DNA from: Lactiplantibacillus pingfangensis
Lineage (GTDB): Bacteria; Bacillota; Bacilli; Lactobacillales; Lactobacillaceae
Length of the DNA: 64,000 nt
Direction: 5' to 3'
Assembly (NCBI RefSeq): GCF_005404945.1
Contig: NZ_BJDG01000019.1
Coordinates: forward strand, 1 to 64,000
In this document: one piece after another, positions 1-64,000 of the stretch
How positions within the stretch are numbered: position 1 is the stretch's first letter
Layout of the letters: each line of letters begins with the position of its first letter
The notes under the pieces: generated by a model
What the model saw: only the letters and a program-made list of their open reading frames with translations
The model's database searches: none
Told to the model about the DNA's origin: nothing
Translations under genes and position numbers: made by a program

Positions 1-66
1 GTCGTTGATTAAAGTATAGGTCTCCATGGCCTATTTGTTTACTTTACTTGGTGTTGCACTTCAATT

Positions 67-285
67 TTAAATCCGGGGACAAATAATCTTCTCCTTTTTT
101 GAAACATAAATGCTAAACATGGTAATTAAATTGCTATGATAGACGCGGAAATCATCATAGATCAGTCTATGATTAAATCGGACGATGTATCCGTGATGAT
201 TGGCAGTTCCAGGTCCTTTTTGAAAACGTAATTCTTCAGTCCACCAAATTAAACCACAGGATTTAATTATATCAATGATTGGCAT
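67..285 (-). CDS. doubtful small ORF, 72 aa
   Basis: I do not recognise this ORF. It would encode a basic, aromatic-rich 72-residue peptide without an evident membrane segment or motif. There is no convincing Shine-Dalgarno sequence before the ATG, so it may be a remnant of a larger gene or chance coding. No complete plus-strand gene covers the first 450 bases; all three plus frames are closed near the left edge. Confidence 0.2.
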   Translation of the reverse strand: MPIIDIIKSCGLIWWTEELRFQKGPGTANHHGYIVRFNHRLIYDDFRVYHSNLITMFSIYVSKKEKIICPRI

Positions 286-456
286 ATTATGGTGGCTTAA
301 ATATAATTAATTAAATACTTTAGCGCTGAGCGATTCAATTAATTAGCAATAGCTGCACGTTCATCCAATTCTAAGTATGAATTTCACTCACTTCACGTTA
401 CAATAAGAGCAGCAATCAGCGAAAATCTAACTAAAAAATAAAAGGGTGTTAACGAC

Positions 457-762
457 ATGAACGACGATGGTATCACAGTTTTTCCGGCAGATTATAATTC
501 TTCGTACCATCTGATTCTGAAGCGTGGGACTGAACATTACGCTTATTACTACTTTAAAGTGGATAAACTTGACCAACGCATGATTTTTTATGATGAAGTG
601 GATCGAAGTGGCATTTCAATCAAAACACAAATTACGCAGTTGTTTATGCGTGAGCTCATCAAAGCGATTGATTGGCATCCGGTCGGTAACAGTATTATTG
701 TTGAAATCTATAACGTTGAGCGGCAGACGTCCAAGGCGACCCGCTTAGCTTGTGATATTTAA
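457..762 (+). CDS. hypothetical protein, 101 aa
   Basis: Unrecognised small soluble protein. The ATG is preceded by AAAGGGTG at good spacing, so the start looks real. The product has no signal peptide, membrane segment or cysteine motif; it reads as a compact alpha/beta protein rich in Tyr and Asp (for example HYAYYYFKVDKLDQRMIFYD). It ends 14 bases before the ADP-ribosylglycohydrolase start and is probably co-transcribed with it, which is the only functional hint. Confidence 0.6.
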   Translation: MNDDGITVFPADYNSSYHLILKRGTEHYAYYYFKVDKLDQRMIFYDEVDRSGISIKTQITQLFMRELIKAIDWHPVGNSIIVEIYNVERQTSKATRLACDI

Positions 763-776
763 GTGAGGTTGTGAGC

Positions 777-1709
777 ATGGAAGCAGCACAGATGCGACGA
801 GTGATCATGGCGGGAATCGTTGGCGATGCCTTTGGTGTGCCAGTTGAATTCAAAACGCGTGATAGCTATCATGTGTCCAGCATGCTGGCAGATGGCACTT
901 GGGAGCAACCAAGCGGCAGTTGGTCCGATGATACCGCGATGACATTGGCGTTGATGGAAAATCTGACAAGTGACGGCAATTATAATGACCTGTTTGAAAA
1001 ATTTCAGGACTTTATGATGACTGGCGCCTACATGGCACAGCATGAGACTTTTGATATTGGTCAAACTTGTGTCCATGCGATCCGCAACTGGGCCATTAAT
1101 CATGTCACACCCACTGAATGCGGTGACGCCTCAGAGTTTGCTAATGGCAATGGGGCATTAATGCGGCTCGCCCCGTTAGCCTTAGTATTAGCAGACGAAA
1201 CGAATCAGGCACGACGGCTGCAGTTAACCCGTGATTACACGACGCTGACTCATCGGCATCCGCGAGCAATTCTGGGAAGTGTTCTTTACTTAGAAATAAT
1301 GCATGCGATGTTGAATGGTCAAGCGATCTCGGCAGCTGTTGCCAATTTAACTACTAATCTGAAACCAGCTTTAACACCAGATGTTCTGGCAGAATGGCCA
1401 TATTACGCAGCTTGCCTGACACCAACTTTTGGTCAGACTAGCAGAGATGACATTAAAGCAAGCGGCTATGTTGTTGACACTTTTGAAGCCGCGCTCTGGT
1501 CTGTCACACAGGCACGGTCGCTGAAAGCAGCCATTGTCCTCGCTGCTAATTTAGGTGGTGATACGGATACGGTTGCCACGATCACGGCTTCCTTAGCGGC
1601 GGTCCGTTTTCCAAATGACCCGGTTCCGTGGGAAGATGAGTTGATGCAGCCGACTTACTTGGCTAGTATCATTGACCCATTTGTGACCAAATTTAGTAGG
1701 ACTAAATAG
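777..1709 (+). CDS. ADP-ribosylglycohydrolase family protein (DraG-like)
   Basis: Predicted to remove ADP-ribose from modified proteins or nucleotides, a metal-dependent cytosolic activity in this family. About 310 residues. The family landmarks are visible in order: GDAFGVPVEF near the N-terminus, WSDDTAMTLALME (metal ligands), NGALMRLAPLAL in the middle, THRHPRA, and the C-terminal NLGGDTDTVATI metal motif. The ATG at 777 is preferred over the in-frame GTG at 771 because GAGGT lies at suitable distance. The gene follows the 101-aa ORF closely and ends at a strong terminator. Substrate unknown; no adjacent ADP-ribosyltransferase is seen. Confidence 0.85.
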   Translation: MEAAQMRRVIMAGIVGDAFGVPVEFKTRDSYHVSSMLADGTWEQPSGSWSDDTAMTLALMENLTSDGNYNDLFEKFQDFMMTGAYMAQHETFDIGQTCVHAIRNWAINHVTPTECGDASEFANGNGALMRLAPLALVLADETNQARRLQLTRDYTTLTHRHPRAILGSVLYLEIMHAMLNGQAISAAVANLTTNLKPALTPDVLAEWPYYAACLTPTFGQTSRDDIKASGYVVDTFEAALWSVTQARSLKAAIVLAANLGGDTDTVATITASLAAVRFPNDPVPWEDELMQPTYLASIIDPFVTKFSRTK

Positions 1710-1726
1710 TAATTAAGCTTCCAAAC

Positions 1727-1764
1727 AAGGATCTGTTTCTTTCCGTAAACACAGATCCTTTTTT
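1727..1764 (+). terminator. rho-independent terminator
   Basis: Ten-base-pair stem AAGGATCTGT/ACAGATCCTT followed by a T-run, directly behind the ADP-ribosylglycohydrolase gene. Confidence 0.85.
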
Positions 1765-2116
1765 GTCGCCCTGAAGTCAAAAACTGGGTGAAAAACGTCA
1801 ACTTAAAGTTTCAAGACCGCGAGTTGTAACATTGAGATAGCCATGATTTTGCTGAAAAAAGTGAGTGAAAACACCGAATTTAATATTGAATCTGACCCAA
1901 CGCATCGTTATACTTTATTAGTATGTTAATACCCTTAACTTTTTCTTAATAAGTTGGGCTGAGGGGCTGTTAACAATTGCTGGTCAGAGAAATTGGTTAT
2001 GCCTTCTTAAGCGGTTAAATGTAAATTTAGTTGTGCAATTATTTAAACTTAAAGCCGTTGACAAATGGCTGACGTTTTTTAGATCAGTAAAAAATTAAAT
2101 TAGGGGAGCACGGGGA
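1765..2116 (+). promoter_or_regulatory. gene-free stretch, probable promoter of the zinc-ribbon operon
   Basis: No coding sequence seen in about 350 AT-rich bases. A consensus -35 hexamer TTGACA sits at 2058-2063, but only a weak -10 (TAGATC) follows at 16 bases. The leader ends in AGGGGAG just before the ATG at 2117. Confidence 0.35.
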
Positions 2117-3616
2117 ATGTTTAAGCAACAGAAGTTCTATGAACCTGCAGATGATCAGGCGGGGGGCACATTTTGTCCAAATTGTGGGCAGCGTGTTAAA
2201 GCAACGGATGCGTTTTGTGAGAATTGTGGTTTTGATTTAACCGCATTTCGGAATCAGAGCAGCCAGACCAATGCGGACCACCCATCAGCGGCATCACGTC
2301 AGGCAACACCAGCGCAACCAACTCAATCAGCGACGCCAACAGTGCCAACGCGGCAGTCACAAGCGAAGCGGTCAATGCCAAAATGGGCTTGGCTCACGAT
2401 TGGTGTTGTCCTAGTGTTGGCAATTGGTGGCTACGCATACGGCCAACATTATTATCAACCAGCGGCTCAGCTCAACCGGGCCATCACCGCATTGAAGACC
2501 GGTAAGGGATTGGCCAAGCAGGTGACGAGTACAGATCCTTCACTGAAGATTACGCCGGAGACGGTGAAACCAATGTCAGCTTACTTTAAGGCTAACCGGA
2601 AAAGCTTGGCAAGTTTAGCCAGTGATTTGAAGGCATCTAATACGGCTAATCAATATGGTGTGCAATTTGTGCGGACGGGTAAGGCTTGGCTGTTCTTTGA
2701 TAAATATCAACTCCAAGTCGCATCAGTCTATGCCGATTTATCGACGAACCACAAGAACGTGACGTTAGCGGTCAATGGCCAAAAGGTTGCCAAGACGACC
2801 GCGACCAGTCTGACGCACAAAGTTGGACCGTATGTGCCAGGAACGTATACATTGACTGCCAAAGGAACCGTTGGTCAACACCAAATCACGAATAAAGGCA
2901 CTTACTATTTGCGGTCAACGGGTGAAAGCTACGAACTAGATTTACGAACGATTTCGTTAACGGTTGTTGGGACGCCCAAGACGGTTATTTACGTGAATGG
3001 TGAAAAGCAGGGCACAATTCACAGTGACGGGACGTTGGCACTCAATAATTTGCCTTGGTCTAATAAAATGATGATGACCGGTAAATACGAAGTAGGCAAC
3101 CAGCTGGTCACTTCTAAACAGACTAATCTTTCGAACGATGAGGGAGAAGATGTGGCGGTTAATTTCGCGGGAGTGATGAGTAAGGATAGTGCTACTGACT
3201 ATATTACGGCGATTTTTGATGCGCTTGGGCGTTATACCAACACAGGTGATTTGAGTGATGCGAGTGATTACAACGATCGCACGCTTGATGATTACTTTAT
3301 CAACGGGACGGATAATGCCGATTACCAAGAGTTGGTGAAGATGGCGAAGGGGTACTATGACAATGACGACATTATGAGTGTCAATTATGAGCCGACCGTT
3401 ATCTCAACCATCCCAGCTGCGAATGACAAGAGCGAGATTACCTATGATGTGAAGTATGATTTTACGAATACTGAGGAAGAACGGATTCAAGTCTTCCGGT
3501 ACACGGCAACCGTTGAAAAGAGCGGTGGTCACTATAAGATTAGTAAAATCAGTGCCGCGCAGAAGATTCGCGATTTCACCAGCAGTGACGATTCAGACGA
3601 AGGGGAAAATGACTAA
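2117..3616 (+). CDS. zinc-ribbon membrane-anchored protein, TcaA-like
   Basis: A 499-residue protein built like staphylococcal TcaA: an N-terminal cytoplasmic zinc ribbon (CPNCG at about residue 20, CENCG about 15 residues later), a Pro/Thr/Gln-rich linker, one membrane helix at about residues 90-110 (WAWLTIGVVLVLAIGGYAYG), then a long extracellular part with Ig-like and NTF2-like segments. In staphylococci TcaA affects glycopeptide susceptibility and envelope stress; that role here is inference from architecture. The start has a clear AGGGGAG site. The stop overlaps the next start (TAATG), so the two genes are translationally coupled. Confidence 0.7.
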   Translation: MFKQQKFYEPADDQAGGTFCPNCGQRVKATDAFCENCGFDLTAFRNQSSQTNADHPSAASRQATPAQPTQSATPTVPTRQSQAKRSMPKWAWLTIGVVLVLAIGGYAYGQHYYQPAAQLNRAITALKTGKGLAKQVTSTDPSLKITPETVKPMSAYFKANRKSLASLASDLKASNTANQYGVQFVRTGKAWLFFDKYQLQVASVYADLSTNHKNVTLAVNGQKVAKTTATSLTHKVGPYVPGTYTLTAKGTVGQHQITNKGTYYLRSTGESYELDLRTISLTVVGTPKTVIYVNGEKQGTIHSDGTLALNNLPWSNKMMMTGKYEVGNQLVTSKQTNLSNDEGEDVAVNFAGVMSKDSATDYITAIFDALGRYTNTGDLSDASDYNDRTLDDYFINGTDNADYQELVKMAKGYYDNDDIMSVNYEPTVISTIPAANDKSEITYDVKYDFTNTEEERIQVFRYTATVEKSGGHYKISKISAAQKIRDFTSSDDSDEGEND

Positions 3617-4572
3617 TGAAAAAATGTCCAAATTGCGGTGCTGAATTAGCGGCGACCGCTAAGTTTTGTACGCATTGTGGGGCCGATTTAACCAAGCCGG
3701 TTTCTGCAACGACGACCAATGCTGCCATGGCTAATGCCAAGTCGGTGACCAGTTCAGCTGACAGTACGACTGCCAAAAGCGCAACGGTTGAGTCACAAGC
3801 GACGTCAGCCCAAGATAGCACCACGAGCACTGCCAGCTCACAAGCAGCGTCACAGGTGACTAACGGAGATCAGGTGCAACAACTACAGTCATCTGCTAAA
3901 AACTACTTTAGCTGGTTACTGAATTCTTGGAAAAATCCGATGGCGACCGAACCGGAAGAAAGTTACTTCAGCTACATCTCATTTGTCATCGAAGCGCTTT
4001 TGATTACTGCGACTGGCATCACGATTGCGAATCGCATCTTAGCGGTATTCAATAATTCACAATCAGTATTTAATGCGAACAAATTATCGTTTTTAACCGA
4101 TTTGAAATTACTTCTCGTGGTCTTATTAGGAATGGTCTTTTATATTGGCATCGGATTTGCCGTGAGTGCGCTCGGTAATCGGGGCACTAAGATTGTTTTT
4201 TCAGCCTACGTAAGCAGATTTGCACGGTTGACTAACTATGCGATGATCATCAATTTACTATTGTTCTTTTCAGCATTCATGGTGAATGCCGCTGGTAATA
4301 TTTTAGTGGTCTTGAGCACATTTTCACCAGTCATCGCCATCTTTAGTTTGGGTTGCTTGGTTTGGCAATTGGGTCTGATTTTATCCGTGACCATGTCAGT
4401 CGACCAACCAGTTATTAGCAAAGCTTACTTGGTCTTGATTGCTGTCGTCATTGTTTCAATCTTGTTCTATATTGCCATTCGCATCATTGGGCAAGATGTT
4501 GGCGCCGGCATGCTTAGTCATGCCATGACCCAACTTTCAGGTCTAATTGATTCACTTGGACAACAATATTAA
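3616..4572 (+). CDS. zinc-ribbon polytopic membrane protein (Yip1-like topology)
   Basis: A 318-residue protein with an N-terminal zinc ribbon (CPNCG, CTHCG within the first 25 residues), a Ser/Thr/Ala-rich linker of about 60 residues, and then about five hydrophobic helices from residue 125 onward. This zinc-ribbon plus multi-helix layout is common in uncharacterised Firmicutes envelope proteins. Its ATG overlaps the stop of the TcaA-like gene, so the two probably work together at the membrane, the ribbons facing the cytoplasm. The exact function is unknown. Confidence 0.65.
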   Translation: MKKCPNCGAELAATAKFCTHCGADLTKPVSATTTNAAMANAKSVTSSADSTTAKSATVESQATSAQDSTTSTASSQAASQVTNGDQVQQLQSSAKNYFSWLLNSWKNPMATEPEESYFSYISFVIEALLITATGITIANRILAVFNNSQSVFNANKLSFLTDLKLLLVVLLGMVFYIGIGFAVSALGNRGTKIVFSAYVSRFARLTNYAMIINLLLFFSAFMVNAAGNILVVLSTFSPVIAIFSLGCLVWQLGLILSVTMSVDQPVISKAYLVLIAVVIVSILFYIAIRIIGQDVGAGMLSHAMTQLSGLIDSLGQQY

Positions 4573-4580
4573 TTAAAAAA

Positions 4581-4627
4581 ACTGCCCCGCAATCACATCC
4601 AGTCAAGGATGACGATTGCGGGGCAGT
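4581..4627 (-). terminator. terminator between convergent genes, mainly minus strand
   Basis: Perfect 14-bp stem ACTGCCCCGCAATC/GATTGCGGGGCAGT. The T-run is on the minus strand (A-rich run at 4571-4580), so it chiefly serves the DUF1659-DUF2922 operon, while the hairpin also faces the end of the zinc-ribbon operon. Confidence 0.85.
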
Positions 4628-4648
4628 TGTAACAGCAGGGTCAGCTAA

Positions 4649-4876
4649 CTAAGCTTTTGGTGCGTCAATGATTGGTGTTTCAACGGTTTCGACGTACTTG
4701 GCTGCCACTGGTTCGGCCACCAAGTTGACACCCGCTTTGGTGAATAGTTGCGTCGCCGCTAAATCGGCCATTGCTTTGGCAACGACTTCCTTGGTTAGAC
4801 CGTCACTCGCGTAGTGTAATTTCAAGTGATGGATCTTTTGCGTACTAGTTTTGAAGCTCATGTCTAAAGTTTTCAT
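4649..4876 (-). CDS. DUF2922 family small protein
   Basis: A 75-residue protein of the DUF2922 type, with the family-like opening KTLDMSFKTSTQK and a central DGLTKEVVAKAMADL helix. Function is unknown in the family; members commonly sit next to DUF1659 genes, as here. It lies 19 bases behind the DUF1659 gene with its own AGGAGG-type site, so the two form a mini-operon ending at the 4581-4627 terminator. Confidence 0.7.
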   Translation of the reverse strand: MKTLDMSFKTSTQKIHHLKLHYASDGLTKEVVAKAMADLAATQLFTKAGVNLVAEPVAAKYVETVETPIIDAPKA

Positions 4877-4895
4877 CGATTATTCCTCCTATTGG

Positions 4896-5105
4896 TTAAG
4901 CAACGGGTGCGTCGTATTGACAAAAGCTAGTAATTTTGCCAACTTGAAACGTTTGACCGGTTAAGGTTTCGAGCGTTTTGCCAAAGGCGGTGAGTTGTTC
5001 GTTGGTCACGGCTGGCGCGATGGCAGTGAAGGCTTGCTTGCGCACAACATTTTCTGCATCGACCATTTCCACGGCTAGCGTTGATTTCAACCAAGTTTTG
5101 TTCAT
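4896..5105 (-). CDS. DUF1659 family small protein
   Basis: A 69-residue protein resembling DUF1659: N-terminal strand WLKSTLAVEMVD, then RKQAFTAIAPAVTNEQLTAFGKTL. The function is unknown. It is the first gene of a two-gene operon with the DUF2922 gene and has a strong AGGAGGT site. Its upstream block at 5140-5182 is nearly identical to one ahead of the paralogue at 5249-5446, which places both in one regulon. Confidence 0.7.
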   Translation of the reverse strand: MNKTWLKSTLAVEMVDAENVVRKQAFTAIAPAVTNEQLTAFGKTLETLTGQTFQVGKITSFCQYDAPVA

Positions 5106-5139
5106 CAGTGAGACCTCCTAAAGTTTTGGTAGGCTGGCC

Positions 5140-5182
5140 AGCTTACATTAATACAGACGGCTAGGGGGTCGAAAAAGTGCAA
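5140..5182 (-). promoter_or_regulatory. conserved upstream block, copy a (putative alternative-sigma promoter)
   Basis: On the minus strand this reads TTGCACTTTTTCGACCCC, then TAGCCGTCTGTATTAATG, then TAAGCT, ending 34 bases before the DUF1659 ATG. It matches the block at 5475-5516 at about 33 of 42 positions although the flanks differ. It does not look like a plain sigma-A promoter. The strongest shared parts are TTGCACT, TTTC.ACCC, TAGCCGT and GTATT. Confidence 0.55.
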
Positions 5183-5190
5183 CGGTCAAA

Positions 5191-5243
5191 AAAAGTTCCG
5201 CTGAATCACGGCTTGATAACAGCTGTGATTCAGCGGAACTTTT
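5191..5243 (-). terminator. strong bidirectional hairpin terminator
   Basis: Twenty-two-base arms, nearly perfect (AAAAGTTCCGCTGAATCAC against GTGATTCAGCGGAACTTTT), with a seven-T run on the minus strand. It ends the single-gene transcript from 5446-5249 and insulates it from the next promoter block. Confidence 0.85.
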
Positions 5244-5248
5244 AGCAT

Positions 5249-5446
5249 CTAGAGGGTAAAGTGGTCAGTGGTTTTCAAAATTGCGGCTGTGAATGGTGCG
5301 TCGGCAATTTGGGCGACGAAACCGCCGAGTGCCGTGATTTGCGCTTCGGTGACAGTTTCAGCGACGTTATTGAATGTCCGTTTGGCCGCATGTCGATCTT
5401 CGGTTGCGACAACGATGGAAAGGGTACTAGCTCGCCAATTTTGCAT
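5249..5446 (-). CDS. DUF1659-like small protein (paralogue)
   Basis: A 65-residue protein paralogous to the DUF1659 gene at 4896-5105: shared pattern W..STL.IVV, then R.FNNVAETVTEAQITALGGFV. I start it at the ATG at 5446 because AAGGAGG sits just upstream, rather than at an in-frame upstream codon that would run into the promoter block. It is a monocistronic unit with its own terminator. Function unknown; the common upstream block ties it to the DUF1659-DUF2922 operon. Confidence 0.65.
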   Translation of the reverse strand: MQNWRASTLSIVVATEDRHAAKRTFNNVAETVTEAQITALGGFVAQIADAPFTAAILKTTDHFTL

Positions 5447-5474
5447 AGTTGAACCTCCTTGAGTATTTTTTGTA

Positions 5475-5516
5475 AGCTTACACAATACCAACGGCTATAG
5501 GGTGGAAATAGTGCAA
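5475..5516 (-). promoter_or_regulatory. conserved upstream block, copy b (putative alternative-sigma promoter)
   Basis: Minus-strand reading TTGCACTATTTCCACCC, then TATAGCCGTTGGTATT, then GTGTAAGCT. It begins at the base next to the stop codon of the sigma-factor gene and ends 28 bases before the DUF1659-like ATG. The 3' part contains the 12-bp palindrome TGTAAGCTTACA. Confidence 0.55.
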
Positions 5517-6077
5517 TTATTGTTCAGCTTCATAGAGCGCCTGCGCTTTTTTTAGCAAACTGGCTCGCCAGTTATAGACGGTTCGCCGACTGACGCCATG
5601 CGTGCGCATAATTTCTGCGACCGTCTGCTCGGCTAAAAAGAACTCTGTCAAATAGATTCGTTCACCCGGGCGGCATTGAGCTAATAAGCTGGTGAGTAAG
5701 TCGGTCAGTTGCCATTGGCGTTCTCGTTTTGCCATGGGGGTGATGCTGAGTCGTGCGGCGTTTTCCATCGCAACTTGCGATTGTTGGCGTAAGGTCTGTT
5801 TGCGCAAATAGTCAAGGGTACGCCATTTGATGCGGCGGAAGGCAAATTTGCGAAAGTCAGCTAAGTTTTCCGGTAAGTCCGGGTCAAAATTTTGATAGGC
5901 TGCCAGCCAAGTTAGGTGCGCGGTCGTGACGCAATCTTCAAATTGTGGATGGCCCTTCGTCACGTTGGCGGCTTTGAGCGCGCCATATAAAAGCCGTTGG
6001 TGGGCCGGTTCTGCAAGTAAGTCAAAAGCTGCTTGATTTTCAAGTCGGTCAGTTCGCATCAGGTTGTCTCGTCTCAT
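5517..6077 (-). CDS. alternative sigma factor, sigma-70 family (ComX/SigH-like)
   Basis: A 186-residue protein with a region-2-like N-terminal half (FEDCVTTAHLTWLAAYQNFD followed by FRKFAFRRIKWRTLDYLRKQ) and a C-terminal region-4 helix-turn-helix (QTVAEIMRTHGVSRRTVYNW). Size and layout fit small alternative sigma factors such as the competence factors ComX/SigH of lactobacilli. The ATG at 6077 is chosen because AAGGAAA precedes it at five to six bases. It is convergent in theme with the ComK-like gene on the other side and sits directly upstream of the conserved block and the DUF1659 genes. No anti-sigma gene is adjacent. A competence role is inference. Confidence 0.7.
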   Translation of the reverse strand: MRRDNLMRTDRLENQAAFDLLAEPAHQRLLYGALKAANVTKGHPQFEDCVTTAHLTWLAAYQNFDPDLPENLADFRKFAFRRIKWRTLDYLRKQTLRQQSQVAMENAARLSITPMAKRERQWQLTDLLTSLLAQCRPGERIYLTEFFLAEQTVAEIMRTHGVSRRTVYNWRASLLKKAQALYEAEQ

Positions 6078-6343
6078 TAGTTTTCCTTGGCCAAGGTTGA
6101 CCTTAGCATAACGAGGCTGGAAGAAATTGACGAGTCCTCGCAAAATGACGAAATCTGTATAAGATGATACTAATTATGGCATTCTGTTAACAATTGACGG
6201 AATAGGCGAGAAATAACTAGCATTCCACGTATATTGCTGGTAAGCTTTGGTTAACTTGATTGGTTATTCCGTTGCCTAACCATTAACTGAGTACACAAAC
6301 TTGTGTAAATGCCGCAATGTCGGCACTCTGGAGGAACTGTACG

Positions 6344-7087
6344 ATGTCTAATCGTGACAAGCGCCACATCAGTTTTAATGATGCCATCTGGTCGAAATAT
6401 CCAAATTCGTTAGATTTAACTAAGCCATTGTCAATTTTAGCGGTAGCACAAGCACGTCACTTTATTAAACTTAGTATGCATCACACTTTTTATCTACTTG
6501 ACGTGAGTCAATTAAACTGCGTTGAAAATGCCATTATTTTTGATGGGCAACAAGGAATTTTAAAGACGACTCAGACGACGCGTGAATTGATTCGTGAATA
6601 CTGGGTTCAAGCAGATCTTTGGCACCGACCATCACTCAAATATTGGGCCCAAAAATTAGGCATTACCCAGCATAAAATTCCGTTTATCAAGGGGGATGTC
6701 TGTTTGATTCCACTTGGCGCTAACACTCAAAAGTCAACGAGCTGGTTTAGCACTGCGTCACTGACGGACCATATCAAGCGAACCGGCAAGCAGACCGAGT
6801 TAGTTTATGACCAACGGCTTCGGCTGATCATTCCAGTAAGTACCAAAGTAATCAAACGTCAACTTACGGACAATCAACAGATGCAAGTGGTATTGAACCA
6901 AACGATGGCCAGGCAACTTCAATTCATTACTGGCGAGTTACCACCCAGTGAGAGCAGTCCAAGCTTGTGGCAATGTGATCGAACATTAGCTTACAATTTG
7001 ATTCATTTTGCCTTCCAGTCCAGAGATTTAGTTTTTACGTCTCAAGATGTTCAACAAACCTTAAACACTTACCTTGGTAAATTTTAG
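6344..7087 (+). CDS. ComK-like competence transcription factor
   Basis: A 247-residue protein I assign to the ComK family with moderate confidence. The central part follows the ComK pattern: KLGITQHKIPFIKGDVCLIP, then a STSWFSTASL segment in the place of the family's SP.N..CIWI block, then LRLIIPVSTKVIKRQ. It is longer than the B. subtilis protein (about 190 residues), with an extra C-terminal tail. The ATG at 6344 follows GGAGGAA. It lies divergent from the sigma-factor gene and 51 bases before recX, which supports a DNA-uptake or recombination context. The region before it holds two short inverted repeats (ACACAA/TTGTGT and GCCG/CGGC). Confidence 0.55.
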   Translation: MSNRDKRHISFNDAIWSKYPNSLDLTKPLSILAVAQARHFIKLSMHHTFYLLDVSQLNCVENAIIFDGQQGILKTTQTTRELIREYWVQADLWHRPSLKYWAQKLGITQHKIPFIKGDVCLIPLGANTQKSTSWFSTASLTDHIKRTGKQTELVYDQRLRLIIPVSTKVIKRQLTDNQQMQVVLNQTMARQLQFITGELPPSESSPSLWQCDRTLAYNLIHFAFQSRDLVFTSQDVQQTLNTYLGKF

Positions 7088-7138
7088 CGATATTTGTTAA
7101 ATTAGACTTACTAGCTTGTTGATGAGGAGTCTGATTGA

Positions 7139-7942
7139 ATGACAAAAAAGATTACTAAAATTATGGCGCAGAAACGGTCTGGTCGGTATAACGTCTATTT
7201 AGATGATAAATACGCGTTCCCAATCAGTGAGTCCGTCATGATTAAATTCAGCGTGTTCAAGGGGATGGAAGTCGATGATGCCCTGGCAGCCGAAATGATT
7301 GCGGCGGATGATATTTCGAAGGCTTATACGCGCGCATTAGATTATTTATCACACCAATTGCGGACGGAAAAAGAAGTTCATGATAAGTTACGTGATGAAG
7401 AAATTAGTGAAGACGTGATTACGGCCACCATGGCCCACTTGCGTGAGTTACGGTTGTTGAGTGATGAACAGTACGCAGCCGCGTATGTTCGCACGGCCAA
7501 GCGTACCTCCGACAAAGGGCCCCGTGTGATTCGACAAAAGTTACGTCAAAAAGGTGTCGGTGAACAGTTGATTGATGATGCTTTAGCTGGACAGTTTAGC
7601 ACTGACGATCGCTTAGAAAATGCCACTGAGTTAGCCCAAAAATTAGCCAAACGCTATCATAATCAAGCGTTTAAAACGATGCAACAAAAAGTACGCCAAG
7701 GGCTGATGACCAAAGGCTTTGATAATGAAATTGTGACCGCCGCGATTGACGCAATCGACTTAGAACCCGATGCGGATGAACAATGGGACGCTTTGGTGAC
7801 ACAAGGCGAACGGTTATGGCGGCGGAATCGCAACTACGCCTTCTCGGAACGATGCTTACGCACGAAGCGCAATCTTTACCAAAAGGGCTTTCTAATGGAA
7901 GATATTAATCGTTTTATTGACGAACAGGTTGCAGATGAGTGA
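7139..7942 (+). CDS. recX: recombination regulator RecX
   Basis: A 267-residue RecX protein, which in characterised bacteria binds RecA filaments and limits their activity. Three-helix RecX repeats are recognisable: [19 protein letters not shown], then [19 protein letters not shown], and [14 protein letters not shown] with later copies toward the C-terminus. The length is typical of low-GC Gram-positives. It follows the ComK-like gene and has GAGGAGT upstream of its ATG. Confidence 0.9.
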
Positions 7943-8042
7943 AAGACGGTAAATAGATACGCGCGTCACACTAAAATCTGTTATAATGTTTAATGAAATT
8001 CGATGAAATTTTCACCCTATGTTTTGGAAAGTTGGGCTAAAC

Positions 8043-8591
8043 ATGACGCGCGAAGCTAAAGGACCTAAGGAAGGCGACTTCATTACGATCAAAAGCTATA
8101 AGCACGACGGGAGTTTACATCGAACTTGGCGCGATACAATGGTACTCAAAACAAGCGAAAATGTCCTAATTGGTTGCAACGATCACACGCTCGTCACCGA
8201 AGATGATGGCCGGCGCTGGGTGACTCGCGAACCGGCAATCGTTTATTTTCATAAGCATTATTGGTTTAATATCGTGGCGATGATTCGCGATAACGGGGTT
8301 TCATATTATTGTAACTTAGCGTCACCAGCCGTTTTAGATAAAGAGGCTTTGAAGTACATTGATTACGATTTGGACGTCAAAGTCTTCCCCGATGGTGAAC
8401 GTCGGTTATTGGATGTCGATGAGTATGAAGAACATGGCGCCAAATGGCATTATCCTACCGAGACCGATCGCATTTTAAAAGCAAATGTGAAAGTCCTGGT
8501 TGATTGGATTAAGCATAAGAAAGGCCCATTTTCACAAGAATACATTGATATCTGGTATAGCCGTTATCAAGAATTATCACGTCGGCAATAG
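8043..8591 (+). CDS. DUF402 / UPF0374 nucleoside phosphatase-like protein (YgaC/Ntdp family)
   Basis: A 182-residue cytosolic protein matching the YgaC family across its length: [19 protein letters not shown] at the N-terminus, [11 protein letters not shown], the YYCNLASP and [14 protein letters not shown] core (acidic metal ligands), and [16 protein letters not shown] at the C-terminus. The staphylococcal homologue Ntdp hydrolyses nucleoside di- and triphosphates. I prefer the ATG at 8043, which gives the family N-terminus, over the ATG at 8019, which lacks a ribosome site. Two terminators follow. Confidence 0.85.
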
Positions 8592-8624
8592 CTCTGCTGG
8601 CGGCGAGCCAGTAGCGTAATTAGT

Positions 8625-8652
8625 AAAAAGACATCTGTTGATGTCTTTTTTT
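8625..8652 (+). terminator. rho-independent terminator
   Basis: Stem AAAAGACATC/GATGTCTTTT with T-run, directly behind the DUF402 gene. Confidence 0.85.
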
Positions 8653-8655
8653 TAC

Positions 8656-8684
8656 GAGTCTGGGACAAAACCCCAGACTCTTTT
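8656..8684 (+). terminator. second hairpin with T-run
   Basis: GAGTCTGGG, loop, CCCAGACTC, then TTTT. This GTCTGGGAC-type hairpin is of a kind seen repeatedly in Lactobacillus intergenic regions; here it heads the longer structured repeat at 8712-8820. Confidence 0.6.
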
Positions 8685-8711
8685 GTAGCTCCAAATATTT
8701 ATAGTCGAAAC

Positions 8712-8820
8712 GTGGAACAAGAGGCACAGATGCAACAGAGCTACGGAAACCGAACGATTGAAAGCCCCAATCATCCGGTTACCTAGGCTATGCTCGGTAG
8801 CAACCCGCCTCTTGTCCCAC
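8712..8820. repeat. structured intergenic element, about 109 nt
   Basis: The ends GTGGAACAAGAGGC and GCCTCTTGTCCCAC pair over 14 bp with one mismatch. Nested inside are GCTAC/GTAGC (8740s with about 8797-8801), AACCG/CGGTT and GATTG/CAATC. No ORF uses it. It looks like a dispersed palindromic repeat or a structured RNA; only one copy is in this window, so its family cannot be judged here. Confidence 0.45.
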
Positions 8821-8890
8821 TCTTGCTAGTTTACGAAAGGCGTTGGCGTATGTTACGCTTGAGGCCAATAATTTTAACGAGGTGAAGTTA

Positions 8891-8944
8891 ATGAGTGCGC
8901 TAGATTGTCTAACAATGTCCGGCACAAAAATGTGCCAGTTTTAG
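8891..8944 (+). CDS. possible 17-aa leader peptide ORF
   Basis: A short ORF, MSALDCLTMSGTKMCQF, with a good GAGGTG site six bases upstream. Its last codons overlap a small hairpin (GGCACA/TGTGCC). It sits 67 bases before the MutS2-like gene and could be a leader peptide, or chance. Confidence 0.2.
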   Translation: MSALDCLTMSGTKMCQF

Positions 8945-9011
8945 GTCAGTATGGATAGACAATTCAAATCAATGACTGTTTTTCCATCACTGTCCATCGC
9001 AAGGAGAGACC

Positions 9012-10532
9012 ATGGAAACTAATTTAAAACAGTTAACACAATTAGATCAAATTTTAACAACTGCTGCGACGTATACGCATAGCGAAGTCGCGGCCAAACA
9101 ACTGATTGCCAGTCCGTTAGTGAATGAGTTAGCGGCGGTTCAAACCCAGCTACAATTAACGCAGGAGGCGCATCAGTTACTATTGAATTCAGTGACGCTG
9201 ACGTTTTTCAATCTGGATCAACTAACGGCGATTCAAACGAAGCTCGATCAGGGGCTGTTATTGAATGCAACGCAACTAGGACTTCTCGGTGACTTTTTGA
9301 CCAGTGGCCAACGGCTGATGACGACCTTGCGCCAACACGCAACGATTGCGCCACGACTAGTCGAATTAATGGGGCCGGTGACCGGGTTACGGGGATTACA
9401 ACAGCGATTAACGACTGAAATTAACCACGATCAGGTCGCTGACCAGGCCACGCCAGAATTGGCTCGTTTACGACAAAAAATTAGTCAGCAACGCCAGCAG
9501 GTTCAAGCAGCGTTAACTCAATTTGCCCAGAAACACGCGCAGGCGGTGCAGAGTCGGCGGCTAATCACTCGTAACGATCATGTTTGCATCCAATTAAAAG
9601 CGAGTTACAAATCGCGTTTTGCTGGCAATATTATTGATCAATCTGGGACAGGGTCGACGGTCTTTTTTGAACCAAAAATGGCAGTTCAACGCGGCCAAGT
9701 GCTTGCGCAACTGGTCGCTGAAGAGAGTGCAGAAGTTTATCAGATTTTAGCGACCTTGACCGGTGATGTGCAGCAGCAATGGGCCCAACTGGTGAAAAAT
9801 CAACAACTTATTAGTCAACTAGACCAAATTATGGCTCGTGGGCAATATGCGCTACAGACGCAGAGTTGTTTGCCGAAGCTAACTGACGATCAGCATTTGA
9901 AGATTATCAATGGTCGTCATCCCTTGTTGGGGCAACGGGCAGTACCATTGAATATCGAACTGGCGTCACATCAAGGGCTGATGATCACTGGGGCCAACTC
10001 TGGTGGGAAAACGGTCGTGCTCAAGACGATCGCGTTATTTGCCTTGATGGTGCAAGTGGGACTGGAAATTCCAGCCGATGCCGGCACCGAAATTCCTGTC
10101 TTTACGCAAGTCTGGCTGGATATTGGGGACAATCAAAGTTTAGCTGCCCAACTCAGCACGTTTGCGGCAGAAATGACGACCTTGGTGACCATGACTGATG
10201 CGATTCAACCCAATGCCTTAGTGTTACTTGATGAAATCGGCAGTGGGACTGATCCAGAAGAAGGTTCAGCGTTGAGTATCGCCATTATTGATTACTTACG
10301 CGCACAACAGGCAACTATCGTGGCAACGACGCATTTCAGCGCGATTAAAAGTTATGCGGTTGCTTGTCCCACGTTCATGACCGCCACGATGGCCTTTGAC
10401 CGAAAAACCTTGGAACCAACTTATCAAATCTTACTCAATCAAGTCGGGGCCAGTGAGGCAATTTGGTTAGCGGAGCGCTTAGGCCTCTCGCAAACGATTT
10501 TGGCTGGGGCACGGGAACGATTAGGAAAATAA
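9012..10532 (+). CDS. MutS2-like ATPase lacking the Smr domain
   Basis: A 506-residue MutS-family protein. The N-terminal 290 residues resemble the MutS2 core and clamp, with long Gln-rich helices; the C-terminal ATPase domain has Walker A GANSGGKT, Walker B LVLLDEIGSGTDPEEGSAL and the following TTHF motif. It ends soon after the ATPase domain, so the coiled region and C-terminal Smr nuclease domain of standard MutS2 (about 780 residues) are absent. It is therefore a short paralogue, possibly acting on recombination intermediates or structured DNA. The ATG has AAGGAGAGA upstream. Confidence 0.75.
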   Translation: METNLKQLTQLDQILTTAATYTHSEVAAKQLIASPLVNELAAVQTQLQLTQEAHQLLLNSVTLTFFNLDQLTAIQTKLDQGLLLNATQLGLLGDFLTSGQRLMTTLRQHATIAPRLVELMGPVTGLRGLQQRLTTEINHDQVADQATPELARLRQKISQQRQQVQAALTQFAQKHAQAVQSRRLITRNDHVCIQLKASYKSRFAGNIIDQSGTGSTVFFEPKMAVQRGQVLAQLVAEESAEVYQILATLTGDVQQQWAQLVKNQQLISQLDQIMARGQYALQTQSCLPKLTDDQHLKIINGRHPLLGQRAVPLNIELASHQGLMITGANSGGKTVVLKTIALFALMVQVGLEIPADAGTEIPVFTQVWLDIGDNQSLAAQLSTFAAEMTTLVTMTDAIQPNALVLLDEIGSGTDPEEGSALSIAIIDYLRAQQATIVATTHFSAIKSYAVACPTFMTATMAFDRKTLEPTYQILLNQVGASEAIWLAERLGLSQTILAGARERLGK

Positions 10533-10557
10533 ACGCCGTCAATTTGAGGTGATTAAG

Positions 10558-10586
10558 AGGGACTGTGACGGCTGTCATGGTCCTTT
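10558..10586 (+). terminator. probable terminator
   Basis: Hairpin AGGGAC-TGAC/GTCA-GTCCTT followed by T's, behind the MutS2-like gene. Confidence 0.6.
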
Positions 10587-10711
10587 TTGACAGCCTTGCA
10601 CGCCAGTTAATTAGGCGTCTGCACCGAGCTGGTGAGTGAGTTGGGCTTGCATTTTACCCCAAAGCTGCGTATATTTCATAGTATAATGAAAAAGGTTGGG
10701 AGGCCGCGAGC

Positions 10712-11077
10712 ATGGCGTTTATGAAGCTGGATAATGGTGAATTATTAAAGAATATCCGTAAATTTGCCAAGAAGAATGGCCTGACACTTGCAGAAGTTGC
10801 CACCTTGGCCGGATTGAGTGCGAGTGCTATTTATAGTTGGAAGAAGCATACGCCGTCTAAAGGGACGTTGAATGAAGTGGCACAAGTTTTGGGAACCAGT
10901 TATGCCAAGCTCGTTGGTAAAGAAAATCATGGGAACGCTGCGACGGCGGTGGATTTAAAAAAGGTCATTGAAAATCGCAAGAATCGTTTCGAATATCACG
11001 GTCAACCGGTGAGTGACGAGCAACTGAAAATCATCCGCAACGTGTTAAAGACCATGTTTGAACGGCGTCAAAGTTAA
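10712..11077 (+). CDS. XRE-family transcriptional regulator, 121 aa
   Basis: Helix-turn-helix of the Cro/C1 type in the first 65 residues: LLKNIRKFAKKNGLTLAEVA, then LAGLSASAIYSWKKHTPSKG and LNEVAQVLGTSYAKLVG. The C-terminal 50 residues are basic and helical with no known domain. GGGAGG precedes the ATG and a TATAAT lies at about 10682. It is a single-gene unit before the small antitoxin-like gene; target unknown. Confidence 0.8.
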   Translation: MAFMKLDNGELLKNIRKFAKKNGLTLAEVATLAGLSASAIYSWKKHTPSKGTLNEVAQVLGTSYAKLVGKENHGNAATAVDLKKVIENRKNRFEYHGQPVSDEQLKIIRNVLKTMFERRQS

Positions 11078-11249
11078 TTTTAAGTTAATTGCGGGCGGAA
11101 TCAGTGCAACGCTGGAACGGTTAGTGTAAACTGTTCATCAAGGTTCAAGTTATTTTCGAGTCGTCAAAAAACTTGCGAAAAGGCTTGACGTGTCTGCGAC
11201 ATTGGGGCACAATATCCTCAATCATTTAACAAGTTGGGAGATGGCGAAT

Positions 11250-11444
11250 ATGAAGAAAGTCACCACGACGCTGGCGAAGAAAAATATTAACCAGCTATTA
11301 ACGATCGTTAACCAGGGCCACGAATCAATTGAGGTTGAAAATCCCAATACACAAGATTCGGCGGTCATGGTCAGCATGAAAGACTGGCTACAGATTGTTG
11401 CGACTTTAGCCAAACAGAACAATCATGATATGGAATTTAGTTAA
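11250..11444 (+). CDS. Phd/YefM-type antitoxin-like protein, no toxin beside it
   Basis: A 64-residue protein with the Phd/YefM pattern: KKVTTTLAKKNINQLLTIV, then HESIEVENPNTQDSAVMVSM and the MKDWLQIVATL helix. I start it at ATG 11250, where GGGAG lies ten bases upstream; in-frame codons further up lack a site. Members normally neutralise a RelE/YoeB or Doc toxin encoded just downstream, but here a terminator follows at once and no toxin ORF is present, so it is an orphan. Confidence 0.6.
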   Translation: MKKVTTTLAKKNINQLLTIVNQGHESIEVENPNTQDSAVMVSMKDWLQIVATLAKQNNHDMEFS

Positions 11445-11462
11445 TTAAAAAGTGTGAACGAA

Positions 11463-11510
11463 GGGACCTCATGGCGACGCGGTAATTGCGTTGTTGTGGG
11501 GTCTCTTTTG
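11463..11510 (+). terminator. rho-independent terminator
   Basis: GGGACCTC pairs with the GGGTCTC side (with wobble), inner CGC/GCG, then TTTT, directly behind the orphan antitoxin gene. Confidence 0.65.
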
Positions 11511-11525
11511 ACGAATCTGAATTAA

Positions 11526-11557
11526 AAAACGCGCCACCATCGCTGCGAGCGCGTTTT
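11526..11557 (-). terminator. terminator of the hydroxyacid dehydrogenase gene
   Basis: AAAACGCGC/GCGCGTTTT stem with T-run on the minus strand, five bases behind the stop codon. Confidence 0.8.
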
Positions 11558-11561
11558 CCGG

Positions 11562-12488
11562 TTAGTCTGCCTGACTTTCAGCAAACTTAGTTTTAATGTA
11601 ATCGGCAGAAATTTGTAATTTTTTGAGTTCTTCGTCGGTCAAGTCGAGTTGGACTTGTTCGACGATCCCGTTGCGACCGACCACGGCTGGATAAGATAAG
11701 TAAACGCCGTATTCTTCACGGTAGTTGGAAACGGGGAGCTCAGTTAAGGCATCGTTTAAGATGATGTTAGCCAAACGCACCGCAGCAGTAGCCACGCCGT
11801 AGCTAGTATATTTCTTGCCATGGAAAATGGCGAAACCACCTTGACGGGCAGCTTTGTCAAGGGCAACTAAGTCTAAGCCACGATCAGCAGCGATTTTGGT
11901 AATCGGTTGACCCAAGACGCGGACAGTTGACCAGGCCGTGAATTGGGAATTCCCGTGTTCACCCAAATTATAACCAGTGACTGAACGTGAATCGAGGTTT
12001 AACTTTTTAGCGACGGCCCGTTTCATCCGGGCAGAATCAAGTAACGTCCCCGTCCCAATCACATGAGCCTTTGGTAAGCCCGTGACTGCTTGGTAAATTG
12101 ACGTGATGACGTCGACTGGATTAGTGATAGCAACGATAATACCATTGAACCCACTAGCTTTAATTTTTTCAGCAACGACTTTCACTTGGGCACTCGTGAA
12201 GGGGAGTTCGGCAAAGCGGTCGTTATTCGGATTATCTTGTAACTTGATGTTACCTAAAGCGGAAATGATGACGTCGGTATCTTTCAACGCGGCATAATCA
12301 TTAACGATGATGTTGGTATGGGTGGGTAAGTTAGGCATCGCGTCTTCAAAGTCGATGGCGTCGGCGTTAACCTTATCCGTGTTCGGGTCGATTAAGACCA
12401 AGTCGTCAGCAAAACCGCCGGCAACGATATAGTGAGCGGCAGTGGAACCAACGTGGCCCATGCCAATAACTGCAATTTTTCGTGACAT
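11562..12488 (-). CDS. L-2-hydroxyisocaproate / L-lactate-type dehydrogenase
   Basis: A 308-residue NAD-dependent L-2-hydroxyacid dehydrogenase of the LDH/MDH superfamily. It follows the Lactobacillus HicDH sequence pattern: nucleotide-binding GMGHVGSTAAHYI, DVIISALGNIKLQ, NDRFAELPFTS, AITNPVDVITSIYQ, GTGTLLDSARMKRAV and the catalytic-loop GYNLGEHGNSQFTAWS with the proton-relay histidine. The GNIKLQ segment distinguishes HicDH from true lactate dehydrogenases. It would interconvert branched 2-oxo acids (from Leu and similar) and L-2-hydroxy acids. Monocistronic, with AGGAG at the start. Confidence 0.85.
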   Translation of the reverse strand: MSRKIAVIGMGHVGSTAAHYIVAGGFADDLVLIDPNTDKVNADAIDFEDAMPNLPTHTNIIVNDYAALKDTDVIISALGNIKLQDNPNNDRFAELPFTSAQVKVVAEKIKASGFNGIIVAITNPVDVITSIYQAVTGLPKAHVIGTGTLLDSARMKRAVAKKLNLDSRSVTGYNLGEHGNSQFTAWSTVRVLGQPITKIAADRGLDLVALDKAARQGGFAIFHGKKYTSYGVATAAVRLANIILNDALTELPVSNYREEYGVYLSYPAVVGRNGIVEQVQLDLTDEELKKLQISADYIKTKFAESQAD

Positions 12489-12697
12489 AGATTAAGACAC
12501 TCCTTTAAAATTTAGTTGCTTACTAACTAAATTACCATTATTCTCATCAAATTTAAATAGTATTTAGCACAAATTTCAGGATAGTATCGGTAGAATTGGA
12601 AATAGGTTATAATTAAGGCATTCTGTATTTGAAGTTGTGCCACATAACTAAAAATATCAGTGCCAGAGAGTCATACCGCAAAAAGGGAGGGGCGACT

Positions 12698-13882
12698 GTG
12701 CTTAAACGCCTAAAAGAGTCATCATTAATGTTCTGGTCGCTCGAGATTTTGATTGTCGCAGCGTTAATCTGGGTTTGCACAAAACTTGGATTCTTATTCC
12801 AACCCATTGGGACTTTTCTCAATGTGGTTTTCATGCCAATTTTAATTTCGGGTTTCTTATTTTATATGCTCAATCCGCTCGTAAAAATGCTCATGAAAGT
12901 GCATTATAAAAAATTTCGAATTTCGCGAACGTGGGCAGTAACCATTGTTTTTCTATTATTAATCGGTGTTTTAGCTTATGGAGCAGTGTCATTGATTCCG
13001 CGCCTAGTTTCACAGGTTACGCAATTAATTTATAATTTACCCGGCTTAGCTTCTCAAATGCAAAAAGCCGCCACTAAGATGATCAACAATAGCACAATGT
13101 TGCAAAAAGTTGACGTGAGCTCGTACATGAAGCAACTCAATGGTCAGGTCAGCAAATATGCGCAAACGTTCTTAGCGTCCTTATCAACGAGTATCGTGAC
13201 GGTGATTTCGACGGTGACGAGTGTGACCATCATGGCGATTACGATTCCAGTGGTCTTGTTCTACATGTTGAAGGATAGTGAAAAATTCATTCCGGCGATC
13301 AGCCGCTTCTTGCCACGGAAACAACGGCCCGAAATTGTTGGGCTGATCCAAAAAATGGGCGACACGATTTCCAGTTATATTAGTGGTCAAGTGATTGAAT
13401 GTTTGTTCGTTGGGACCTTCACGGCGATTGGCTACATGTTGATTTCACAACCTTATGGCTTATTACTAGGGGTCGTGGCCGGGATGGCGAACATCATTCC
13501 TTACCTCGGACCTTACATTGGGATTGCGCCCTCGCTGATTGTGGCGTTCACGGTGTCACCAATGCAAGTCGTTTATGTGGTCATCATTGTGGTGATCGTA
13601 CAACAAGTGGATGGGAACCTCATTTATCCAAATATCATTGGACGAACGTTAAAAATTCATCCATTGACGATTATCATTTTATTATTAGCGGCGGGCAATA
13701 TCGCTGGAATTTTAGGCATGATTTTAGCTATTCCATTTTATGCCGTTGTCCGGACGGTTGTTGTTTACTTGTTCAATATTGTGGAGCTGCGTAACGAACA
13801 AGCCTTACGCAAGCAAACGACGGTGTATCAACCACAGCCACCCAAAGCAACTAAGGCGGATATTAAGCCGGTGAAAAAGTAA
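12698..13882 (+). CDS. AI-2E family membrane transporter
   Basis: A 394-residue polytopic protein of the AI-2E (PerM/YdiK) family: about eight hydrophobic segments, a soluble helical insert around residues 110-170, and the family motif LLGVVAGMANIIPYLGPYIG. The GTG at 12698 is chosen because GGGAGG lies seven bases upstream; an ATG at 12629 in frame would add 23 unlikely residues. Members export peptides, sodium or signal molecules; the substrate here is unknown. Confidence 0.8.
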   Translation: MLKRLKESSLMFWSLEILIVAALIWVCTKLGFLFQPIGTFLNVVFMPILISGFLFYMLNPLVKMLMKVHYKKFRISRTWAVTIVFLLLIGVLAYGAVSLIPRLVSQVTQLIYNLPGLASQMQKAATKMINNSTMLQKVDVSSYMKQLNGQVSKYAQTFLASLSTSIVTVISTVTSVTIMAITIPVVLFYMLKDSEKFIPAISRFLPRKQRPEIVGLIQKMGDTISSYISGQVIECLFVGTFTAIGYMLISQPYGLLLGVVAGMANIIPYLGPYIGIAPSLIVAFTVSPMQVVYVVIIVVIVQQVDGNLIYPNIIGRTLKIHPLTIIILLLAAGNIAGILGMILAIPFYAVVRTVVVYLFNIVELRNEQALRKQTTVYQPQPPKATKADIKPVKK

Positions 13883-13922
13883 CTGTGACGGTTTGAGGCG
13901 CAAGTTAAGACGATTTAACGAG

Positions 13923-13950
13923 ATCCAGTGTGGGCAACACTGGATTTTTT
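13923..13950 (+). terminator. rho-independent terminator
   Basis: Perfect stem ATCCAGTG/CACTGGAT with T-run, behind the AI-2E family gene. Confidence 0.85.
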
Positions 13951-14046
13951 GTGCAAAAATCAGTAGAATATGTAAGGTTAAGGTTACTCTGCGCTCAAAC
14001 GAGAATTATTAGATAATGAAACTGTTTTTCAACGAAAGGAATTTTT

Positions 14047-15624
14047 ATGAATAAATCAGAACTACAGGCAGCCGTCGATACGCGGCGGACCTTCGCGATT
14101 ATTTCTCACCCGGATGCCGGGAAAACCACGATTACGGAACAAATGTTACTCTTTGGGGGCGTTGTTCGCCAAGCAGGGACGGTTAAGGCTCGTAAAAGTG
14201 GCAACTTTGCCAAGTCCGACTGGATGGAAATTGAAAAGAAGCGTGGGATTTCGGTAACGAGTTCCGTTATGCAATTTGACTATGACGGCAAACGGATCAA
14301 CATTTTGGATACCCCTGGGCATGAGGATTTCTCCGAAGATACGTATCGGACCCTGATGGCGGTCGATTCGGCAATTATGGTGATTGACTCTGCCAAAGGG
14401 ATCGAACCACAAACGAAGAAATTATTCCAAATTTGTAAAATGCGTGGGATTCCCATTTTCACGTTCATGAATAAGTTGGATCGTGATGGTCGCGAACCAT
14501 TAGATTTACTGAATGAAGTTGAAGAAGTACTGGGGATTGAAACGTATCCAATGAACTGGCCAATTGGGATGGGTAAGGGCTTGAAAGGGCTCTATGACCG
14601 TTACAACCATCGTATTGAACTTTATCATAATGAGGCGCACGGCGAGACCTTTTTGCCGTTAGACGCTGACGGCAAGCTTGATCCAAGCAATGAATTAACC
14701 AAGGATAGCATCTACCGCGATGTGTTGGATGAAATGGAACTCATCGAAGAAGCCGGCAATGATTTTGACGAAGCCAAGGTCGCTGCTGGGGATATGACGC
14801 CAGTATTCTTCGGCTCGGCGTTGACCAACTTTGGGGTCGAGACATTCTTGAAGACTTATTTGAATTACGCGCCTAAGCCAAATGCCCATAAGACGCGTGA
14901 TGATGAGATTATCCAACCAACGGATGATGAATTTGCTGGCTTCGTCTTCAAGATTCAAGCGAACATGAACCCTAATCATCGTGACCGAATTGCGTTTGTC
15001 CGCATTTGTTCGGGCGAATTTGATCGTGGTATGGATGTCTTCCTCCAACGGACCGGCAAAAAAATGCGCTTGAACAATTCAACGCAATTTATGGCCGATA
15101 CGCGAGAAACGGTGGAAACTGCCGTCGCTGGCGATATCGTCGGGCTTTATGATACGGGAAACTTCCAAATCGGTGATACGATTTATGCCGGGAAGAAAGC
15201 CATTCAGTTTGAAAAGCTACCACAATTTACGCCTGAATTATTCATGCGCGTTACTGCCAAGAACGTCATGAAGCAAAAGTCGTTCCATAAAGGGATTGAT
15301 CAGCTGGTTCAAGAAGGGGCCGTACAATTGTATACCTCATATTCGACCGGTGATTACATTTTAGGCGCGGTTGGTCAATTGCAGTTCGAAGTTTTCAAAT
15401 TCCGGATGCAAAATGAATACAATTCTGAAGTCGTGATGGAACCGCTTGGTAGCAAAACGGCTCGCTGGATTGACCCTGAACAATTAGATGAAAAGATGTC
15501 TAGTTCACGGAATTTATTAGTGAAGGATCGCAGCGGTGCGCCACTTTTCTTATTTGAAAATGCGTTTGCGGAACGCTGGTTTGCCGACAAGTATCCAGAT
15601 GTCAAATTAACTGCTAAATTATAA
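14047..15624 (+). CDS. prfC: peptide chain release factor 3 (RF3)
   Basis: A 525-residue translational GTPase that recycles RF1/RF2 after termination. G motifs are intact: G1 HPDAGKTT, G3 [16 protein letters not shown]4 NKLDRDGR, and the effector segment [15 protein letters not shown] typical of RF3. RF3-specific domains follow to the usual length. AAAGGAA precedes the ATG. It is monocistronic between two terminators. Confidence 0.95.
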
Positions 15625-15631
15625 GCACTTC

Positions 15632-15659
15632 AAAAGACTACTTACGGGTAGTCTTTTTT
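15632..15659 (+). terminator. rho-independent terminator
   Basis: Stem AAAAGACTAC/GTAGTCTTTT with T-run, immediately behind prfC. Confidence 0.85.
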
Positions 15660-15781
15660 AGTTGGTCGGGCACGCGTTAAATCGCGCGGATGCTTTCAAC
15701 CACCTGTCGAAAATGTTAAACTGTGACTATCGCTTTTTTTTAGCAAATTAAATTGGATGCATCATTTAGGAGGGCTAGTTC

Positions 15782-16636
15782 GTGAATATCATAATTGCGT
15801 TGATTCCCGCATTGGGCTGGGGTTTAAACCCACTATTAATTTCAAAATTAGGTGGCAAACCAGTTAATCAAACGTTAGGAACCGGGATTGGTGCCTTGAT
15901 TGTTGGCTTGATCGTTCAGTTGGCAGTCCGGCCAACTGTCGATGCGCAGACGTTTTGGCTAAGTGCGCTCTCAGGGGCTTTCTGGGTGCTTGGTCAAATT
16001 GGACAGTACACGTCTTATTCGCGGATGGGTGTGAGCACCACAATGCCGATCTCAACGGGCCTACAGTTAGTCGGAACGTCGGTCATTGGCGTCTTGATGT
16101 TTGGCGAGTGGGCCGGCGACGGTGCTAAAATCGTCGGGTTTGCCGCAATTGTTTTGATGATTATTGGCGTCGCCTTAACCGCAGTGACGGACAGTCCCGA
16201 TGGTCGCAACGGGTTGATGAGTGGCCTGATCATCTTAGTCCCAACGACGATTGGTTACTGGGTTTATAGTGCGCTACCAAAAGCCGTTTCGGCTTCTGGG
16301 ACGGCCATTTTCTTCCCACAGATGTTCGGGATGTTTTTAGCCGCGGTGATCTATGCGCTCGTCAGTGGTCGCGGTCAAGCGTTTAAGGAACGGACGAGTT
16401 GGCTAAATGCCTTTGCTGGCCTAATCTTTGGCGTTTCGGCTTTAGCCTATATCTTTTCTGCCAAAGCCAACGGGGTCGCAACGGCCTACGTAATCACTCA
16501 GGTCAGCGTCGTAATTTCGACGTTAGGCGGTTTGTTAGTTTTACATGAAACCAAATCGTCGCGTGAATTGCGGTTAACGATCATTGGTTTAGTGTTAATC
16601 GTGGCCGGGAGTGTCATGACAGCCTTCTTGGGCTAA
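15782..16636 (+). CDS. glucose-uptake (GRP/DMT superfamily) transporter
   Basis: A 284-residue protein with about ten membrane helices, matching the GlcU-type glucose/ribose porters: N-terminal IALIPALGWGLNPLLISKLG, central SRMGVSTTMPISTGLQLVG, and C-terminal AYVITQVSVVISTLGGLLVL. Characterised members carry non-PTS, proton-coupled glucose uptake. GTG start with AGGAGG upstream. Monocistronic. Confidence 0.8.
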   Translation: MNIIIALIPALGWGLNPLLISKLGGKPVNQTLGTGIGALIVGLIVQLAVRPTVDAQTFWLSALSGAFWVLGQIGQYTSYSRMGVSTTMPISTGLQLVGTSVIGVLMFGEWAGDGAKIVGFAAIVLMIIGVALTAVTDSPDGRNGLMSGLIILVPTTIGYWVYSALPKAVSASGTAIFFPQMFGMFLAAVIYALVSGRGQAFKERTSWLNAFAGLIFGVSALAYIFSAKANGVATAYVITQVSVVISTLGGLLVLHETKSSRELRLTIIGLVLIVAGSVMTAFLG

Positions 16637-16660
16637 TTAGTCACGATCTGGAAATAACTT

Positions 16661-16720
16661 AAAACAGCAGTCGAGCCTTACTTGAAGTTGCTTTCAAGTA
16701 AAGTTCGACTGCTGTTTTTT
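16661..16720. terminator. long bidirectional terminator between convergent genes
   Basis: Arms starting AAAACAGCAGTCGA and ending TCGACTGCTGTTTT with inner TTACTTGAA/TTCAAGTAA. T-runs on both strands serve the sugar transporter (plus) and the MucBP-domain gene (minus). Confidence 0.85.
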
Positions 16721-16744
16721 TGTTAACTATTCCGATTGAAATGT

Positions 16745-17782
16745 TTAAAACATGATCTCATTAGGGTTGAGTCCAGTTAAATAACGTCCCGGCAAATAGC
16801 CGAGATTTTGTAGCCGATACCAGACCACTCGATTGTCGTCAACGAGTCGTTCAGTTAGGGTGACTTTTTCACCATCGGCAACGGTTGTCAAGTAACGCCC
16901 ATATGGTTCGATATAAGTGTGGACGGCCTTACCGGGAACGAAACTGACGATGCCGGTTTGTTGCACCTGCCGCTGGTCACGTGTGCGGTAACTGAGCGGT
17001 AGGCGTGGCAAGAGTTGATCGCCGTTGGTCAGTTGGACTTGTGTTTCAGGAATCCACTGATTGTCGCCAATATTGTACCAAGTATCGCCGGCGTTCAACT
17101 GTACCCGCAGATAGGTTTTGTAGACGCTGCCGACTTGCAAGGCGGTCAAGTAGTTGGTCATGGTCGCACCCGGATAGGGGAAAACGCGGGTCTGTTGTCG
17201 AATTTGGACGAAACCGGTACTGAGGTCGGTTTGACGCCAGTTTTGATTGCGATAGAAGAACAGCACGGTTTTGGAGCTGGTCGTGTATTCGCCGGTCAAA
17301 TCACCGACTGAGCGTAACAGTTTGAAACCTGCCACAGTTGGTGCTGTAACCTGATAAGGCGTCCCCAGTGGTCCACGCGTCATCGCGGGTAGCCCGATGA
17401 GTTGACGTTGGTCAATATCGTAGGCGTAGGCCCAAACTGGTTGGCCCGCTTGACGTTCATAGGTTAAGACTAGCCGCGCTTGTGGTGCCGTGAACCAACG
17501 CGTTAAGCCGTCGATGTGCACTAAGTGATAGCCACTGATATCGACATTTGGAAGATGAATCTCGTCGCCAATATAGCCGGCAATCATGTCAGGCGCCTGT
17601 AGCTCGTGGCCGTCCACATCGAGATGATGGACGAGAATCAGGGCATCCGTTTGATTGACTGACGGCGTTTGGTCGGTAGTGGTTGCGGTGATGCTTGGCG
17701 TATCGGCGGGGTCAGCCGTGGTGGTTGCTTCTGGCCGATTTAAGCCTTGCAACATACTTTTTAAACGGTCAAAAATGTGCAC
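16745..17782 (-). CDS. MucBP-domain protein without a signal peptide, 345 aa
   Basis: A protein with two MucBP-like segments (about residues 45-115 and 118-190; the second ends YTTSSKTVLFFYRNQ) followed by two SH3/GW-like cell-wall-binding modules (FVQIRQQTRVFPYPG onward, then FVPGKAVHTYIEPYGRYLTT). The GTG at 17782 (VHIFDRLKSM) is chosen because AAAGGAG precedes it; the longer form starting at 17848 lacks such a site. Neither form has a signal peptide or LPxTG, which is odd for domains that normally work outside the cell. It may be exported atypically or have lost its leader. Confidence 0.6.
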   Translation of the reverse strand: MHIFDRLKSMLQGLNRPEATTTADPADTPSITATTTDQTPSVNQTDALILVHHLDVDGHELQAPDMIAGYIGDEIHLPNVDISGYHLVHIDGLTRWFTAPQARLVLTYERQAGQPVWAYAYDIDQRQLIGLPAMTRGPLGTPYQVTAPTVAGFKLLRSVGDLTGEYTTSSKTVLFFYRNQNWRQTDLSTGFVQIRQQTRVFPYPGATMTNYLTALQVGSVYKTYLRVQLNAGDTWYNIGDNQWIPETQVQLTNGDQLLPRLPLSYRTRDQRQVQQTGIVSFVPGKAVHTYIEPYGRYLTTVADGEKVTLTERLVDDNRVVWYRLQNLGYLPGRYLTGLNPNEIMF

Positions 17783-17920
17783 GTGACCACTCCTTTCATA
17801 ATTTTTATAATTATTTCTAGTATAACGCATCCGTCGATGAGTTTGCACAGCTTAAGTAAATCATAAAGGTCGGTTTTAGTTGGCTCGTGTATACTAAGAT
17901 TAAATAGGGGGAATTTTGGG

Positions 17921-18802
17921 ATGAATTTAAAACAATTGCGCTATTTTCTCGCCGTCGCAGAAGAAGGCCAAATGACGGCGGCCGCCAAACGTCTGCACGT
18001 CGCCCAGCCACCACTGAGCTATCAAATTAAGCAGTTAGAGTTGGAACTGGGGGTCACACTCTTTAAACGACTGCCCCAAGGCGTAACGGTCACAGCAGCT
18101 GGGGAGCTGCTCGTGGGCTATGCGCAGCAACTCACGCAATTGTCTGCCACCGCCGAAAACAAGGTGCGCGCACTAGGTCGTGGCATCACTGGAACTTTGA
18201 ACTTGGGGACGGTATCTTCTTCTGGGGGCGCCATGCCCAATCAAAAAGTCCTGACTTGGCTGCAGCAGCATCCCGATGTCCAGTTGGAAGTCAGCGAGGG
18301 CAATACGTTTGAATTGTTAGATGACTTACATAAACGCTTATTAGATGTCGCCATTTTACGCACGCCGTTTAATCAGCAGCACTTAGTTTGCCGCTATTTT
18401 ACGCCCGAACGGATGGTGGCGGTATTGCCGAAACGTTACACCCAGTTCACACGTCGACGGCAGTTACGCTTAAATGATCTGGATGGGCTACCCTTGATCA
18501 AGTATCGGCGTTTCAATGAACTGTTTCACGTGGCTTTTTTGGAACAGAATTTCGAGCCGCAGTACGTCATGACTTGTGACGACGCCCGGACAGCGATGCA
18601 CTGGGCTGATCATCAAATTGGCGTCGCCTTGGTGCCACGGTCACTGGCCGAAACTTATGATACGGGGCAAGTGCTGATTCGGTCACTGGCTGATCGCCGT
18701 TTTGAGAACCGGTTAGTGTTGGCAACTACTCCTGAATCATTGGCGACACCATTAGTCGCCGGATTTATGGCCCAATTTCCACAAGCGCAAGCTTTAGACT
18801 AA
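17921..18802 (+). CDS. LysR-family transcriptional regulator
   Basis: A 293-residue LysR regulator: N-terminal winged HTH (LKQLRYFLAVAEEGQMTAAA, then LHVAQPPLSYQIKQLELELG), followed by a type-2 periplasmic-binding-like effector domain beginning GTLNLGTVSSSG. It is divergent from the MucBP gene and upstream of the TauE/SafE pair. LysR proteins often control a divergent or adjacent gene, so either could be a target; no T-N11-A box was identified with certainty. Confidence 0.85.
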   Translation: MNLKQLRYFLAVAEEGQMTAAAKRLHVAQPPLSYQIKQLELELGVTLFKRLPQGVTVTAAGELLVGYAQQLTQLSATAENKVRALGRGITGTLNLGTVSSSGGAMPNQKVLTWLQQHPDVQLEVSEGNTFELLDDLHKRLLDVAILRTPFNQQHLVCRYFTPERMVAVLPKRYTQFTRRRQLRLNDLDGLPLIKYRRFNELFHVAFLEQNFEPQYVMTCDDARTAMHWADHQIGVALVPRSLAETYDTGQVLIRSLADRRFENRLVLATTPESLATPLVAGFMAQFPQAQALD

Positions 18803-19031
18803 TTTATGACTTAAGCTATCTAATTTTTTAATGGCACATTTTTAGTGAATACTAGTTTAGCGGGGATGGTTTCGGTTACATTGTTTTTAGTTATTAACTA
18901 ACTTGTTGGACCAATTCTGCTGCGATCTGCTGCTGTGACTGGGCTGAACACCAAAATTAGTAATAATTAGGAACTCCCTTGTGTTAATGGTAAACTGACA
19001 AGTGAAATTTAAAAGACGAAGGTGAGTTCTT
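18803..19031 (+). promoter_or_regulatory. intergenic region before the TauE/SafE gene
   Basis: No coding sequence seen. The segment ends in AAGGTGAG ahead of the GTG at 19032. No reliable promoter hexamers or terminator could be fixed. Confidence 0.2.
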
Positions 19032-19877
19032 GTGATTTATTCATTATTATTAATGCTCGGCGTTGGCGTGTTAGCGGGCGTTTTTGGGGCAATTCTGGGG
19101 ATTGGTGGCGGCATGATCATCACGCCCATTTTGACACTTGGCATGGGATTAGATATTAAGTACGCCATTGGGGCCAGTATCATTGCGGTCATTGCCACGA
19201 GTTCTGGTTCCACGATTGCTTATTTAAAAGATGAAATGTTAAATTTACGCGTCGCGATGTTTTTGGAAATTGCGACGACGGTGGGCGCGGTGATTGGGGC
19301 GGTCTTAACCGGGTTAGTTCATGCGACGTTCTTATATTTCCTCTTTGGCGCCTTGTTAGTCTTTACCACCTATAATATGATTCGTAAATTGCTTGGCAAA
19401 GGTCAAGATGACCAAGCGGCCAAAGCAGATCAACTGGCGACTAAGTTGAATTTAAATGGCACGTATTATGATAAGGCTTTAGAAAAACAAGTCGATTATC
19501 AAGTTCAAAATGTTCCCGGCGGGTTTGTGATGATGTTTGGCGCTGGCTTAGCTAGTGGCCTGCTCGGTATCGGGAGTGGGGCATTCAAAGTCTTAGCAAT
19601 GGATACGATTATGCATATGCCACTCAAACCTTCTTCCGCAACGTCTAATTTAATGATGGGGGTTACTGCGGCCGCAAGTGCGATGGTTTATTTCTTCAAC
19701 GGGTCAATTAAGGCTGGGATTGCCGCACCGCTAGCCATCGGAATTTTATTAGGCGCTTTAGTGGGGACCCGGATCATGCAACATTTAAAGCCACGGGTGA
19801 TTCGAATGCTGTTTGTGCCGATCATGTTATATTTAGGCTTACAAATGATTGCTAAAGGATTTGGGGTGACCATCTAA
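19032..19877 (+). CDS. TauE/SafE family permease
   Basis: A 281-residue membrane protein with about eight helices in two homologous halves, each opening with the family's glycine-rich motif: VFGAILGIGGGMIITPILTL in the first and MFGAGLASGLLGIGSGAFKV in the second. Family members export sulfite, sulfoacetate or related anions. GTG start with AAGGTGAG. The last base of the stop overlaps the first of the next ATG, so it is coupled to the DUF1634 gene, an arrangement common for this family. Confidence 0.85.
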   Translation: MIYSLLLMLGVGVLAGVFGAILGIGGGMIITPILTLGMGLDIKYAIGASIIAVIATSSGSTIAYLKDEMLNLRVAMFLEIATTVGAVIGAVLTGLVHATFLYFLFGALLVFTTYNMIRKLLGKGQDDQAAKADQLATKLNLNGTYYDKALEKQVDYQVQNVPGGFVMMFGAGLASGLLGIGSGAFKVLAMDTIMHMPLKPSSATSNLMMGVTAAASAMVYFFNGSIKAGIAAPLAIGILLGALVGTRIMQHLKPRVIRMLFVPIMLYLGLQMIAKGFGVTI

Positions 19878-20254
19878 TGTCCGAAAAGAAGTCAAAAGCA
19901 GCTGAAATGCATCAAGTTGAACTGATGATTGGTCAAATTTTACGCATTGGGGTCATCGTGTCAGCAACGGTGATTGTTTTAGGCATTATTCTGATGCTCA
20001 TTCAAGGCAATGGTGGTTATCCAAATGGGATTCAACCCACAGGCTTTAAAGAAATTCTGACCGGGGTGTTAGCATTACGGCCATTTGCCGTGATTATGTT
20101 AGGTCTCTTCCTATTGATCTTAACCCCCACCTTGCGGGTAGCCGTTTCAATCTATGCGTTCGCGGTAGAAAATGACCACTTGTATGTCTGGATTACGACC
20201 GCGGTCTTAATTATTTTAGTCATTGCTTCCGTCATCGGGTATTTCGGCGGTTAA
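19877..20254 (+). CDS. DUF1634 membrane protein
   Basis: A 125-residue protein with three membrane helices (around residues 20-40, 65-90 and 98-122) and the family-like GFKEILTGVLALRPFAVIML core. DUF1634 genes usually follow TauE/SafE permeases, as here, and are presumed accessory subunits. The start codon overlaps the permease stop. Confidence 0.75.
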   Translation: MSEKKSKAAEMHQVELMIGQILRIGVIVSATVIVLGIILMLIQGNGGYPNGIQPTGFKEILTGVLALRPFAVIMLGLFLLILTPTLRVAVSIYAFAVENDHLYVWITTAVLIILVIASVIGYFGG

Positions 20255-20321
20255 GCGACGAGTTAGCAACGGCCGTACCAACGATAATGTTGGTTCAGTC
20301 AATTCTCAAAGGTTAATCTTT

Positions 20322-20370
20322 AGACCGGTTTTTAGTGGGCAGAACTTGCCACTAAGGACCGGTCTTTTTA
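20322..20370 (+). terminator. rho-independent terminator
   Basis: AGACCGGT/ACCGGTCT outer stem, inner TTAGTGG/CCACTAA, then T-run; ends the TauE-DUF1634 operon. Confidence 0.85.
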
Positions 20371-20801
20371 GTTGGGATAACTTGAATTCACAATGGCGTG
20401 ACCTGTTACCATATAAACAATTTAAATAATAAGAGAATACTGATAAATTTTTGCGTGGGTTAGCTTATTTTGACTTTTTAGCTGTTTTGACCAATCGAAT
20501 ATCGCCTGAAACTAGTCAAAAACGGCCCGAGAAAAATTATTTATTAAGAAAACTAATTGAGCTGATTTCCTTGTGAATGATAATGGCGAACACTCCTACA
20601 TGTATTGAAAAATAAACGTTTTTAATTCAATTTATTTGTGAATTATTTTAAAATTAATGCCGTACACCGCTTCGATTATGACGAAATAATGATAAAAATT
20701 AGAGTTTAGCATTGATTTTAATTTATTTATAATATACAATTACTTTAACTTTTCGAGGGAAAAGCACACACAAACTATTAAGTTAGAGGGGTTGGGGTTT
20801 T
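20371..20801 (+). promoter_or_regulatory. long AT-rich leader and promoter region of oppA
   Basis: About 430 bases without a gene. A TATAAT at 20728-20733 with a weak -35 (TTAGCA at 20706-20711) would give a 5' leader of about 60 bases ending in GGGGTTGGGG before the oppA ATG. I saw no riboswitch-like fold. Confidence 0.4.
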
Positions 20802-22448
20802 ATGAATTTAAAGACAGCTGCTAAAGTAACTGCCGTTGCGGGGGCATCATTATTATTCCTCGCGGCCTGTGGTTCCAAGAGTAACTCATCATCAGGTAAG
20901 CAAACGGCCACGATTGCTGAAAAGTCTGAATTACCAACAATGGACTTATCTAAGTCGACCGACGTTACAAGTTCAAACATGTTGAACAACACTAACGAAG
21001 GGTTATACCGTTTAGGCAAGGACAGTAAAATTACACCCGGAATTGCCAAATCAACCACTGTTTCTAAAGATGGTAAAACATATACGTTCACTTTACGGAA
21101 GAACGCAAAATGGAGTAATGGCGACAAAGTTACCGCTAAAGATTTCGTTTATGGTTGGCAACGTACTGTTAATCCAAAGACTGCGTCACAATACGCATAC
21201 TTATATTCGGGCATCAAGAATGCTGATGAAATCAGCAGCGGCAAAAAGGCTGTTTCTAGTTTAGGCGTCAAGGCAGACGGCGACTACAAGTTGACGGTTA
21301 CCTTGGACAAGCCAATTCCTTATTTCAAGAAATTAATGGGCTTTGTTAACTTCTTCCCACAAAACGAAAAAGCCGTTAAGAAATACGGTTCTAAGTATGG
21401 GACAACTAGTGCAGACATGGTCTACAATGGTCCTTATACGATGACTGGTTGGAAGGGGACTAACTTAACTTGGTCATTGAAGAAGAACAAAGATTACTGG
21501 GATGCTAAGAGCGTCAAGATGAGTAGTATCAAGTTCCAAGTTGTCAAAGACGCTTCAACCGGTTTAAACTTGTTTAACTCGAACAAACTTGACGATGCCA
21601 TTCTTTCTGGGACTCAAGTTAAGAATTACAAGACCAATAAGAACTTCCTTCTTCGGAAGACGGCTTCAACGTTCTATGTTGAATTCAACCAAAAAGACAG
21701 CGATTCTCAATTAGCGAAGGCTTTCCAAAACAAGAAGATTCGTCAAGCATTATCAATGGCGATCAGCCGGAAGCAATTTGTTAACGACGTCTTAGCCGAT
21801 GGATCGACACAAGCTAAAGGTTATGTCTCATCTGATTTAGCGAAGAGCCCAACGAACAAGAAAGACTTTGCTGACGATTCGTATGTACCTAGCGCGGTTG
21901 AATACAATATGACTGAAGCTAAGAAGTTATTGAACGAAGGGTTAAAGGAAACTGGTCAATCCAGCTTGAAGATTAACTTACTTTCTGACGATACCGATGG
22001 TGCCAAGAAGTCGACTGAATACGTTCAAGGACAATGGCAAAAATTGTCATCCAAGGTTAAGGTTACGAACCAAAATGTGCCATTCAAGACCCGTTTACAA
22101 CGGTCACAAAATGGGAACTTTGATACTGTTATCTCTGCTTGGAATGCTGACTTTACTGATCCAATCTCCTTCTTGTCACTCTTCACGTCTGACAACTCGT
22201 ACAACAACGGTAAATATAACAGCTCAACCTATGACACTGCAATCAAGAATGCCACTGGTAAAGATGCTAACAATGAAACCGCTCGTTGGAACGATATGGT
22301 AACGGCTGAAAAGACTTTGATGACTGACCAAGGGATTGCGCCAATCTATCAACAAGCCGAAGCTCACTTAACTCGGACGAGTTTGAAAGGTATCATTTAC
22401 AACACGGCCGGTTCACAATACAACTACAAGTATATGTACGTTAAGTAG
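20802..22448 (+). CDS. oppA: oligopeptide ABC transporter, substrate-binding lipoprotein
   Basis: A 548-residue solute-binding protein (SBP family 5). Signal peptide with lipobox LFLAAC (lipidated Cys at residue 23), then a Ser/Asn linker and the family 5 fold, with the signature-like AKWSNGDKVTAKDFVYGW region. It captures peptides at the outer face and delivers them to OppBC. Codon use is strongly biased (AAG, GTT, GAC), as in highly expressed genes. A hairpin separates it from oppB and would favour extra oppA mRNA. Confidence 0.92.
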   Translation: MNLKTAAKVTAVAGASLLFLAACGSKSNSSSGKQTATIAEKSELPTMDLSKSTDVTSSNMLNNTNEGLYRLGKDSKITPGIAKSTTVSKDGKTYTFTLRKNAKWSNGDKVTAKDFVYGWQRTVNPKTASQYAYLYSGIKNADEISSGKKAVSSLGVKADGDYKLTVTLDKPIPYFKKLMGFVNFFPQNEKAVKKYGSKYGTTSADMVYNGPYTMTGWKGTNLTWSLKKNKDYWDAKSVKMSSIKFQVVKDASTGLNLFNSNKLDDAILSGTQVKNYKTNKNFLLRKTASTFYVEFNQKDSDSQLAKAFQNKKIRQALSMAISRKQFVNDVLADGSTQAKGYVSSDLAKSPTNKKDFADDSYVPSAVEYNMTEAKKLLNEGLKETGQSSLKINLLSDDTDGAKKSTEYVQGQWQKLSSKVKVTNQNVPFKTRLQRSQNGNFDTVISAWNADFTDPISFLSLFTSDNSYNNGKYNSSTYDTAIKNATGKDANNETARWNDMVTAEKTLMTDQGIAPIYQQAEAHLTRTSLKGIIYNTAGSQYNYKYMYVK

Positions 22449-22505
22449 GTCAAAATCTGAAAGTTCGAATGTGTGTGCTTTAACTGAACGAATGTGAAAC
22501 GAAGG

Positions 22506-22546
22506 GGTGAGGATTGACACATTGTTAATCCTTACCGTTTTGTTTT
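22506..22546 (+). terminator. intercistronic terminator/attenuator between oppA and oppB
   Basis: Ten-pair stem GGTGAGGATT/AATCCTTACC (one G-U) followed by GTTTTGTTTT. It probably gives partial termination, so that more oppA than oppBCDF message is made. TATAAT copies at about 22547 and 22563 behind it could also act as a weak internal promoter. Confidence 0.6.
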
Positions 22547-22603
22547 ATAATCAGAACTGTCATTATAATTTAAGGCTAATTTAATAGAATGCGAGGAATT
22601 CTA

Positions 22604-23533
22604 ATGAGAAAGTATCTCTTAAAGCGGATATTTTACTTATTCCTGACATTATTCATTGTGGCAACCGCCACGTTCTTCCTGATGAAGTTAATGCCAGGGA
22701 CGCCGCTTCAAAATGAAGCCAAGTTGACCGCTAGTGAAAAAGCATCAATCTTAGCACAGTACGGGCTAGATAAACCCGTCTGGCTCCAATATTTCATTTA
22801 TATTGGAGGAATTTTCAAGGGTAGCTTGGGGCTATCTTTCCAATTCAGTGATCAAGCGGTTAGTTACTTGATCGGGAGTCGGATGGGTCCCTCGATGCAA
22901 TTAGGTGGTCAAGCGATGGTCGTCGGGGTAATCTTCGGGATTATCCTTGGGGCCGTTGGGGCCATTCGGAAAGACACTTGGGCCGACCGTTTGGCGACCA
23001 TCCTGTCAATCTTAGGGATTGCGGTTCCTAGTTTCGTGTTAGCCATCTTACTTCAGTACTATCTTGGCTTGAAATTGGGTTGGTTCCCAGTTGCTGGTTG
23101 GGAAGGCTTTGCCTACACCATCTTACCAACCTTAGCGCTGGCAGCGAGTCCATTAGCCGAAACGGCCCGGTTTATTCGGACCGACATGGTTGATGTGCTG
23201 AGTTCCGATTATATCGAATTGGCGAAGGCCAAAGGATTATCGAAATTCGGCATCGTTTATCATCATGCGTTGCGGAACAGTTTAATTCCAATGGTCACCT
23301 TGATTGGACCATTGGCCGCCGCCTTGATGACTGGGTCGATGGTTGTTGAAAACATCTTCTCTGTCCCTGGGATTGGGGAACAATTCGTTAAGTCAATCTT
23401 AGTGAATGACTATCCAACCATCATGGGTGTGACGATCTTCTACTCCGCCTTACTTTGCTTGCTGTTATTGTTGACCGATATCGTCTACGGCATCATTGAT
23501 CCGCGGATTCGCTTAAGTGGAAATGGGGACTAG
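22604..23533 (+). CDS. oppB: oligopeptide ABC transporter permease
   Basis: A 309-residue permease with six membrane helices; N-terminal YLLKRIFYLFLTLFIVATAT, and the EAA loop YIELAKAKGLSKFGIVYHHA that docks on the ATPases. The ATG at 22604 is chosen because CGAGGA lies just before it and after the in-frame ATG at 22589. OppC begins three bases after its stop codon. Confidence 0.92.
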   Translation: MRKYLLKRIFYLFLTLFIVATATFFLMKLMPGTPLQNEAKLTASEKASILAQYGLDKPVWLQYFIYIGGIFKGSLGLSFQFSDQAVSYLIGSRMGPSMQLGGQAMVVGVIFGIILGAVGAIRKDTWADRLATILSILGIAVPSFVLAILLQYYLGLKLGWFPVAGWEGFAYTILPTLALAASPLAETARFIRTDMVDVLSSDYIELAKAKGLSKFGIVYHHALRNSLIPMVTLIGPLAAALMTGSMVVENIFSVPGIGEQFVKSILVNDYPTIMGVTIFYSALLCLLLLLTDIVYGIIDPRIRLSGNGD

Positions 23534-23536
23534 TTA

Positions 23537-24571
23537 ATGGTAGATAATCCAAATAATATTGAAATCAAACCCGGCGACTTCGAGCCGTTAGATAAAGCCG
23601 CTGGGCCTGACAACGAAAAAATCGCCGCACCTTCCTTAACTTTTGGGCAAGATGTTTGGCGGCGCCTGAAATCTAATAAGACGGCGTTTACCAGTTTCAT
23701 CGTGTTAATTCTATTGTTCTTGATGGCCTTTGGTGGGCAAGCACTTTACCACCAGAATCCAAATGACCAAGAACCCAAGTACGCCAACTTGCCACCTAAG
23801 ATTCCGGGTGTTGGCATTCATGGCTTGAACGGTCACATTAATCAATCTGGTGCCGATGTTGATGCTTACAAACAAGCCGGTGCTGGCTCGAATGTGCATT
23901 ATATTTTAGGAACCGACTATTTAGGCCGGGACTTACTTGCACGGATTATGTATGGGACTCGGGTCTCACTTGAAATTGCGTTAATTGCCACCTTGATTGA
24001 TTTAACGATCGGGGTCGGGTTCGGGATCCTATCCGGTTGGATGGGTGGTCGAGTGGATATGTTCATGCAACGAATCATTGAAATCCTCTCGTCTATCCCA
24101 TCATTAGTTGTCATGGTCTTGATGGCGACCGCCTTCCAGAAAACTGGGATGGCTTCCATCATCGCTGCTTTGGCATTAATCAACTGGACCACGATGGCCC
24201 GACTGACGCGTGCGCAAACGCTGCAGCTGAAAAATCAAGACTTCATTTTAGCTGCGCGGACGTTAGGTGAATCAGCGCCGAAGATTGCTTGGAAGCATCT
24301 GCTCCCGAACTTATCTTCAGTGATCATTATTCAAACGATGTTTACGATTCCGAACGCCATCTTCTTTGAAGCGTTCTTGAGTTATATTGGGATTGGGATT
24401 AGTTCACCACAAGCGTCATTAGGGACGTTGATCTCTGATGGGCAAAAGAACTTCCAATTCTTACCATATCAAATGTGGTATCCAGCAATCGTCTTGATTG
24501 TCTTAATGCTTGCCTTTAACTTATTAGGTGATGGTATGCGGGATGCGTTTGATCCAAAGTCGAAACGATAG
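23537..24571 (+). CDS. oppC: oligopeptide ABC transporter permease
   Basis: A 344-residue permease partner of OppB. It has a soluble N-terminal 50 residues, the OppC N-terminal helix (FTSFIVLILLFLMAFGG), an external loop, then five helices with the LGTDYLGRDLLARIMYGTRV segment and the EAA loop FILAARTLGESAPKIAWKHL. It forms the heterodimeric pore for peptide import. Confidence 0.92.
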   Translation: MVDNPNNIEIKPGDFEPLDKAAGPDNEKIAAPSLTFGQDVWRRLKSNKTAFTSFIVLILLFLMAFGGQALYHQNPNDQEPKYANLPPKIPGVGIHGLNGHINQSGADVDAYKQAGAGSNVHYILGTDYLGRDLLARIMYGTRVSLEIALIATLIDLTIGVGFGILSGWMGGRVDMFMQRIIEILSSIPSLVVMVLMATAFQKTGMASIIAALALINWTTMARLTRAQTLQLKNQDFILAARTLGESAPKIAWKHLLPNLSSVIIIQTMFTIPNAIFFEAFLSYIGIGISSPQASLGTLISDGQKNFQFLPYQMWYPAIVLIVLMLAFNLLGDGMRDAFDPKSKR

Positions 24572-24585
24572 GAGGCTGCAACAAG

Positions 24586-25662
24586 ATGGAAAATCCTGAA
24601 AATGTCATTGAAGTGCGAAATCTACAAATTGATTTCCACACCTATGCAGGTGAAGTTAAAGCCATTCGTGATGTCAGTTTCGACTTACGGAAGGGTGAAA
24701 CCTTAGCCATTGTTGGTGAATCTGGGTCCGGTAAGTCAGTGACGACCCGGTCACTCATGGGGTTATTAGCACCCAATGCCGTCATTAAGGGCGGTAGCAT
24801 CATGTTTCATGACGAAGATATTATTAAAAAGTCTGAAAAAGACATGCAACATATTCGTGGTAAAGATATTGCCATGATTTTCCAAGATCCAATGACGTCA
24901 TTGGACCCAACGATGCGGATTGGGTTACAAATTGCCGAACCGTTAATGAAGCATAAGGGCTTGAAGAAAAAGGAAGCCGTTGCCCAAGCGTTAGAAATGC
25001 TTAAGCTGGTTGGGATTACTAATCCTGAAGGCCGAATCAACGACTATCCTTATCAATTCTCCGGTGGGATGCGGCAACGGATCGTGATTGCGATCGCGTT
25101 GGTCTGCTACCCAGAAGTGCTGATTGCTGATGAACCAACCACCGCGTTGGATGTCACGATTCAAGCGCAAATTTTGGACTTGATGAAGGATTTGCAAAAC
25201 CGGATTGATACGTCGATCATCTTTATTACTCATGATTTGGGCGTGGTCGCTGGAATGGCTGACCGGGTTGCTGTCATGTATGCTGGCAAGATCGTCGAAT
25301 ATGGGACAGTTGATGAAATCTTCTTCAACCCACAACATCCGTATACTTGGGGCTTGTTAAACTCAATGCCAACCTTGGATACCGAAGGCGGCTCATTGTC
25401 CGCGATTCCGGGGACACCGCCCGATTTATTGGACCCACCCGTTGGGGATGCCTTTGCCGCGCGGAGTGACTATGCGATGAAGATTGATACGGAACAAGAA
25501 CCACCATTCTTCAAAGTTTCCGACACGCATTACGCCGCAACTTGGCTGTTACATCCAGACGCCCCTAAAGTGACGCCACCCGCAGAAATTGTGCGCCGCC
25601 AAAAGAAGTTTGCAGCGATGGAAAAGCCAGAGCCACCGATTAAACATGTCACGAAGGAGTAA
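24586..25662 (+). CDS. oppD: oligopeptide ABC transporter ATP-binding subunit
   Basis: A 358-residue ATPase: Walker A GESGSGKS, Q-loop MIFQDPMTSLDPTM, signature FSGGMRQR, Walker B VLIADEPTTALD, and the H-loop FITHD. The C-terminal oligopeptide-transporter extension (DPPVGDAFAARSDYAM) is present, but the usual Cys ligands of the C-terminal iron-sulfur or zinc site are not seen. It pairs with OppF; AGGAGG precedes its start. Confidence 0.93.
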   Translation: MENPENVIEVRNLQIDFHTYAGEVKAIRDVSFDLRKGETLAIVGESGSGKSVTTRSLMGLLAPNAVIKGGSIMFHDEDIIKKSEKDMQHIRGKDIAMIFQDPMTSLDPTMRIGLQIAEPLMKHKGLKKKEAVAQALEMLKLVGITNPEGRINDYPYQFSGGMRQRIVIAIALVCYPEVLIADEPTTALDVTIQAQILDLMKDLQNRIDTSIIFITHDLGVVAGMADRVAVMYAGKIVEYGTVDEIFFNPQHPYTWGLLNSMPTLDTEGGSLSAIPGTPPDLLDPPVGDAFAARSDYAMKIDTEQEPPFFKVSDTHYAATWLLHPDAPKVTPPAEIVRRQKKFAAMEKPEPPIKHVTKE

Positions 25663-25667
25663 TCACT

Positions 25668-26636
25668 ATGCCTGATGAACGTAAAAAAATTCTAGAAGTC
25701 CATCATTTAAAGCAGTACTTTAATGTTGGTAAAAAAGATGAAGTCCGGGCCGTTGATGACGTCTCCTTTGATATTTATGAAGGCGAAACGTTCGGTTTAG
25801 TTGGTGAATCCGGTTCTGGGAAGACCACGGCCGGTCGTTCGATCATTCATTTATATGAACCGACGGATGGTCAGATCATTTTCAACGGTAAAGATGTTTC
25901 GAAGCTGCATACGAAGGCCGAGATGCATGAATTCCGCCGTGAAATCCAAATGATTTTCCAAGACCCCTATGCCTCACTGAATCCACGGATGAAAGTTAAA
26001 GACATCGTGGCGGAAGGAATCGACATTCATGGCTTAGCCAAGGATGATGCCGACCGGACGAAACAAGTTGAAGACTTACTGGAAACGGTTGGGCTGAACA
26101 AAGACCATTCCAGTCGTTATCCGCATGAATTCTCCGGTGGACAACGGCAACGGATCGGGATTGCCCGGGCCTTAGCTGTGGAACCGAAATTCATCATTGC
26201 GGATGAACCGATTTCGGCGTTGGACGTGTCCATTCAAGCCCAAGTTGTTAACTTGATGAAGGAACTCCAAGAAAAGCAAGGCCTGACCTACTTATTCATC
26301 GCGCATGATTTGTCGATGGTTAAGTACATCAGTGACCGAATTGGGGTCATGCATTACGGGAAGATTTTGGAAATCGGCCCAGCGGATGAAGTTTACACGC
26401 ATCCATTGCATGCCTACACCAAGAGCTTGATTTCAGCGGTACCCGTGCCGGACCCTGAATTCGAACGGAACCGTAAGCAAGTCACCTATGACGCGTCACG
26501 CGAACATGATGATAAGCAACGACGGATGGTCGAAATTGCGCCAGGACACTTTGTTCGGGCCAGTGAAGACGAAGTTGAAATGTATACGAAACGTGCGCAG
26601 GAAGCAGGTCTCGTGACCGACTTTCCACATAGTTAA
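25668..26636 (+). CDS. oppF: oligopeptide ABC transporter ATP-binding subunit
   Basis: A 322-residue ATPase: Walker A GESGSGKT, FQDPYASLNPRM Q-loop, signature FSGGQRQR, Walker B FIIADEPISALD, H-loop FIAHD. It begins six bases after oppD with AAGGAG upstream and is the last gene of the opp operon. Confidence 0.93.
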   Translation: MPDERKKILEVHHLKQYFNVGKKDEVRAVDDVSFDIYEGETFGLVGESGSGKTTAGRSIIHLYEPTDGQIIFNGKDVSKLHTKAEMHEFRREIQMIFQDPYASLNPRMKVKDIVAEGIDIHGLAKDDADRTKQVEDLLETVGLNKDHSSRYPHEFSGGQRQRIGIARALAVEPKFIIADEPISALDVSIQAQVVNLMKELQEKQGLTYLFIAHDLSMVKYISDRIGVMHYGKILEIGPADEVYTHPLHAYTKSLISAVPVPDPEFERNRKQVTYDASREHDDKQRRMVEIAPGHFVRASEDEVEMYTKRAQEAGLVTDFPHS

Positions 26637-26638
26637 AT

Positions 26639-26680
26639 AAAAGATGCTCAATTAGCTGATTAGCTAGTTGGGCATCTTTT
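26639..26680 (+). terminator. terminator of the opp operon
   Basis: AAAAGATGC/GCATCTTTT stem with inner TAGCT/AGCTA and trailing T-run, three bases behind oppF. Confidence 0.85.
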
Positions 26681-26727
26681 GGGTTAACTGGTGATTTGTG
26701 TGAGAATGACAGCTTAGATTGCTGAAT

Positions 26728-26788
26728 TTTTGGAAGTATACTGCCATTTTTGTCAATTTGATCACATTTTGGAAGTATACTGCCATTT
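26728..26788 (+). repeat. two direct repeats of a palindromic 22-mer (putative operator pair)
   Basis: The sequence TTTTGGAAGTATACTGCC followed by ATTT occurs at 26728-26749 and again, identical, at 26767-26788, start to start 39 bp. Each copy is centred on the palindrome AGTATACT, extendable to TGGMAGTATACTKCCA. A GCTGAATT also recurs at 26721 and 26792. It resembles a tandem repressor or activator site ahead of the small ORF at 26839; TATACT inside each copy could be a -10. Confidence 0.55.
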
Positions 26789-26838
26789 ATTGCTGAATTA
26801 CTTATAGAGCATGATCATTTACTGGTAGGGGAGCTGGA

Positions 26839-26910
26839 ATGACAATTCGGGTTAGCTTTCAGCTGGTGTTGCTCAGTATCAGCGTCATCTTTGGTATTAA
26901 TACTGGTTAG
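26839..26910 (+). CDS. possible 23-aa hydrophobic peptide
   Basis: A short ORF with sequence MTIRVSFQLVLLSISVIFG plus four residues, preceded by a strong AGGGGAG site at proper spacing. It could be a single-helix membrane peptide or the start of a decayed gene. Downstream of the duplicated palindrome and convergent with the histidine kinase gene. Confidence 0.3.
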   Translation: MTIRVSFQLVLLSISVIFGINTG

Positions 26911-26971
26911 TCGCTGCCATACTTATCTAATTGAGCTTAATCAAGATGACCATGGACGCTTTAACAATTTG

Positions 26972-27862
26972 TTAATCCAAGGGGGATACTGTCCTAAAAG
27001 TCAATTTCACGGCAAAATCGGCTGATTCCGAAGTTAAACTAAACTGACCACCTAAAGTGGTGACTAAGGATTGCACAATCGTTAAGCCTAAACCGAGGCT
27101 TTGTCTCGAATCATCACCAGTTGTAAAAAATTGTTGGGTCACGTTTTCACGATTACTTGTGATTGTGTCATTCGTGAACTCCAGACAAAGATGTTGCGAG
27201 TCGAGCTGAGTCAATTTGACAGTCGCCGTGGTATGCGCATATTTAAGCCAATTACCGACTAAATTTTGAATGATTCTTTGGAGTAGTAACTTATCGGTTG
27301 TGAGGTAAAGATTGGATGTTATTTCTGGTGTGACGGTAATTTTCTTGGCACTCAACTCATCAAAAAAATTGAAGAGTTCTTGTTCCAAAAATCGTGATAA
27401 ATTAATCGACTCCAAGTTGAGATGGTCAGCTTTGTTGCGAATCAGATTGAAATCCATTAAATAGCGCAAATAATAGTTAACGGAAGATAGGTTTGCCAAG
27501 ACACGCTGTAAGTTGGTCGGAGTTGCGACAGCTGGGCGTTTTTGAATCAGTTGTACATACCCCGTTGCGACGGTTAATGGCGTTTTAATATCGTGAGTCA
27601 AGTTGAGTAGCATCTGTTCAAGATGGTGCTCATGCTGGTATTCTTGTTGCTGTAACTGACGTGTCTTACTGAGTGTTTGATTCATGGCAACGGTGAGGCG
27701 TTGAATTGGGCCAAAGTGTAGATTACTGGTGACACCCGCATTGGTGGTCCGTTCATTAATATAATTGAGATCATTAGTAATGTGATTAAGATCGTGCACT
27801 AGCAAAATGAGTGCAATCGTCAGCCCGGATACTAGGACGATTAAAAAACTAATTATAAGCAA
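26972..27862 (-). CDS. sensor histidine kinase
   Basis: A 296-residue kinase with one clear N-terminal membrane helix (about residues 1-24), a dimerisation/phosphoacceptor domain with the H-box LTHDIKTPLTVATGY, an N-box NLVGNWLKYAH, and G-boxes around DDSRQSLGLGLTIVQSL. The very short sensor part resembles intramembrane-sensing kinases of peptide-antibiotic detoxification modules, although those usually have two helices. TTG start with GGGAGG upstream. It follows the response-regulator gene by 20 bases; the divergent ABC exporter is the likely target. Confidence 0.85.
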   Translation of the reverse strand: MLIISFLIVLVSGLTIALILLVHDLNHITNDLNYINERTTNAGVTSNLHFGPIQRLTVAMNQTLSKTRQLQQQEYQHEHHLEQMLLNLTHDIKTPLTVATGYVQLIQKRPAVATPTNLQRVLANLSSVNYYLRYLMDFNLIRNKADHLNLESINLSRFLEQELFNFFDELSAKKITVTPEITSNLYLTTDKLLLQRIIQNLVGNWLKYAHTTATVKLTQLDSQHLCLEFTNDTITSNRENVTQQFFTTGDDSRQSLGLGLTIVQSLVTTLGGQFSLTSESADFAVKLTFRTVSPLD

Positions 27863-27882
27863 TGTTCAGTAACCTCCCTCGT

Positions 27883-28560
27883 TTAAATCAGGCGCACGCC
27901 AATTCCCCAAACTGAAACGATATACTGGGGTTGACCGGTCAGTGCATTAAGTTTGATTCTCAAATTACTCAAATGAACGTTGAGCGTGTTCTCTGCGTTC
28001 TGATAAGGTTCACCCCAAACAGATTCGTAGAGTTGTGCTTTTTCGAAAACATGGTGGGGTTCTGTTAAAAGTAATTTCAATAAATTGAATTCTTTTTTTG
28101 GCAAGTTTAAGGCATGGCCGGCGACGGTAATTGCATGTGTGCTAGGATCTAAGCTGATGTCATTGAATTGAATCGTTGGGTTTACGTTCTGCGGGCTTAA
28201 ATGTGTCAGGCGCAATTGGACTTGAATTCGCGCCAATAATTCATCAATATCAAAAGGTTTAGTTAGATAGTCATTGGCGCCAGCTTGTAGTAATGCCACA
28301 GTTTTAGTCTTCGATTGAATCGCCGTTAAAATAAGTATGGGGATACTGGACGTTTTACGGATCGTTTTAAGAACGCTTTCGCCAGTAATATTTGGTAACA
28401 TTAAATCTAAGATAATCATATCTGGTTGTTTTTCATTAAAGATTTCTAATGCTTTAATGCCATCTAAAGCGGCAAATACTTGATAGTCAGGGCTTAGAAC
28501 GGTGTGTAATAGCTCTTGAATATCAGTATGATCTTCAACTAATAAAATTTTTGGTTTCAA
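27883..28560 (-). CDS. OmpR-family response regulator
   Basis: A 225-residue regulator: receiver domain with acidic pocket ILLVEDHTD, phospho-Asp in MIILDLMLPN and Lys in NDYLTKPFDIDE, then an OmpR winged helix (LLKLLLTEPHHVFEKAQLYE and NTLNVHLSNLRIKLN). It heads the two-gene unit with the histidine kinase and is divergent from the ABC transporter. Confidence 0.9.
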   Translation of the reverse strand: MKPKILLVEDHTDIQELLHTVLSPDYQVFAALDGIKALEIFNEKQPDMIILDLMLPNITGESVLKTIRKTSSIPILILTAIQSKTKTVALLQAGANDYLTKPFDIDELLARIQVQLRLTHLSPQNVNPTIQFNDISLDPSTHAITVAGHALNLPKKEFNLLKLLLTEPHHVFEKAQLYESVWGEPYQNAENTLNVHLSNLRIKLNALTGQPQYIVSVWGIGVRLI

Positions 28561-28715
28561 TTGTTAGATGACTCCTTAGCTTCGGTTACTATTAATTATA
28601 GCTGAATCAGTAAGCAGTCACAATTTAGGTTAAATTAAGGTTTACTTATACTCGAAATTAAGGAAGTTACCGTAAATTAAAGCTAGTTAAGGCAGTAAGA
28701 AAGGCGTGTTTTGGG

Positions 28716-29648
28716 ATGAGCGATGAGGTTTTAGTGATCGATAACGTCAGTAAACGGTTTGGCCATTTTCAAGCGTTAGATCGAATTAGTCTAACTATCA
28801 ACAATGGGGATATTTATGGCTTAATTGGGGAAAATGGTGCCGGTAAGACTACCCTGATGCGGTTAATTACGGGGCTATCTTTTCTAAAACAGGGACAGAT
28901 TACGTTACTTGGGGAAGCGGCCGGTCATTATCAACAGGCACTACGACGGACCGGAGCAATTATTGAGAATCCAGTGGCATTCCCGAATTTAACGGTGACA
29001 CAGAATTTAAAACTATGTGCGATTCAGCACGGTATCTCAGAACCACACTTAATCGCAGAAACTTTAGGCTTTGTGGGTTTATCGGCAAAGCAGGGGACGA
29101 AGGCAAAACAGCTTTCGTTGGGCCAACGTCAACGGCTAGGACTGGCTCTAGCCATTTTACCGCGACCAGATTTTTTAATTTTAGACGAGCCAACTAATGG
29201 CCTTGATCCTAGTGGGATTATTGAGTTTCGGCAGTTGATCAAGCAGTTAAATGAAGAACGACACACGACAATCTTAATTTCTAGTCATATTTTGTCAGAG
29301 CTGTATCAGGTTTCGAGTCGATTTGGGTTTATTCATCAGGGCCGGTTGATTAAAGAATTGACAAAAGGTGAATTAGACTTGGCGAACCAAGCTGGTTTGG
29401 CACTGACAGTTGATCACGTCACTGCGGCTAGTCAGGTGCTAGATGAAGCAGCAGTTGGTGAGTTTGCTATCATGGATGAGCACCATCTCATTATTCACCA
29501 TAGCCAGCTATCGGCCGCAGCCATTAATCAATTGCTGATTCAAAAGGGCGTGGCAGTTTCGGAGTTGGTACGGCAGGAAGGGTCATTGGAACAATATTAC
29601 ATGAACTTGGTCTCAGGAGAGGAGCAACGGCATGTTCAATCAAATTAA
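28716..29648 (+). CDS. BcrA-type ABC transporter ATP-binding protein
   Basis: A 310-residue ATPase of the bacitracin/lantibiotic-resistance type: Walker A GENGAGKT, signature LSLGQRQRLGLA, Walker B FLILDEPTNGLDPSG, H-loop SSH. The C-terminal 90 residues are an accessory domain usual in this group. Divergent from a two-component system, which suggests regulated protection against a cell-envelope peptide; the substrate is inference. Confidence 0.85.
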   Translation: MSDEVLVIDNVSKRFGHFQALDRISLTINNGDIYGLIGENGAGKTTLMRLITGLSFLKQGQITLLGEAAGHYQQALRRTGAIIENPVAFPNLTVTQNLKLCAIQHGISEPHLIAETLGFVGLSAKQGTKAKQLSLGQRQRLGLALAILPRPDFLILDEPTNGLDPSGIIEFRQLIKQLNEERHTTILISSHILSELYQVSSRFGFIHQGRLIKELTKGELDLANQAGLALTVDHVTAASQVLDEAAVGEFAIMDEHHLIIHHSQLSAAAINQLLIQKGVAVSELVRQEGSLEQYYMNLVSGEEQRHVQSN

Positions 29649-30396
29649 GGCAGATTATTATCGCCAACGTCACACTTGGGGGATTTATGTCGTTTTAGTG
29701 CTCACTCTCGTATTCAGCAGTTTAATTACGGCTAATGAGAGTACTGGCGGTATCATGATTAATACCGACTCAATGTCAAATTTTGGCATAGCACACTGGT
29801 CCATTTTAACTGGACTAAAGAGCGCAACATTGTCTACGACAGTTTTATTATATATTGATATTGCCATATTTGTGATGGTGATTGGTCAAGAATTTTCAAA
29901 AAAAGTTTATAAGAATACGTTGATTTCAGGCACCTCGCGACTGTCATTTATTGTCGGCAAGTTTGCCACCATGTTAATTGATATTTTGGGGCTAACTTTT
30001 AGCTATTATGGCATGGTCATGCTAGTCAGTCATCTCGCGGGTCGAACTGCTGGTGCATCGACGCTGACATTAATACGTACCTGGGGCCTGATGACGTTGA
30101 CGGTTGCTTTCTTCATTAGTGTGATTTTTAGCATTGGCGTGATTATTTTGGTCACTTTAAGCTCAGTCGTAGTTGCCGTAGTATTTGTAATTTTGTGGCC
30201 ATTTCTAATTGCAATTTTGGCAAATTTTAGTCATTGGCAGTGGCTCAAATATATTGATTTTACGGATGTTGCGCAGGCGATTGCTTTGGGAACACTCAAA
30301 GTTGAGTCATTGTGGCCATATATTGGGACTAGTATCGGGGTCTTAATCGTGGCAATTGTCGGTTCAGCGATAATCATGCAACGTAAAGAACTGTAG
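29632..30396 (+). CDS. ABC-2 type permease, partner of the BcrA-like ATPase
   Basis: A 254-residue permease with six predicted helices. Its ATG lies inside the end of the ATPase gene (overlap of 17 bases) behind GGAGAGG, so the pair is translationally coupled. The pattern YKNTLISGTSRLSFIVGKF after the second helix is typical for BcrB/LanE-like permeases. Confidence 0.8.
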   Translation: MFNQIKADYYRQRHTWGIYVVLVLTLVFSSLITANESTGGIMINTDSMSNFGIAHWSILTGLKSATLSTTVLLYIDIAIFVMVIGQEFSKKVYKNTLISGTSRLSFIVGKFATMLIDILGLTFSYYGMVMLVSHLAGRTAGASTLTLIRTWGLMTLTVAFFISVIFSIGVIILVTLSSVVVAVVFVILWPFLIAILANFSHWQWLKYIDFTDVAQAIALGTLKVESLWPYIGTSIGVLIVAIVGSAIIMQRKEL

Positions 30397-30583
30397 CGCT
30401 TTTTTATGAAATTGTGTGTTATCTTGACTATGTTGCTTTCAGGTGAGAGTTTAGCCAACCTATTGCAATGACAACAGGACGTTGTTTGGAACCCTGTTTG
30501 TGCTTTCAATGCCCATTAAGAAAAATGAGCATTAAATCAGCCTTCCGATTTGCAGTTCACGCTTTTTTTAGTAAGATAAAGGT

Positions 30584-30871
30584 ATGACAAAACAACCGAT
30601 TAAAACTGAACAAACCATACAAGTCTTTAAGGCGTTGGCAGATCCGGTCCGGCTAGAAATCTTGCAGTATCTCAATGGCCTAGATCATGAAGTCGCTTGT
30701 GGGGAAGTGGGCGCGGCGATTGGGATTAGTAAGACTTCCGGAACGTACCATTTTAAAATATTGCAAGCTGCGGGATTGATTACGGCTCGCAAAGAAGCAC
30801 GTGAAAAATATGTGGCGATTGACCGCGGGACTTTTGATACTGTGGTTGGTCATTTTTGGGACCAATTATAA
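30584..30871 (+). CDS. ArsR-family transcriptional regulator
   Basis: A 95-residue winged-helix protein: FKALADPVRLEILQYLNGL, then ISKTSGTYHFKILQAAGLIT recognition helix and wing. The only Cys (in EVACGEVG) is not in the metal-binding pattern of classical ArsR, so it may not sense metals. It lies directly before the DHA2 efflux gene and the 42-bp palindrome, and is the obvious candidate to bind it. Confidence 0.85.
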   Translation: MTKQPIKTEQTIQVFKALADPVRLEILQYLNGLDHEVACGEVGAAIGISKTSGTYHFKILQAAGLITARKEAREKYVAIDRGTFDTVVGHFWDQL

Positions 30872-30888
30872 GAATACTTATTAAATGG

Positions 30889-30913
30889 GAAGACGATGAC
30901 CGTCTTCTTTTTT
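30889..30913 (+). terminator. rho-independent terminator
   Basis: GAAGACG/CGTCTTC stem with T-run behind the ArsR gene. Confidence 0.85.
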
Positions 30914-30945
30914 ATTTGGGACTTGTTAGTTTTGAGTCAGCATGC

Positions 30946-30987
30946 TATTGTAAAATAGTTCAAAATATTTTGAACTATTTTACAATA
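30946..30987. promoter_or_regulatory. 42-bp perfect palindrome (operator)
   Basis: The left arm TATTGTAAAATAGTTCAAAA continues through a central T/A to its exact reverse complement ending TACAATA. It lies between the ArsR terminator and the efflux-pump start, 13 bases before the GTG, and therefore over or downstream of the promoter. Likely a repressor site for the ArsR protein or another dimeric regulator. Confidence 0.7.
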
Positions 30988-31000
30988 TGGGGGAACGTTA

Positions 31001-32368
31001 GTGATGAGCATATTTGGGAAAAAGGTGAACTGGTTATTAATTTTGACGTCGTTAGGGTTCTTCATGGCCATGATGGATGCCATGATTGTGACAACTGCGT
31101 CGACTGCCATTCGGTTGGATTTTCAAGTTTCGGTAGCGACGTTGCAGTGGGCGTTAAATGCTTATAACATCACGATTGCTGCGGTACTGTTGGTTGGGGT
31201 TTCATTGGGTGAACGCTGGGGACGCCGTAAAGTCTATAATTGGGGAATTTTGATTTTTACAGTTGGGTCAGTGCTCTGTGCGTTAGCGCCGACGATGCCA
31301 GCGCTAATTGCGGCGCGCGTCGTTGAAGGCGTTGGGGCATCGGTGATGACCCCAATGTCGATGGCAATTTTAACGCAAGCTTTGTCGGCAAATGAACGCG
31401 GTCGCGCGCTAGGAATCTGGAGCGGGATTGGCGGTTTAGCCCTAATTGTGGGGCCGTCATTAGGCGGGTTCATTGTCGCCAAACTCGCGTGGCAATGGAT
31501 TTTCTGGATTAACGTGCCGATTGGGCTGGTGGCAATTGGCTTATCAAGACGGTATTTGCCAGAGAGTGTGGGGCAAACTGACCGGCTAAAATTGTTGGAT
31601 GCGTTCCTAATTATCGTCACATTTACGGGGATTATTTTGGGGCTCTCACTGTCAACCCATCTTGCGACGCCGATGCTCGCTCAAACGGCCTTAGTTAGTG
31701 GTGTTGCTGGACTAGTCGCGGGTGGCTGGTTACTTTGGCGGCAGGCGCATGCCACTCAGCCAGTGATTCCGTTGACGTTGTTTAAATCGGTCACTTTCAC
31801 GGGTGGCAATCTGGCGACGGCACTGTTGTACGGGTCAATGTATGGTGTCATCTTCTTCCTACCGCAATATTTTCAACTGGGAGCCAAGGCAACGGCATTA
31901 ACTGCTGGTCTGAAATTATTGCCTTGGACCGGGACGTTGGTCCTGGTTGCGCCGTTTGCTGGTCGAGCCGTAGATCGTTGGGGTGAAAAATGGGTCGCGA
32001 CTTTAGGGTTGTTTTTACAAGGATTTGGTTATGGATTAATTGCCATCTTAGTTCAACAACAAAAGACATACTCTTGGTTAGTTTTACCGCTGATGTTAGC
32101 CGGAATGGGATTGTCAATGGCCGGGCCAGCGTTACAAAAAGCGGTTTTAGGCGCAGTGCCGGCGATTGAGATTGGCAAGGCTTCAGGGATTTATAACGTT
32201 TTCCGTTTGTTTGGTGGCGCGCTCGGCACGGCGATTACCGTGATGATTTTTGAAAAATTTAGTGGTGGTGCCACTAACCTGCAATTTATGACTGGTTTTC
32301 AAATGGCACTGCTCGGTACGGCAGTGATTTCTTGGCTTGGGTTATGCTGGTCGTTACGACTTCGGTAA
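31001..32368 (+). CDS. DHA2-family MFS multidrug efflux transporter
   Basis: A 455-residue protein with 14 predicted helices, as in EmrB/QacA transporters. Family motifs are visible: motif A region GERWGRRKVYNWG, and motif C SGIGGLALIVGPSLGG. Starts GTG (31001) or ATG (31004) behind GGGGGAACG. Regulated, on sequence grounds, through the 42-bp palindrome immediately upstream. Substrates unknown. Confidence 0.85.
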   Translation: MMSIFGKKVNWLLILTSLGFFMAMMDAMIVTTASTAIRLDFQVSVATLQWALNAYNITIAAVLLVGVSLGERWGRRKVYNWGILIFTVGSVLCALAPTMPALIAARVVEGVGASVMTPMSMAILTQALSANERGRALGIWSGIGGLALIVGPSLGGFIVAKLAWQWIFWINVPIGLVAIGLSRRYLPESVGQTDRLKLLDAFLIIVTFTGIILGLSLSTHLATPMLAQTALVSGVAGLVAGGWLLWRQAHATQPVIPLTLFKSVTFTGGNLATALLYGSMYGVIFFLPQYFQLGAKATALTAGLKLLPWTGTLVLVAPFAGRAVDRWGEKWVATLGLFLQGFGYGLIAILVQQQKTYSWLVLPLMLAGMGLSMAGPALQKAVLGAVPAIEIGKASGIYNVFRLFGGALGTAITVMIFEKFSGGATNLQFMTGFQMALLGTAVISWLGLCWSLRLR

Positions 32369-32437
32369 AAAAATGGCCAGCAAATTAACGATTAGTGTCT
32401 TGAAAACAGCGTGATGACTCATTTAATGATTAAAATG

Positions 32438-32471
32438 AAACGACCATCGTATTGAAAACGGTGGTCGTTTT
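32438..32471 (+). terminator. rho-independent terminator
   Basis: AAACGACCA.CGT/ACG.TGGTCGTTT hairpin with T's, behind the efflux gene. Confidence 0.8.
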
Positions 32472-32494
32472 GCCCATGAATGCGTTCTAGCCTC

Positions 32495-32605
32495 ATGAAA
32501 ATAGGAATTATTACAACTAGTAGCGCGGCGCTTGCCCCGGTTGGAAAAACACTCGGTCGTGTATTTTATGACGGATTGAGTAGTGATTGTATCGAGATGC
32601 CATAA
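32495..32605 (+). pseudogene. possible N-terminal remnant of an oxidoreductase-like gene, 36 aa
   Basis: An ORF starting MKIGIITTSSAALAPVGKTL and ending after 36 codons. The beginning is reminiscent of NADPH-dependent FMN reductases (MKIGII.GS...), but too little remains to be sure and no good ribosome site precedes it. The next 250 bases up to the antitoxin contain no other gene. Confidence 0.25.
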
Positions 32606-32812
32606 ACAATTGCGACCCGGTCATCAGAAAATTAGGGTGAGTAGAAATTCCGAATTGCTAAAATGGAAATTTTATCAAGTGGTACATGCTGGAAAAAGTC
32701 ATTCTCAGGAACAACAAATAAAATAATCAGATTGAGATTCTATCATCGATCAGTACTTTTAACTAATCCGATACCGGCAAAAAATTATGCGAATACAACT
32801 CAAATGGCGGGC

Positions 32813-32840
32813 AATTTGTAGTACAGTTATACTACAAATT
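32813..32840 (+). promoter_or_regulatory. inverted repeat ahead of the antitoxin gene
   Basis: AATTTGTAGTA, six-base spacer, TACTACAAATT: eleven-base perfect arms, 21 bases before the antitoxin start. Typical autoregulatory operator of toxin-antitoxin operons. Confidence 0.65.
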
Positions 32841-32861
32841 AACGAGTGGAGGGACATTGTG

Positions 32862-33161
32862 ATGACTACAAGTCGTAAGAAAAAAGTCCAAATTCAAGTT
32901 AATCGTGAGCTGAGTGAAGCGGCAGAAGCTATATTCCAGGAGCTTGGGTTGAGCACCACAACGGCAATCACAGCTTACTATAAGCGAGTTGTAGCGGAGG
33001 GTGGATTGCCATTTGAGTTGAAACTATCTTCACAAGAAATGGCAGTGCTACAATTCAAAAATGCAGAAAAGGGGCTCCCAGTCACAGATAAAATTGAGAC
33101 AAATGAACAATTGGATAAGTGGCTGAGTGAGGGTGACGAAGAGGACGTTGAAACCAAATGA
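32862..33161 (+). CDS. RelB/DinJ-type antitoxin
   Basis: A 99-residue protein with the ribbon-helix-helix start KKKVQIQVNRELSEAAEAIF and QELGLSTTTAITAYYKRVVA of RelB/DinJ antitoxins, followed by an acidic C-terminal tail that would wrap a toxin. GTG 32859 or ATG 32862, both behind GGAGGG; longer upstream codons run through the operator. It overlaps the toxin fragment by 14 bases in another frame. Confidence 0.75.
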   Translation: MTTSRKKKVQIQVNRELSEAAEAIFQELGLSTTTAITAYYKRVVAEGGLPFELKLSSQEMAVLQFKNAEKGLPVTDKIETNEQLDKWLSEGDEEDVETK

Positions 33162-33252
33162 CATTGTAACTGTTTATGTGGGGTATACTGGTAAGAAGGG
33201 CAAACGGCGTCCCATACTCGTTGTGGAAGACTCATCAACAATTCTAAAATAA
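33148..33252 (+). pseudogene. truncated PemK/MazF-like toxin gene
   Basis: From the TTG at 33148 the frame reads LKPNDIVTVYVGYTGKKGKR and RPILVVEDSS before a stop at 33250-33252, giving 34 residues. This matches the N-terminal strand of PemK/MazF-like endoribonucleases of lactobacilli (about 110 residues), with the rest missing. Downstream, another frame is open for about 30 codons (ending TLTVTN) but is not a recognisable toxin C-terminus. The module is most probably toxin-dead with an antitoxin left. Confidence 0.6.
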
Positions 33253-33392
33253 ATTGGCAAAGAACTGTTCATATCGCCCTAACAGGCCAGGCTGGTGAAA
33301 AAGAAACTTCACATGAAATCCGGGAAACTTTAACAGTTACAAACTAACCAGCAACTGAGAACTGATTCTCACGTTGCTGGTTAGTTGATGGC

Positions 33393-33671
33393 CTATTTTT
33401 TCTGGTGTCGTGATTTTTTGATGAGCAGATAGCCAAGCACTAACACAAATAGCAACAATGGGATGTCCAGTGCATTGAAAGGATGTCCAGTAGCAGTGAA
33501 AACTACGACGATTAGACACAGTCCAAGAATCCAACCAGCATATTGCTTTAACCACGTGATGATAAAGCTGTTAGGAAAGTGGTGAGCTGCATAACTAATT
33601 AGGCCGATCATAAGAATATAGAATAGCAAGCTGCGCCAGGTCTCAGGGTACATGCCGTCATCTTCTTTCAT
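33393..33671 (-). CDS. small membrane protein, 92 aa
   Basis: Unrecognised protein with three hydrophobic helices (RSLLFYILMIGLISYAAHHF, WILGLCLIVVVFTATG, IPLLLFVLVLGYLLI) and a basic C-terminus. Start uncertain: ATG at 33671, or the ATG six codons later that follows GAAGATGACGG. Nearby genes give no hint of function. Confidence 0.55.
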   Translation of the reverse strand: MKEDDGMYPETWRSLLFYILMIGLISYAAHHFPNSFIITWLKQYAGWILGLCLIVVVFTATGHPFNALDIPLLLFVLVLGYLLIKKSRHQKK

Positions 33672-33680
33672 TATGTACAA

Positions 33681-34098
33681 GAATGGGCCTTGGCAATTTC
33701 TGAATTAAGCGTCAATGAGAGGTCAACTTATCGCAATAAATATAAGCCCAAAATATGACGTAAGCAACACGATTGCACCGATACCAGAACGCATTGAAGG
33801 TTAGTCATCGGACTGGCGTTTGGAATGTGTTGGAATAAACCTGAGTGACAAAGATTATTTGGGTTTTCCGATGACAGAATCAGCTACCACAAGACGACCG
33901 TTCACGGCCGTTTTTTTAGACTAAACTAGTTTTTTTAGCAAGTGGGCGACAGCCTTCGCGAAAAATGGCTTTGATAAGTAAGCAACTGACCATTTTGAAG
34001 TGCCTAACGGATTCCGTTGATTACTCGACATTGTCATCTTAATTGTTGGTTGTTTTGAGCTGCCAATCAGCGTTAAATTTAAGTCATCAACTTAGAGA
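33681..34098. other. gene-free stretch with one hairpin
   Basis: No gene supported. A terminator-like hairpin ACGACCG/CGGCCGT followed by seven T's lies at 33894-33917 on the plus strand, although no intact plus-strand gene precedes it; it may be left from a deleted gene. No convincing promoter identified before the amidohydrolase. Confidence 0.4.
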
Positions 34099-34116
34099 AT
34101 GGAAGATGGCTTAAAA

Positions 34117-35175
34117 ATGGACGGCATTATTGACATGCACACGCATTATTTACCAAAACGCTATACTGACGCACTGAAACAACATATCCCGGGTGATCCA
34201 GACGGCTGGCCGACGCCAGCTTGGAACGAACAGGTTACCTTAAAATTTATGAAAAAACAACATATTAGTTATTCGCTATTATCCTTGTCTTCGCCACACT
34301 TTAATTTCGGAAATAAGGATGAAACTTTGGCGATTGCTCGCGATGCTAATGAAGTTGGTGACGACTTGACGCAACGTTATCCTGACCAGCTAGGTTATTT
34401 GGCGTCCTTGCCGTTACCGTACGAACAAGAAAGTGTCCAGGAAATTGATTGGGCCTTGGCTCACCGCGCACGAGGTTTCACAGTGCCAACCAATACGCGC
34501 GGCCTGTATTTTGGGACGCCCATTTTTGACCGGGTCTACCAGCAGTTGAATCAGGCCAAGGCGATTGTGGCCTTGCATCCCAATCAACCGGCGGCGTTGC
34601 CCCAAAATGTGAATATTGATTTACCAACGCCATTGATGGGCTTCTTTATGGATACGACGATGGCGTTTATGAATTTGTTGAAATATCATTTTTTTGATCG
34701 GTTTCCTGACATCAAGCTGATTGTGCCGCATGCAGGGGCTTTTATGGGCATTTTGGCAGATCGGGATGCGATGTTTGTCAAATCGGCTTATCGCTCGGAT
34801 CTCTATGCGGCGATGCAGCATGTTTATTTCGATACGGCGGGCGCGGTCATGCCGCGGCAATTGCCGATGTTACTCACACTGGCGGACCGGCAGCACATTA
34901 TGTATGGCAGCGACATTCCCTACACCGACTTGGCCACCTCTAGCAAGCTCCTCGCCGTGTTAGTCAACGCTGAAATGGGGAAGGCGGCGCGACAAATGAC
35001 TGCCATTAATGCCTTACAGAAGTATGATGCCTTTTTCGAAAAGCATCACCAATTTAAACAATTACCAACCTTGTTACAAATCGCCAGTCAGATGATGACG
35101 GGAGCCGAAGTTTTGACGCCAGCATTAAAACAAGCTATTTTACGCGATAATGCGCGGCAATTACTAACAAGCTAG
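34117..35175 (+). CDS. amidohydrolase-2 family protein (decarboxylase-like)
   Basis: A 352-residue metal-dependent TIM-barrel protein of the amidohydrolase-2 / ACMSD group: N-terminal MHTHYLPKRY metal motif, VPHAGAFMGILADRD histidine on a later strand, and the C-terminal IMYGSDIPYTD with the conserved Asp. Family members include gamma-resorcylate and aminocarboxymuconate-semialdehyde decarboxylases; the substrate cannot be told. Start placed at ATG 34117 because the protein then opens with the barrel strand; ATG 34099 is the alternative. Confidence 0.75.
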   Translation: MDGIIDMHTHYLPKRYTDALKQHIPGDPDGWPTPAWNEQVTLKFMKKQHISYSLLSLSSPHFNFGNKDETLAIARDANEVGDDLTQRYPDQLGYLASLPLPYEQESVQEIDWALAHRARGFTVPTNTRGLYFGTPIFDRVYQQLNQAKAIVALHPNQPAALPQNVNIDLPTPLMGFFMDTTMAFMNLLKYHFFDRFPDIKLIVPHAGAFMGILADRDAMFVKSAYRSDLYAAMQHVYFDTAGAVMPRQLPMLLTLADRQHIMYGSDIPYTDLATSSKLLAVLVNAEMGKAARQMTAINALQKYDAFFEKHHQFKQLPTLLQIASQMMTGAEVLTPALKQAILRDNARQLLTS

Positions 35176-35198
35176 GGCTTTCTGACCACTGACTGTGG

Positions 35199-35262
35199 CG
35201 TTGCATTAAAAAAATCCTTCCATTAAATAGTCACCATTAATGGAAGGATTTTTTATGCAACG
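35199..35262. terminator. long inverted repeat acting as bidirectional terminator
   Basis: Arms start CGTTGCATTAAAAAAATCC and close TTTTTTATGCAACG, with core ATCCTTCCATTAA/TTAATGGAAGGAT. About 26 bp pair with one or two extra bases. T-runs occur on both strands. It follows the amidohydrolase gene and lies just outside the IS element. Confidence 0.7.
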
Positions 35263-35289
35263 TGGTAGCCGTGACTAAAACCGATGATA

Positions 35290-35422
35290 AACTCGTGAAC
35301 TACTCGTCACTAAAGTAACGAGCTTCTAGGAACACCGCAGACTTGCGTGACACTTATTGGGTATCACGTAGCGGTTACGGCTATTAACTAAGGGCTGTTC
35401 CAGCCCAAGACTATTTTAATAT
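35290..35422 (-). ncRNA. candidate omega (reRNA) guide-RNA scaffold of TnpB
   Basis: Downstream of the tnpB stop, on its strand, lie successive hairpins: GGGCTG/CAGCCC (35392-35406), TAGC/GCTA (35369-35383), GTGA.AC/GT.TCAC (35347-35367) and CTCGT/ACGAG (35303-35322). In characterised IS605-family elements this tnpB 3' region is the omega RNA, whose 3' end reads into the flank as guide. Coordinates are approximate. Confidence 0.5.
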
Positions 35423-36577
35423 CTAAGCGGTTGCGGCTAAAATATTCTTAGCGGCATTAACATCTCTGTCGTGGTTTGTTTTACAGTTGGGGCAGGTCCA
35501 CTCACGAATGGACAGCCCGTGCTTACCATCATCGTAACCACAGTTTGCACAAAGTTGACTGGTTTTCCATGGATTCACAAGCACTAGTTGCTTCCCATAC
35601 CAGGCACATTTGTAAGCGAGTTGACGACGAATTTCACGCCAAGACTGATTGGCAATGGCCCGAGCAAGTTGATGATTTTTGAGAAGATTCTTGGTTTTCA
35701 AATCTTCAATTTTAATCACGTCATATTGTTTGACGAGTTGGATTGTTAACTGATGCAGGTAATTTCGGCGTTGATTAGCGATTTTTTCGTTGTACTTAGC
35801 AACCATCAGTTTCGCCTGCTGATAATTCTTAAAATCAGACAGTTCGCGAGGGGCGGGAACTTCATTTTGATGATCCCAGGCGATTTCTTTTTGGGCCTGA
35901 CGTCGCCGACGCGCTAATCGTTTTTCCCAGTAGTACTTCTTCTTGGCAAGATGTTTGTCAAAACGAATCGTCGGGTGCTTTTTGCCATCACTAGTAATCA
36001 TCAAATCAGTCACACCTAAGTCAATACCAACCGCTTGGCTAGTCTTAGCAAAAGGGAGGACTTCGATTTCAACCAAAAGTACCGCATAATATTTACCAGT
36101 TGCGGAAAGTTTGATCGTCGCACTTTTGAGCTGACCGGTGATTTCGCTACCTGCTCTAAAGGACATCAGGCCAACCTTAGGGATCCTGATAATGTGTTCA
36201 CTTTTGATGGCTAAGCTGGTCCCTGAGAACTTAACGTTGTAGCTTTGCTTAGGAAATTTACGCGACTTGAATTTAGGAAAACCAACATTAGTTTCCTTAA
36301 AGAACTTTTGAAAAGCGGCCACTAGGTCGTGACACGTCGATTGTAGGCTCGTACTCTCTGCTTCTTTTAGCCATGGATATTCCCGCTTTAACGCTGGTAA
36401 CAAACTATTAAGGGCAAAGGCATTTAAGAATGGCGCTTGGGGATTGTTTTCATGACGATTACGCATCATGTTGAGCATCTGATTCCAAACAAATCGATTA
36501 TAGCCAAAATTAAGTTTGATCTCTAACTGTTGCGCCGGACTTGGATAAATTCGCAGCTTAATGCCTTTCAGAACCAT
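35423..36577 (-). CDS. tnpB: TnpB, RNA-guided nuclease of IS605-family element
   Basis: A 384-residue TnpB of full length. The RuvC-like triad appears intact: Asp186 in AVGIDLGVTD, Glu291 in VIKIEDLKTKNL, Asp372 in HDRDVNAAKN. The zinc ribbon has CANCG (343/346) and CPNC (362/365). The N-terminal helix-turn-helix segment begins LKGIKLRIYPSPAQQ. Characterised TnpBs use omega RNA to cut the empty donor site. Divergent from tnpA by about 90 bases. Confidence 0.9.
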   Translation of the reverse strand: MVLKGIKLRIYPSPAQQLEIKLNFGYNRFVWNQMLNMMRNRHENNPQAPFLNAFALNSLLPALKREYPWLKEAESTSLQSTCHDLVAAFQKFFKETNVGFPKFKSRKFPKQSYNVKFSGTSLAIKSEHIIRIPKVGLMSFRAGSEITGQLKSATIKLSATGKYYAVLLVEIEVLPFAKTSQAVGIDLGVTDLMITSDGKKHPTIRFDKHLAKKKYYWEKRLARRRRQAQKEIAWDHQNEVPAPRELSDFKNYQQAKLMVAKYNEKIANQRRNYLHQLTIQLVKQYDVIKIEDLKTKNLLKNHQLARAIANQSWREIRRQLAYKCAWYGKQLVLVNPWKTSQLCANCGYDDGKHGLSIREWTCPNCKTNHDRDVNAAKNILAATA

Positions 36578-36668
36578 CTGCTCACCTTCTTTACGAAAAG
36601 TGTATCACAGATGTTATTTTACAATTGGTGTTAACTACTTACAAAATAATTTATAAGAGGATATACAT

Positions 36669-37091
36669 ATGATTAAGCGTGAGCGTACGAACGTCTACGA
36701 TTTTTACTTTCACTTGGTGTGGGTAACGAAGTACCGCAAGCCAGTTTTTACATCACCCGAAAAATGTGCCGCCTTGAAAGATATTCTCAGTGAAATCGCC
36801 GAACGGCATACCATTGACGTTTCTAGCTTAGAAGTTATGCCGGATCATGTGCGTATGATTGTTAGTTTTGCGCCGAAGTATGCGCCTTCTTCAATTGTAA
36901 AGGCCTTCAAAGGTGGTTCAGCAAAGCAATGGTTTAGGCAATTTCCTGAAACGAAGCAACAACTGTGGGGTGGTCACTTGTGGTCGCCCAGTTACTTCAT
37001 GAGCACCTTAGGTAATGTTTCAAAGAAAATTGTAACGCAGTACATTGATTCACAGCTAAATCAATACAATGGTGGTCGTCCAAGACGCTGA
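36669..37091 (+). CDS. tnpA: TnpA Y1 transposase with altered HUH motif
   Basis: A 140-residue IS200/IS605 transposase: HLVWVTKYRKPVF, LEVMPDHVRMIVSF, then GGHLWSPSYF and the catalytic tyrosine Tyr125 in SKKIVTQYIDSQ. The HUH metal motif normally reads His-x-His; here it is His60-Val-Arg62 (codon CGT at 36852-36854, one transition from CAT). The rest is full length, so the enzyme may be inactive. A ribosome site GAGGA precedes the ATG. Confidence 0.85.
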   Translation: MIKRERTNVYDFYFHLVWVTKYRKPVFTSPEKCAALKDILSEIAERHTIDVSSLEVMPDHVRMIVSFAPKYAPSSIVKAFKGGSAKQWFRQFPETKQQLWGGHLWSPSYFMSTLGNVSKKIVTQYIDSQLNQYNGGRPRR

Positions 37092-37134
37092 TTCATCTCG
37101 GTATTGAAATACCGAGTCTCTCAACTGACGACCA
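37072..37134. repeat. subterminal palindrome of the IS element (left end)
   Basis: Outer stem GTGGTCGTC/GACGACCAC (37072-37080 with 37126-37134) enclosing hairpin CTCGGTATT/AATACCGAG at 37099-37118 or so. Such imperfect hairpins are bound by TnpA at IS605-family ends. Confidence 0.55.
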
Positions 37135-37231
37135 CTATAGATTGTCGCGATAGGTGCAGTTCACCAGCTAATTGACTTTGTGATAAATGATGTGCCAGTC
37201 GTTGCTGACGTAATTGTTGTCCAAGTTGCAT
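37121..37231 (-). pseudogene. XRE-type regulator gene truncated at the IS element
   Basis: The minus frame from ATG 37231 (AAGGGGGG upstream) reads MQLGQQLRQQRLAHHLSQSQ then LAGELHLSRQSI, the first two helices of a Cro/C1 domain, and then runs into IS sequence and a stop. The remaining parts of the gene are not found on the other side of the element (35262-35290), so the insertion was accompanied or followed by deletion. Confidence 0.6.
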
Positions 37232-37413
37232 CTGACATCCCCCCTTGATAAATTTAGTCTATCAGGCGTTTCCTTAAAGTAAAGCGATGAGGTGGAACTT
37301 ATTGGTTACCCCCTTGACCTGACAGCGCTTCACGCCTTAACTTTTGGTCGAGGCTAACCAAGCTTTTAAAGTTGTGGTGACTTGATTATTGGATTAAACC
37401 ATGATAAATTTAT

Positions 37414-37429
37414 GTTACTGTAGGGTAAC
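37414..37429 (+). promoter_or_regulatory. inverted repeat before the MqsR-like toxin gene
   Basis: GTTAC, six bases, GTAAC, ending ten bases before the first ATG. Plausible autoregulatory operator of the toxin-antitoxin operon. Confidence 0.4.
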
Positions 37430-37438
37430 GGAAAAAGG

Positions 37439-37822
37439 ATGGTGGCGAATTTATTGGGTAGCTTGCAGGATCAACTGATAAAAGCACAGATTGACGCAAT
37501 TAGAGAAGACTATGAACATGGAAACATCAGTTTAAGCCTGAAAATGAAAAGCACCCAAGACCTTCGTAAAAAAGGACTAACACCAACAAAAGCACTAGAA
37601 ATTGCGATTCAGCAACTACCGAATAGTCATTACTTTCGCGGACCTAGTCCCAATCATCACGATCCAGATAATCCGAACATCAATGTGTATGAATTCCTGG
37701 TGAAACTCACGGGGACTGACTACTATTTGAAGTTTTGTAGGTATACTGGTGGCACCGAGGTCATGTCAATTCATGAACGTGAAAAAGATGCCGACTATAG
37801 TTGGACCGCAATCAATTTATAG
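37439..37822 (+). CDS. MqsR-family toxin-like protein
   Basis: A 127-residue basic protein that fits MqsR-family ribonuclease toxins: helical start, ALEIAIQQLPNSHYFRG, then the beta-strand part VYEFLVKLTGTDYYLKFCRY and EVMSIHERE. MqsR cleaves mRNA at GCU in E. coli; that specificity is not shown here. Start uncertain because the AAAAAGGA site lies too close to ATG 37439. The HTH antitoxin gene follows 13 bases later, toxin first as in mqsRA. Confidence 0.55.
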   Translation: MVANLLGSLQDQLIKAQIDAIREDYEHGNISLSLKMKSTQDLRKKGLTPTKALEIAIQQLPNSHYFRGPSPNHHDPDNPNINVYEFLVKLTGTDYYLKFCRYTGGTEVMSIHEREKDADYSWTAINL

Positions 37823-37835
37823 GAGGGGGACACTG

Positions 37836-38426
37836 ATGAAAATTATTAATCAGAAAGACATCACCCATAGAAACAAAGTCTTCAATAAGGATGAAAAATA
37901 TACGGAAGTCACCGTACGAGAAAATGTGAAAGTTTTTACTGAACAATTAGAAAATACGCATCACTATTGGATTCCAGTTGGACAAGAGATCAATAATGAA
38001 GATAATTGGCTAGAGCCCATGACTGATGTTGATCAAAATGTAAAGTCGGATTATGAACACTATCGAAAAAAGTATCATTTTTTAACCCCTGAAGCCATTA
38101 AGCAACAAAGAGAGGCATTAGGATTAAATTTGCGAGAAGCTGCGACGATTATTGGAATGAGTTACAGCACGTTGTCGGATATTGAAAAAAACAAGGTGCT
38201 ACAATCTATGCAACAAGAAGATTTATTACGTTATTTTTTTACCCCCTTTAGATTGAACGGCTTAGTTGAAAACCATGCGGGATTAATAGAAGAAAGACTG
38301 GCTAAGTATCATATCAAGATTGACCACTTGACGAAGAAATTAACTGATGCTCAGGAGAATGAACAGCTGGAATCTGAGCCAGCTTCGTCTAAGTCTGATA
38401 GTGATAATGAAAAAATAAGTGATTGA
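37836..38426 (+). CDS. HTH antitoxin-like protein, MqsA-type partner
   Basis: A 196-residue protein with a C-terminal-half Cro/C1 helix-turn-helix (IKQQREALGLNLREAATIIG, then MSYSTLSDIEKNKV) and an N-terminal 85 residues that would contact the toxin; no zinc-binding cysteines as in E. coli MqsA. The acidic, Ser-rich tail looks disordered. AGGAGGGGG precedes the ATG. Ends before a strong terminator. Confidence 0.65.
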   Translation: MKIINQKDITHRNKVFNKDEKYTEVTVRENVKVFTEQLENTHHYWIPVGQEINNEDNWLEPMTDVDQNVKSDYEHYRKKYHFLTPEAIKQQREALGLNLREAATIIGMSYSTLSDIEKNKVLQSMQQEDLLRYFFTPFRLNGLVENHAGLIEERLAKYHIKIDHLTKKLTDAQENEQLESEPASSKSDSDNEKISD

Positions 38427-38445
38427 TCAATTTCATACGATAACT

Positions 38446-38496
38446 AAAAACACGACTAAAATTGCAGCTGCTAAACGCAATTTTAGTCGTGTTTTT
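38446..38496. terminator. bidirectional terminator
   Basis: AAAAACACGACTAAAATTGC/GCAATTTTAGTCGTGTTTTT, perfect 20-base arms; serves the toxin-antitoxin operon and the TetR gene on the other strand. Confidence 0.9.
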
Positions 38497-38521
38497 AATT
38501 ATCATCGAATGCGAGCGGGGG

Positions 38522-39133
38522 TTAGGCGTTAGTTGCTAACCAAGCTTTCAATGCCGTTGGTGTCAAAACTGCGCGCATGACCATGGCAGTGAGTTCGTTT
38601 AACCCTTGCGCAGTTGACGAGTACAGACCAGACTGAATGCCGGCCGCATAATGAAAGACCGGCCGCGTTAAAAAGTAACGGATTAGGTTTAAATCGACCG
38701 GTTGAAAGACTTCGGTTTGTACGCCGAGCTGTAAGGCATCTTGGATTTGATGATTGGCCATGTCGGCTAATTTTACTGGGGCTTGTTGCTTGAATTGGAC
38801 ATCGTCCATCAAAACTTGGACCGCCGTGGCCGTTTTCGGTTGGGCCATCGCAAAGTCGTACAAGCCGTGAATACTCGCGGCAGTCTGGGTAATCAGTGGT
38901 TGGTCATTGGCAAAACAAGGTACAACGGCGAGACTCATTTGGTGAACCGCGGCGGCGTATGTGGCGTTCAGCAAAGCTTGTTTATTCTTAAAATAGATAT
39001 ACAGGTTGGATTGGGGGATGCCGGCCTGCTTGGCGACCTTCGTTGTTGAAAATGGCGCCAAGCCCTCGGTGGCTAATAGCTGGATGGCAGCTTGAATTAA
39101 GCGGTCATATTTTTGTTCATCTTTAATTTTCAT
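38522..39133 (-). CDS. TetR-family regulator
   Basis: A 203-residue TetR protein: IQAAIQLLATEGLAPFSTTK and KQAGIPQSNLYIYFKNKQAL make the DNA-binding domain; the C-terminal ligand domain ends LTPTALKAWLATNA. ATG 39133 is chosen for the GAGGAG upstream. It is divergent from an NmrA-like gene across an intergenic region holding an 18-bp inverted repeat on the promoter, its probable operator. Confidence 0.85.
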   Translation of the reverse strand: MKIKDEQKYDRLIQAAIQLLATEGLAPFSTTKVAKQAGIPQSNLYIYFKNKQALLNATYAAAVHQMSLAVVPCFANDQPLITQTAASIHGLYDFAMAQPKTATAVQVLMDDVQFKQQAPVKLADMANHQIQDALQLGVQTEVFQPVDLNLIRYFLTRPVFHYAAGIQSGLYSSTAQGLNELTAMVMRAVLTPTALKAWLATNA

Positions 39134-39173
39134 TATCAGGCTCCTCATTGGTAACTTAGTTCAAGTTTACCGC

Positions 39174-39233
39174 TTGACAAAGTATAAGTCTATCTTTTAT
39201 AATGAGTCTTGTATTAAAGATAGACTTATACTT
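39174..39233 (+). promoter_or_regulatory. sigma-A promoter embedded in a TetR operator
   Basis: TTGACA (39174-39179) and TATAAT (39198-39203) with an 18-base spacer. The spacer itself, AAGTATAAGTCTATCTTT (39180-39197), recurs as an exact inverted copy at 39216-39233. Binding of the TetR protein would block RNA polymerase for the downstream oxidoreductase gene. Confidence 0.8.
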
Positions 39234-39251
39234 AAAAAGAGGGCATTAAAC

Positions 39252-40139
39252 ATGAAAATTATTTTAACCGGCTCATTAGGCCATATTAGCAAACCAACTG
39301 CTAGTCAACTCGTCAAGTTAGGGCATGAAGTGACGGTGATCAGCCATAGTGCTAAGCGGGCTGCTGAAATTGAAGCGCTTGGTGCGACGCCGGCCATTGG
39401 GAGTATTACGGATGAGGCTTTTTTGACCGCGACTTTTCAAGGCGCGGATGCCGTTTATTTGATGATTACGGCTGCGAGTGCGGGTGACATCTTTGAAGCG
39501 GGCCGCCGTCAGGCTCAGATTTATGCGGCGGCGGTTAAAGCGGCTGGGGTGAAACAAGTGGTTAATTTGAGTAGTGTGGGGGCGAATCTTGGTCCTGAAG
39601 TGGGTGCCTTGCATATTTATCAGATTATTGAAGGGGTGCTAACAACTGAATTGCCAGATGTTAACTTGACGTTTATTCGGCCCACCGGCATGTTTTATAA
39701 CTTGTTCGGCAGTCTGACGTCGATTCGACAAGATCATGCCATTTACACGAACAATTCCTTAACGAAGGCCAGTTCTTGGGTGGCGCCTGCCGATATTGCG
39801 CCAGTGATCGTCAAGGCATTGACGGCGCCCACGGCCGGGAACACGGTTCAATACGTCGCCAGCGATGAAAAGACCTACCCTGAGGTGGCCCAGCTCTTGG
39901 GCGCAGCTATTGGCATGCCAGATTTGAAGGCTGTGCAGTTGAGCGATGATGAGATGCAGCAACGGTTGTCGGCCGTCAATCCGAACACGCAGTTTGTCGA
40001 ACAATTTGTTAAAATGACCGCCTATGAACGTGATCAAGATTTTTATGCGGACTATCGGCAACATCAGCCCGTCCTTGGACCGACTAAACTGGCCGACTTC
40101 GCGGCAACTTTTGCCCAAGTTTATCAGCAACAAGCGTAA
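39252..40139 (+). CDS. NAD(P)-binding NmrA-like atypical SDR protein
   Basis: A 295-residue Rossmann protein: MKIILTGSLGHISKPTASQL with the nucleotide-binding glycine pattern, ADAVYLMITA, and the NmrA/HSCARG-like VKQVVNLSSVGANLG and LTFIRPTGMFYN segments. Likely a quinone- or redox-related oxidoreductase or sensor; the substrate is unknown. ATG 39252 chosen for AAGAGGG upstream. Repressed, by sequence, from the TetR operator. Confidence 0.75.
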   Translation: MKIILTGSLGHISKPTASQLVKLGHEVTVISHSAKRAAEIEALGATPAIGSITDEAFLTATFQGADAVYLMITAASAGDIFEAGRRQAQIYAAAVKAAGVKQVVNLSSVGANLGPEVGALHIYQIIEGVLTTELPDVNLTFIRPTGMFYNLFGSLTSIRQDHAIYTNNSLTKASSWVAPADIAPVIVKALTAPTAGNTVQYVASDEKTYPEVAQLLGAAIGMPDLKAVQLSDDEMQQRLSAVNPNTQFVEQFVKMTAYERDQDFYADYRQHQPVLGPTKLADFAATFAQVYQQQA

Positions 40140-40166
40140 GGGTTCCATTCACCGATAAGTACCGTC

Positions 40167-40208
40167 AAAATAACCAGTCAAGACATCAAGCCTTGACTGG
40201 TTATTTTT
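40167..40208. terminator. bidirectional terminator
   Basis: AAAATAACCAGTCAAG/CTTGACTGGTTATTTT with T-runs on both strands, between the convergent NmrA-like and XRE genes. Confidence 0.9.
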
Positions 40209-40230
40209 GGCTTGAATCAATTAGCAGGGG

Positions 40231-40632
40231 TTAGTCTGTGCTGTGATCGTCACTAGTTTCGAGTCGATCCCAAAAGACCCCTTCAATCACGTGACGAATG
40301 CGTTCTTTGTCGGTTTGTGACCAATCCATCTGGCCATAGCCCATTGAGATATTGGAGTGCAGGAGTTGTCGTAAGTCGATACGGTTCGTGGCACTGATCC
40401 AGTCAGGGAGTTGATTGGCGTGTAATTCAGTATTTGTGGTGGCATAAAAGGATGAGATGGGGACTTTGAGCACGGCGGCAATGTTGGCGATGTCGTCGGC
40501 GCTCGGGGTCGAATAGCCGCGTTCGTAATTGGAAATGACTTGGGCCGTTAACCACACCCGGTTACCTAAATCAGTTTGGGTAAAATGTGCCGCTTTTCGA
40601 AACTCTTTAATTCTTTCACCTATACTTGCCAC
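40231..40632 (-). CDS. XRE-family transcriptional regulator, 133 aa
   Basis: Cro/C1 domain at residues 1-65 (IGERIKEFRKAAHFTQTDLG, VWLTAQVISNYERGYSTPSA) and an acidic C-terminal part. AGGAGG precedes the ATG. Upstream lie two palindromes built on TAACG that are probably its own operators. No neighbouring gene is clearly its target. Confidence 0.8.
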   Translation of the reverse strand: MASIGERIKEFRKAAHFTQTDLGNRVWLTAQVISNYERGYSTPSADDIANIAAVLKVPISSFYATTNTELHANQLPDWISATNRIDLRQLLHSNISMGYGQMDWSQTDKERIRHVIEGVFWDRLETSDDHSTD

Positions 40633-40675
40633 TTAATAAATTCCTCCTTTAGTTGTTTATGGAGATATTAAGGCA

Positions 40676-40743
40676 TATAACGAGAAACGTTATAAAACTA
40701 ACGAAATAATTTATTTTAACTTTAAAACTAACGGAATCCGTTA
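40676..40743. promoter_or_regulatory. paired TAACG palindromes upstream of the XRE gene
   Basis: TATAACG-AGAAA-CGTTATA at 40676-40694 and TAACGGAATCCGTTA at 40729-40743, with a single TAACGAAAT half-site between. Likely cooperative sites for the adjacent regulator. Confidence 0.5.
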
Positions 40744-40919
40744 TATAATAATTTTAATAACTCATGATTAGAATTAAGTTTGGATAAAACGGCTGGTCAG
40801 TTACGGTGAGATTTGGCGGATATTTGAACACAAAAAAGGCAACTGACAGGTTTGGCCTGCTAGTTGCCGTGAGTTAATAATCAGCTTTGGAGAATAACTG
40901 AAAAGGGGTTTATTGGAAC
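40744..40919. other. intergenic stretch with a hairpin
   Basis: AT-rich promoter-like sequence (TATATAATAATTTTAATAA) then hairpin GGCAACT...AGTTGCC at about 40838-40875 whose T-run is on the minus strand. No gene seen. Leads into the surface-protein gene. Confidence 0.35.
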
Positions 40920-43280
40920 ATGAATAAAAGTAAGGTAATTTCAACCACAGCGTTAGTGCTCGGTGGTTTGATGGCAACAACGGGCACGCAAACGCTGGTG
41001 CACGCGGATACTGTTGGGCAAGCGACAACTGGGACGCAGACAACTAAGTCAGCGCCAACTTCGGCGTCGTGTCCAGAAGAGGTTCAAGCGAGTCAAACGG
41101 TCACGAGTTATGCCACGAGTCAAGGCGTTGTCGCCTCACAAGCTGCCAGTCAAGCAACTTCTGACACACAGTCGTATGCTAGCCAACTTGACACTGACCC
41201 TGCCAAAACGGCCGATCAAGAACGCACGGACGCAACTAATGCCAAAACGGCGGCGGATGCGGCAGCCGACAAGACGTTAACGACGGATAGCAATAATGCG
41301 GCTAACGTGCAATCACAAGCAACGCAACAAGCACATAACAACAAGACTAACGCCGACAATCAGGCCGCAACCAACCAAGCGACGACTGAGGCTAATGCTA
41401 AAACCGCTAAGGACCAAGCCGATGCCAACGCAGCGACGACCAAGACTAATGCGGATGCGCAAGCTGCCAAAACGAAGGCTGACGAAATGAGTCAAGCTCA
41501 GTCAGGTAAACTTGATCCTAAGTATACGGTGGCCGTCACCGATGCTCAGAATCAACTTAACGCTGACCAAGCCGCGGTAGATCAGGCTAATGCGAGTGCG
41601 ACTACTGCGTATACTGCGACACCAGGCTATAATGGCGGGACAGCAATGTTGACTGGAATTCATTCGATCCAGAGTGAAAAGAATTTACCTACTACTCTAG
41701 CTGATCCTAATATTCCTGCAAGTGATGTAAATAATATCCCGTATGATTTCTATCAGGAAGCATTGAAAAATGACACTTCTGATAAAATCAATGGTGATTT
41801 GACCGACTCACAGCAAAAGGAACTTGCCGATTATGCTATAACCTTAATTAATTCATGGCGTAAAAACCAGGGATTAGATCCTGTAGTATGGACCCAACAG
41901 GCTCAAGATGCAAATTTAGAGATTGTAAAACTTCGTGAAACTAATAAAATGGGTGATACACATAATTACACTAATACTGATGTATTAACTCAAGCACAAG
42001 CAATCATGGCTAAATATGATTTGCAAGCTTACCATGAAAATTTAGGAACCATGAGCAATTATAATAATTTAACCATGAATAAATTAAAAATTGGTATTTT
42101 AAATAGCATTTCGGCTATGATTTACCAAGATGGCTTATCAAATTGGGGTCATCGCGAAGCGTTCCGTGGAGCTCAATTAATTGGAATGTCTGTACAATAT
42201 AATACTGGCGCATCTGATAGCGACATGTTTCCATATATATTTGTTTTTGAGTCATTTAATTCCCAGGATGGAGAAACACTCACTACTGAGCCAACTGCAT
42301 TAACCCCAACATCCGCCCAAACGATTGAAGCCTTACGTACATCAGGTGGTGCGACCGCAGCACAATTACAAGCGGTTGCCAATGATAAAGTGGCAGTTAC
42401 TAACGCGCAACAAGCCTTAACTGATGCGACTAATGCAGTTAATCAAACGATTGCCAGTCAATTAACGACGATTAACAATAAGTACACGGCACAATTACAA
42501 GCGAATGCTGATGCCTATCAAGCGACCTTGGCGCAAAATGAGACCACTTATCAGAATGCACTCGCGGCGGCTGGACAGACTTATTCGGATGCTTTAACTG
42601 CCAACACGGCCAACGAGACGGCGCAAATTGCGCAAGCTCAGACCGATTATGATACTGCCATCGCCAAAGCAACTACGGCACATGATGCTGCCATTGCCGC
42701 AGCGCAAAAGACGTTTGACACGGCTTATGCAGCTGCGCATGATGAAACACCAGCGGAACGTGACGCGCGGCATGCCGAATTATTGACCGCCTTTAAAGCC
42801 AGCGTAGACACTAAGCTCACTAATTTGAAGACGCAACAAGCAGTTGATTTTGCCGCCTTCAAAGCTGCGCAAGATAAGTTAGTCGCAGACTGTTTGGCGA
42901 GTCATCAAACGGCCTCAGGCGACGGTAATCAGACGGCTTCGAAGCCGACAACGACTACCGATGGGACGAGTCAGACAACCACGACTGATCAAGGTGATCA
43001 GCTTAACCCACAGACGACTACGACAGCAACTACTAAGCAACACAATAACATTGTGCCACTTAATGTCCGGAAGACTGCGGCTAAGCAACCAGTCAGTGTC
43101 GTCTTACCAAACGTTAAACCGGTTAGTGATAGCCGAGTTCAGCCAGCGGCAGCCACTAAAACGACCAGACTACCACAAACTTCTGAACGGCGTCATGGTG
43201 CGTCGGCAAGTCTATTTGGGTTAATGTTACTTAGCTTATCAAGTCTAGGTTATGGCCTATTACGGCGGAAAGTACGTTAA
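40920..43280 (+). CDS. LPxTG-anchored surface protein with CAP domain (SEC10/PgrA-like)
   Basis: A 786-residue exported protein: signal peptide cleaved near VHA-DT (about residue 30); Ala/Thr/Gln/Asn-rich coiled stalk to about residue 240; CAP/SCP-like domain at about 290-455 (ITLINSWRKNQGLDPVVW, NLGTMSNYNN, WGHREAFRGAQLIGMSVQY); second Ala/Thr-rich helical stalk to 660; Thr/Ser-rich wall span; sorting signal LPQTS, hydrophobic helix and RRKVR tail. It would be fixed to peptidoglycan by sortase. The CAP part is visibly more AT-rich than the stalks, suggesting a swapped module. Domain naming follows SEC10/PgrA surface-exclusion proteins; function is unknown here. Confidence 0.8.
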   Translation: MNKSKVISTTALVLGGLMATTGTQTLVHADTVGQATTGTQTTKSAPTSASCPEEVQASQTVTSYATSQGVVASQAASQATSDTQSYASQLDTDPAKTADQERTDATNAKTAADAAADKTLTTDSNNAANVQSQATQQAHNNKTNADNQAATNQATTEANAKTAKDQADANAATTKTNADAQAAKTKADEMSQAQSGKLDPKYTVAVTDAQNQLNADQAAVDQANASATTAYTATPGYNGGTAMLTGIHSIQSEKNLPTTLADPNIPASDVNNIPYDFYQEALKNDTSDKINGDLTDSQQKELADYAITLINSWRKNQGLDPVVWTQQAQDANLEIVKLRETNKMGDTHNYTNTDVLTQAQAIMAKYDLQAYHENLGTMSNYNNLTMNKLKIGILNSISAMIYQDGLSNWGHREAFRGAQLIGMSVQYNTGASDSDMFPYIFVFESFNSQDGETLTTEPTALTPTSAQTIEALRTSGGATAAQLQAVANDKVAVTNAQQALTDATNAVNQTIASQLTTINNKYTAQLQANADAYQATLAQNETTYQNALAAAGQTYSDALTANTANETAQIAQAQTDYDTAIAKATTAHDAAIAAAQKTFDTAYAAAHDETPAERDARHAELLTAFKASVDTKLTNLKTQQAVDFAAFKAAQDKLVADCLASHQTASGDGNQTASKPTTTTDGTSQTTTTDQGDQLNPQTTTTATTKQHNNIVPLNVRKTAAKQPVSVVLPNVKPVSDSRVQPAAATKTTRLPQTSERRHGASASLFGLMLLSLSSLGYGLLRRKVR

Positions 43281-43313
43281 ATAACGTTTCATCACGACGA
43301 TTAAGTTAGATTA

Positions 43314-43356
43314 CTAATAGCTAGTAAGGGCTCTGAGGACTTACTAGCTATTAGTG
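43314..43356 (+). terminator. hairpin behind the surface-protein gene
   Basis: Sixteen-base perfect arms ACTAATAGCTAGTAAG/CTTACTAGCTATTAGT; the T-tract is poor (GTGTGTCGTTTT). Confidence 0.6.
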
Positions 43357-43435
43357 TGTCGTTTTAAGTGTCACTGATTGAAAGGGTTAAACCGGGGACG
43401 AAACTAACGGGATTTTATGAATGAGGGGAAATTTA

Positions 43436-44524
43436 ATGATAAAACGGCGATTAGGCTGGGGACTGCTAGCCATCATAGTCTTAATAGCAGCAGTTGGTGC
43501 TGGGGTTTGGGCGGGGCAACGGTCGCAACCTGCGACGAAACCAGCCACAACGGCGACATCACAATCAACGAAGCACAAGGATGCGGTCAATCGGAGCAGT
43601 CAGTCAACAACCAAAGCGTCGTCACAAAGTCAGGCGGCGTCTTCGGTTAAACAGGATGCAACGAATAATTTAACGACGGCCGATGCTGGTGGCGGGACAC
43701 TAGCGATGGCAATTACTTGTTACGCCAGCCAACAGGTTGCTCAGGCGGGGACGCACTCGTGGCAGCAACTATACCAATCGTATCTAAAAGACATGGGAAC
43801 AATTATCATGTCAAAAACAACCGGAAAGAAAATGGCAAAACCGGGGCAGGGAGTTGTGTATTATGTCGTTCCGCGAGGTGGGGAGGTTGAAACGAGCGAA
43901 TTAGCGACGTATCCAAGCTATACGTTAGAAAAAAATCAACGCATTAATATTTACCAGCCTGACGAGTCAAAAAAGGTTGCAACCACCGTTTCTTTGAAAC
44001 AAGTTGTCCAAGGCGTTAATCAGGCACATCAGGCAGCTAAAGTACGTGAGGGCGGGTATTCAATGGCGATTGCGGACCGACGTGCTGATGTCGAAAGCGA
44101 TGGTGACGCTAACCATCTGACAACTGAGGACTTGGATACGGGTGATACGCTAGCAAAAGTTGTCATTGCTTATGGTATGATGCGTGACACGAACGAGTAC
44201 TGGCAAAACTTGCATAATTACTTTGATGAAAATGTCACACTTGAAATTGTCAAAAGTGATCAAGGCGGTAATATGATTGCAATGCCAGATAATTCGACTG
44301 GATGTATTGTCTACTATGCGCCACAGAATAGTACTGGTGGTGTGCCCGATTTGTATAATTTTGGACATAACAGTGCTGATGGTCAAACAAATGGTGATAT
44401 TCCGGACTTAGGCACTGTTGGTGTGACGACTGGCAAAATGATCCAGTATATTAATGCCCATGGTGGTCGAGCAGCTTTAGATCAAATTAAGCTAAAAGCC
44501 GGCAGCGCTTTTCAAGGTTTTTAA
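43436..44524 (+). CDS. membrane-anchored exported protein, 362 aa, unknown
   Basis: N-terminal anchor or signal helix (RRLGWGLLAIIVLIAAVGAG), then a Thr/Ser/Gln/Lys-rich disordered linker to about residue 75, then about 285 residues of extracellular domain in two similar halves: GGTLAMAITCYASQQVAQAG with YYVVPRGGEVE, and DTLAKVVIAYGMMRDTNEYW with VYYAPQNSTGG. The halves look like a duplication. I do not recognise the domain. ATG 43436 chosen for GAGGGGA upstream. Confidence 0.65.
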   Translation: MIKRRLGWGLLAIIVLIAAVGAGVWAGQRSQPATKPATTATSQSTKHKDAVNRSSQSTTKASSQSQAASSVKQDATNNLTTADAGGGTLAMAITCYASQQVAQAGTHSWQQLYQSYLKDMGTIIMSKTTGKKMAKPGQGVVYYVVPRGGEVETSELATYPSYTLEKNQRINIYQPDESKKVATTVSLKQVVQGVNQAHQAAKVREGGYSMAIADRRADVESDGDANHLTTEDLDTGDTLAKVVIAYGMMRDTNEYWQNLHNYFDENVTLEIVKSDQGGNMIAMPDNSTGCIVYYAPQNSTGGVPDLYNFGHNSADGQTNGDIPDLGTVGVTTGKMIQYINAHGGRAALDQIKLKAGSAFQGF

Positions 44525-44550
44525 AGCTAACGGATTTGGTTAGAATACGC

Positions 44551-44588
44551 AAACAGCTCAACGACGTCTTAGTCGTGGGGCTGTTTTT
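44551..44588. terminator. bidirectional terminator between convergent genes
   Basis: AAACAGC and inner ACGAC pair with GTCGT and GCTGTTT; T-run on plus. It overlaps the last codons of the TetR gene. Confidence 0.8.
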
Positions 44589-45186
44589 GTGTTAACCCTA
44601 GTAAGCTGTAGGGATTGAGATAACGGGTCTTCATGATAATGGCGGCAATTTCAGGCGGTGTTTCGGGTTCTAGTTGCTGTAACCAAACTTTGATGATGTC
44701 AAATATTCCCGCTACGACCAATTCGCGGGCGTATTTTTCTGGAATAGCGTTGGTCAGCTGTGGAACGCCTTTGACTAAATAGAGATCAGTGTCAATGGTT
44801 TGGGCCAGCAATGCCCGCAGTTGTGGTTCGAAATGGGGATCGCCGTTCGGACTCAGCAAGGCTTGGATGAGGGCGAAATTATCCCAAATATAAGCGACTA
44901 TTTTGGTGACGACTGGATAAATCTGTGGCGTGGTTTTGCCCTGAGGTTGAAATTGCATCGTTTGGGTTAAATTGTTGATCAGGCTACGGTCAATGTCAGT
45001 TAATAGTCGGTCTTCGTAACGGGCTAAGAGGTCGAACTTGTCTTGATAATGTAAATAAAAAGTACTGCGGTTAATGTGTGCCAGCTTGATGATGTCGGTA
45101 ACGGTTAGGCGGCCGAAACCTTTAGTCTGAATCAGTTGAATCACGGCCGCTTGAATTTTAGTTTCAGCATTAATTGAGGTGGGCAT
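44569..45186 (-). CDS. TetR/AcrR-family regulator
   Basis: A 205-residue regulator: TKIQAAVIQLIQTKGFGRLT and IIKLAHINRSTFYLHYQDKF form the HTH domain; the C-terminal half has the TetR_C7/8-like pattern found in lactobacilli (AYIWDNFALIQALLSPNGDP). Divergent from a small membrane-protein gene across a double inverted repeat. Confidence 0.85.
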   Translation of the reverse strand: MPTSINAETKIQAAVIQLIQTKGFGRLTVTDIIKLAHINRSTFYLHYQDKFDLLARYEDRLLTDIDRSLINNLTQTMQFQPQGKTTPQIYPVVTKIVAYIWDNFALIQALLSPNGDPHFEPQLRALLAQTIDTDLYLVKGVPQLTNAIPEKYARELVVAGIFDIIKVWLQQLEPETPPEIAAIIMKTRYLNPYSLLGLTQKQPHD

Positions 45187-45223
45187 CTGAGTGCAACTCC
45201 TTTTTAAGTCTGGTCAGCCTTGA

Positions 45224-45268
45224 TTATATAACATAATAACTATCAGTATTTAGTTATTAGTTATATAA
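45224..45268. promoter_or_regulatory. double inverted repeat (TetR operator)
   Basis: TTATATAAC-A-TAATAACTA, eight-base loop, TAGTTATTA-GTTATATAA: two nested nine-base arms, perfect except for one bulged base. Positioned in the divergent promoter region between the TetR gene and the 74-aa gene. Confidence 0.7.
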
Positions 45269-45337
45269 GCATATCGTTTGAGACGGACGATTGCTTTCGG
45301 TATATTAGACTTAAGTCAATTAACGGAGGTGTCACTG

Positions 45338-45562
45338 ATGAAAAAAGTTTTCTTAGGATTAATGCTGGCCGGACTGGCAACTGGTAGCGTCTTTATTTGG
45401 CGTCGGTATCAAGTACATGCTCGAATGAGTGCCCCGCCTAACGACTCAGATAAATCGACGACCGCTGTGGCAAGTGACCCGTTGAAAGATAACTTGCTAG
45501 TGGATCGGAAGGAAGTTCAGGACTGGGTGATTGCAGTAAAATGTCCCAGGTCACAACAATAA
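45338..45562 (+). CDS. small membrane protein, 74 aa (YtxH-like layout)
   Basis: One N-terminal helix (MKKVFLGLMLAGLATGSVFI) followed by WRR and a hydrophilic tail. The layout resembles YtxH-type stress proteins but there is no decisive motif. ATG 45338 is preferred for ACGGAGG upstream. Likely controlled by the divergent TetR protein. Confidence 0.6.
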   Translation: MKKVFLGLMLAGLATGSVFIWRRYQVHARMSAPPNDSDKSTTAVASDPLKDNLLVDRKEVQDWVIAVKCPRSQQ

Positions 45563-45579
45563 TTGTCACACGATAAGTT

Positions 45580-45620
45580 GGTTGATAACGGCTTGGCCAG
45601 AGTCGTTATCAACCTTTTTT
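45580..45620 (+). terminator. rho-independent terminator
   Basis: GGTTGATAACG/CGTTATCAACC with T6. Confidence 0.9.
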
Positions 45621-45971
45621 AGATTAATCATTTAAACATTAGATTTTTCAATAAAAATAGTGATCCCAGCTAATTAACCTTAGTTAAACTAATTTAGTGT
45701 AAAGTGGCGTGAAAAAGAATGCTAGTGTTTGCGATTAGCTTTGTAGTCTAATGATTACGCACTTTAACGAATCGGATCAGCTAATTAATAATTAGGTTTA
45801 TATTTTAAAACATAATCGACTATCATTATATTTATAAGACTTTGATTAATGTACTTGTCTATTCGTAATGACTGTCTGTATAATGGGTGATACTCGACGG
45901 TTCTGAATGAGCACTAGATGAAGACGTGAGGGGGCGATGATTGAACCAATTTGTGGTTAGCAATCAAAACT
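45621..45971 (+). promoter_or_regulatory. AT-rich promoter region of the WxL cluster
   Basis: About 350 bases without a gene. A strong ribosome-site-like GTGAGGGGG at 45927-45935 precedes ATG 45937, but that frame stops after seven codons. This suggests that the 5' end of the next gene may also be damaged, or that the site belongs to a leader peptide. Confidence 0.35.
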
Positions 45972-48266
45972 ATGACACGAAAAATGATTATAACTTTTTT
46001 AATTGGACTCGGCTTAGGTGGTTTGCTTTGGCAAACGGCTTACGCGGAGAATTTACCGTTTCCTGAGTCGTCAGTTGGTAACTATGTTTTCGGCGTCGGT
46101 TCGTACTATAATGCCTTCGCGGCGGGAAAGTTAACCATTAATAGTAACCCGATCGACACTTTAGAGGGTCGTTACGCTGCTAGACAGATTGTTTCTACGG
46201 TTTAAGGTGCCCCGAATGATGGCAAAGTTTGGAATCGACTTTCCAAATTTTCACCAGTTTATGTGGCGAATGAAGTGCCTTACCAGAGCACGGATGCCAG
46301 CTTGCGACAAAATGGTCAAAATCTGTTTAATGTATTTAATCGCCAAGATAAGCTCCCGGATGCCGATACGATCGTGGTCAATAACTTACGTGACCAAGCG
46401 CAGCGTGTCTGGACGGCAACCGAAAAAACGCAAAATGCCGTTTTAATGAAGCATCTTGCTGATAAAAACGTTGGCGATGTCGGGTATTTTCAAGATAATA
46501 AAGCGTCCCTTGAAGCTGATTATCAGCAACAGACGGGCAAGACGCTGACTTTGAACCCCGACAAAGTGGATGCGACGGCATACTTTGAGGCCGCCGCCGA
46601 GCAGATTCGGAGCATTTCTGATTATTATGCGTCGTTTAATGCGAAAAGTCCGACTTTGGTAAATGACAGCGTCAGCGGTGTGACGGTCCAACGCGCGTTA
46701 GATGGCGATGACCCAGCCGTGACGATTAAGTTACGTGATGATTATCAACAGCAGTTCGATGACAAACCCCCGGTGATCTTTTTAAACCTCGCCGGCAAGC
46801 CACAAAATGTCACCATCAATATTGAAAATATGGCTACGGATACGGTTAAAAATGCCGTCACTAGTGATGACACCTATGCGACTTATCAATATGCGCCATA
46901 CATTTTTGTTAACTGGACCGGTGTGACGACGGAAATTCCGTTTACTTGGGGAAGTGCTTATAAATTCTCCGTGACGGATGCGAGTGGTCGCGTCATTACC
47001 AATGACAAAAATGATGATGTGACTAATTCTGACGGCAGTAAGGCGACGCTCAATCAATTACTTTCGAGCCATATTTTGAATAACTTTCCGAATGCGACAA
47101 CTAGCGATGGCAAGTATTTGAACGCGGATATTGGCGATAGTAATAATCTGTTTACCGGTAGTATCATGGCCCCGAATGCGAGCGTCCAAGTTTCGAATAT
47201 GGGTGACGATCAGTTCTTTTACGGGAGTATTATTTCCGGCAAGGATGTGCTGATTGAGAACAACATGTTACCGGCGCGCGTGATTGCCAGCAGTTTTGAC
47301 GTCGAACACATTACGAGTGACAGCATTAGCGACCTAGATCCAAGTAAGCCGCAAGTGCCGCAACTAACGAAAGTGACCCTGAGCCAAGGGAAAACTGGGA
47401 GTAATGTGAAAGATATGACAACCGGGGCGACAACTGATTACGATGCGGTGCATACAACGGGTGACGTGCATATAGCCGCTCAGGTGACGACCCATAAAAC
47501 CCCGTATCAAGTCTTTTATCAATTAAATAGTGGCAAGTGGCAAGGATTGTCAAATGACGCGATTGATGCCAGCAAGGCTGACAATCAACTCGATTTGGGG
47601 CAGTTAACCGATTTGACCGGAGCCAATCTGAAACAATTGACCGCGACCGGCAAAACAGTGACCCAGGCGCCAGCTTATGATCCGACGACCACGACCGCCA
47701 AGACGCAATCAATTTCGGCAGAGCTAGCGCGAAAAAATCAGTTAAAGCTCGTTGTCATGCCAATGAAAACCGCCAGTGGCACGCCAATTACGAGCGATAA
47801 TGTCGCCGATCAGTTGAGTGGCGTGACCCCAACCACGATTAATGTGACTGAGACCGGCACCGCTGCGGCAGTTTTGCCGACAGTCTTTAACTTTGGGGTC
47901 AACACTGGTGACACGTCAATGACCGCCACGCCAGCTGTTCAAGTGACGAATGACTGGCAAGTGCCCGTTAGTTTGAGCCTAGCAGCTTCAACCGCGTTAA
48001 CGGCACCATTAAGCGATGGCGCGCGGCCGTTATCGACGACTGATTTCTTGCAGTATCAGGTGGTCGTTGATGCGGCAACCACGACGCACCAACTGAGTGA
48101 GACGGCGACGACCTTGTTACCAGCAACTAGTCCGCCAACCTTAACAAAGCAGTTAGCATTTACGATGACGATTGATCCGACTCAGCTGCCGAAAGGTCTA
48201 GCCGTCGGGCAACATTATTTTGTCCCATTTAAGTGGCAATTAAATTACGGCTTAACCGCCAACTAA
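45972..48266 (+). pseudogene. choice-of-anchor A family surface protein gene with in-frame stop
   Basis: Signal peptide MTRKMIITFLIGLGLGGLLW..AYA, then GNYVFGVGSYYNAFAAGKLT of a choice-of-anchor A domain. At 46203-46205 a TAA interrupts the frame; the same frame resumes directly (GAPNDGKVWNRLSKFSPVYV) and stays open for about 685 codons, including LFTGSIMAPNASVQVSNMGD typical of this domain and a Thr-rich C-terminal part with no LPxTG. One base change, for example CAA to TAA, explains it. Either a nonsense mutant or, less likely, a readthrough gene. First gene of the WxL cluster. Confidence 0.75.
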
Positions 48267-48285
48267 ACCCTTTGGAGGAATTATC

Positions 48286-48861
48286 ATGAAAACAAAAGCA
48301 TTAGTTTTAGGACTTGCAACGATTGCGAGTGTTAGTTTGTTCACACAATTATCTGTTCAGGCTGCGGATGACGCTTTAACCGGCAACTCAGTGGGTGAAT
48401 TTGAAGTCGCAAAAGGCGCACTCACCTTAGACGCAGTCCCAACCTTTGCCTTTGAAGGCACGACCGTGAAAACCTTAGTCACTTCTGGGGCTAATTTGGC
48501 TTATCAAAATGACGCCATTAAAACTGGGTCGACCACTGGCACTAATTTGACGGTGAGCGATTATCGTGGGAGTGATCAGCCAGACTGGAATTTAAACGCG
48601 AAAATGGGCAACTTTGTCAACGGCGCAACGGCCATTGCCGGTAGCATCACTTACGCCACTGACAATACCGCAACTGGTACGGTGACGGGCGCGGATAGTT
48701 CTATTTGGAACAATACGAAAGCTAAAACGGCCGGGGTCGGTTCTGCTACTGCCGGGACGACGACGGATACCAAGTTAGTGTTACCTAAAACGGCCAGTGT
48801 CGCGACCGGGACTTATGATGCCGATTTGACTTGGACCTTGAGTGCAACGGCTAGTGACTAG
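48286..48861 (+). CDS. WxL-domain cell-surface protein
   Basis: A 191-residue secreted protein with signal peptide (cleavage near VQA-ADD) and two WxL motifs: PDWNLNAKMGNF in the middle and LTWTLSATAS at the extreme C-terminus, the hallmark of WxL domains that bind peptidoglycan non-covalently. GGAGG precedes the ATG. Its 3' end overlaps the DUF916 gene. Confidence 0.85.
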   Translation: MKTKALVLGLATIASVSLFTQLSVQAADDALTGNSVGEFEVAKGALTLDAVPTFAFEGTTVKTLVTSGANLAYQNDAIKTGSTTGTNLTVSDYRGSDQPDWNLNAKMGNFVNGATAIAGSITYATDNTATGTVTGADSSIWNNTKAKTAGVGSATAGTTTDTKLVLPKTASVATGTYDADLTWTLSATASD

Positions 48862-49885
48862 GCTAGAGCGCTGGACGCTGATTCTTTTAAGTACCATTGC
48901 GGGCCTGTTCATCGGCGTACAGTCATTGACTGGTCAGGCCGCGACTAGTAATGGCGCCGGATTTACGGTTCAAATGGTGCCTAATTCGCAACAGACGACC
49001 GGGATCACTAACTATTTTGATTTAACAGTGAAACCGGGGCAAACCGGGACGGTTCAGATGCGCGTGGTGAATTTGACCAAACAGCGGTTACGACTCCAAC
49101 TCACGAGCAACACTGGGTACACGACGACTAACGGGACTGAATCGTATGATTTAGCCAAACTCGGTGCTAAGAGTACGGCGCAATATCAGTTACGAGACTT
49201 GTTCAAAACGCCAGCCAAACTCACGCTAGACCCCGCGGAAACGAAATTGGTGACCGTTCCATATCAAGTGCCAGCAGCAGGGTTCAAGGGTATTCTTGAA
49301 GGGGCTTTTTACTTTTTAAATTTGGCGAGTGGGTCGGAACAGGCGACCAATCAAAAGGGCTTCTACTTGCATAACCGTTATGCGGTGGCGTTAGGGTTAG
49401 TCTTGCGTGAAAGTACGGCGTCCAAGGTTAAGCCAAAGTTAGTACTGAAACACATTGGCACGGGAATTGAACAACGTCAGAAGTTCAGTCCGGCAATCAG
49501 TGTTCGGCTTGCCAACGTCGCACCGCAGTTACTCAAAAAAATGACGATTGATGGGCGAATCTACGATCAAAGTAACCGATTAAACTATCGGACGAAACGC
49601 AGTGGCCTCGGCATGGCGCCCGCGTCCAACTTTGATTATTTGATCAACACGGGCAACAAGCGATTAGCCGCAGGAAAGTATCGGCTGCACTTAGTTGCCA
49701 CGGCTGGCGGTCAACGCTGGGTTTTTGATCAGCAATTTACGATTTCACGCACCGCCGCGAACAAGGCGAACGCCGAAACACCGCGCAACTTGCAGTGGCT
49801 CTGGTGGTTATTGTTGGTTATCGTCATCTTATTAGTTATCTGGTTTGCTTATCGTATTGGTAAGCATCAGGCTAAAAAGAAGTAG
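48842..49885 (+). CDS. DUF916/DUF3324 WxL-interacting protein
   Basis: A 347-residue protein with an N-terminal signal helix (WTLILLSTIAGLFIGVQSLT), a DUF916-type Ig-like domain (YFDLTVKPGQTGTVQMRVVN), a DUF3324-type second domain, and a C-terminal membrane helix WLWWLLLVIVILLVIWFAYR with a basic tail. Such proteins anchor or present WxL partners. GTG starts at 48842 or 48854, both inside the end of the WxL gene. Confidence 0.85.
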   Translation: MQRLVTRLERWTLILLSTIAGLFIGVQSLTGQAATSNGAGFTVQMVPNSQQTTGITNYFDLTVKPGQTGTVQMRVVNLTKQRLRLQLTSNTGYTTTNGTESYDLAKLGAKSTAQYQLRDLFKTPAKLTLDPAETKLVTVPYQVPAAGFKGILEGAFYFLNLASGSEQATNQKGFYLHNRYAVALGLVLRESTASKVKPKLVLKHIGTGIEQRQKFSPAISVRLANVAPQLLKKMTIDGRIYDQSNRLNYRTKRSGLGMAPASNFDYLINTGNKRLAAGKYRLHLVATAGGQRWVFDQQFTISRTAANKANAETPRNLQWLWWLLLVIVILLVIWFAYRIGKHQAKKK

Positions 49886-49907
49886 TCGGCGTTGCTGCTT
49901 CCGACTA
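49883..49907 (+). terminator. weak hairpin at the end of the WxL cluster
   Basis: TAGTCGG/CCGACTA starting at the stop codon, without a T-run. Confidence 0.4.
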
Positions 49908-49934
49908 CCACTACCAATTAATTAATGGCTGTCA

Positions 49935-50123
49935 CTTCCGGTTGGAACTGATAACATGCGGTCGTGGGACCGGTCCAAGCCAAGTACGTCTTGGACCTCG
50001 CCCGGAACCCTTGCAAAAGTCGCAAGTGTCCCGGACCGTCCGTGGCGTAACGTCGGCAAAAATCGGCCGATGTAACGCCACCATCACGACCGATGCTATC
50101 AGTCCCAACCTTCAGCAAATTTA
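49935..50123 (-). ncRNA. structured RNA element, copy 1 (unknown family)
   Basis: On the minus strand: closing stem GGTTGGGACTGATAGCAT (50110-50093) with ATGTTATCAGTTCCAACC (49957-49940), 18 pairs including two G-U; hairpin A GTGGCGT/ACGCCAC (50081-50075, 50048-50042); hairpin B CCGGGACACTTGC/GCAAGGGTTCCGG (50034-50022, 50014-50002), 12 of 13 pairs; hairpin C GGTCCAAG/CTTGGACC (49997-49990, 49979-49972). It aligns end to end with copy 2, with compensatory changes in every helix. The strand is supported by G-U pairs in the closing stem. Confidence 0.7.
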
Positions 50124-50302
50124 GCATGGCTGAGAAGGGCAGAAACGTTTCTAGACCGCTTCTCGGCTAGGATTGTCCCAAAGTGGATGGCGATTCCGAC
50201 TGACAGAGTGCTAGTAACGATTTTAGTTTAAAAGTACCGTTGTCGATATGAGTCTATTAGCGTTTCTTGTTGTATTTACAACTTTCAGATAAAAAACAAA
50301 TT

Positions 50303-50341
50303 ATGGCGGTTAATCCTGTTGTATCAAGGATTAACCGCCAT
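50303..50341 (-). terminator. hairpin with T-run on minus strand
   Basis: ATGGCGGTTAATCC/GGATTAACCGCCAT perfect arms, with AATTTGTTTTTT following on the minus strand. It lies between the two RNA copies and would shield copy 1 from minus-strand readthrough. Confidence 0.6.
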
Positions 50342-50412
50342 AGTATTTATCGGAAGTAATCTTAAACGTCAAAAGTAGAATGCTGACAATTAGAATTGTG
50401 TTCAATTACAGG

Positions 50413-50604
50413 TAAATTTAGCGGTAGGTTGTTGCTGATGCCATCGGGCGTGAAGGTCCCGTTGGGGCGGCGGTCTTTGCCGGTCGTACGGGACGGACCG
50501 GCCGGGATAGTTGCGGTTTTTGCAACCATTCCGGGCGAGGGGGAAGACCGCTCCTCAGGCTTTCCCCGGTCCCTCGTCCGCATGGCATCAGCAACAACCG
50601 GAAG
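50413..50604 (+). ncRNA. structured RNA element, copy 2 (unknown family)
   Basis: Plus strand: closing stem GGTTGTTGCTGATGCCAT (50427-50444) with ATGGCATCAGCAACAACC (50582-50599), all Watson-Crick; hairpin A GTCCCGT/ACGGGAC (50456-50462, 50488-50494); hairpin B CCGGGATAGTTGC/GCAACCATTCCGG (50502-50514, 50522-50534); hairpin C GGGGGAAG/CTTTCCCC (50539-50546, 50560-50567). Conserved linkers with copy 1 include CATCGG.CGTGA, TTTGCCG, TTCCGGGCGAGG and CCGGTCCC.CG.CCGCATG. Short ORFs crossing it look accidental. Confidence 0.7.
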
Positions 50605-50645
50605 CGGCAATAGCGCACCAACTTTCAACGTTTAATTATAGTAAT

Positions 50646-50682
50646 AAAAAACTCGCAAGCCAAAAATGACTTACGAGTTTTT
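50646..50682 (-). terminator. terminator of clpE
   Basis: ACTCG.AAG/CTT.CGAGT hairpin flanked by A and T runs, so it works on both strands; on the minus strand it lies directly behind clpE. Confidence 0.85.
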
Positions 50683-50686
50683 GCGT

Positions 50687-52918
50687 TTATTCAGTTGCTT
50701 TTGGTTCTTCCGCAGCTAAGACAATTTTACCGTCTTCAACTTTGGCAACCATGTTCTTCACATCGCCATGATCCAAGTAGAAGTCCGCAATCCGGTCTTC
50801 AATCTGTTCTTGGATGACCCGCCGTAGTGGCCGAGCACCCATTTCAGGATTGTAACCGAGATCGACAAGCTTAGCTTCGACTGGTTCCGTAACGTGCACG
50901 TGCAAGTCTTGGTTGGCAAGCATGCCGTTGACATCCGCAATCATCAACCCAACGATCTTCATCAAGTTTTCCTTTGATAAAGCGTTGAACTGGATAATAT
51001 CATCAAACCGGTTCAAGAACTCTGGTTTGAAGTAGTTACCTAATTGACTGGTAATATCGTGGGTCTTGCCTTCAGCAGCGGCTCCAAAGCCAACGTTAGC
51101 TTCGGAATCGCCAGTCCCAGCATTTGAAGTCATGATGATGATCGTATCCTTGAAGCTAACCGTACGACCTTGTGAGTCGGTCAAACGGCCATCATCTAAG
51201 ATTTGTAAGAACATGTGCATGACGTCAGGGTGGGCCTTTTCGATTTCATCAAGCAAAATCAAGCTGTATGGGTGACGACGAACTTGTTCGGTCAATTGAC
51301 CGGCTTCTTCGTAGCCAACATAGCCAGGCGGTGACCCAATCAATTTAGCCACTGAATGTGGTTCCATGTATTCACTCATGTCAAAGCGGATCATGGCATC
51401 TTCAGAGCCAAAGAGTTCTTTAGCTAATTGCTTGGCTAATTCAGTTTTACCAACCCCAGTCGGGCCGACAAACATGAATGACCCAATTGGCCGACCAGTG
51501 CCGTTCAAACCAATCCGATTACGACGAATTGCCCGAGAAACGGCTTCAACTGCCCGATCTTGGCCGATGACTTTACCTTCCAAATCACTGGCTAAGGTCT
51601 TCATTTGGGCTTGTTCCTTAGCTTGCAATTCACCAACTGGAATGTCAGTCTTTTCTTCGACAATTTGTTGCATGTCTTCGACGGTAACCGTGGCAGCGTC
51701 TTCTGGCGTGGCGTCACTGTTTTCGTCTGGTTTGGCTTTTTCGAGTTTAGCCACTTGATCACGGTAGTAAGCCGCTTTCTCGTAGTCTTCCTTCTTCAAA
51801 GCATCTTGTTTTTGGGCCTCAGCACCGTCAATTTTTTCTTGAATCGTCTTAGGATCAACGGTCTTTAACGTTAAGTTTTTCCGTGACCCAGCTTCATCGA
51901 GCAAATCAATGGCCTTGTCAGGCAAGAACCGGTCTTGAATGTACCGGTTTGATAACTTGACCGCCGCAACGATTGCATCAGCATTGTACTTCACATGATG
52001 GTAATCTTCGTACTTCTTTTGAATCCCTTGTAAAATCTTGATGGATTCGTCAACACTCGGTTCGTCAACCGTCACTGGCTGGAAACGCCGAGCGAGGGCG
52101 GCATCTTTTTCAATGTCGCGATATTCGTTTAAAGTGGTTGCACCAACTAATTGGAAGTCGCCACGCGCGAGGGCGGGCTTCAAGACGTTACCGGCATCCA
52201 TGCCGCCTTCAGCATTGCCGGCGCCCATGATTTCATGGATTTCGTCAATGAAGAGCACGATGTTCGGGTTCGATTGAACTTCTTTCATTAATTGTTGCAT
52301 TCGTTGTTCAAATTGGCCCCGAATCCCAGTACCTTGAACGAGGGAAGCCACATCCAAACGAATGATTTCTTTATTTAATAGTTTTTGGGGAACTTGACCA
52401 GAAACAATCTTCTGGGCGAGACCTTCAACGACCGCCGTCTTACCAACCCCAGCTTCACCAATTAAGACCGGATTGTTCTTCGTACGCCGGTTCAAAATTT
52501 CGATGACGCGGTTGATTTCATTGTCACGGCCGATCACTGGGTCAACTTTGCCTTGCTTAGCTTGATCAGTTAAGTTGTAGCCATATTGTCCAAGCAAGCC
52601 GCCACCGTTTTGCCCACGTCGGTTGCCCCCATTATTGGGACCAGCTGGTTGGGTCGGTGGGGTCTGCTGCTGTTGCCGATAGCCGTCGCCAGAATTGACG
52701 TCGCCGCCTTGCATCGCGCGGAAGATATCGTCAAGACCGCCAAAGCCAAATGGATCTTGTGCCATATCAGTACCTCCAACTCCATTATTTGGTTGCTGTT
52801 CCTGATTTTTGAGCAGTTGATAGCAATTTTGGCAAAGATTGATTTGCCGCCGCTGACCGTTGACGTTCGTATATAAATGAATCGTCGCTTCGTTCTTATG
52901 GCAATTGTCACAAAGCAT
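50687..52918 (-). CDS. clpE: ATP-dependent Clp protease ATP-binding subunit ClpE
   Basis: A 743-residue HSP100 unfoldase: N-terminal zinc finger ([23 protein letters not shown]), Gln/Gly-rich linker, AAA-1 with Walker A GEAGVGKT and [18 protein letters not shown]-like linker helix ([20 protein letters not shown]), AAA-2 with GPTGVGKT and [11 protein letters not shown], and a C-terminal D2 domain. It works with ClpP on misfolded proteins. The ATG at 52918 is chosen for AGGAAAGGTG and because the protein then opens with the zinc finger. Confidence 0.95.
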
Positions 52919-52981
52919 CTTGCTGTCACACACCTTTCCTATCAGAAAACTCACTAAATCGATGATCGATCCTAGTGGAAG

Positions 52982-53048
52982 GGTCAAAGGTTCTTTGACC
53001 TTTGTTGACCTTTGACTATTAGTATAACGATTTTTCAAGGCCGTGCAA
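52982..53048 (-). promoter_or_regulatory. clpE promoter with CtsR boxes
   Basis: Minus strand: -35 TTGCAC (53048-53043), 16-base spacer, -10 TATACT (53026-53021), then AGTCAAAGGTCAACAAAGG and GGTCAAA: tandem GGTCAA heptads at 52982-53017 of the CtsR type. This marks clpE as a member of the CtsR heat-shock regulon. Confidence 0.85.
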
Positions 53049-53326
53049 GTTTAAAGTCTCAACATCAAAACTGGATATCTTGAGGCGCAACGGTTGGCTG
53101 AAAAATGGGTTTAATCAACAATTTAATGTTTTCTGAAGCATTGCGGTTGTCCGACAAAATCACTTGTCAATTAAGATGAACAGTTGTATATTAAACACCT
53201 ACTTTAGAACAAGCTGGTTAACGAACGACCTAAGCCCATTATAAACCAAATGATGGTTTTCGCACGCAAGTGATCTGACCTGTTCTGATGTTAGTTGATG
53301 AAAACCGATTAAAAGGGGGCAAAACT
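53049..53326. other. intergenic region between divergent clpE and the 65-aa gene
   Basis: No gene supported. It holds the upstream part of the clpE promoter and, presumably, the promoter of the next gene; AAAGGGGG lies just before the GTG at 53327. Confidence 0.3.
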
Positions 53327-53524
53327 GTGGCAACGGATTATGAACAATTAATGGAAGACTTACGCACGGGCAAACGCGAAAGCCTAAGCGTTGACCCCGC
53401 GGACTTCATGGCCTTTCACGAGGCCTATATGGGTTATGAATACCGTAAACGAATCATCGGTATGGCAGATCTTGATGGGCACGTTGTTTACCATTTTGAT
53501 AAGGATGGTAAGGCTACCAATTAA
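53327..53524 (+). CDS. small conserved-looking protein, 65 aa
   Basis: Unrecognised acidic cytosolic protein (ATDYEQLMEDLRTGKRESLS, then DFMAFHEAYMGYEYRKRIIG and DGHVVYHFDKDG). GTG 53327 is chosen for GGGGG seven bases upstream. Sits between clpE and ptsH but has its own transcription unit, as a promoter for ptsH follows. Confidence 0.6.
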   Translation: MATDYEQLMEDLRTGKRESLSVDPADFMAFHEAYMGYEYRKRIIGMADLDGHVVYHFDKDGKATN

Positions 53525-53548
53525 TCGCAATTTGATGAATGAAAGGGC

Positions 53549-53577
53549 TTGTATTTCAATTGGATAATTGCTATCAT
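53549..53577 (+). promoter_or_regulatory. ptsHI promoter
   Basis: TTGTAT (53549-53554), 17 bases, TATCAT (53572-53577), giving a leader of about 90 bases before ptsH. Confidence 0.6.
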
Positions 53578-53673
53578 CAATATTAAGGGCTCTAGAGCAA
53601 ACGTGTTGGCGGCAACTCGGGTTGACTCTGAACCAACTTTAAAATTTTACATCTTCGAAGGAGATCGAATAAT

Positions 53674-53940
53674 ATGGAAAAGAAAGACTTTCACGTAATC
53701 GCAGACACAGGTATCCACGCACGTCCCGCAACTTTATTGGTACAATCAGCAAGTAAGTTCAACTCAGAAATTACGTTGCAATACCAAGACAAGTCAGTTA
53801 ACTTGAAGTCCATCATGGGTGTTATGTCACTCGGTGTTGGTAAAGATGCTGATGTTACCATTTCAGCAGAAGGCGCTGACGAAGCCGATGCTATCGCAGC
53901 TTTGGCTGATACGATGAAGAAAGAAGGCTTATCTGAATAA
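53674..53940 (+). CDS. ptsH: phosphocarrier protein HPr
   Basis: An 88-residue HPr of the sugar phosphotransferase system. The EI-phosphorylated His15 is in [10 protein letters not shown] and the HPrK/P regulatory Ser46 in [12 protein letters not shown], so the protein can serve both sugar uptake and carbon catabolite control with CcpA. AAGGAGA precedes the ATG; its stop overlaps ptsI. Confidence 0.97.
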
Positions 53941-55670
53941 TGGCTGAAAAGGTACTAAAAGGAATCGCTGCCAGTGATGGTATCGCGATTGCTAAGGCCT
54001 ATATGCTAGTTGATCCAGATTTGTCATTCGAAAAGACGACGGTTTCAGATGTTGATGCCGAAATCAAGAAGTTACATGACGCTTTTGATGCTTCTAAAGC
54101 TGAATTGAAAGTCATTAAAGACAAAGCAACTCAAAGTTTAGGCGCTGAAGAAGCGGAAGTTTTTGAAGCTCATATCACAATTTTATCTGACCCTGAAATG
54201 TTGGGACAAATTGAAGGTAAAATTAAGGATGATAAAGTCAATGCTGAAGAAGCTTTGAAGGAAGTTACTGATACTTTCATCTCAATGTTCGAAGCAATGA
54301 CGGATAATGCATATATGCAAGAACGAGCAGGCGATATTCGCGACGTAACGAAGCGGGTCATGAGTCACTTGTTAGGGGTAACCTTACCAAGTCCAGCCTT
54401 GATTGACTCCGAAGTGATTGTCGTTGCCCATGATTTAACCCCTAGTGACACGGCGCAATTAGACCGTAAGTTTGTTAAGGGTTTCATCACTGACATCGGT
54501 GGTCGGACGAGTCATTCCGCAATCATGTCACGGACACTTGAAATTCCAGCAGTCGTTGGTTCTGAAACCGCGACAACGGATCTTAATGAAGGCACCACGG
54601 TAATTCTTGATGGGATTAACGGGGAAGCTTTGATTAACCCAACCGATGATGAAATTAGCGCCTATCAACAAAAAGCCAAGGATTTTGCTGCTCAAAAGGC
54701 CGAATGGGATAAGCTTAAAAACGAAGCAACCGTTTCTAAAGACGGCAAACACTTCGAATTAGCTTCAAACATTGGGACACCTGATGACATGGACGGCGTT
54801 TTAGACGCTGGTTCAGAAGCCATCGGTTTGTTCCGGTCAGAATTCTTGTACATGAACAGTTCTGAATTACCTGATGAAGATACCCAATTCGAAGCCTACA
54901 AAAAGGTTGTCGAAGGGATGAAGGGTAAGCCAGTAATCGTTCGGACCATGGATATTGGTGGCGACAAGCATTTGGATTACTTGCCACTTCCCGAAGAAAT
55001 GAACCCATTCTTGGGTTACCGGGCGATTCGGATCTCACTTGATCGTGATGATATTTTCCGGACCCAATTACGGGCATTACTCCGGGCATCACATTATGGT
55101 CAATTGCGGATTATGTTCCCAATGATTGCGACCTTGGATGAATTCCGTCAGGCTAAGTCAATCTTCGAAGAAGAAAAGGCTAAGTTAGTTAAGGCGGGCA
55201 CCCCAGTTGCGGATGATATCAAGTTAGGAATCATGATTGAAATCCCAGCTGCAGCTATTTTAGCTGATCAATTTGCTAAGGAAGTTGACTTCTTTAGTAT
55301 TGGGACTAACGACTTGATTCAATATTCGTTTGCCGCTGATCGTGGTAACGAACATGTGTCATACTTGTATCAACCATACAACCCATCGTTGTTACGTTTG
55401 ATCAAGCATGTGATCGACGCTGCTCACGCTAATGGCCGCATTGCGGGCATGTGTGGTGAAGTTGCCGGTGATCAAGTTGCCGTACCATTATTAATGGGCT
55501 TAGGCCTAGATGAATTCTCAATGAGCTCAACTTCAGTTTTGAAGACGCGTTCATTGATGAAGACCATCGACACTAAGGAAATTGCTAAGTTAGCAGACAA
55601 GGCCCTTAACGAATGTGTCACTAATGAAGAAGTTAAAGAATTAGTTGAAAAGAACGTTTTCGGTAAGTAA
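53940..55670 (+). CDS. ptsI: PTS enzyme I (phosphoenolpyruvate-protein phosphotransferase)
   Basis: A 576-residue enzyme I. Active-site histidine in [23 protein letters not shown]-binding core with [32 protein letters not shown] and [11 protein letters not shown]. It takes phosphate from PEP and passes it to HPr. Coupled to ptsH by a one-base overlap (TAATG). Codon usage is highly biased as in abundant proteins. Confidence 0.97.
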
Positions 55671-55682
55671 ATGTTCTTTATT

Positions 55683-55715
55683 GAGGTAGGCCTTCATTGA
55701 CCTACCTCTTTTTTT
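55683..55715 (+). terminator. terminator of ptsHI
   Basis: GAGGTAGG/CCTACCTC with T7. Confidence 0.9.
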
Positions 55716-55928
55716 ACATAAAATTATGGCGCAATTGGGCAGGTATCACAGCGAACTCTTAATTTATCTTAAGATTATTTGCAACTCTGATACTGAACCA
55801 ATATAATTGTTATAATTAATTATTGAGACTGGATGAACTGCGCTCAATCAGGTGGACTTAAGGACTGATTGAAGCAACGAGCGCTAGCCGTGTGTGAGTT
55901 AGTGATCGGAAATAAAGGGAGAATCTAC

Positions 55929-57104
55929 GTGAATATCGGGATATTTACAGATACGTACTACCCACAAGTGAGTGGGGTAGCGACGTCAATTAAAGTGTTA
56001 CGTAATCAACTCGAACGAGCTGGTCATCAAGTGTACATTTTTACGACGACCGATCCACATGTTGATAAGAATATTTATGAACGGAATATTTTCCGGTTCA
56101 CAAGTATTCCTTTCGTGTCATTTACTGATCGCCGGATTGCAGTGCGCGGTCTGTTTAAAGCCTATCAAGTCGCTAAGGACCTAGGCTTAGATATTGTGCA
56201 TACGCAAACGGAATTCTCAATGGGCATGATCGGCAAATTTGTGGCGAAACAATTAAAGATACCATGTATTCATACTTACCACACGATGTACGAAGATTAT
56301 CTGCACTATATTGCCAATGGCAAGTTGTTGAAACCTTATCATGTGAAGGAAGCAACGCGCGCTTATTGTTACCATTTGAACGGTGTGATTGCACCCAGTG
56401 ATCGGGTGTCCAACACGTTGAAGGGATATGGGGTCAAGACGCCCGTTCGGATCATTCCAACTGGGATTGACATTAATCAATATGAGCAGACACCGGATGG
56501 CAACTATCGTGAAAAGTTGGGCTATGCGCCAGAGACGCCAGTTTTGCTCTCATTGAGCCGCTTAGCTTATGAAAAAAACATTCATGAAGTCATCGCAGCC
56601 TTGCCACAGATTCTCGAGCAAGTGCCTAATGCCCAGTTGTGTATTGTCGGTGATGGGCCGGCGCGGGAAACCTTGGAAAATCAAGTTAAAGAAGCTGCTT
56701 TAAGCGAGCATGTTCAGTTTACCGGCGAAATTGATAACGATGAAGTGTACAATTATTACCAGATGGCGGATCTATTCGTTTCTGCTTCCAATTCAGAATC
56801 GCAAGGGTTAACCTATATTGAGGCGATGGCGGCCGGGTTAAAAACGGTTGTCGCGTCAAGCCCGTACACGGATCAACTTTTAGATGATCCGTCGTTAGGG
56901 ACAACTTTTAGCAGCGAACGGATCTTGGTGCAAGATGTGGTGCGTTATTTACAACATCCACATGCCTTTGATGATCCCAAACCACGCCAAAAGAAACTGT
57001 ATCAAATTTCAGCTGAATATTTTGGAAAACGGGTCATCAATTATTATCAGGATGTCCAGCTTGCCTACTCGGAAACGAATAAGTCGGCGAATATCAGCGA
57101 TTAA
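55929..57104 (+). CDS. GT4 glycosyltransferase, probable diacylglycerol glucosyltransferase (LafA-like)
   Basis: A 391-residue GT4 enzyme: N-terminal GIFTDTYYPQVSGVATSIKV acceptor-side loop typical of lipid glycosyltransferases, HTQTEFSMG and IHTYHTMYEDYLHY, then the sugar-nucleotide domain with SRLAYEKNIHEVIAAL and the E-x7-E motif SESQGLTYIEAMAAG. It most likely puts the first glucose on diacylglycerol to make the LTA glycolipid anchor. GTG 55929 chosen for AAAGGGA. Followed 11 bases later by a second GT4. Confidence 0.8.
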   Translation: MNIGIFTDTYYPQVSGVATSIKVLRNQLERAGHQVYIFTTTDPHVDKNIYERNIFRFTSIPFVSFTDRRIAVRGLFKAYQVAKDLGLDIVHTQTEFSMGMIGKFVAKQLKIPCIHTYHTMYEDYLHYIANGKLLKPYHVKEATRAYCYHLNGVIAPSDRVSNTLKGYGVKTPVRIIPTGIDINQYEQTPDGNYREKLGYAPETPVLLSLSRLAYEKNIHEVIAALPQILEQVPNAQLCIVGDGPARETLENQVKEAALSEHVQFTGEIDNDEVYNYYQMADLFVSASNSESQGLTYIEAMAAGLKTVVASSPYTDQLLDDPSLGTTFSSERILVQDVVRYLQHPHAFDDPKPRQKKLYQISAEYFGKRVINYYQDVQLAYSETNKSANISD

Positions 57105-57115
57105 GGGGACGAAAT

Positions 57116-58138
57116 ATGCTAAACATCACCATGTTTTCGAAGGCTGACTCAGTCAAGGGTCAAGGGGTCGGTAGTGCGTATTTAGAATTGATGCGCTTGC
57201 TACAAACTCATTGGCAAGACGAGTTCAACATCAAAATTAACCGCTATGGTCGTTCGACGATTTCACATTACCATACTGTCAATCCGATGTTTTACTTGTC
57301 AACGTTTATGCCAAATCGGGGTCGAAAGATTGGTTACGTCCATTTTTTGCCAGAAACGCTCGAAGGTAGTTTAAAGTTACCGAAGCCGTTTCAAGCGATT
57401 TTTAATCGTTATTTGATTTCATTTTACAAACGAATGGATCACATCGTCGTCGTCAATCCAACGTTTATTCCTAAGTTGGAAGCTTATAACATTAGCCGCG
57501 CCGACGTCACTTATATTCCGAATTTTGTTAGTAAACGTGAATTTTATGAAATGACTAAAAAGAAACAACGGCAATTGCGTCAACAATATGGTTATGATCA
57601 AGATAAGTTCATGATTCTTGGGACGGGTCAAATTCAAGACCGTAAAGGGGTGCCAGACTTTATTGAGCTCGCTCGCCGTAATCCAGACATTCAATTCGTC
57701 TGGGCAGGGGGGTTCTCATTTGGTCGCATCACGGATGGTTATCAAGAATTGAAGCAGGTCGTTGATAATCCACCGGCAAACTTATCATTTCCGGGGATTG
57801 TCGACCGCGAGAAGCTCGTCGATTACTATAATATGGCTGACCTATTCTTATTGCCGTCGTATAATGAGCTATTTCCGATGTCTGTCCTGGAAGCTTTCAG
57901 TTGTGGGACGCCAGTCTTATTGCGGGACTTAGACTTATATCGCGCCATTATTGACGGGTACTACCAAGCCGCGAGTGATGTGGATGACATGCAAAAACAG
58001 ATTGATCATTTGCGTGATAATCCCGCCGGTATGCAATTCTTGCATGATAAGGCCGTTTTAGCCTCGAAGGATTATTCCGAAGAGCGGTTAGCGCGAATCT
58101 GGCATGACTTTTATTTACAACAAGCAAAAGAAGGGTAG
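57116..58138 (+). CDS. GT4 glycosyltransferase, second glycolipid step (LafB-like)
   Basis: A 340-residue GT4 enzyme: ITMFSKADSVKGQGVGSAYL at the N-terminus, IGYVHFLPETLEGSL, then LGTGQIQDRKGVPDFIELAR and the nucleotide-sugar motif YNELFPMSVLEAFSCGTPVL. In the LafA-LafB pathway of low-GC Gram-positives it would add the second sugar to monoglucosyl-diacylglycerol. Operon position (between the first GT and a membrane protein) supports that. Confidence 0.8.
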   Translation: MLNITMFSKADSVKGQGVGSAYLELMRLLQTHWQDEFNIKINRYGRSTISHYHTVNPMFYLSTFMPNRGRKIGYVHFLPETLEGSLKLPKPFQAIFNRYLISFYKRMDHIVVVNPTFIPKLEAYNISRADVTYIPNFVSKREFYEMTKKKQRQLRQQYGYDQDKFMILGTGQIQDRKGVPDFIELARRNPDIQFVWAGGFSFGRITDGYQELKQVVDNPPANLSFPGIVDREKLVDYYNMADLFLLPSYNELFPMSVLEAFSCGTPVLLRDLDLYRAIIDGYYQAASDVDDMQKQIDHLRDNPAGMQFLHDKAVLASKDYSEERLARIWHDFYLQQAKEG

Positions 58139-58140
58139 CC

Positions 58141-59181
58141 ATGACTAGAAAAAACATGTGGTCATTGCTGGTCATGGTGTTACTCGGAGTCGGGATTTCG
58201 TGGTATTCCTTACGTAATGTCAATATCAGTAATATGATGACCGATATTGCACAACTTAACTGGTGGTGGCTATTAGTGGCCCTCGGCTGCGTTGGCCTGT
58301 ACTTTGGACTAGAGGCCATTGTCGTCCAGAAGTTCGTGCGACATCGTTATAAGAACTATTCTTTTCGAAGTGCACTGCGGGTGCCACTGGCGGAACAACT
58401 ATTTAATGGCATCACACCGTTTTCTTCCGGCGGTCAACCAGCACAGATCTTTGTGATGGCGCAATCTGGGATTGATGCCGGGCGGGCGAGTTCGGTCGCC
58501 CTCATGAAGTTTGTCGTCTTTCAAGCGATGGTTGTGTTGAACTTCTTGTTTGCAATGTTAATTGGGTTTAATTACTTAGCGGCGAAGCTAAGTTATTTAT
58601 CGCTATACGTCTTTTTTGGCTTTTTGATTCACCTCGCTGTCATCGTAGGTTTACTGCTAGTCATGTACTGGTATAACTTTACAAAACGTGCGGTGAAAGT
58701 GGTGCTCGTGCCAGTTGGCTGGTTCATGAAAGCCGAGCGTTTTAACCAATTACAGGCAAATATTAGTGAAAAGATTGATTCGTTTTATGAAGAAAGTCTG
58801 CGCATGACCAAGGATTGGCGGATGTTACTGGAAGTTTCGGTGATTACGTTCTTACAGTTACTGTTCTACTACCTAATTCCGTATTTTATTATGCGGGCAA
58901 TGGGGTACACTGGCATCAATGTGATTATGGTGACGAGTTTAAATGTGCTCATTTTCTTAGTGACCTCACTATTTCCAATTCCTGGTGGCGCCGGTGGTGC
59001 TGAGTTTGGATTTACCGAGCTCTTCGCGAAGTTCATTCCGAGTCATAGTAAGTTGATTTTAGCCATGTTGATTTGGCGAATTCTAACGTACTATCTTGGC
59101 TTGTTCTTGGGCATGATTGCGATGGCGATGCGTCCAGAAAAAGCAGAAGAAATCCAACCTGACGAGTCGTCGGGCAAATAA
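58141..59181 (+). CDS. LPG-synthase-TM / UPF0104 membrane protein
   Basis: A 346-residue protein with about eight helices of the lysylphosphatidylglycerol-synthase transmembrane (UPF0104) family: FNGITPFSSGGQPAQIFVMA and the late LFPIPGGAGGAEFGF motif. It lacks the MprF catalytic domain. Its place right behind the glycolipid transferases suggests a role in glycolipid flipping or LTA assembly; inference. Starts three bases after the previous stop. Confidence 0.75.
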   Translation: MTRKNMWSLLVMVLLGVGISWYSLRNVNISNMMTDIAQLNWWWLLVALGCVGLYFGLEAIVVQKFVRHRYKNYSFRSALRVPLAEQLFNGITPFSSGGQPAQIFVMAQSGIDAGRASSVALMKFVVFQAMVVLNFLFAMLIGFNYLAAKLSYLSLYVFFGFLIHLAVIVGLLLVMYWYNFTKRAVKVVLVPVGWFMKAERFNQLQANISEKIDSFYEESLRMTKDWRMLLEVSVITFLQLLFYYLIPYFIMRAMGYTGINVIMVTSLNVLIFLVTSLFPIPGGAGGAEFGFTELFAKFIPSHSKLILAMLIWRILTYYLGLFLGMIAMAMRPEKAEEIQPDESSGK

Positions 59182-59186
59182 ACTTG

Positions 59187-59214
59187 AAGCGCTAGCGTGC
59201 GGCTGGCGCTTTTT
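59187..59214 (+). terminator. terminator of the glycolipid operon
   Basis: AAGCGC.AGC/GCT.GCGCTT with T4. Confidence 0.75.
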
Positions 59215-59240
59215 AATTAGTTAAAAAAGGAATGATTGAC

Positions 59241-60473
59241 GTGAAATTGGGGAAACTTTGGCTCACCATCGGGTTGGTGATACCTGTCATGAGTCTTGGC
59301 GCATTGACGGTAACTGCCGCTGCTAGTCAAGATCCCGCTAATGAGCTCAAGGCAGCCTATATTGCCGATGCAAAAACCGGGCAGGCGCTTTATGCGGATC
59401 ATGCTGAAACGAAATTACCGATCGCCTCGTTAAGCAAATTAATGACGTTAGATTTGGTTGTCCGCGCGGTTAAACGTGGTCAGATCAAGTGGACGGACAA
59501 TGTGCCGATTAGTGACCAGGTGCAGAAATTAGCCGGCAGTTCGACTTTGTCGACGATGCCCATGGCCAAGCATGAAAAATTCACTGTGGCCGAACTCTTT
59601 GCGGCAACCTTGGTCGGTTCTTCCAACAGCAGTGCGATTGCCTTGGGAGAGTTAGTCGGTGGTAGCAATGCCCAGTTTATTCAACTGATGAATAAACAAG
59701 CCGACCGATGGCAACTAGCCGCTCATTTTGTCAGTGCCTCCGGGCTAGATAATACCGACTTATCACGCTATCACTATCAGTTACCGGGGACTAGCGACTC
59801 AGCCCAAAATTTGGTCTCGGCACACGCGATCACGACCGTTGCACGGCATCTGTTGGCAGATGATCCGGCGGTGATTACGATTGCCAACCAAGGCTCAGTT
59901 AAGATTCATCAGTATCGGGTCGCGACCTCGGTTAAGATTCTCAAAGGGCAGTCGCAATATGATGCCCAATTGCCAGTTGACGGCCTAAAAACGGGGTATA
60001 CCGCAAAGGCCGGGGCTTGTTTAGTGACAACTTTTACGCAGCATGGTCGGCGCTTAATTGCCACCACTTTGGGCGGGGCATGGCAGTACAGCGCGAATGC
60101 GAATTTGCGGTCGATGGTTCAGCAACAAGAACAGTATCAGCAGGTGGCCCCGGCTACGATGACCACGCAATTGCCGGGGACGACGACTAAATTAAACTTG
60201 GTAGCCGTGACTAATCAGCGGCGCTGGGTGAATGTTCGGACACCGTTGCAACAAACTAAGGTTGTCTTGTGGCCGTTAAACCCGGGTCAACCGAATTATG
60301 TGGCTAAGCATTGTCCGGTGATGCAACTGCGCCTAACGGATCAAAGCGCTGGCACGGTGACGATGGTTAATTATGTGACGACCCACGCCCAGAAGTTAAC
60401 CGATCCAATGTCGGCGGCAACCACTGTTCGCACAACGGTACCGACAAACAAATTAGCTGTTTTGACAAATTAA
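59241..60473 (+). CDS. serine-type D-Ala-D-Ala carboxypeptidase (S11, PBP5-like)
   Basis: A 410-residue exported penicillin-binding protein. Signal helix ends in TVTAAASQDPA; the active-site motifs are complete: SxxK in IASLSKLMTLD, SxN in LVGSSNSSAIAL, KTG in DGLKTGYTAKAG. The C-terminal beta-rich domain (about residues 280-405) is present but no C-terminal membrane helix, so it may stay attached by the uncleaved N-terminus or be secreted. GTG 59241 fits AAAAGGA; the ATG at 59232 is too close. Trims the fifth D-Ala of peptidoglycan stems. Confidence 0.85.
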   Translation: MKLGKLWLTIGLVIPVMSLGALTVTAAASQDPANELKAAYIADAKTGQALYADHAETKLPIASLSKLMTLDLVVRAVKRGQIKWTDNVPISDQVQKLAGSSTLSTMPMAKHEKFTVAELFAATLVGSSNSSAIALGELVGGSNAQFIQLMNKQADRWQLAAHFVSASGLDNTDLSRYHYQLPGTSDSAQNLVSAHAITTVARHLLADDPAVITIANQGSVKIHQYRVATSVKILKGQSQYDAQLPVDGLKTGYTAKAGACLVTTFTQHGRRLIATTLGGAWQYSANANLRSMVQQQEQYQQVAPATMTTQLPGTTTKLNLVAVTNQRRWVNVRTPLQQTKVVLWPLNPGQPNYVAKHCPVMQLRLTDQSAGTVTMVNYVTTHAQKLTDPMSAATTVRTTVPTNKLAVLTN

Positions 60474-60531
60474 AAGCGTCGCTGTGAGTCACTTGCTTGA
60501 TAAGGCAAAGTGGCTGACAGCGACGCTTTTT
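60472..60531. terminator. long bidirectional terminator
   Basis: AAAAGCGTCGCTGT/ACAGCGACGCTTTT with inner CACTT/AAGTG, between the convergent carboxypeptidase and aminotransferase genes. Confidence 0.9.
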
Positions 60532-60544
60532 GCTTGGTGTCAGG

Positions 60545-61729
60545 TTAATGCTGATTGGTTGGTTCTTGCATATAAGCGGTTAAACGGTCCATCGCTTGCT
60601 GTAACTTTTCCATGCTAGCGGCATAGCTCAGGCGAACGTAACCTTCGCCTTCAGCACCAAACCCGGTTCCGGGGATGATGGCGAGATGGTTTTTGCGTGC
60701 CAAGTCTTTGCAGAAAGCCATTGAGTCTTGTTCATAGCCCGCCGGAATTTTAGCAAAGATGTAGAAGGCACCAGTCGGCCGGGCAATTTTGAAACCAAGG
60801 CCATTCATGACTTTATAAACGAAGTCACGGCGCTTTTGATATTCAGCCCGCATTGGGATGGCATCGTCCATGCCGTTAGTCAACGCTTCAATTCCGGCCT
60901 TTTGCGCAATTGTTGTGGCTGCGGTGACGTAGTATTGATGAACCTTCTTCATTTGTGCAGTCAGTTCCTTTGAGGCGAATAAGAAACCAATTCGCCAGCC
61001 GGTCATCGCGTGAGATTTTGAGAGGCCGTTGATTAAAATGGTCTCGTCTGGCAAGTAGTTGGCGATTGACACATGCGTGCTACCATAAGTGAGTTCGCTA
61101 TAAATTTCATCAGAAATGACCCACAAGTTGTGTCGCTTGAAACAAGCCGCTAACGCTTCAACTTCTTCAGCAACGTAAGTCACACCGGTTGGGTTGTTCG
61201 GGTAGTTCAAGACGATGCCTTTGAAGTGTTCGTCTGGATGTGCCGCAATGAAGTCGTCAACCATTTTAGGCGTGATGACGAAGTCGTTAACCCCAGTATC
61301 CATGAATAATGGGGTAGCGCGGGCTTCTTGAATGATTGGAATGTAGGCTGGGAAAATTGGTGACGGAATGATGATGGCGTCGCCAGGATTACAAATGGTC
61401 GTCAAGGCGGTCGCGATCGCTTCTGTCGCACCGACCGTCACTAAGACTTGATCTTCTGGGTCATAGTGATTCCCGTATTTTTTAGCTTGGAAATTGGCAG
61501 CGGCTTGACGTAATTCGAGTAAACCAGCCATCCCAGTATAGTGTGAGAAGTTTTGGTCGATCGCATCTTTAGCGGCGGCTTTAACGTGTTCTGGTGTATT
61601 GAAGTCCGGTTCACCGAGGGTTAATTTAACCATGTCGGGTATCGCACTGACTTCTTCATCGAATTGACGAATGGTTGAAACTTGAATTTGCGCAATAGTA
61701 TCGTTGAGATCATCTCTAAATAGTGTCAT
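60545..61729 (-). CDS. class I/II aminotransferase (PatA / AraT-like)
   Basis: A 394-residue PLP-dependent aminotransferase: VKLTLGEPDFNTPEHVKAAA, NYPNNPTGVTY, WVISDEIYSELTYG, PLP-lysine in NGLSKSHAMTGWRIGF, and the substrate Arg in YVRLSYAAS. Relatives act on aromatic amino acids or N-acetyl-LL-diaminopimelate; which applies is unclear. ATG 61729 chosen for AAGGAG upstream; the longer frame to 61876 crosses the promoter. Confidence 0.85.
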   Translation of the reverse strand: MTLFRDDLNDTIAQIQVSTIRQFDEEVSAIPDMVKLTLGEPDFNTPEHVKAAAKDAIDQNFSHYTGMAGLLELRQAAANFQAKKYGNHYDPEDQVLVTVGATEAIATALTTICNPGDAIIIPSPIFPAYIPIIQEARATPLFMDTGVNDFVITPKMVDDFIAAHPDEHFKGIVLNYPNNPTGVTYVAEEVEALAACFKRHNLWVISDEIYSELTYGSTHVSIANYLPDETILINGLSKSHAMTGWRIGFLFASKELTAQMKKVHQYYVTAATTIAQKAGIEALTNGMDDAIPMRAEYQKRRDFVYKVMNGLGFKIARPTGAFYIFAKIPAGYEQDSMAFCKDLARKNHLAIIPGTGFGAEGEGYVRLSYAASMEKLQQAMDRLTAYMQEPTNQH

Positions 61730-61921
61730 GATCAGGACTCCTTTAGTTTTTTTATAACTTGCTCTAATTTTATCACAACTAAGACCCGACAAAGCGGGAC
61801 ATTGCGGTATAATTAACCTGTGAAAAGTTAGGGTGAAACGGGGCTTTCTATTAAAAAGGCGTGTTATTAGTCCCATTTTTTGCTAGAATAAAAACAAAAC
61901 CTAAGGAGCGAGATTATTATA

Positions 61922-62158
61922 ATGGAAAAATCTGAATTATCTGCAATTCTCAAACGACTCGAAGCAATGCGGACGACTGAAGCCACTGAGGTTCAGTCCC
62001 GTCGCTTTGAAAAGGAAGGCGTTGAACGTGGACAAGTCGCATACGATCCTGCTACTTCAACCTATACCTTACAAGAATTCAACCCGGACCAAACTTTTGA
62101 ATTCGATAACATCGATTTAGTTGCGATTGAACTATACGATTTGTTAACGGACAATTAA
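61922..62158 (+). CDS. DUF1797 (YkuJ-like) protein
   Basis: A 78-residue cytosolic protein matching the YkuJ family: LSAILKRLEAMRTTEATEVQ, RRFEKEGVERGQVAYDP, and the acidic C-terminus FEFDNIDLVAIELYDLL. Structure is known for B. subtilis YkuJ, but not the function. AAGGAG precedes the ATG. Divergent from the aminotransferase gene. Confidence 0.85.
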   Translation: MEKSELSAILKRLEAMRTTEATEVQSRRFEKEGVERGQVAYDPATSTYTLQEFNPDQTFEFDNIDLVAIELYDLLTDN

Positions 62159-62210
62159 CATTTCCGCCAATTAGATATTTTATAGACAGATCCATATTAT
62201 GCGTTGAAAC

Positions 62211-62237
62211 TTGAAGAATTGTTGAAGAATTCTTCAA
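62211..62237 (+). promoter_or_regulatory. repeat and palindrome just upstream of the ltaS promoter
   Basis: TTGAAGAATT at 62211-62220 is repeated at 62222 as part of the 16-bp perfect palindrome TTGAAGAATTCTTCAA (62222-62237), 11 bases apart. It ends four bases before the -35, a position suited to an activator. Confidence 0.5.
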
Positions 62238-62241
62238 GAGA

Positions 62242-62269
62242 TTGCGATTTAGCACTCAACCGTTATAAT
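62242..62269 (+). promoter_or_regulatory. probable sigma-A promoter of ltaS
   Basis: TTGCGA (62242-62247), 16 bases, TATAAT (62264-62269); leader of about 30 bases with GGAGG. Confidence 0.65.
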
Positions 62270-62304
62270 ATGGATTTGTTAATAGCAATGACGGAGGAAT
62301 TATG

Positions 62305-64000
62305 ATGCCCAAATTTATAAAAAACACGGTTGGTAAGGTCAATACCACGCTTGGCTTTTTCACGCTGACCGTGGTCTTATTTTGGCTAAAGACGTATATC
62401 GCCTACCAGCATGAATTTACGTTAGGGGTCAGTGGGACCGTTCAACAGTTTTTACTGATTTTAAATCCATTTCCAACGGCGATTGTGCTATTGGGAATTG
62501 CACTATATTTTCGTGGTCGTTTAAGATATTGGTTATTGATGATTATCGATACCTTACAAACGACTTGGCTGTTTGCCAATATCTTGTATTACCGTGAGTT
62601 CTCAGACTTTATGTCTGCCGGTGTCATTAAGAGTTCTGGTGCCGCCAGCAATAATCTTGGGACCAGTTTGGGTCAGATCATCCATGGGACTGATTTTTTA
62701 GTCTATGCGGATGTGGTACTACTGATTCTGTTGCTCGTCTTTAAGGTGATTCGGATTGATCCACGACCGTTTAAGTTACGTTATGCGGCGACGATGACCA
62801 TGATTGGGGTCGCGTTATTCGCCGTTGACTTAGGCATGTCGGAACATGATCGCTCTGACTTACTCACCCGGACCTTTGATAACAACTATATCGTGAAGTA
62901 TTTAGGCTTAAATACTTATGCAGGATATAGTTTTTACCAAACCGAGAAGGAAAGTGCCACTCGGGCGCAAGCTAGCAGTAGTGATATGACGAGTGTGTTG
63001 GCCTACTTGAAGAAAAATCGGGCTGGCGACAATATTAAGTACTTTGGTAAAGCTAAAGGCAAAAATGTTTTCGTCATCCATTTGGAAAGTTTCCAGCAAT
63101 TTTTAATTGATTATAAGGTCGATGGCAAAGAAGTCACGCCTAACCTTAATAAGTTCTACCATGATAAGAGTACGCTCAGCTTTGATAATTTCTATCACCA
63201 AGTAGCACAAGGGAAGACCTCTGATGCCGAAATGATGATGGAAAACTCACTGTTCGGTTTGCCAACTGGTTCGGCGATGACTCAATATGGGACGTCCAAC
63301 ACGTTCCAAGCCGCACCGGCGATCTTGTCACAAAAGGGCTACACGACAGCTGCATTTCATGGTGACGTGGCTAGTTTCTGGAATCGTGATAATGCCTACA
63401 AGTCTTGGGGCTATAATTACTTCTTCTATTCTGCTTATTATAAGGAGAAAGCCGACTATAAGATTGGCTATGGTTTGAAGGATAAGATCTTCTTCCGTGA
63501 TTCGGTCAAGTATCTTGAAAAACTCCCGCAACCATTTTATGCGAAGCTGATTACGTTAACCAATCACTATCCATATCCATTGGATAAACAAAATGTGGAT
63601 ATTCCAAAGACCACGACTGGCGATTCGACAGTCGACGGTTATGTTCAAACGGCCCATTATCTAGATCAGGCGTTCGCAGAGTTTATTGCTTACCTGAAAA
63701 AGGCTGGCTTGTATAAGAATAGTATGATTGTCTTGTATGGGGACCATTACGGGATTTCCAACAACCATCGTGCCGCGATTGCCCAACTTTTGGGTAAGAA
63801 GTCCATTACGAACTTTGATTTAGCACAGTTCCAGAAGGTACCATTCATGATTCACTCAGAGGGGATTGCAGGTGGCGTCAACCACACTTATGGTGGTGAA
63901 ATTGATGCCTTGCCGACGATCTTTGACTTGCTGGGGATCAAGAATTCGGATTATATTCAATTCGGAACTGATTTGTTATCAGCACAACATAATCAAACGG
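62305..64000 (+). CDS. ltaS: lipoteichoic acid synthase (LtaS-type), 3' end outside the window
   Basis: About 565 residues are visible with the frame still open at the edge. Five N-terminal membrane helices (residues 15-195), then the extracellular sulfatase-fold domain: VFVIHLESFQ (metal Glu), HQVAQGKTSDAEMMMEN with the catalytic Thr, HGDVASFWNR, and VLYGDHYG with metal Asp/His. It polymerises glycerol phosphate from phosphatidylglycerol onto the glycolipid anchor made by the GT4 pair upstream. ATG 62305 fits GGAGG seven bases upstream; ATG 62302 is the alternative. Confidence 0.9.
   Translation, partial: MPKFIKNTVGKVNTTLGFFTLTVVLFWLKTYIAYQHEFTLGVSGTVQQFLLILNPFPTAIVLLGIALYFRGRLRYWLLMIIDTLQTTWLFANILYYREFSDFMSAGVIKSSGAASNNLGTSLGQIIHGTDFLVYADVVLLILLLVFKVIRIDPRPFKLRYAATMTMIGVALFAVDLGMSEHDRSDLLTRTFDNNYIVKYLGLNTYAGYSFYQTEKESATRAQASSSDMTSVLAYLKKNRAGDNIKYFGKAKGKNVFVIHLESFQQFLIDYKVDGKEVTPNLNKFYHDKSTLSFDNFYHQVAQGKTSDAEMMMENSLFGLPTGSAMTQYGTSNTFQAAPAILSQKGYTTAAFHGDVASFWNRDNAYKSWGYNYFFYSAYYKEKADYKIGYGLKDKIFFRDSVKYLEKLPQPFYAKLITLTNHYPYPLDKQNVDIPKTTTGDSTVDGYVQTAHYLDQAFAEFIAYLKKAGLYKNSMIVLYGDHYGISNNHRAAIAQLLGKKSITNFDLAQFQKVPFMIHSEGIAGGVNHTYGGEIDALPTIFDLLGIKNSDYIQFGTDLLSAQHNQT

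What the first reader, a model, noticed from the sequence alone, without database searches (positions are those of the whole stretch)
49935..50604. Two head-to-head copies of a structured non-coding RNA family supported by covariation
The sequences 50123-49935 (minus) and 50413-50604 (plus) align over their full length of about 190 nt, from a shared TAAATTT to a shared CCGGAAG. Both fold into the same closing stem of 18 pairs and three hairpins around a four-way junction. Comparing copies, about twelve pairs change on both sides while pairing is kept: closing-stem positions 6, 8, 14 and others, hairpin A positions 3-4 (GG to CC against CC to GG), hairpin B positions 7 and 9, hairpin C positions 3-4. 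The non-paired linkers are the most conserved parts (TTCCGGGCGAGG, CCGGTCCC.CG.CCGCATG). DNA-only palindromes or IS ends would not be expected to conserve helices while changing sequence in this way. I know no named RNA of this shape; it is not RNase P, tmRNA, SRP or 6S RNA by length and motifs.
Basis: partly seen in the sequence, partly recalled or inferred. Interest (0 to 1): 0.88.

Follow-up and report, generated by a model that had tools for sequence, protein, structure and literature searches.

The report
Transposon-borne cloverleaf RNA repeats
The two matching RNA-like folds are copies of an apparently uncatalogued branched structure that rides on small transposons and is repeated more than a hundred times in some genomes of lactic acid bacteria, which suggests that jumping DNA in these bacteria has spread an RNA device whose job is still unknown.

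Summary
The two copies (49933-50120 minus, 50417-50606 plus) share one fold. The same module occurs at least 122 times full-length in this genome, at least 150 times in one 2.7-Mb genome of another genus (scoring cap), in 77 of 397 Lactobacillaceae and in other Lactobacillales families. Across 58 modules, 59 of 70 pairs change on both sides; covariation score 0.593 against 0.188 shuffled. No Rfam family covers a module. The module is cargo of mobile DNA. In Lactiplantibacillus, head-to-head module pairs sit in ~545-bp elements whose 14-bp ends and 7-9-bp target duplications match an IS4-family insertion sequence. In family f2 single modules sit in elements with ISL3-like ends and 8-bp duplications, and in one f5 genome inside an ISL3 element. 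The window site has no clear module in 9 relatives, two with both flanks conserved. G-U cells exceed A-C cells 227 to 64, pointing to selection on the sense strand, most simply as RNA. What the RNA does is inferred; a cis effect on transcripts crossing the element is my best guess.

The parts
49933..50120 (-). structured module, left copy (3' end faces the 3' end of the gene 48842-49885)
   Evidence: R1 195.2 bits, R2 154.5 bits; fold z -10.33
50417..50606 (+). structured module, right copy (3' end faces the 3' end of the Clp-ATPase gene 50687-53038 minus)
   Evidence: R1 209.5 bits, R2 150.1 bits; fold z -6.95
50121..50416 (.). spacer between the 5' ends of the two modules
   Evidence: 296 bp
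50303..50341 (.). 15-bp inverted repeat (stems 50303-50317 and 50327-50341) with a T-run on the minus strand (50286-50297): possible old terminator of the Clp-ATPase gene
   Evidence: read by eye; the terminator scan, loop limit 8, reports no terminator here
50622..50635 (+). possible decayed right end of an IS4-type element (CTTTCAACGTTTAA, 2 mismatches to CTTTCAACCTTTAG)
   Evidence: read by eye; the script found no complete end-to-end span in the window

Best explanation
These are two copies of a ~190-nt structured module carried as cargo by small, non-autonomous transposable elements of Lactobacillales. Shown: in Lactiplantibacillus the modules sit, usually as a head-to-head pair, in ~545-bp elements with 14-bp terminal inverted repeats and 7-9-bp target duplications; an IS4-family element with the same ends exists in a relative, so such a transposase most likely moved them. 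In family f2 single modules sit in ~260-310-bp elements with ISL3-like ends and 8-bp duplications, and in one genome of family f5 the module lies inside an ISL3 element. Inferred: selection preserves the fold of the sense strand, most simply as RNA (covariation in most pairs, G-U tolerated more than A-C, fixed G-U pairs, conserved mismatch motifs AGAC/GGCU in two hairpins and a GGA/GGA internal loop). Most speculative (about 0.35): the folded RNA acts in cis on transcripts that cross the element, for example as a protein-bound barrier or processing site that makes insertion near gene ends tolerable; the divergent pair makes a crossing transcript end in a sense module whichever way it runs. The confidence given is for the mobile element with an RNA-level fold, not for that last step.
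For: Copy number and spread. Covariation. G-U against A-C cells: 172 to 33 in 41 copies (71 to 32 without three G-U-majority pairs); 227 to 64 in 58 modules and 39 to 6 in 8 left modules. Ends and duplications: 28 of 58 end-to-end spans, one of them the IS itself, have perfect 7-9-bp flanking repeats; of 28 element loci searched afterwards, 22 hold a module. IS4 partner: 1567 bp, ends CTAAAGGTTGAAAC/CTTTCAACCTTTAG, 7-bp duplication, NF049925 460 bits. ISL3 carriers; f2 elements, 3 of 8 with perfect 8-bp duplications and 2 of 8 with 7 of 8. Pairs: 33 of 38 neighbours under 1 kb are minus-then-plus. Sites without the element.
Against: No transcript was looked for. No promoter is evident 5' of the modules (inspection); the window scan finds 3 promoter-like sites against 1.1 (sd 1.0) in shuffles. 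Single-stranded DNA could give part of the G-U excess, and counted by pairs it is modest (47 pairs with any G-U, 29 with any A-C). In this genome flanking genes would mostly read the modules in antisense. The IS4 transposase is found at E <= 1e-30 in only 5 of 26 genomes searched, not in G014 with 132 terminal-repeat matches. The IS4 element itself carries no module. In G351 the 12 pairs examined show no target duplication, so their mover is unknown. Four further fetched loci with IS4-type ends (L095, L100, L110, L111) show no module at E <= 0.01.
Confidence: 0.75

Rival explanations
1. The structure works as DNA: single-stranded DNA or a cruciform of the module helps transposition or replication-linked insertion, and there is no RNA function.
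For: Modules are on mobile DNA; strong per-contig strand bias of copies, as expected if insertion follows the replication fork.
Against: G-U cells exceed A-C cells on the sense strand; fixed G-U pairs in 38 of 41 and 36 of 41 copies; non-standard motifs conserved across genera. The IS4 partner's transposase is DDE-type (Pfam DDE_5 and DDE_Tnp_1); that such enzymes need no such fold is general knowledge.
Confidence: 0.2
2. The module is an RNA part of the transposition machinery (a guide or scaffold bound by transposases or a host RNP).
For: It is found with two transposase families and, in G482, lies just 3' of the ISL3 transposase gene inside the element.
Against: The IS4-family partner and its broken relative in this genome carry no module; IS4 and ISL3 elements are not known to need an RNA (general knowledge).
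Confidence: 0.1
3. A family of ordinary trans-acting small RNA genes or leader-type regulators, spread secondarily.
For: An orthologous copy between purD-like and purE genes in four genomes of family f4, the only match reported in each, with 6 candidates per genome scored.
Against: Copy numbers over 100, mobile ends, and no fixed gene context: the gene 3' of the module is convergent for 32 of 41 copies and co-directional for 9 of 41.
Confidence: 0.12
4. Chance palindromes, plain terminators or decayed IS ends.
For: The modules lie near gene ends and on mobile elements.
Against: 0 of 500 shuffles reach the covariation measures; the fold is conserved across genera; no terminator-like site is called in the region.
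Confidence: 0.02

Closest known systems
bcr repeats of the Bacillus cereus group
   Same: High-copy intergenic repeats, bcr1-bcr3 MITE-like and others with conserved secondary structure, about half of the copies expressed, often within UTRs (passages of PMC3446304 seen).
   Different: Different host group. The present module is a ~190-nt branched fold, often in divergent pairs, on two transposon families across several families of Lactobacillales. Sequences were not compared.
BOX, RUP and SPRITE repeats of Streptococcus pneumoniae
   Same: Proliferated structured repeats, thought to be moved by resident IS elements and likely to affect co-transcribed genes (passages of PMC3049150 seen).
   Different: SPRITE is terminator-like and BOX is modular in that paper; the passages seen describe no three-hairpin fold in head-to-head pairs. 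Sequences were not compared.
IS4-family and ISL3-family non-autonomous elements
   Same: Ends and duplications shared with, or like those of, full IS elements.
   Different: The interior is not a deleted transposase gene but a conserved, covarying fold.
IStrons (group I intron plus IS)
   Same: An RNA structure combined with a DNA transposon (abstract start of PMC4227781 in the listing).
   Different: No Rfam intron match in the window; none of 41 copies lies inside an ORF over 150 aa.

Membership tests
MITE (miniature inverted-repeat transposable element) | terminal inverted repeats | tested here: met
   14-bp CTAAAGGTTGAAAG ends, 75 matches with at most 1 mismatch in this genome against 2 for the reversed control; the window's own copies keep at most one decayed end
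MITE (miniature inverted-repeat transposable element) | target site duplication | tested here: met
   28 of 58 IS4-type spans perfect over 7-9 bp, best of three lengths taken; f2 elements 3 of 8 perfect over 8 bp, 2 of 8 with 7 of 8, 3 of 8 poorer; not seen for 12 pairs of G351
MITE (miniature inverted-repeat transposable element) | ends shared with an autonomous element | tested here: met
   IS4-family element in G020. For f2 the likeness to the ISL3 ends of G482 was judged by eye
MITE (miniature inverted-repeat transposable element) | AT-rich (named as characteristic in a passage of PMC3049150) | tested here: not met
   27 IS4-type spans of 500-570 bp average 0.495 G+C, the 36 own-genome loci 0.451; so I call it MITE-like, on ends and duplications
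MITE (miniature inverted-repeat transposable element) | no protein coding | tested here: inconclusive
   only short overlapping ORFs of 60-88 aa over the window modules; codon conservation not tested
Any Rfam 15 family | match at the gathering score over a module | tested here: not met
   0 in the window; in 20 further loci the only match is a T-box at L225:1298-1505, outside the modules at 702-853 and 960-1104; loose hits are far below gathering scores
IS110 bridge RNA or TnpB/IscB guide RNA | encoded with an IS110 or TnpB/IscB gene | tested here: not met
   for the two carriers identified the transposases are IS4 (NF049925) and ISL3 (NF033550); carriers of G351-type pairs are unknown
bcr / BOX / RUP / SPRITE repeats | sequence and structure of those repeats | not tested
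   their sequences were not fetched; only passages of papers seen

The most novel reading that the evidence does not exclude
The module is a new class of transposon-borne RNA that unrelated DDE transposons (IS4 and ISL3 families) have each recruited because the RNA, as a protein-bound branched fold, promotes their spread or persistence: a shared RNA device of bacterial transposons in Lactobacillales.
Probability: 0.2. Interest if true: 0.92.

Novelty: new variant of a known kind. Interest (0 to 1): 0.72.

Why it matters
Structured repeats that ride on transposons are known, but a ~190-nt branched fold with covariation in most of its pairs, found from Lactobacillaceae to other Lactobacillales families, at over 100 copies in some genomes and on two transposon families, matches no Rfam family and turned up in none of the search listings seen (a library of openly licensed papers only). 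The covariance models and the many naturally varied copies make it testable why selfish DNA would keep an RNA fold.

Tried and rejected
Rejected: Rfam families over the modules; tRNA or tmRNA; a protein-coding repeat (the 69-aa ORF over the minus copy had no confirmed relative in viral contigs); a plasmid or phage home of the plus copy (no blastn match); a fixed leader-RNA role (gene context is mixed). Not settled: whether the window copies are one pair or two insertions, since a terminator-like hairpin lies between them and each 3' end faces a gene end.

Rows dropped: of the 92 matches, 58 went into alignment A4; the 34 left out are antisense echoes that overlap sense hits and redundant or weak sense modules. 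Three weak rows were left out (142 of 145 used). The two exceptions to head-to-head order that I saw are in loci outside the sets: L187 (two plus modules 462 bp apart, in G351) and L193 (a partial plus module 117 bp before a plus module). Matches near E 1e-4 to 1e-6 may be chance, as calibration was short and 395 genomes were searched. Earlier I judged L231 by eye to have an 8-bp duplication; the fixed-offset script gives 3 of 8, so it is not counted. EFAR repeats of Enterococcus faecalis came to mind from memory; the search found no paper held. Labels: purD-like and purE (purD piece 268.8 bits, below its cut-off of 288; purE above); the window neighbour's best NCBIfam hits are Clp ATPases, all below cut-off, and ClpE is my reading; WxL-type for the left neighbour would be recalled only and has no match above cut-off.

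Full report
WHAT WAS CHECKED. The two copies are present at 49933-50120 (minus) and 50417-50606 (plus). Each folds with z-scores of -10.33 and -6.95 and they align with 82% mean column identity. No Rfam 15 family matches the window at gathering score; the loose search gives 8 matches far below gathering scores. ARAGORN finds no tRNA or tmRNA in the window.

IT IS A HIGH-COPY REPEAT. BLAST of the plus copy in its own genome gives 40 long matches at 75-100% identity, itself included, with 40 of 138 candidates scored, plus 7 short echoes. A covariance model from 41 copies finds 145 matches at E <= 0.01 with 150 of 1407 candidates scored; of 142 rows entered, 122 are at least 175 nt. Among 60 genomes, own included, 17 have matches, in 2 of 34 genera. 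Among 397 Lactobacillaceae genomes, own included, 77 have matches, in 10 of 40 genera. A second model from 58 modules of five genera gives 150 matches, the scoring cap, in the 2.7-Mb genome G351, and 41 of 395 Lactobacillales genomes, own included, at E <= 1e-4, in 14 of 80 genera, some in families other than Lactobacillaceae. In 20 further loci Rfam reports one T-box, outside the modules.

THE FOLD. A closing stem of 25 pairs, hairpin A, and a 4-pair stem that carries hairpins B and C. On 41 copies of this genome: 64 pairs, 97.3% of 2622 cells paired, 25 pairs and 229 cells changed on both sides, no shuffle of 500 as high on any measure, slid controls at most 40.5% paired. On 58 modules aligned by sequence alone: 70 pairs, 91.0% paired, 59 pairs and 924 cells changed on both sides, covariation score 0.593 against 0.188 (sd 0.006) shuffled and at most 0.112 slid. 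The structure was derived from the same alignment, so the slid control leans towards it, and related sequences can exceed the shuffles to some extent without structure. Non-standard parts conserved, read by eye: a GGA/GGA internal loop near the outer end (GCC-GGA-GG ... CC-GGA-GGC), AGAC/GGCU in two hairpins, GUUAG/CUUAC in the third, and GUGA and GGUCCC linkers. In the 34 modules of other genera the closing stem is the least conserved part (0.50 identity against 0.64 in other paired and 0.61 in unpaired columns) while staying complementary.

WHICH STRAND. G-U cells number 172 and A-C cells 33 in the 41 copies (71 and 32 without three G-U-majority pairs), 227 and 64 in the 58 modules, 39 and 6 in eight left modules. 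Counted by pairs the excess is weaker: 47 with any G-U, 29 with any A-C. This favours selection on the sense strand, most simply as RNA; single-stranded DNA is not excluded.

WHAT CARRIES IT. Twelve copies of G020 were compared. Seven span both ends at 529-544 bp, three more have internal deletions, one lacks the right end and one (L082) is diverged. The ends are CTAAAGGTTGAAAG ... CTTTCAACCTTTAG. The end pattern, with at most one mismatch, occurs 75 times in this genome against 2 control matches, and 132 times against 0 in G014. Of 58 end-to-end spans in fetched loci, nested spans and the IS included, 28 have perfect flanking repeats of 7-9 bp. A search of 28 element loci finds modules in 22 and none in L087, L104, L095, L100, L110 and L111. 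A 1567-bp element in G020 (L087) has the same ends but for one letter, a 7-bp duplication and an IS4-family transposase (NF049925, 460 bits, cut-off 250), and no module. This genome holds only a relative broken into two frames; relatives at E <= 1e-30 are in 5 of 26 genomes, so some element-rich genomes lack it today. In family f2, eight inspected modules sit in elements of 258-310 bp whose ends resemble those of ISL3 elements by eye; 3 of 8 have perfect 8-bp duplications, 2 of 8 have 7 of 8. In G482 (family f5) four copies of an element were compared: three are 99.8-99.9% identical over about 1785 bp and one is interrupted by an IS256-family insertion; the module lies between an ISL3-family transposase gene (NF033550, 302 bits) and the right end. 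In four genomes of family f4 one orthologous copy lies between a purD-like and a purE gene; it was the only match reported there, with 6 candidates per genome scored.

PAIRS. In the 545-bp element the upstream half is a diverged inverted copy of the module. Across 36 loci of this genome and 20 of G351, neighbouring modules under 1 kb apart are minus-then-plus in 33 cases and minus-minus in 5, with no plus-plus or plus-minus; gaps of the 33 run from 1 to 542 bp. In the whole-genome list of this genome the counts are 10 minus-plus, 1 minus-minus, 1 plus-plus and 0 plus-minus. Outside these sets L187 and L193 hold plus-plus neighbours. The 12 pairs of G351 show no target duplication, so how they moved is open.

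THE WINDOW SITE. Nine relatives carry the Clp-ATPase neighbour. Within about 1.4 kb of it they have no clear module; the only hit is a 64-nt, 14-bit match in L273 (E 0.009). In two of them, G009 and G020, the left gene is also in place and the gap is about 95 and 142 bp instead of about 760 bp. So the modules here look like lineage-specific insertions between two convergent genes. A 15-bp inverted repeat with a minus-strand T-run lies between the modules (by eye; not called by the scan). The two modules may therefore be separate insertions on either side of an old terminator.

ORIENTATION. With a home-made ORF caller, the gene 3' of the module is convergent with it in 32 of 41 copies and co-directional in 9; between two co-directional genes the module is antisense in 16 and sense in 2. 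Copies on one contig mostly share a strand. This may be an insertion bias tied to replication, or selection against sense modules in read-through mRNA; the two are confounded here.

MECHANISM. Shown: a mobile, repeated, covarying fold on two transposon families. Inferred: selection on the sense strand as RNA. Speculative: a cis effect on transcripts crossing the element. The rival that the fold works as DNA in transposition stays at 0.2.

LITERATURE. Ten searches listed no description of this element; only listings were seen. A term search in the text of the 2024 MITE review found no mention of Lactobacill-, ISL3, IS4 family, bcr1, EFAR or RNA secondary structure. Passages on pneumococcal repeats (PMC3049150) and bcr repeats (PMC3446304) show that structured mobile repeats as a kind are known.

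Noticed in passing
L226:1899-5035 and L227:2078-3862 (G482): An ISL3-family element in several near-identical copies; in L226 its transposase gene is interrupted by an IS256-family insertion.
   Followed up: partly
L206-L209 (family f4): An orthologous module lies between purD-like and purE genes in four genomes, the only case seen with a fixed gene context; it may have been kept for a function there.
   Followed up: partly
G018 contig starts: At least ten contigs of G018 begin within 50 bases of an IS4-type terminal repeat, which suggests near-identical copies that broke the assembly.
   Followed up: no
L033:1553-1741 (this genome): A mosaic module: its 5' part resembles the window's minus copy and its 3' part the other subfamily, which suggests recombination between copies.
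   Followed up: no
this genome, contigs C6, C2, C13, C22, C14, C7, C10: Strong strand bias of modules per contig (for example 10 plus and 1 minus on C6; 9 minus and 2 plus on C2), pointing to a link with replication or gene direction.
   Followed up: partly
L242:2710-2880 and L245:2471-2633: A divergent variant of the module in two genomes outside Lactobacillaceae; in L242 it has extra outer inverted repeats (by eye).
   Followed up: no
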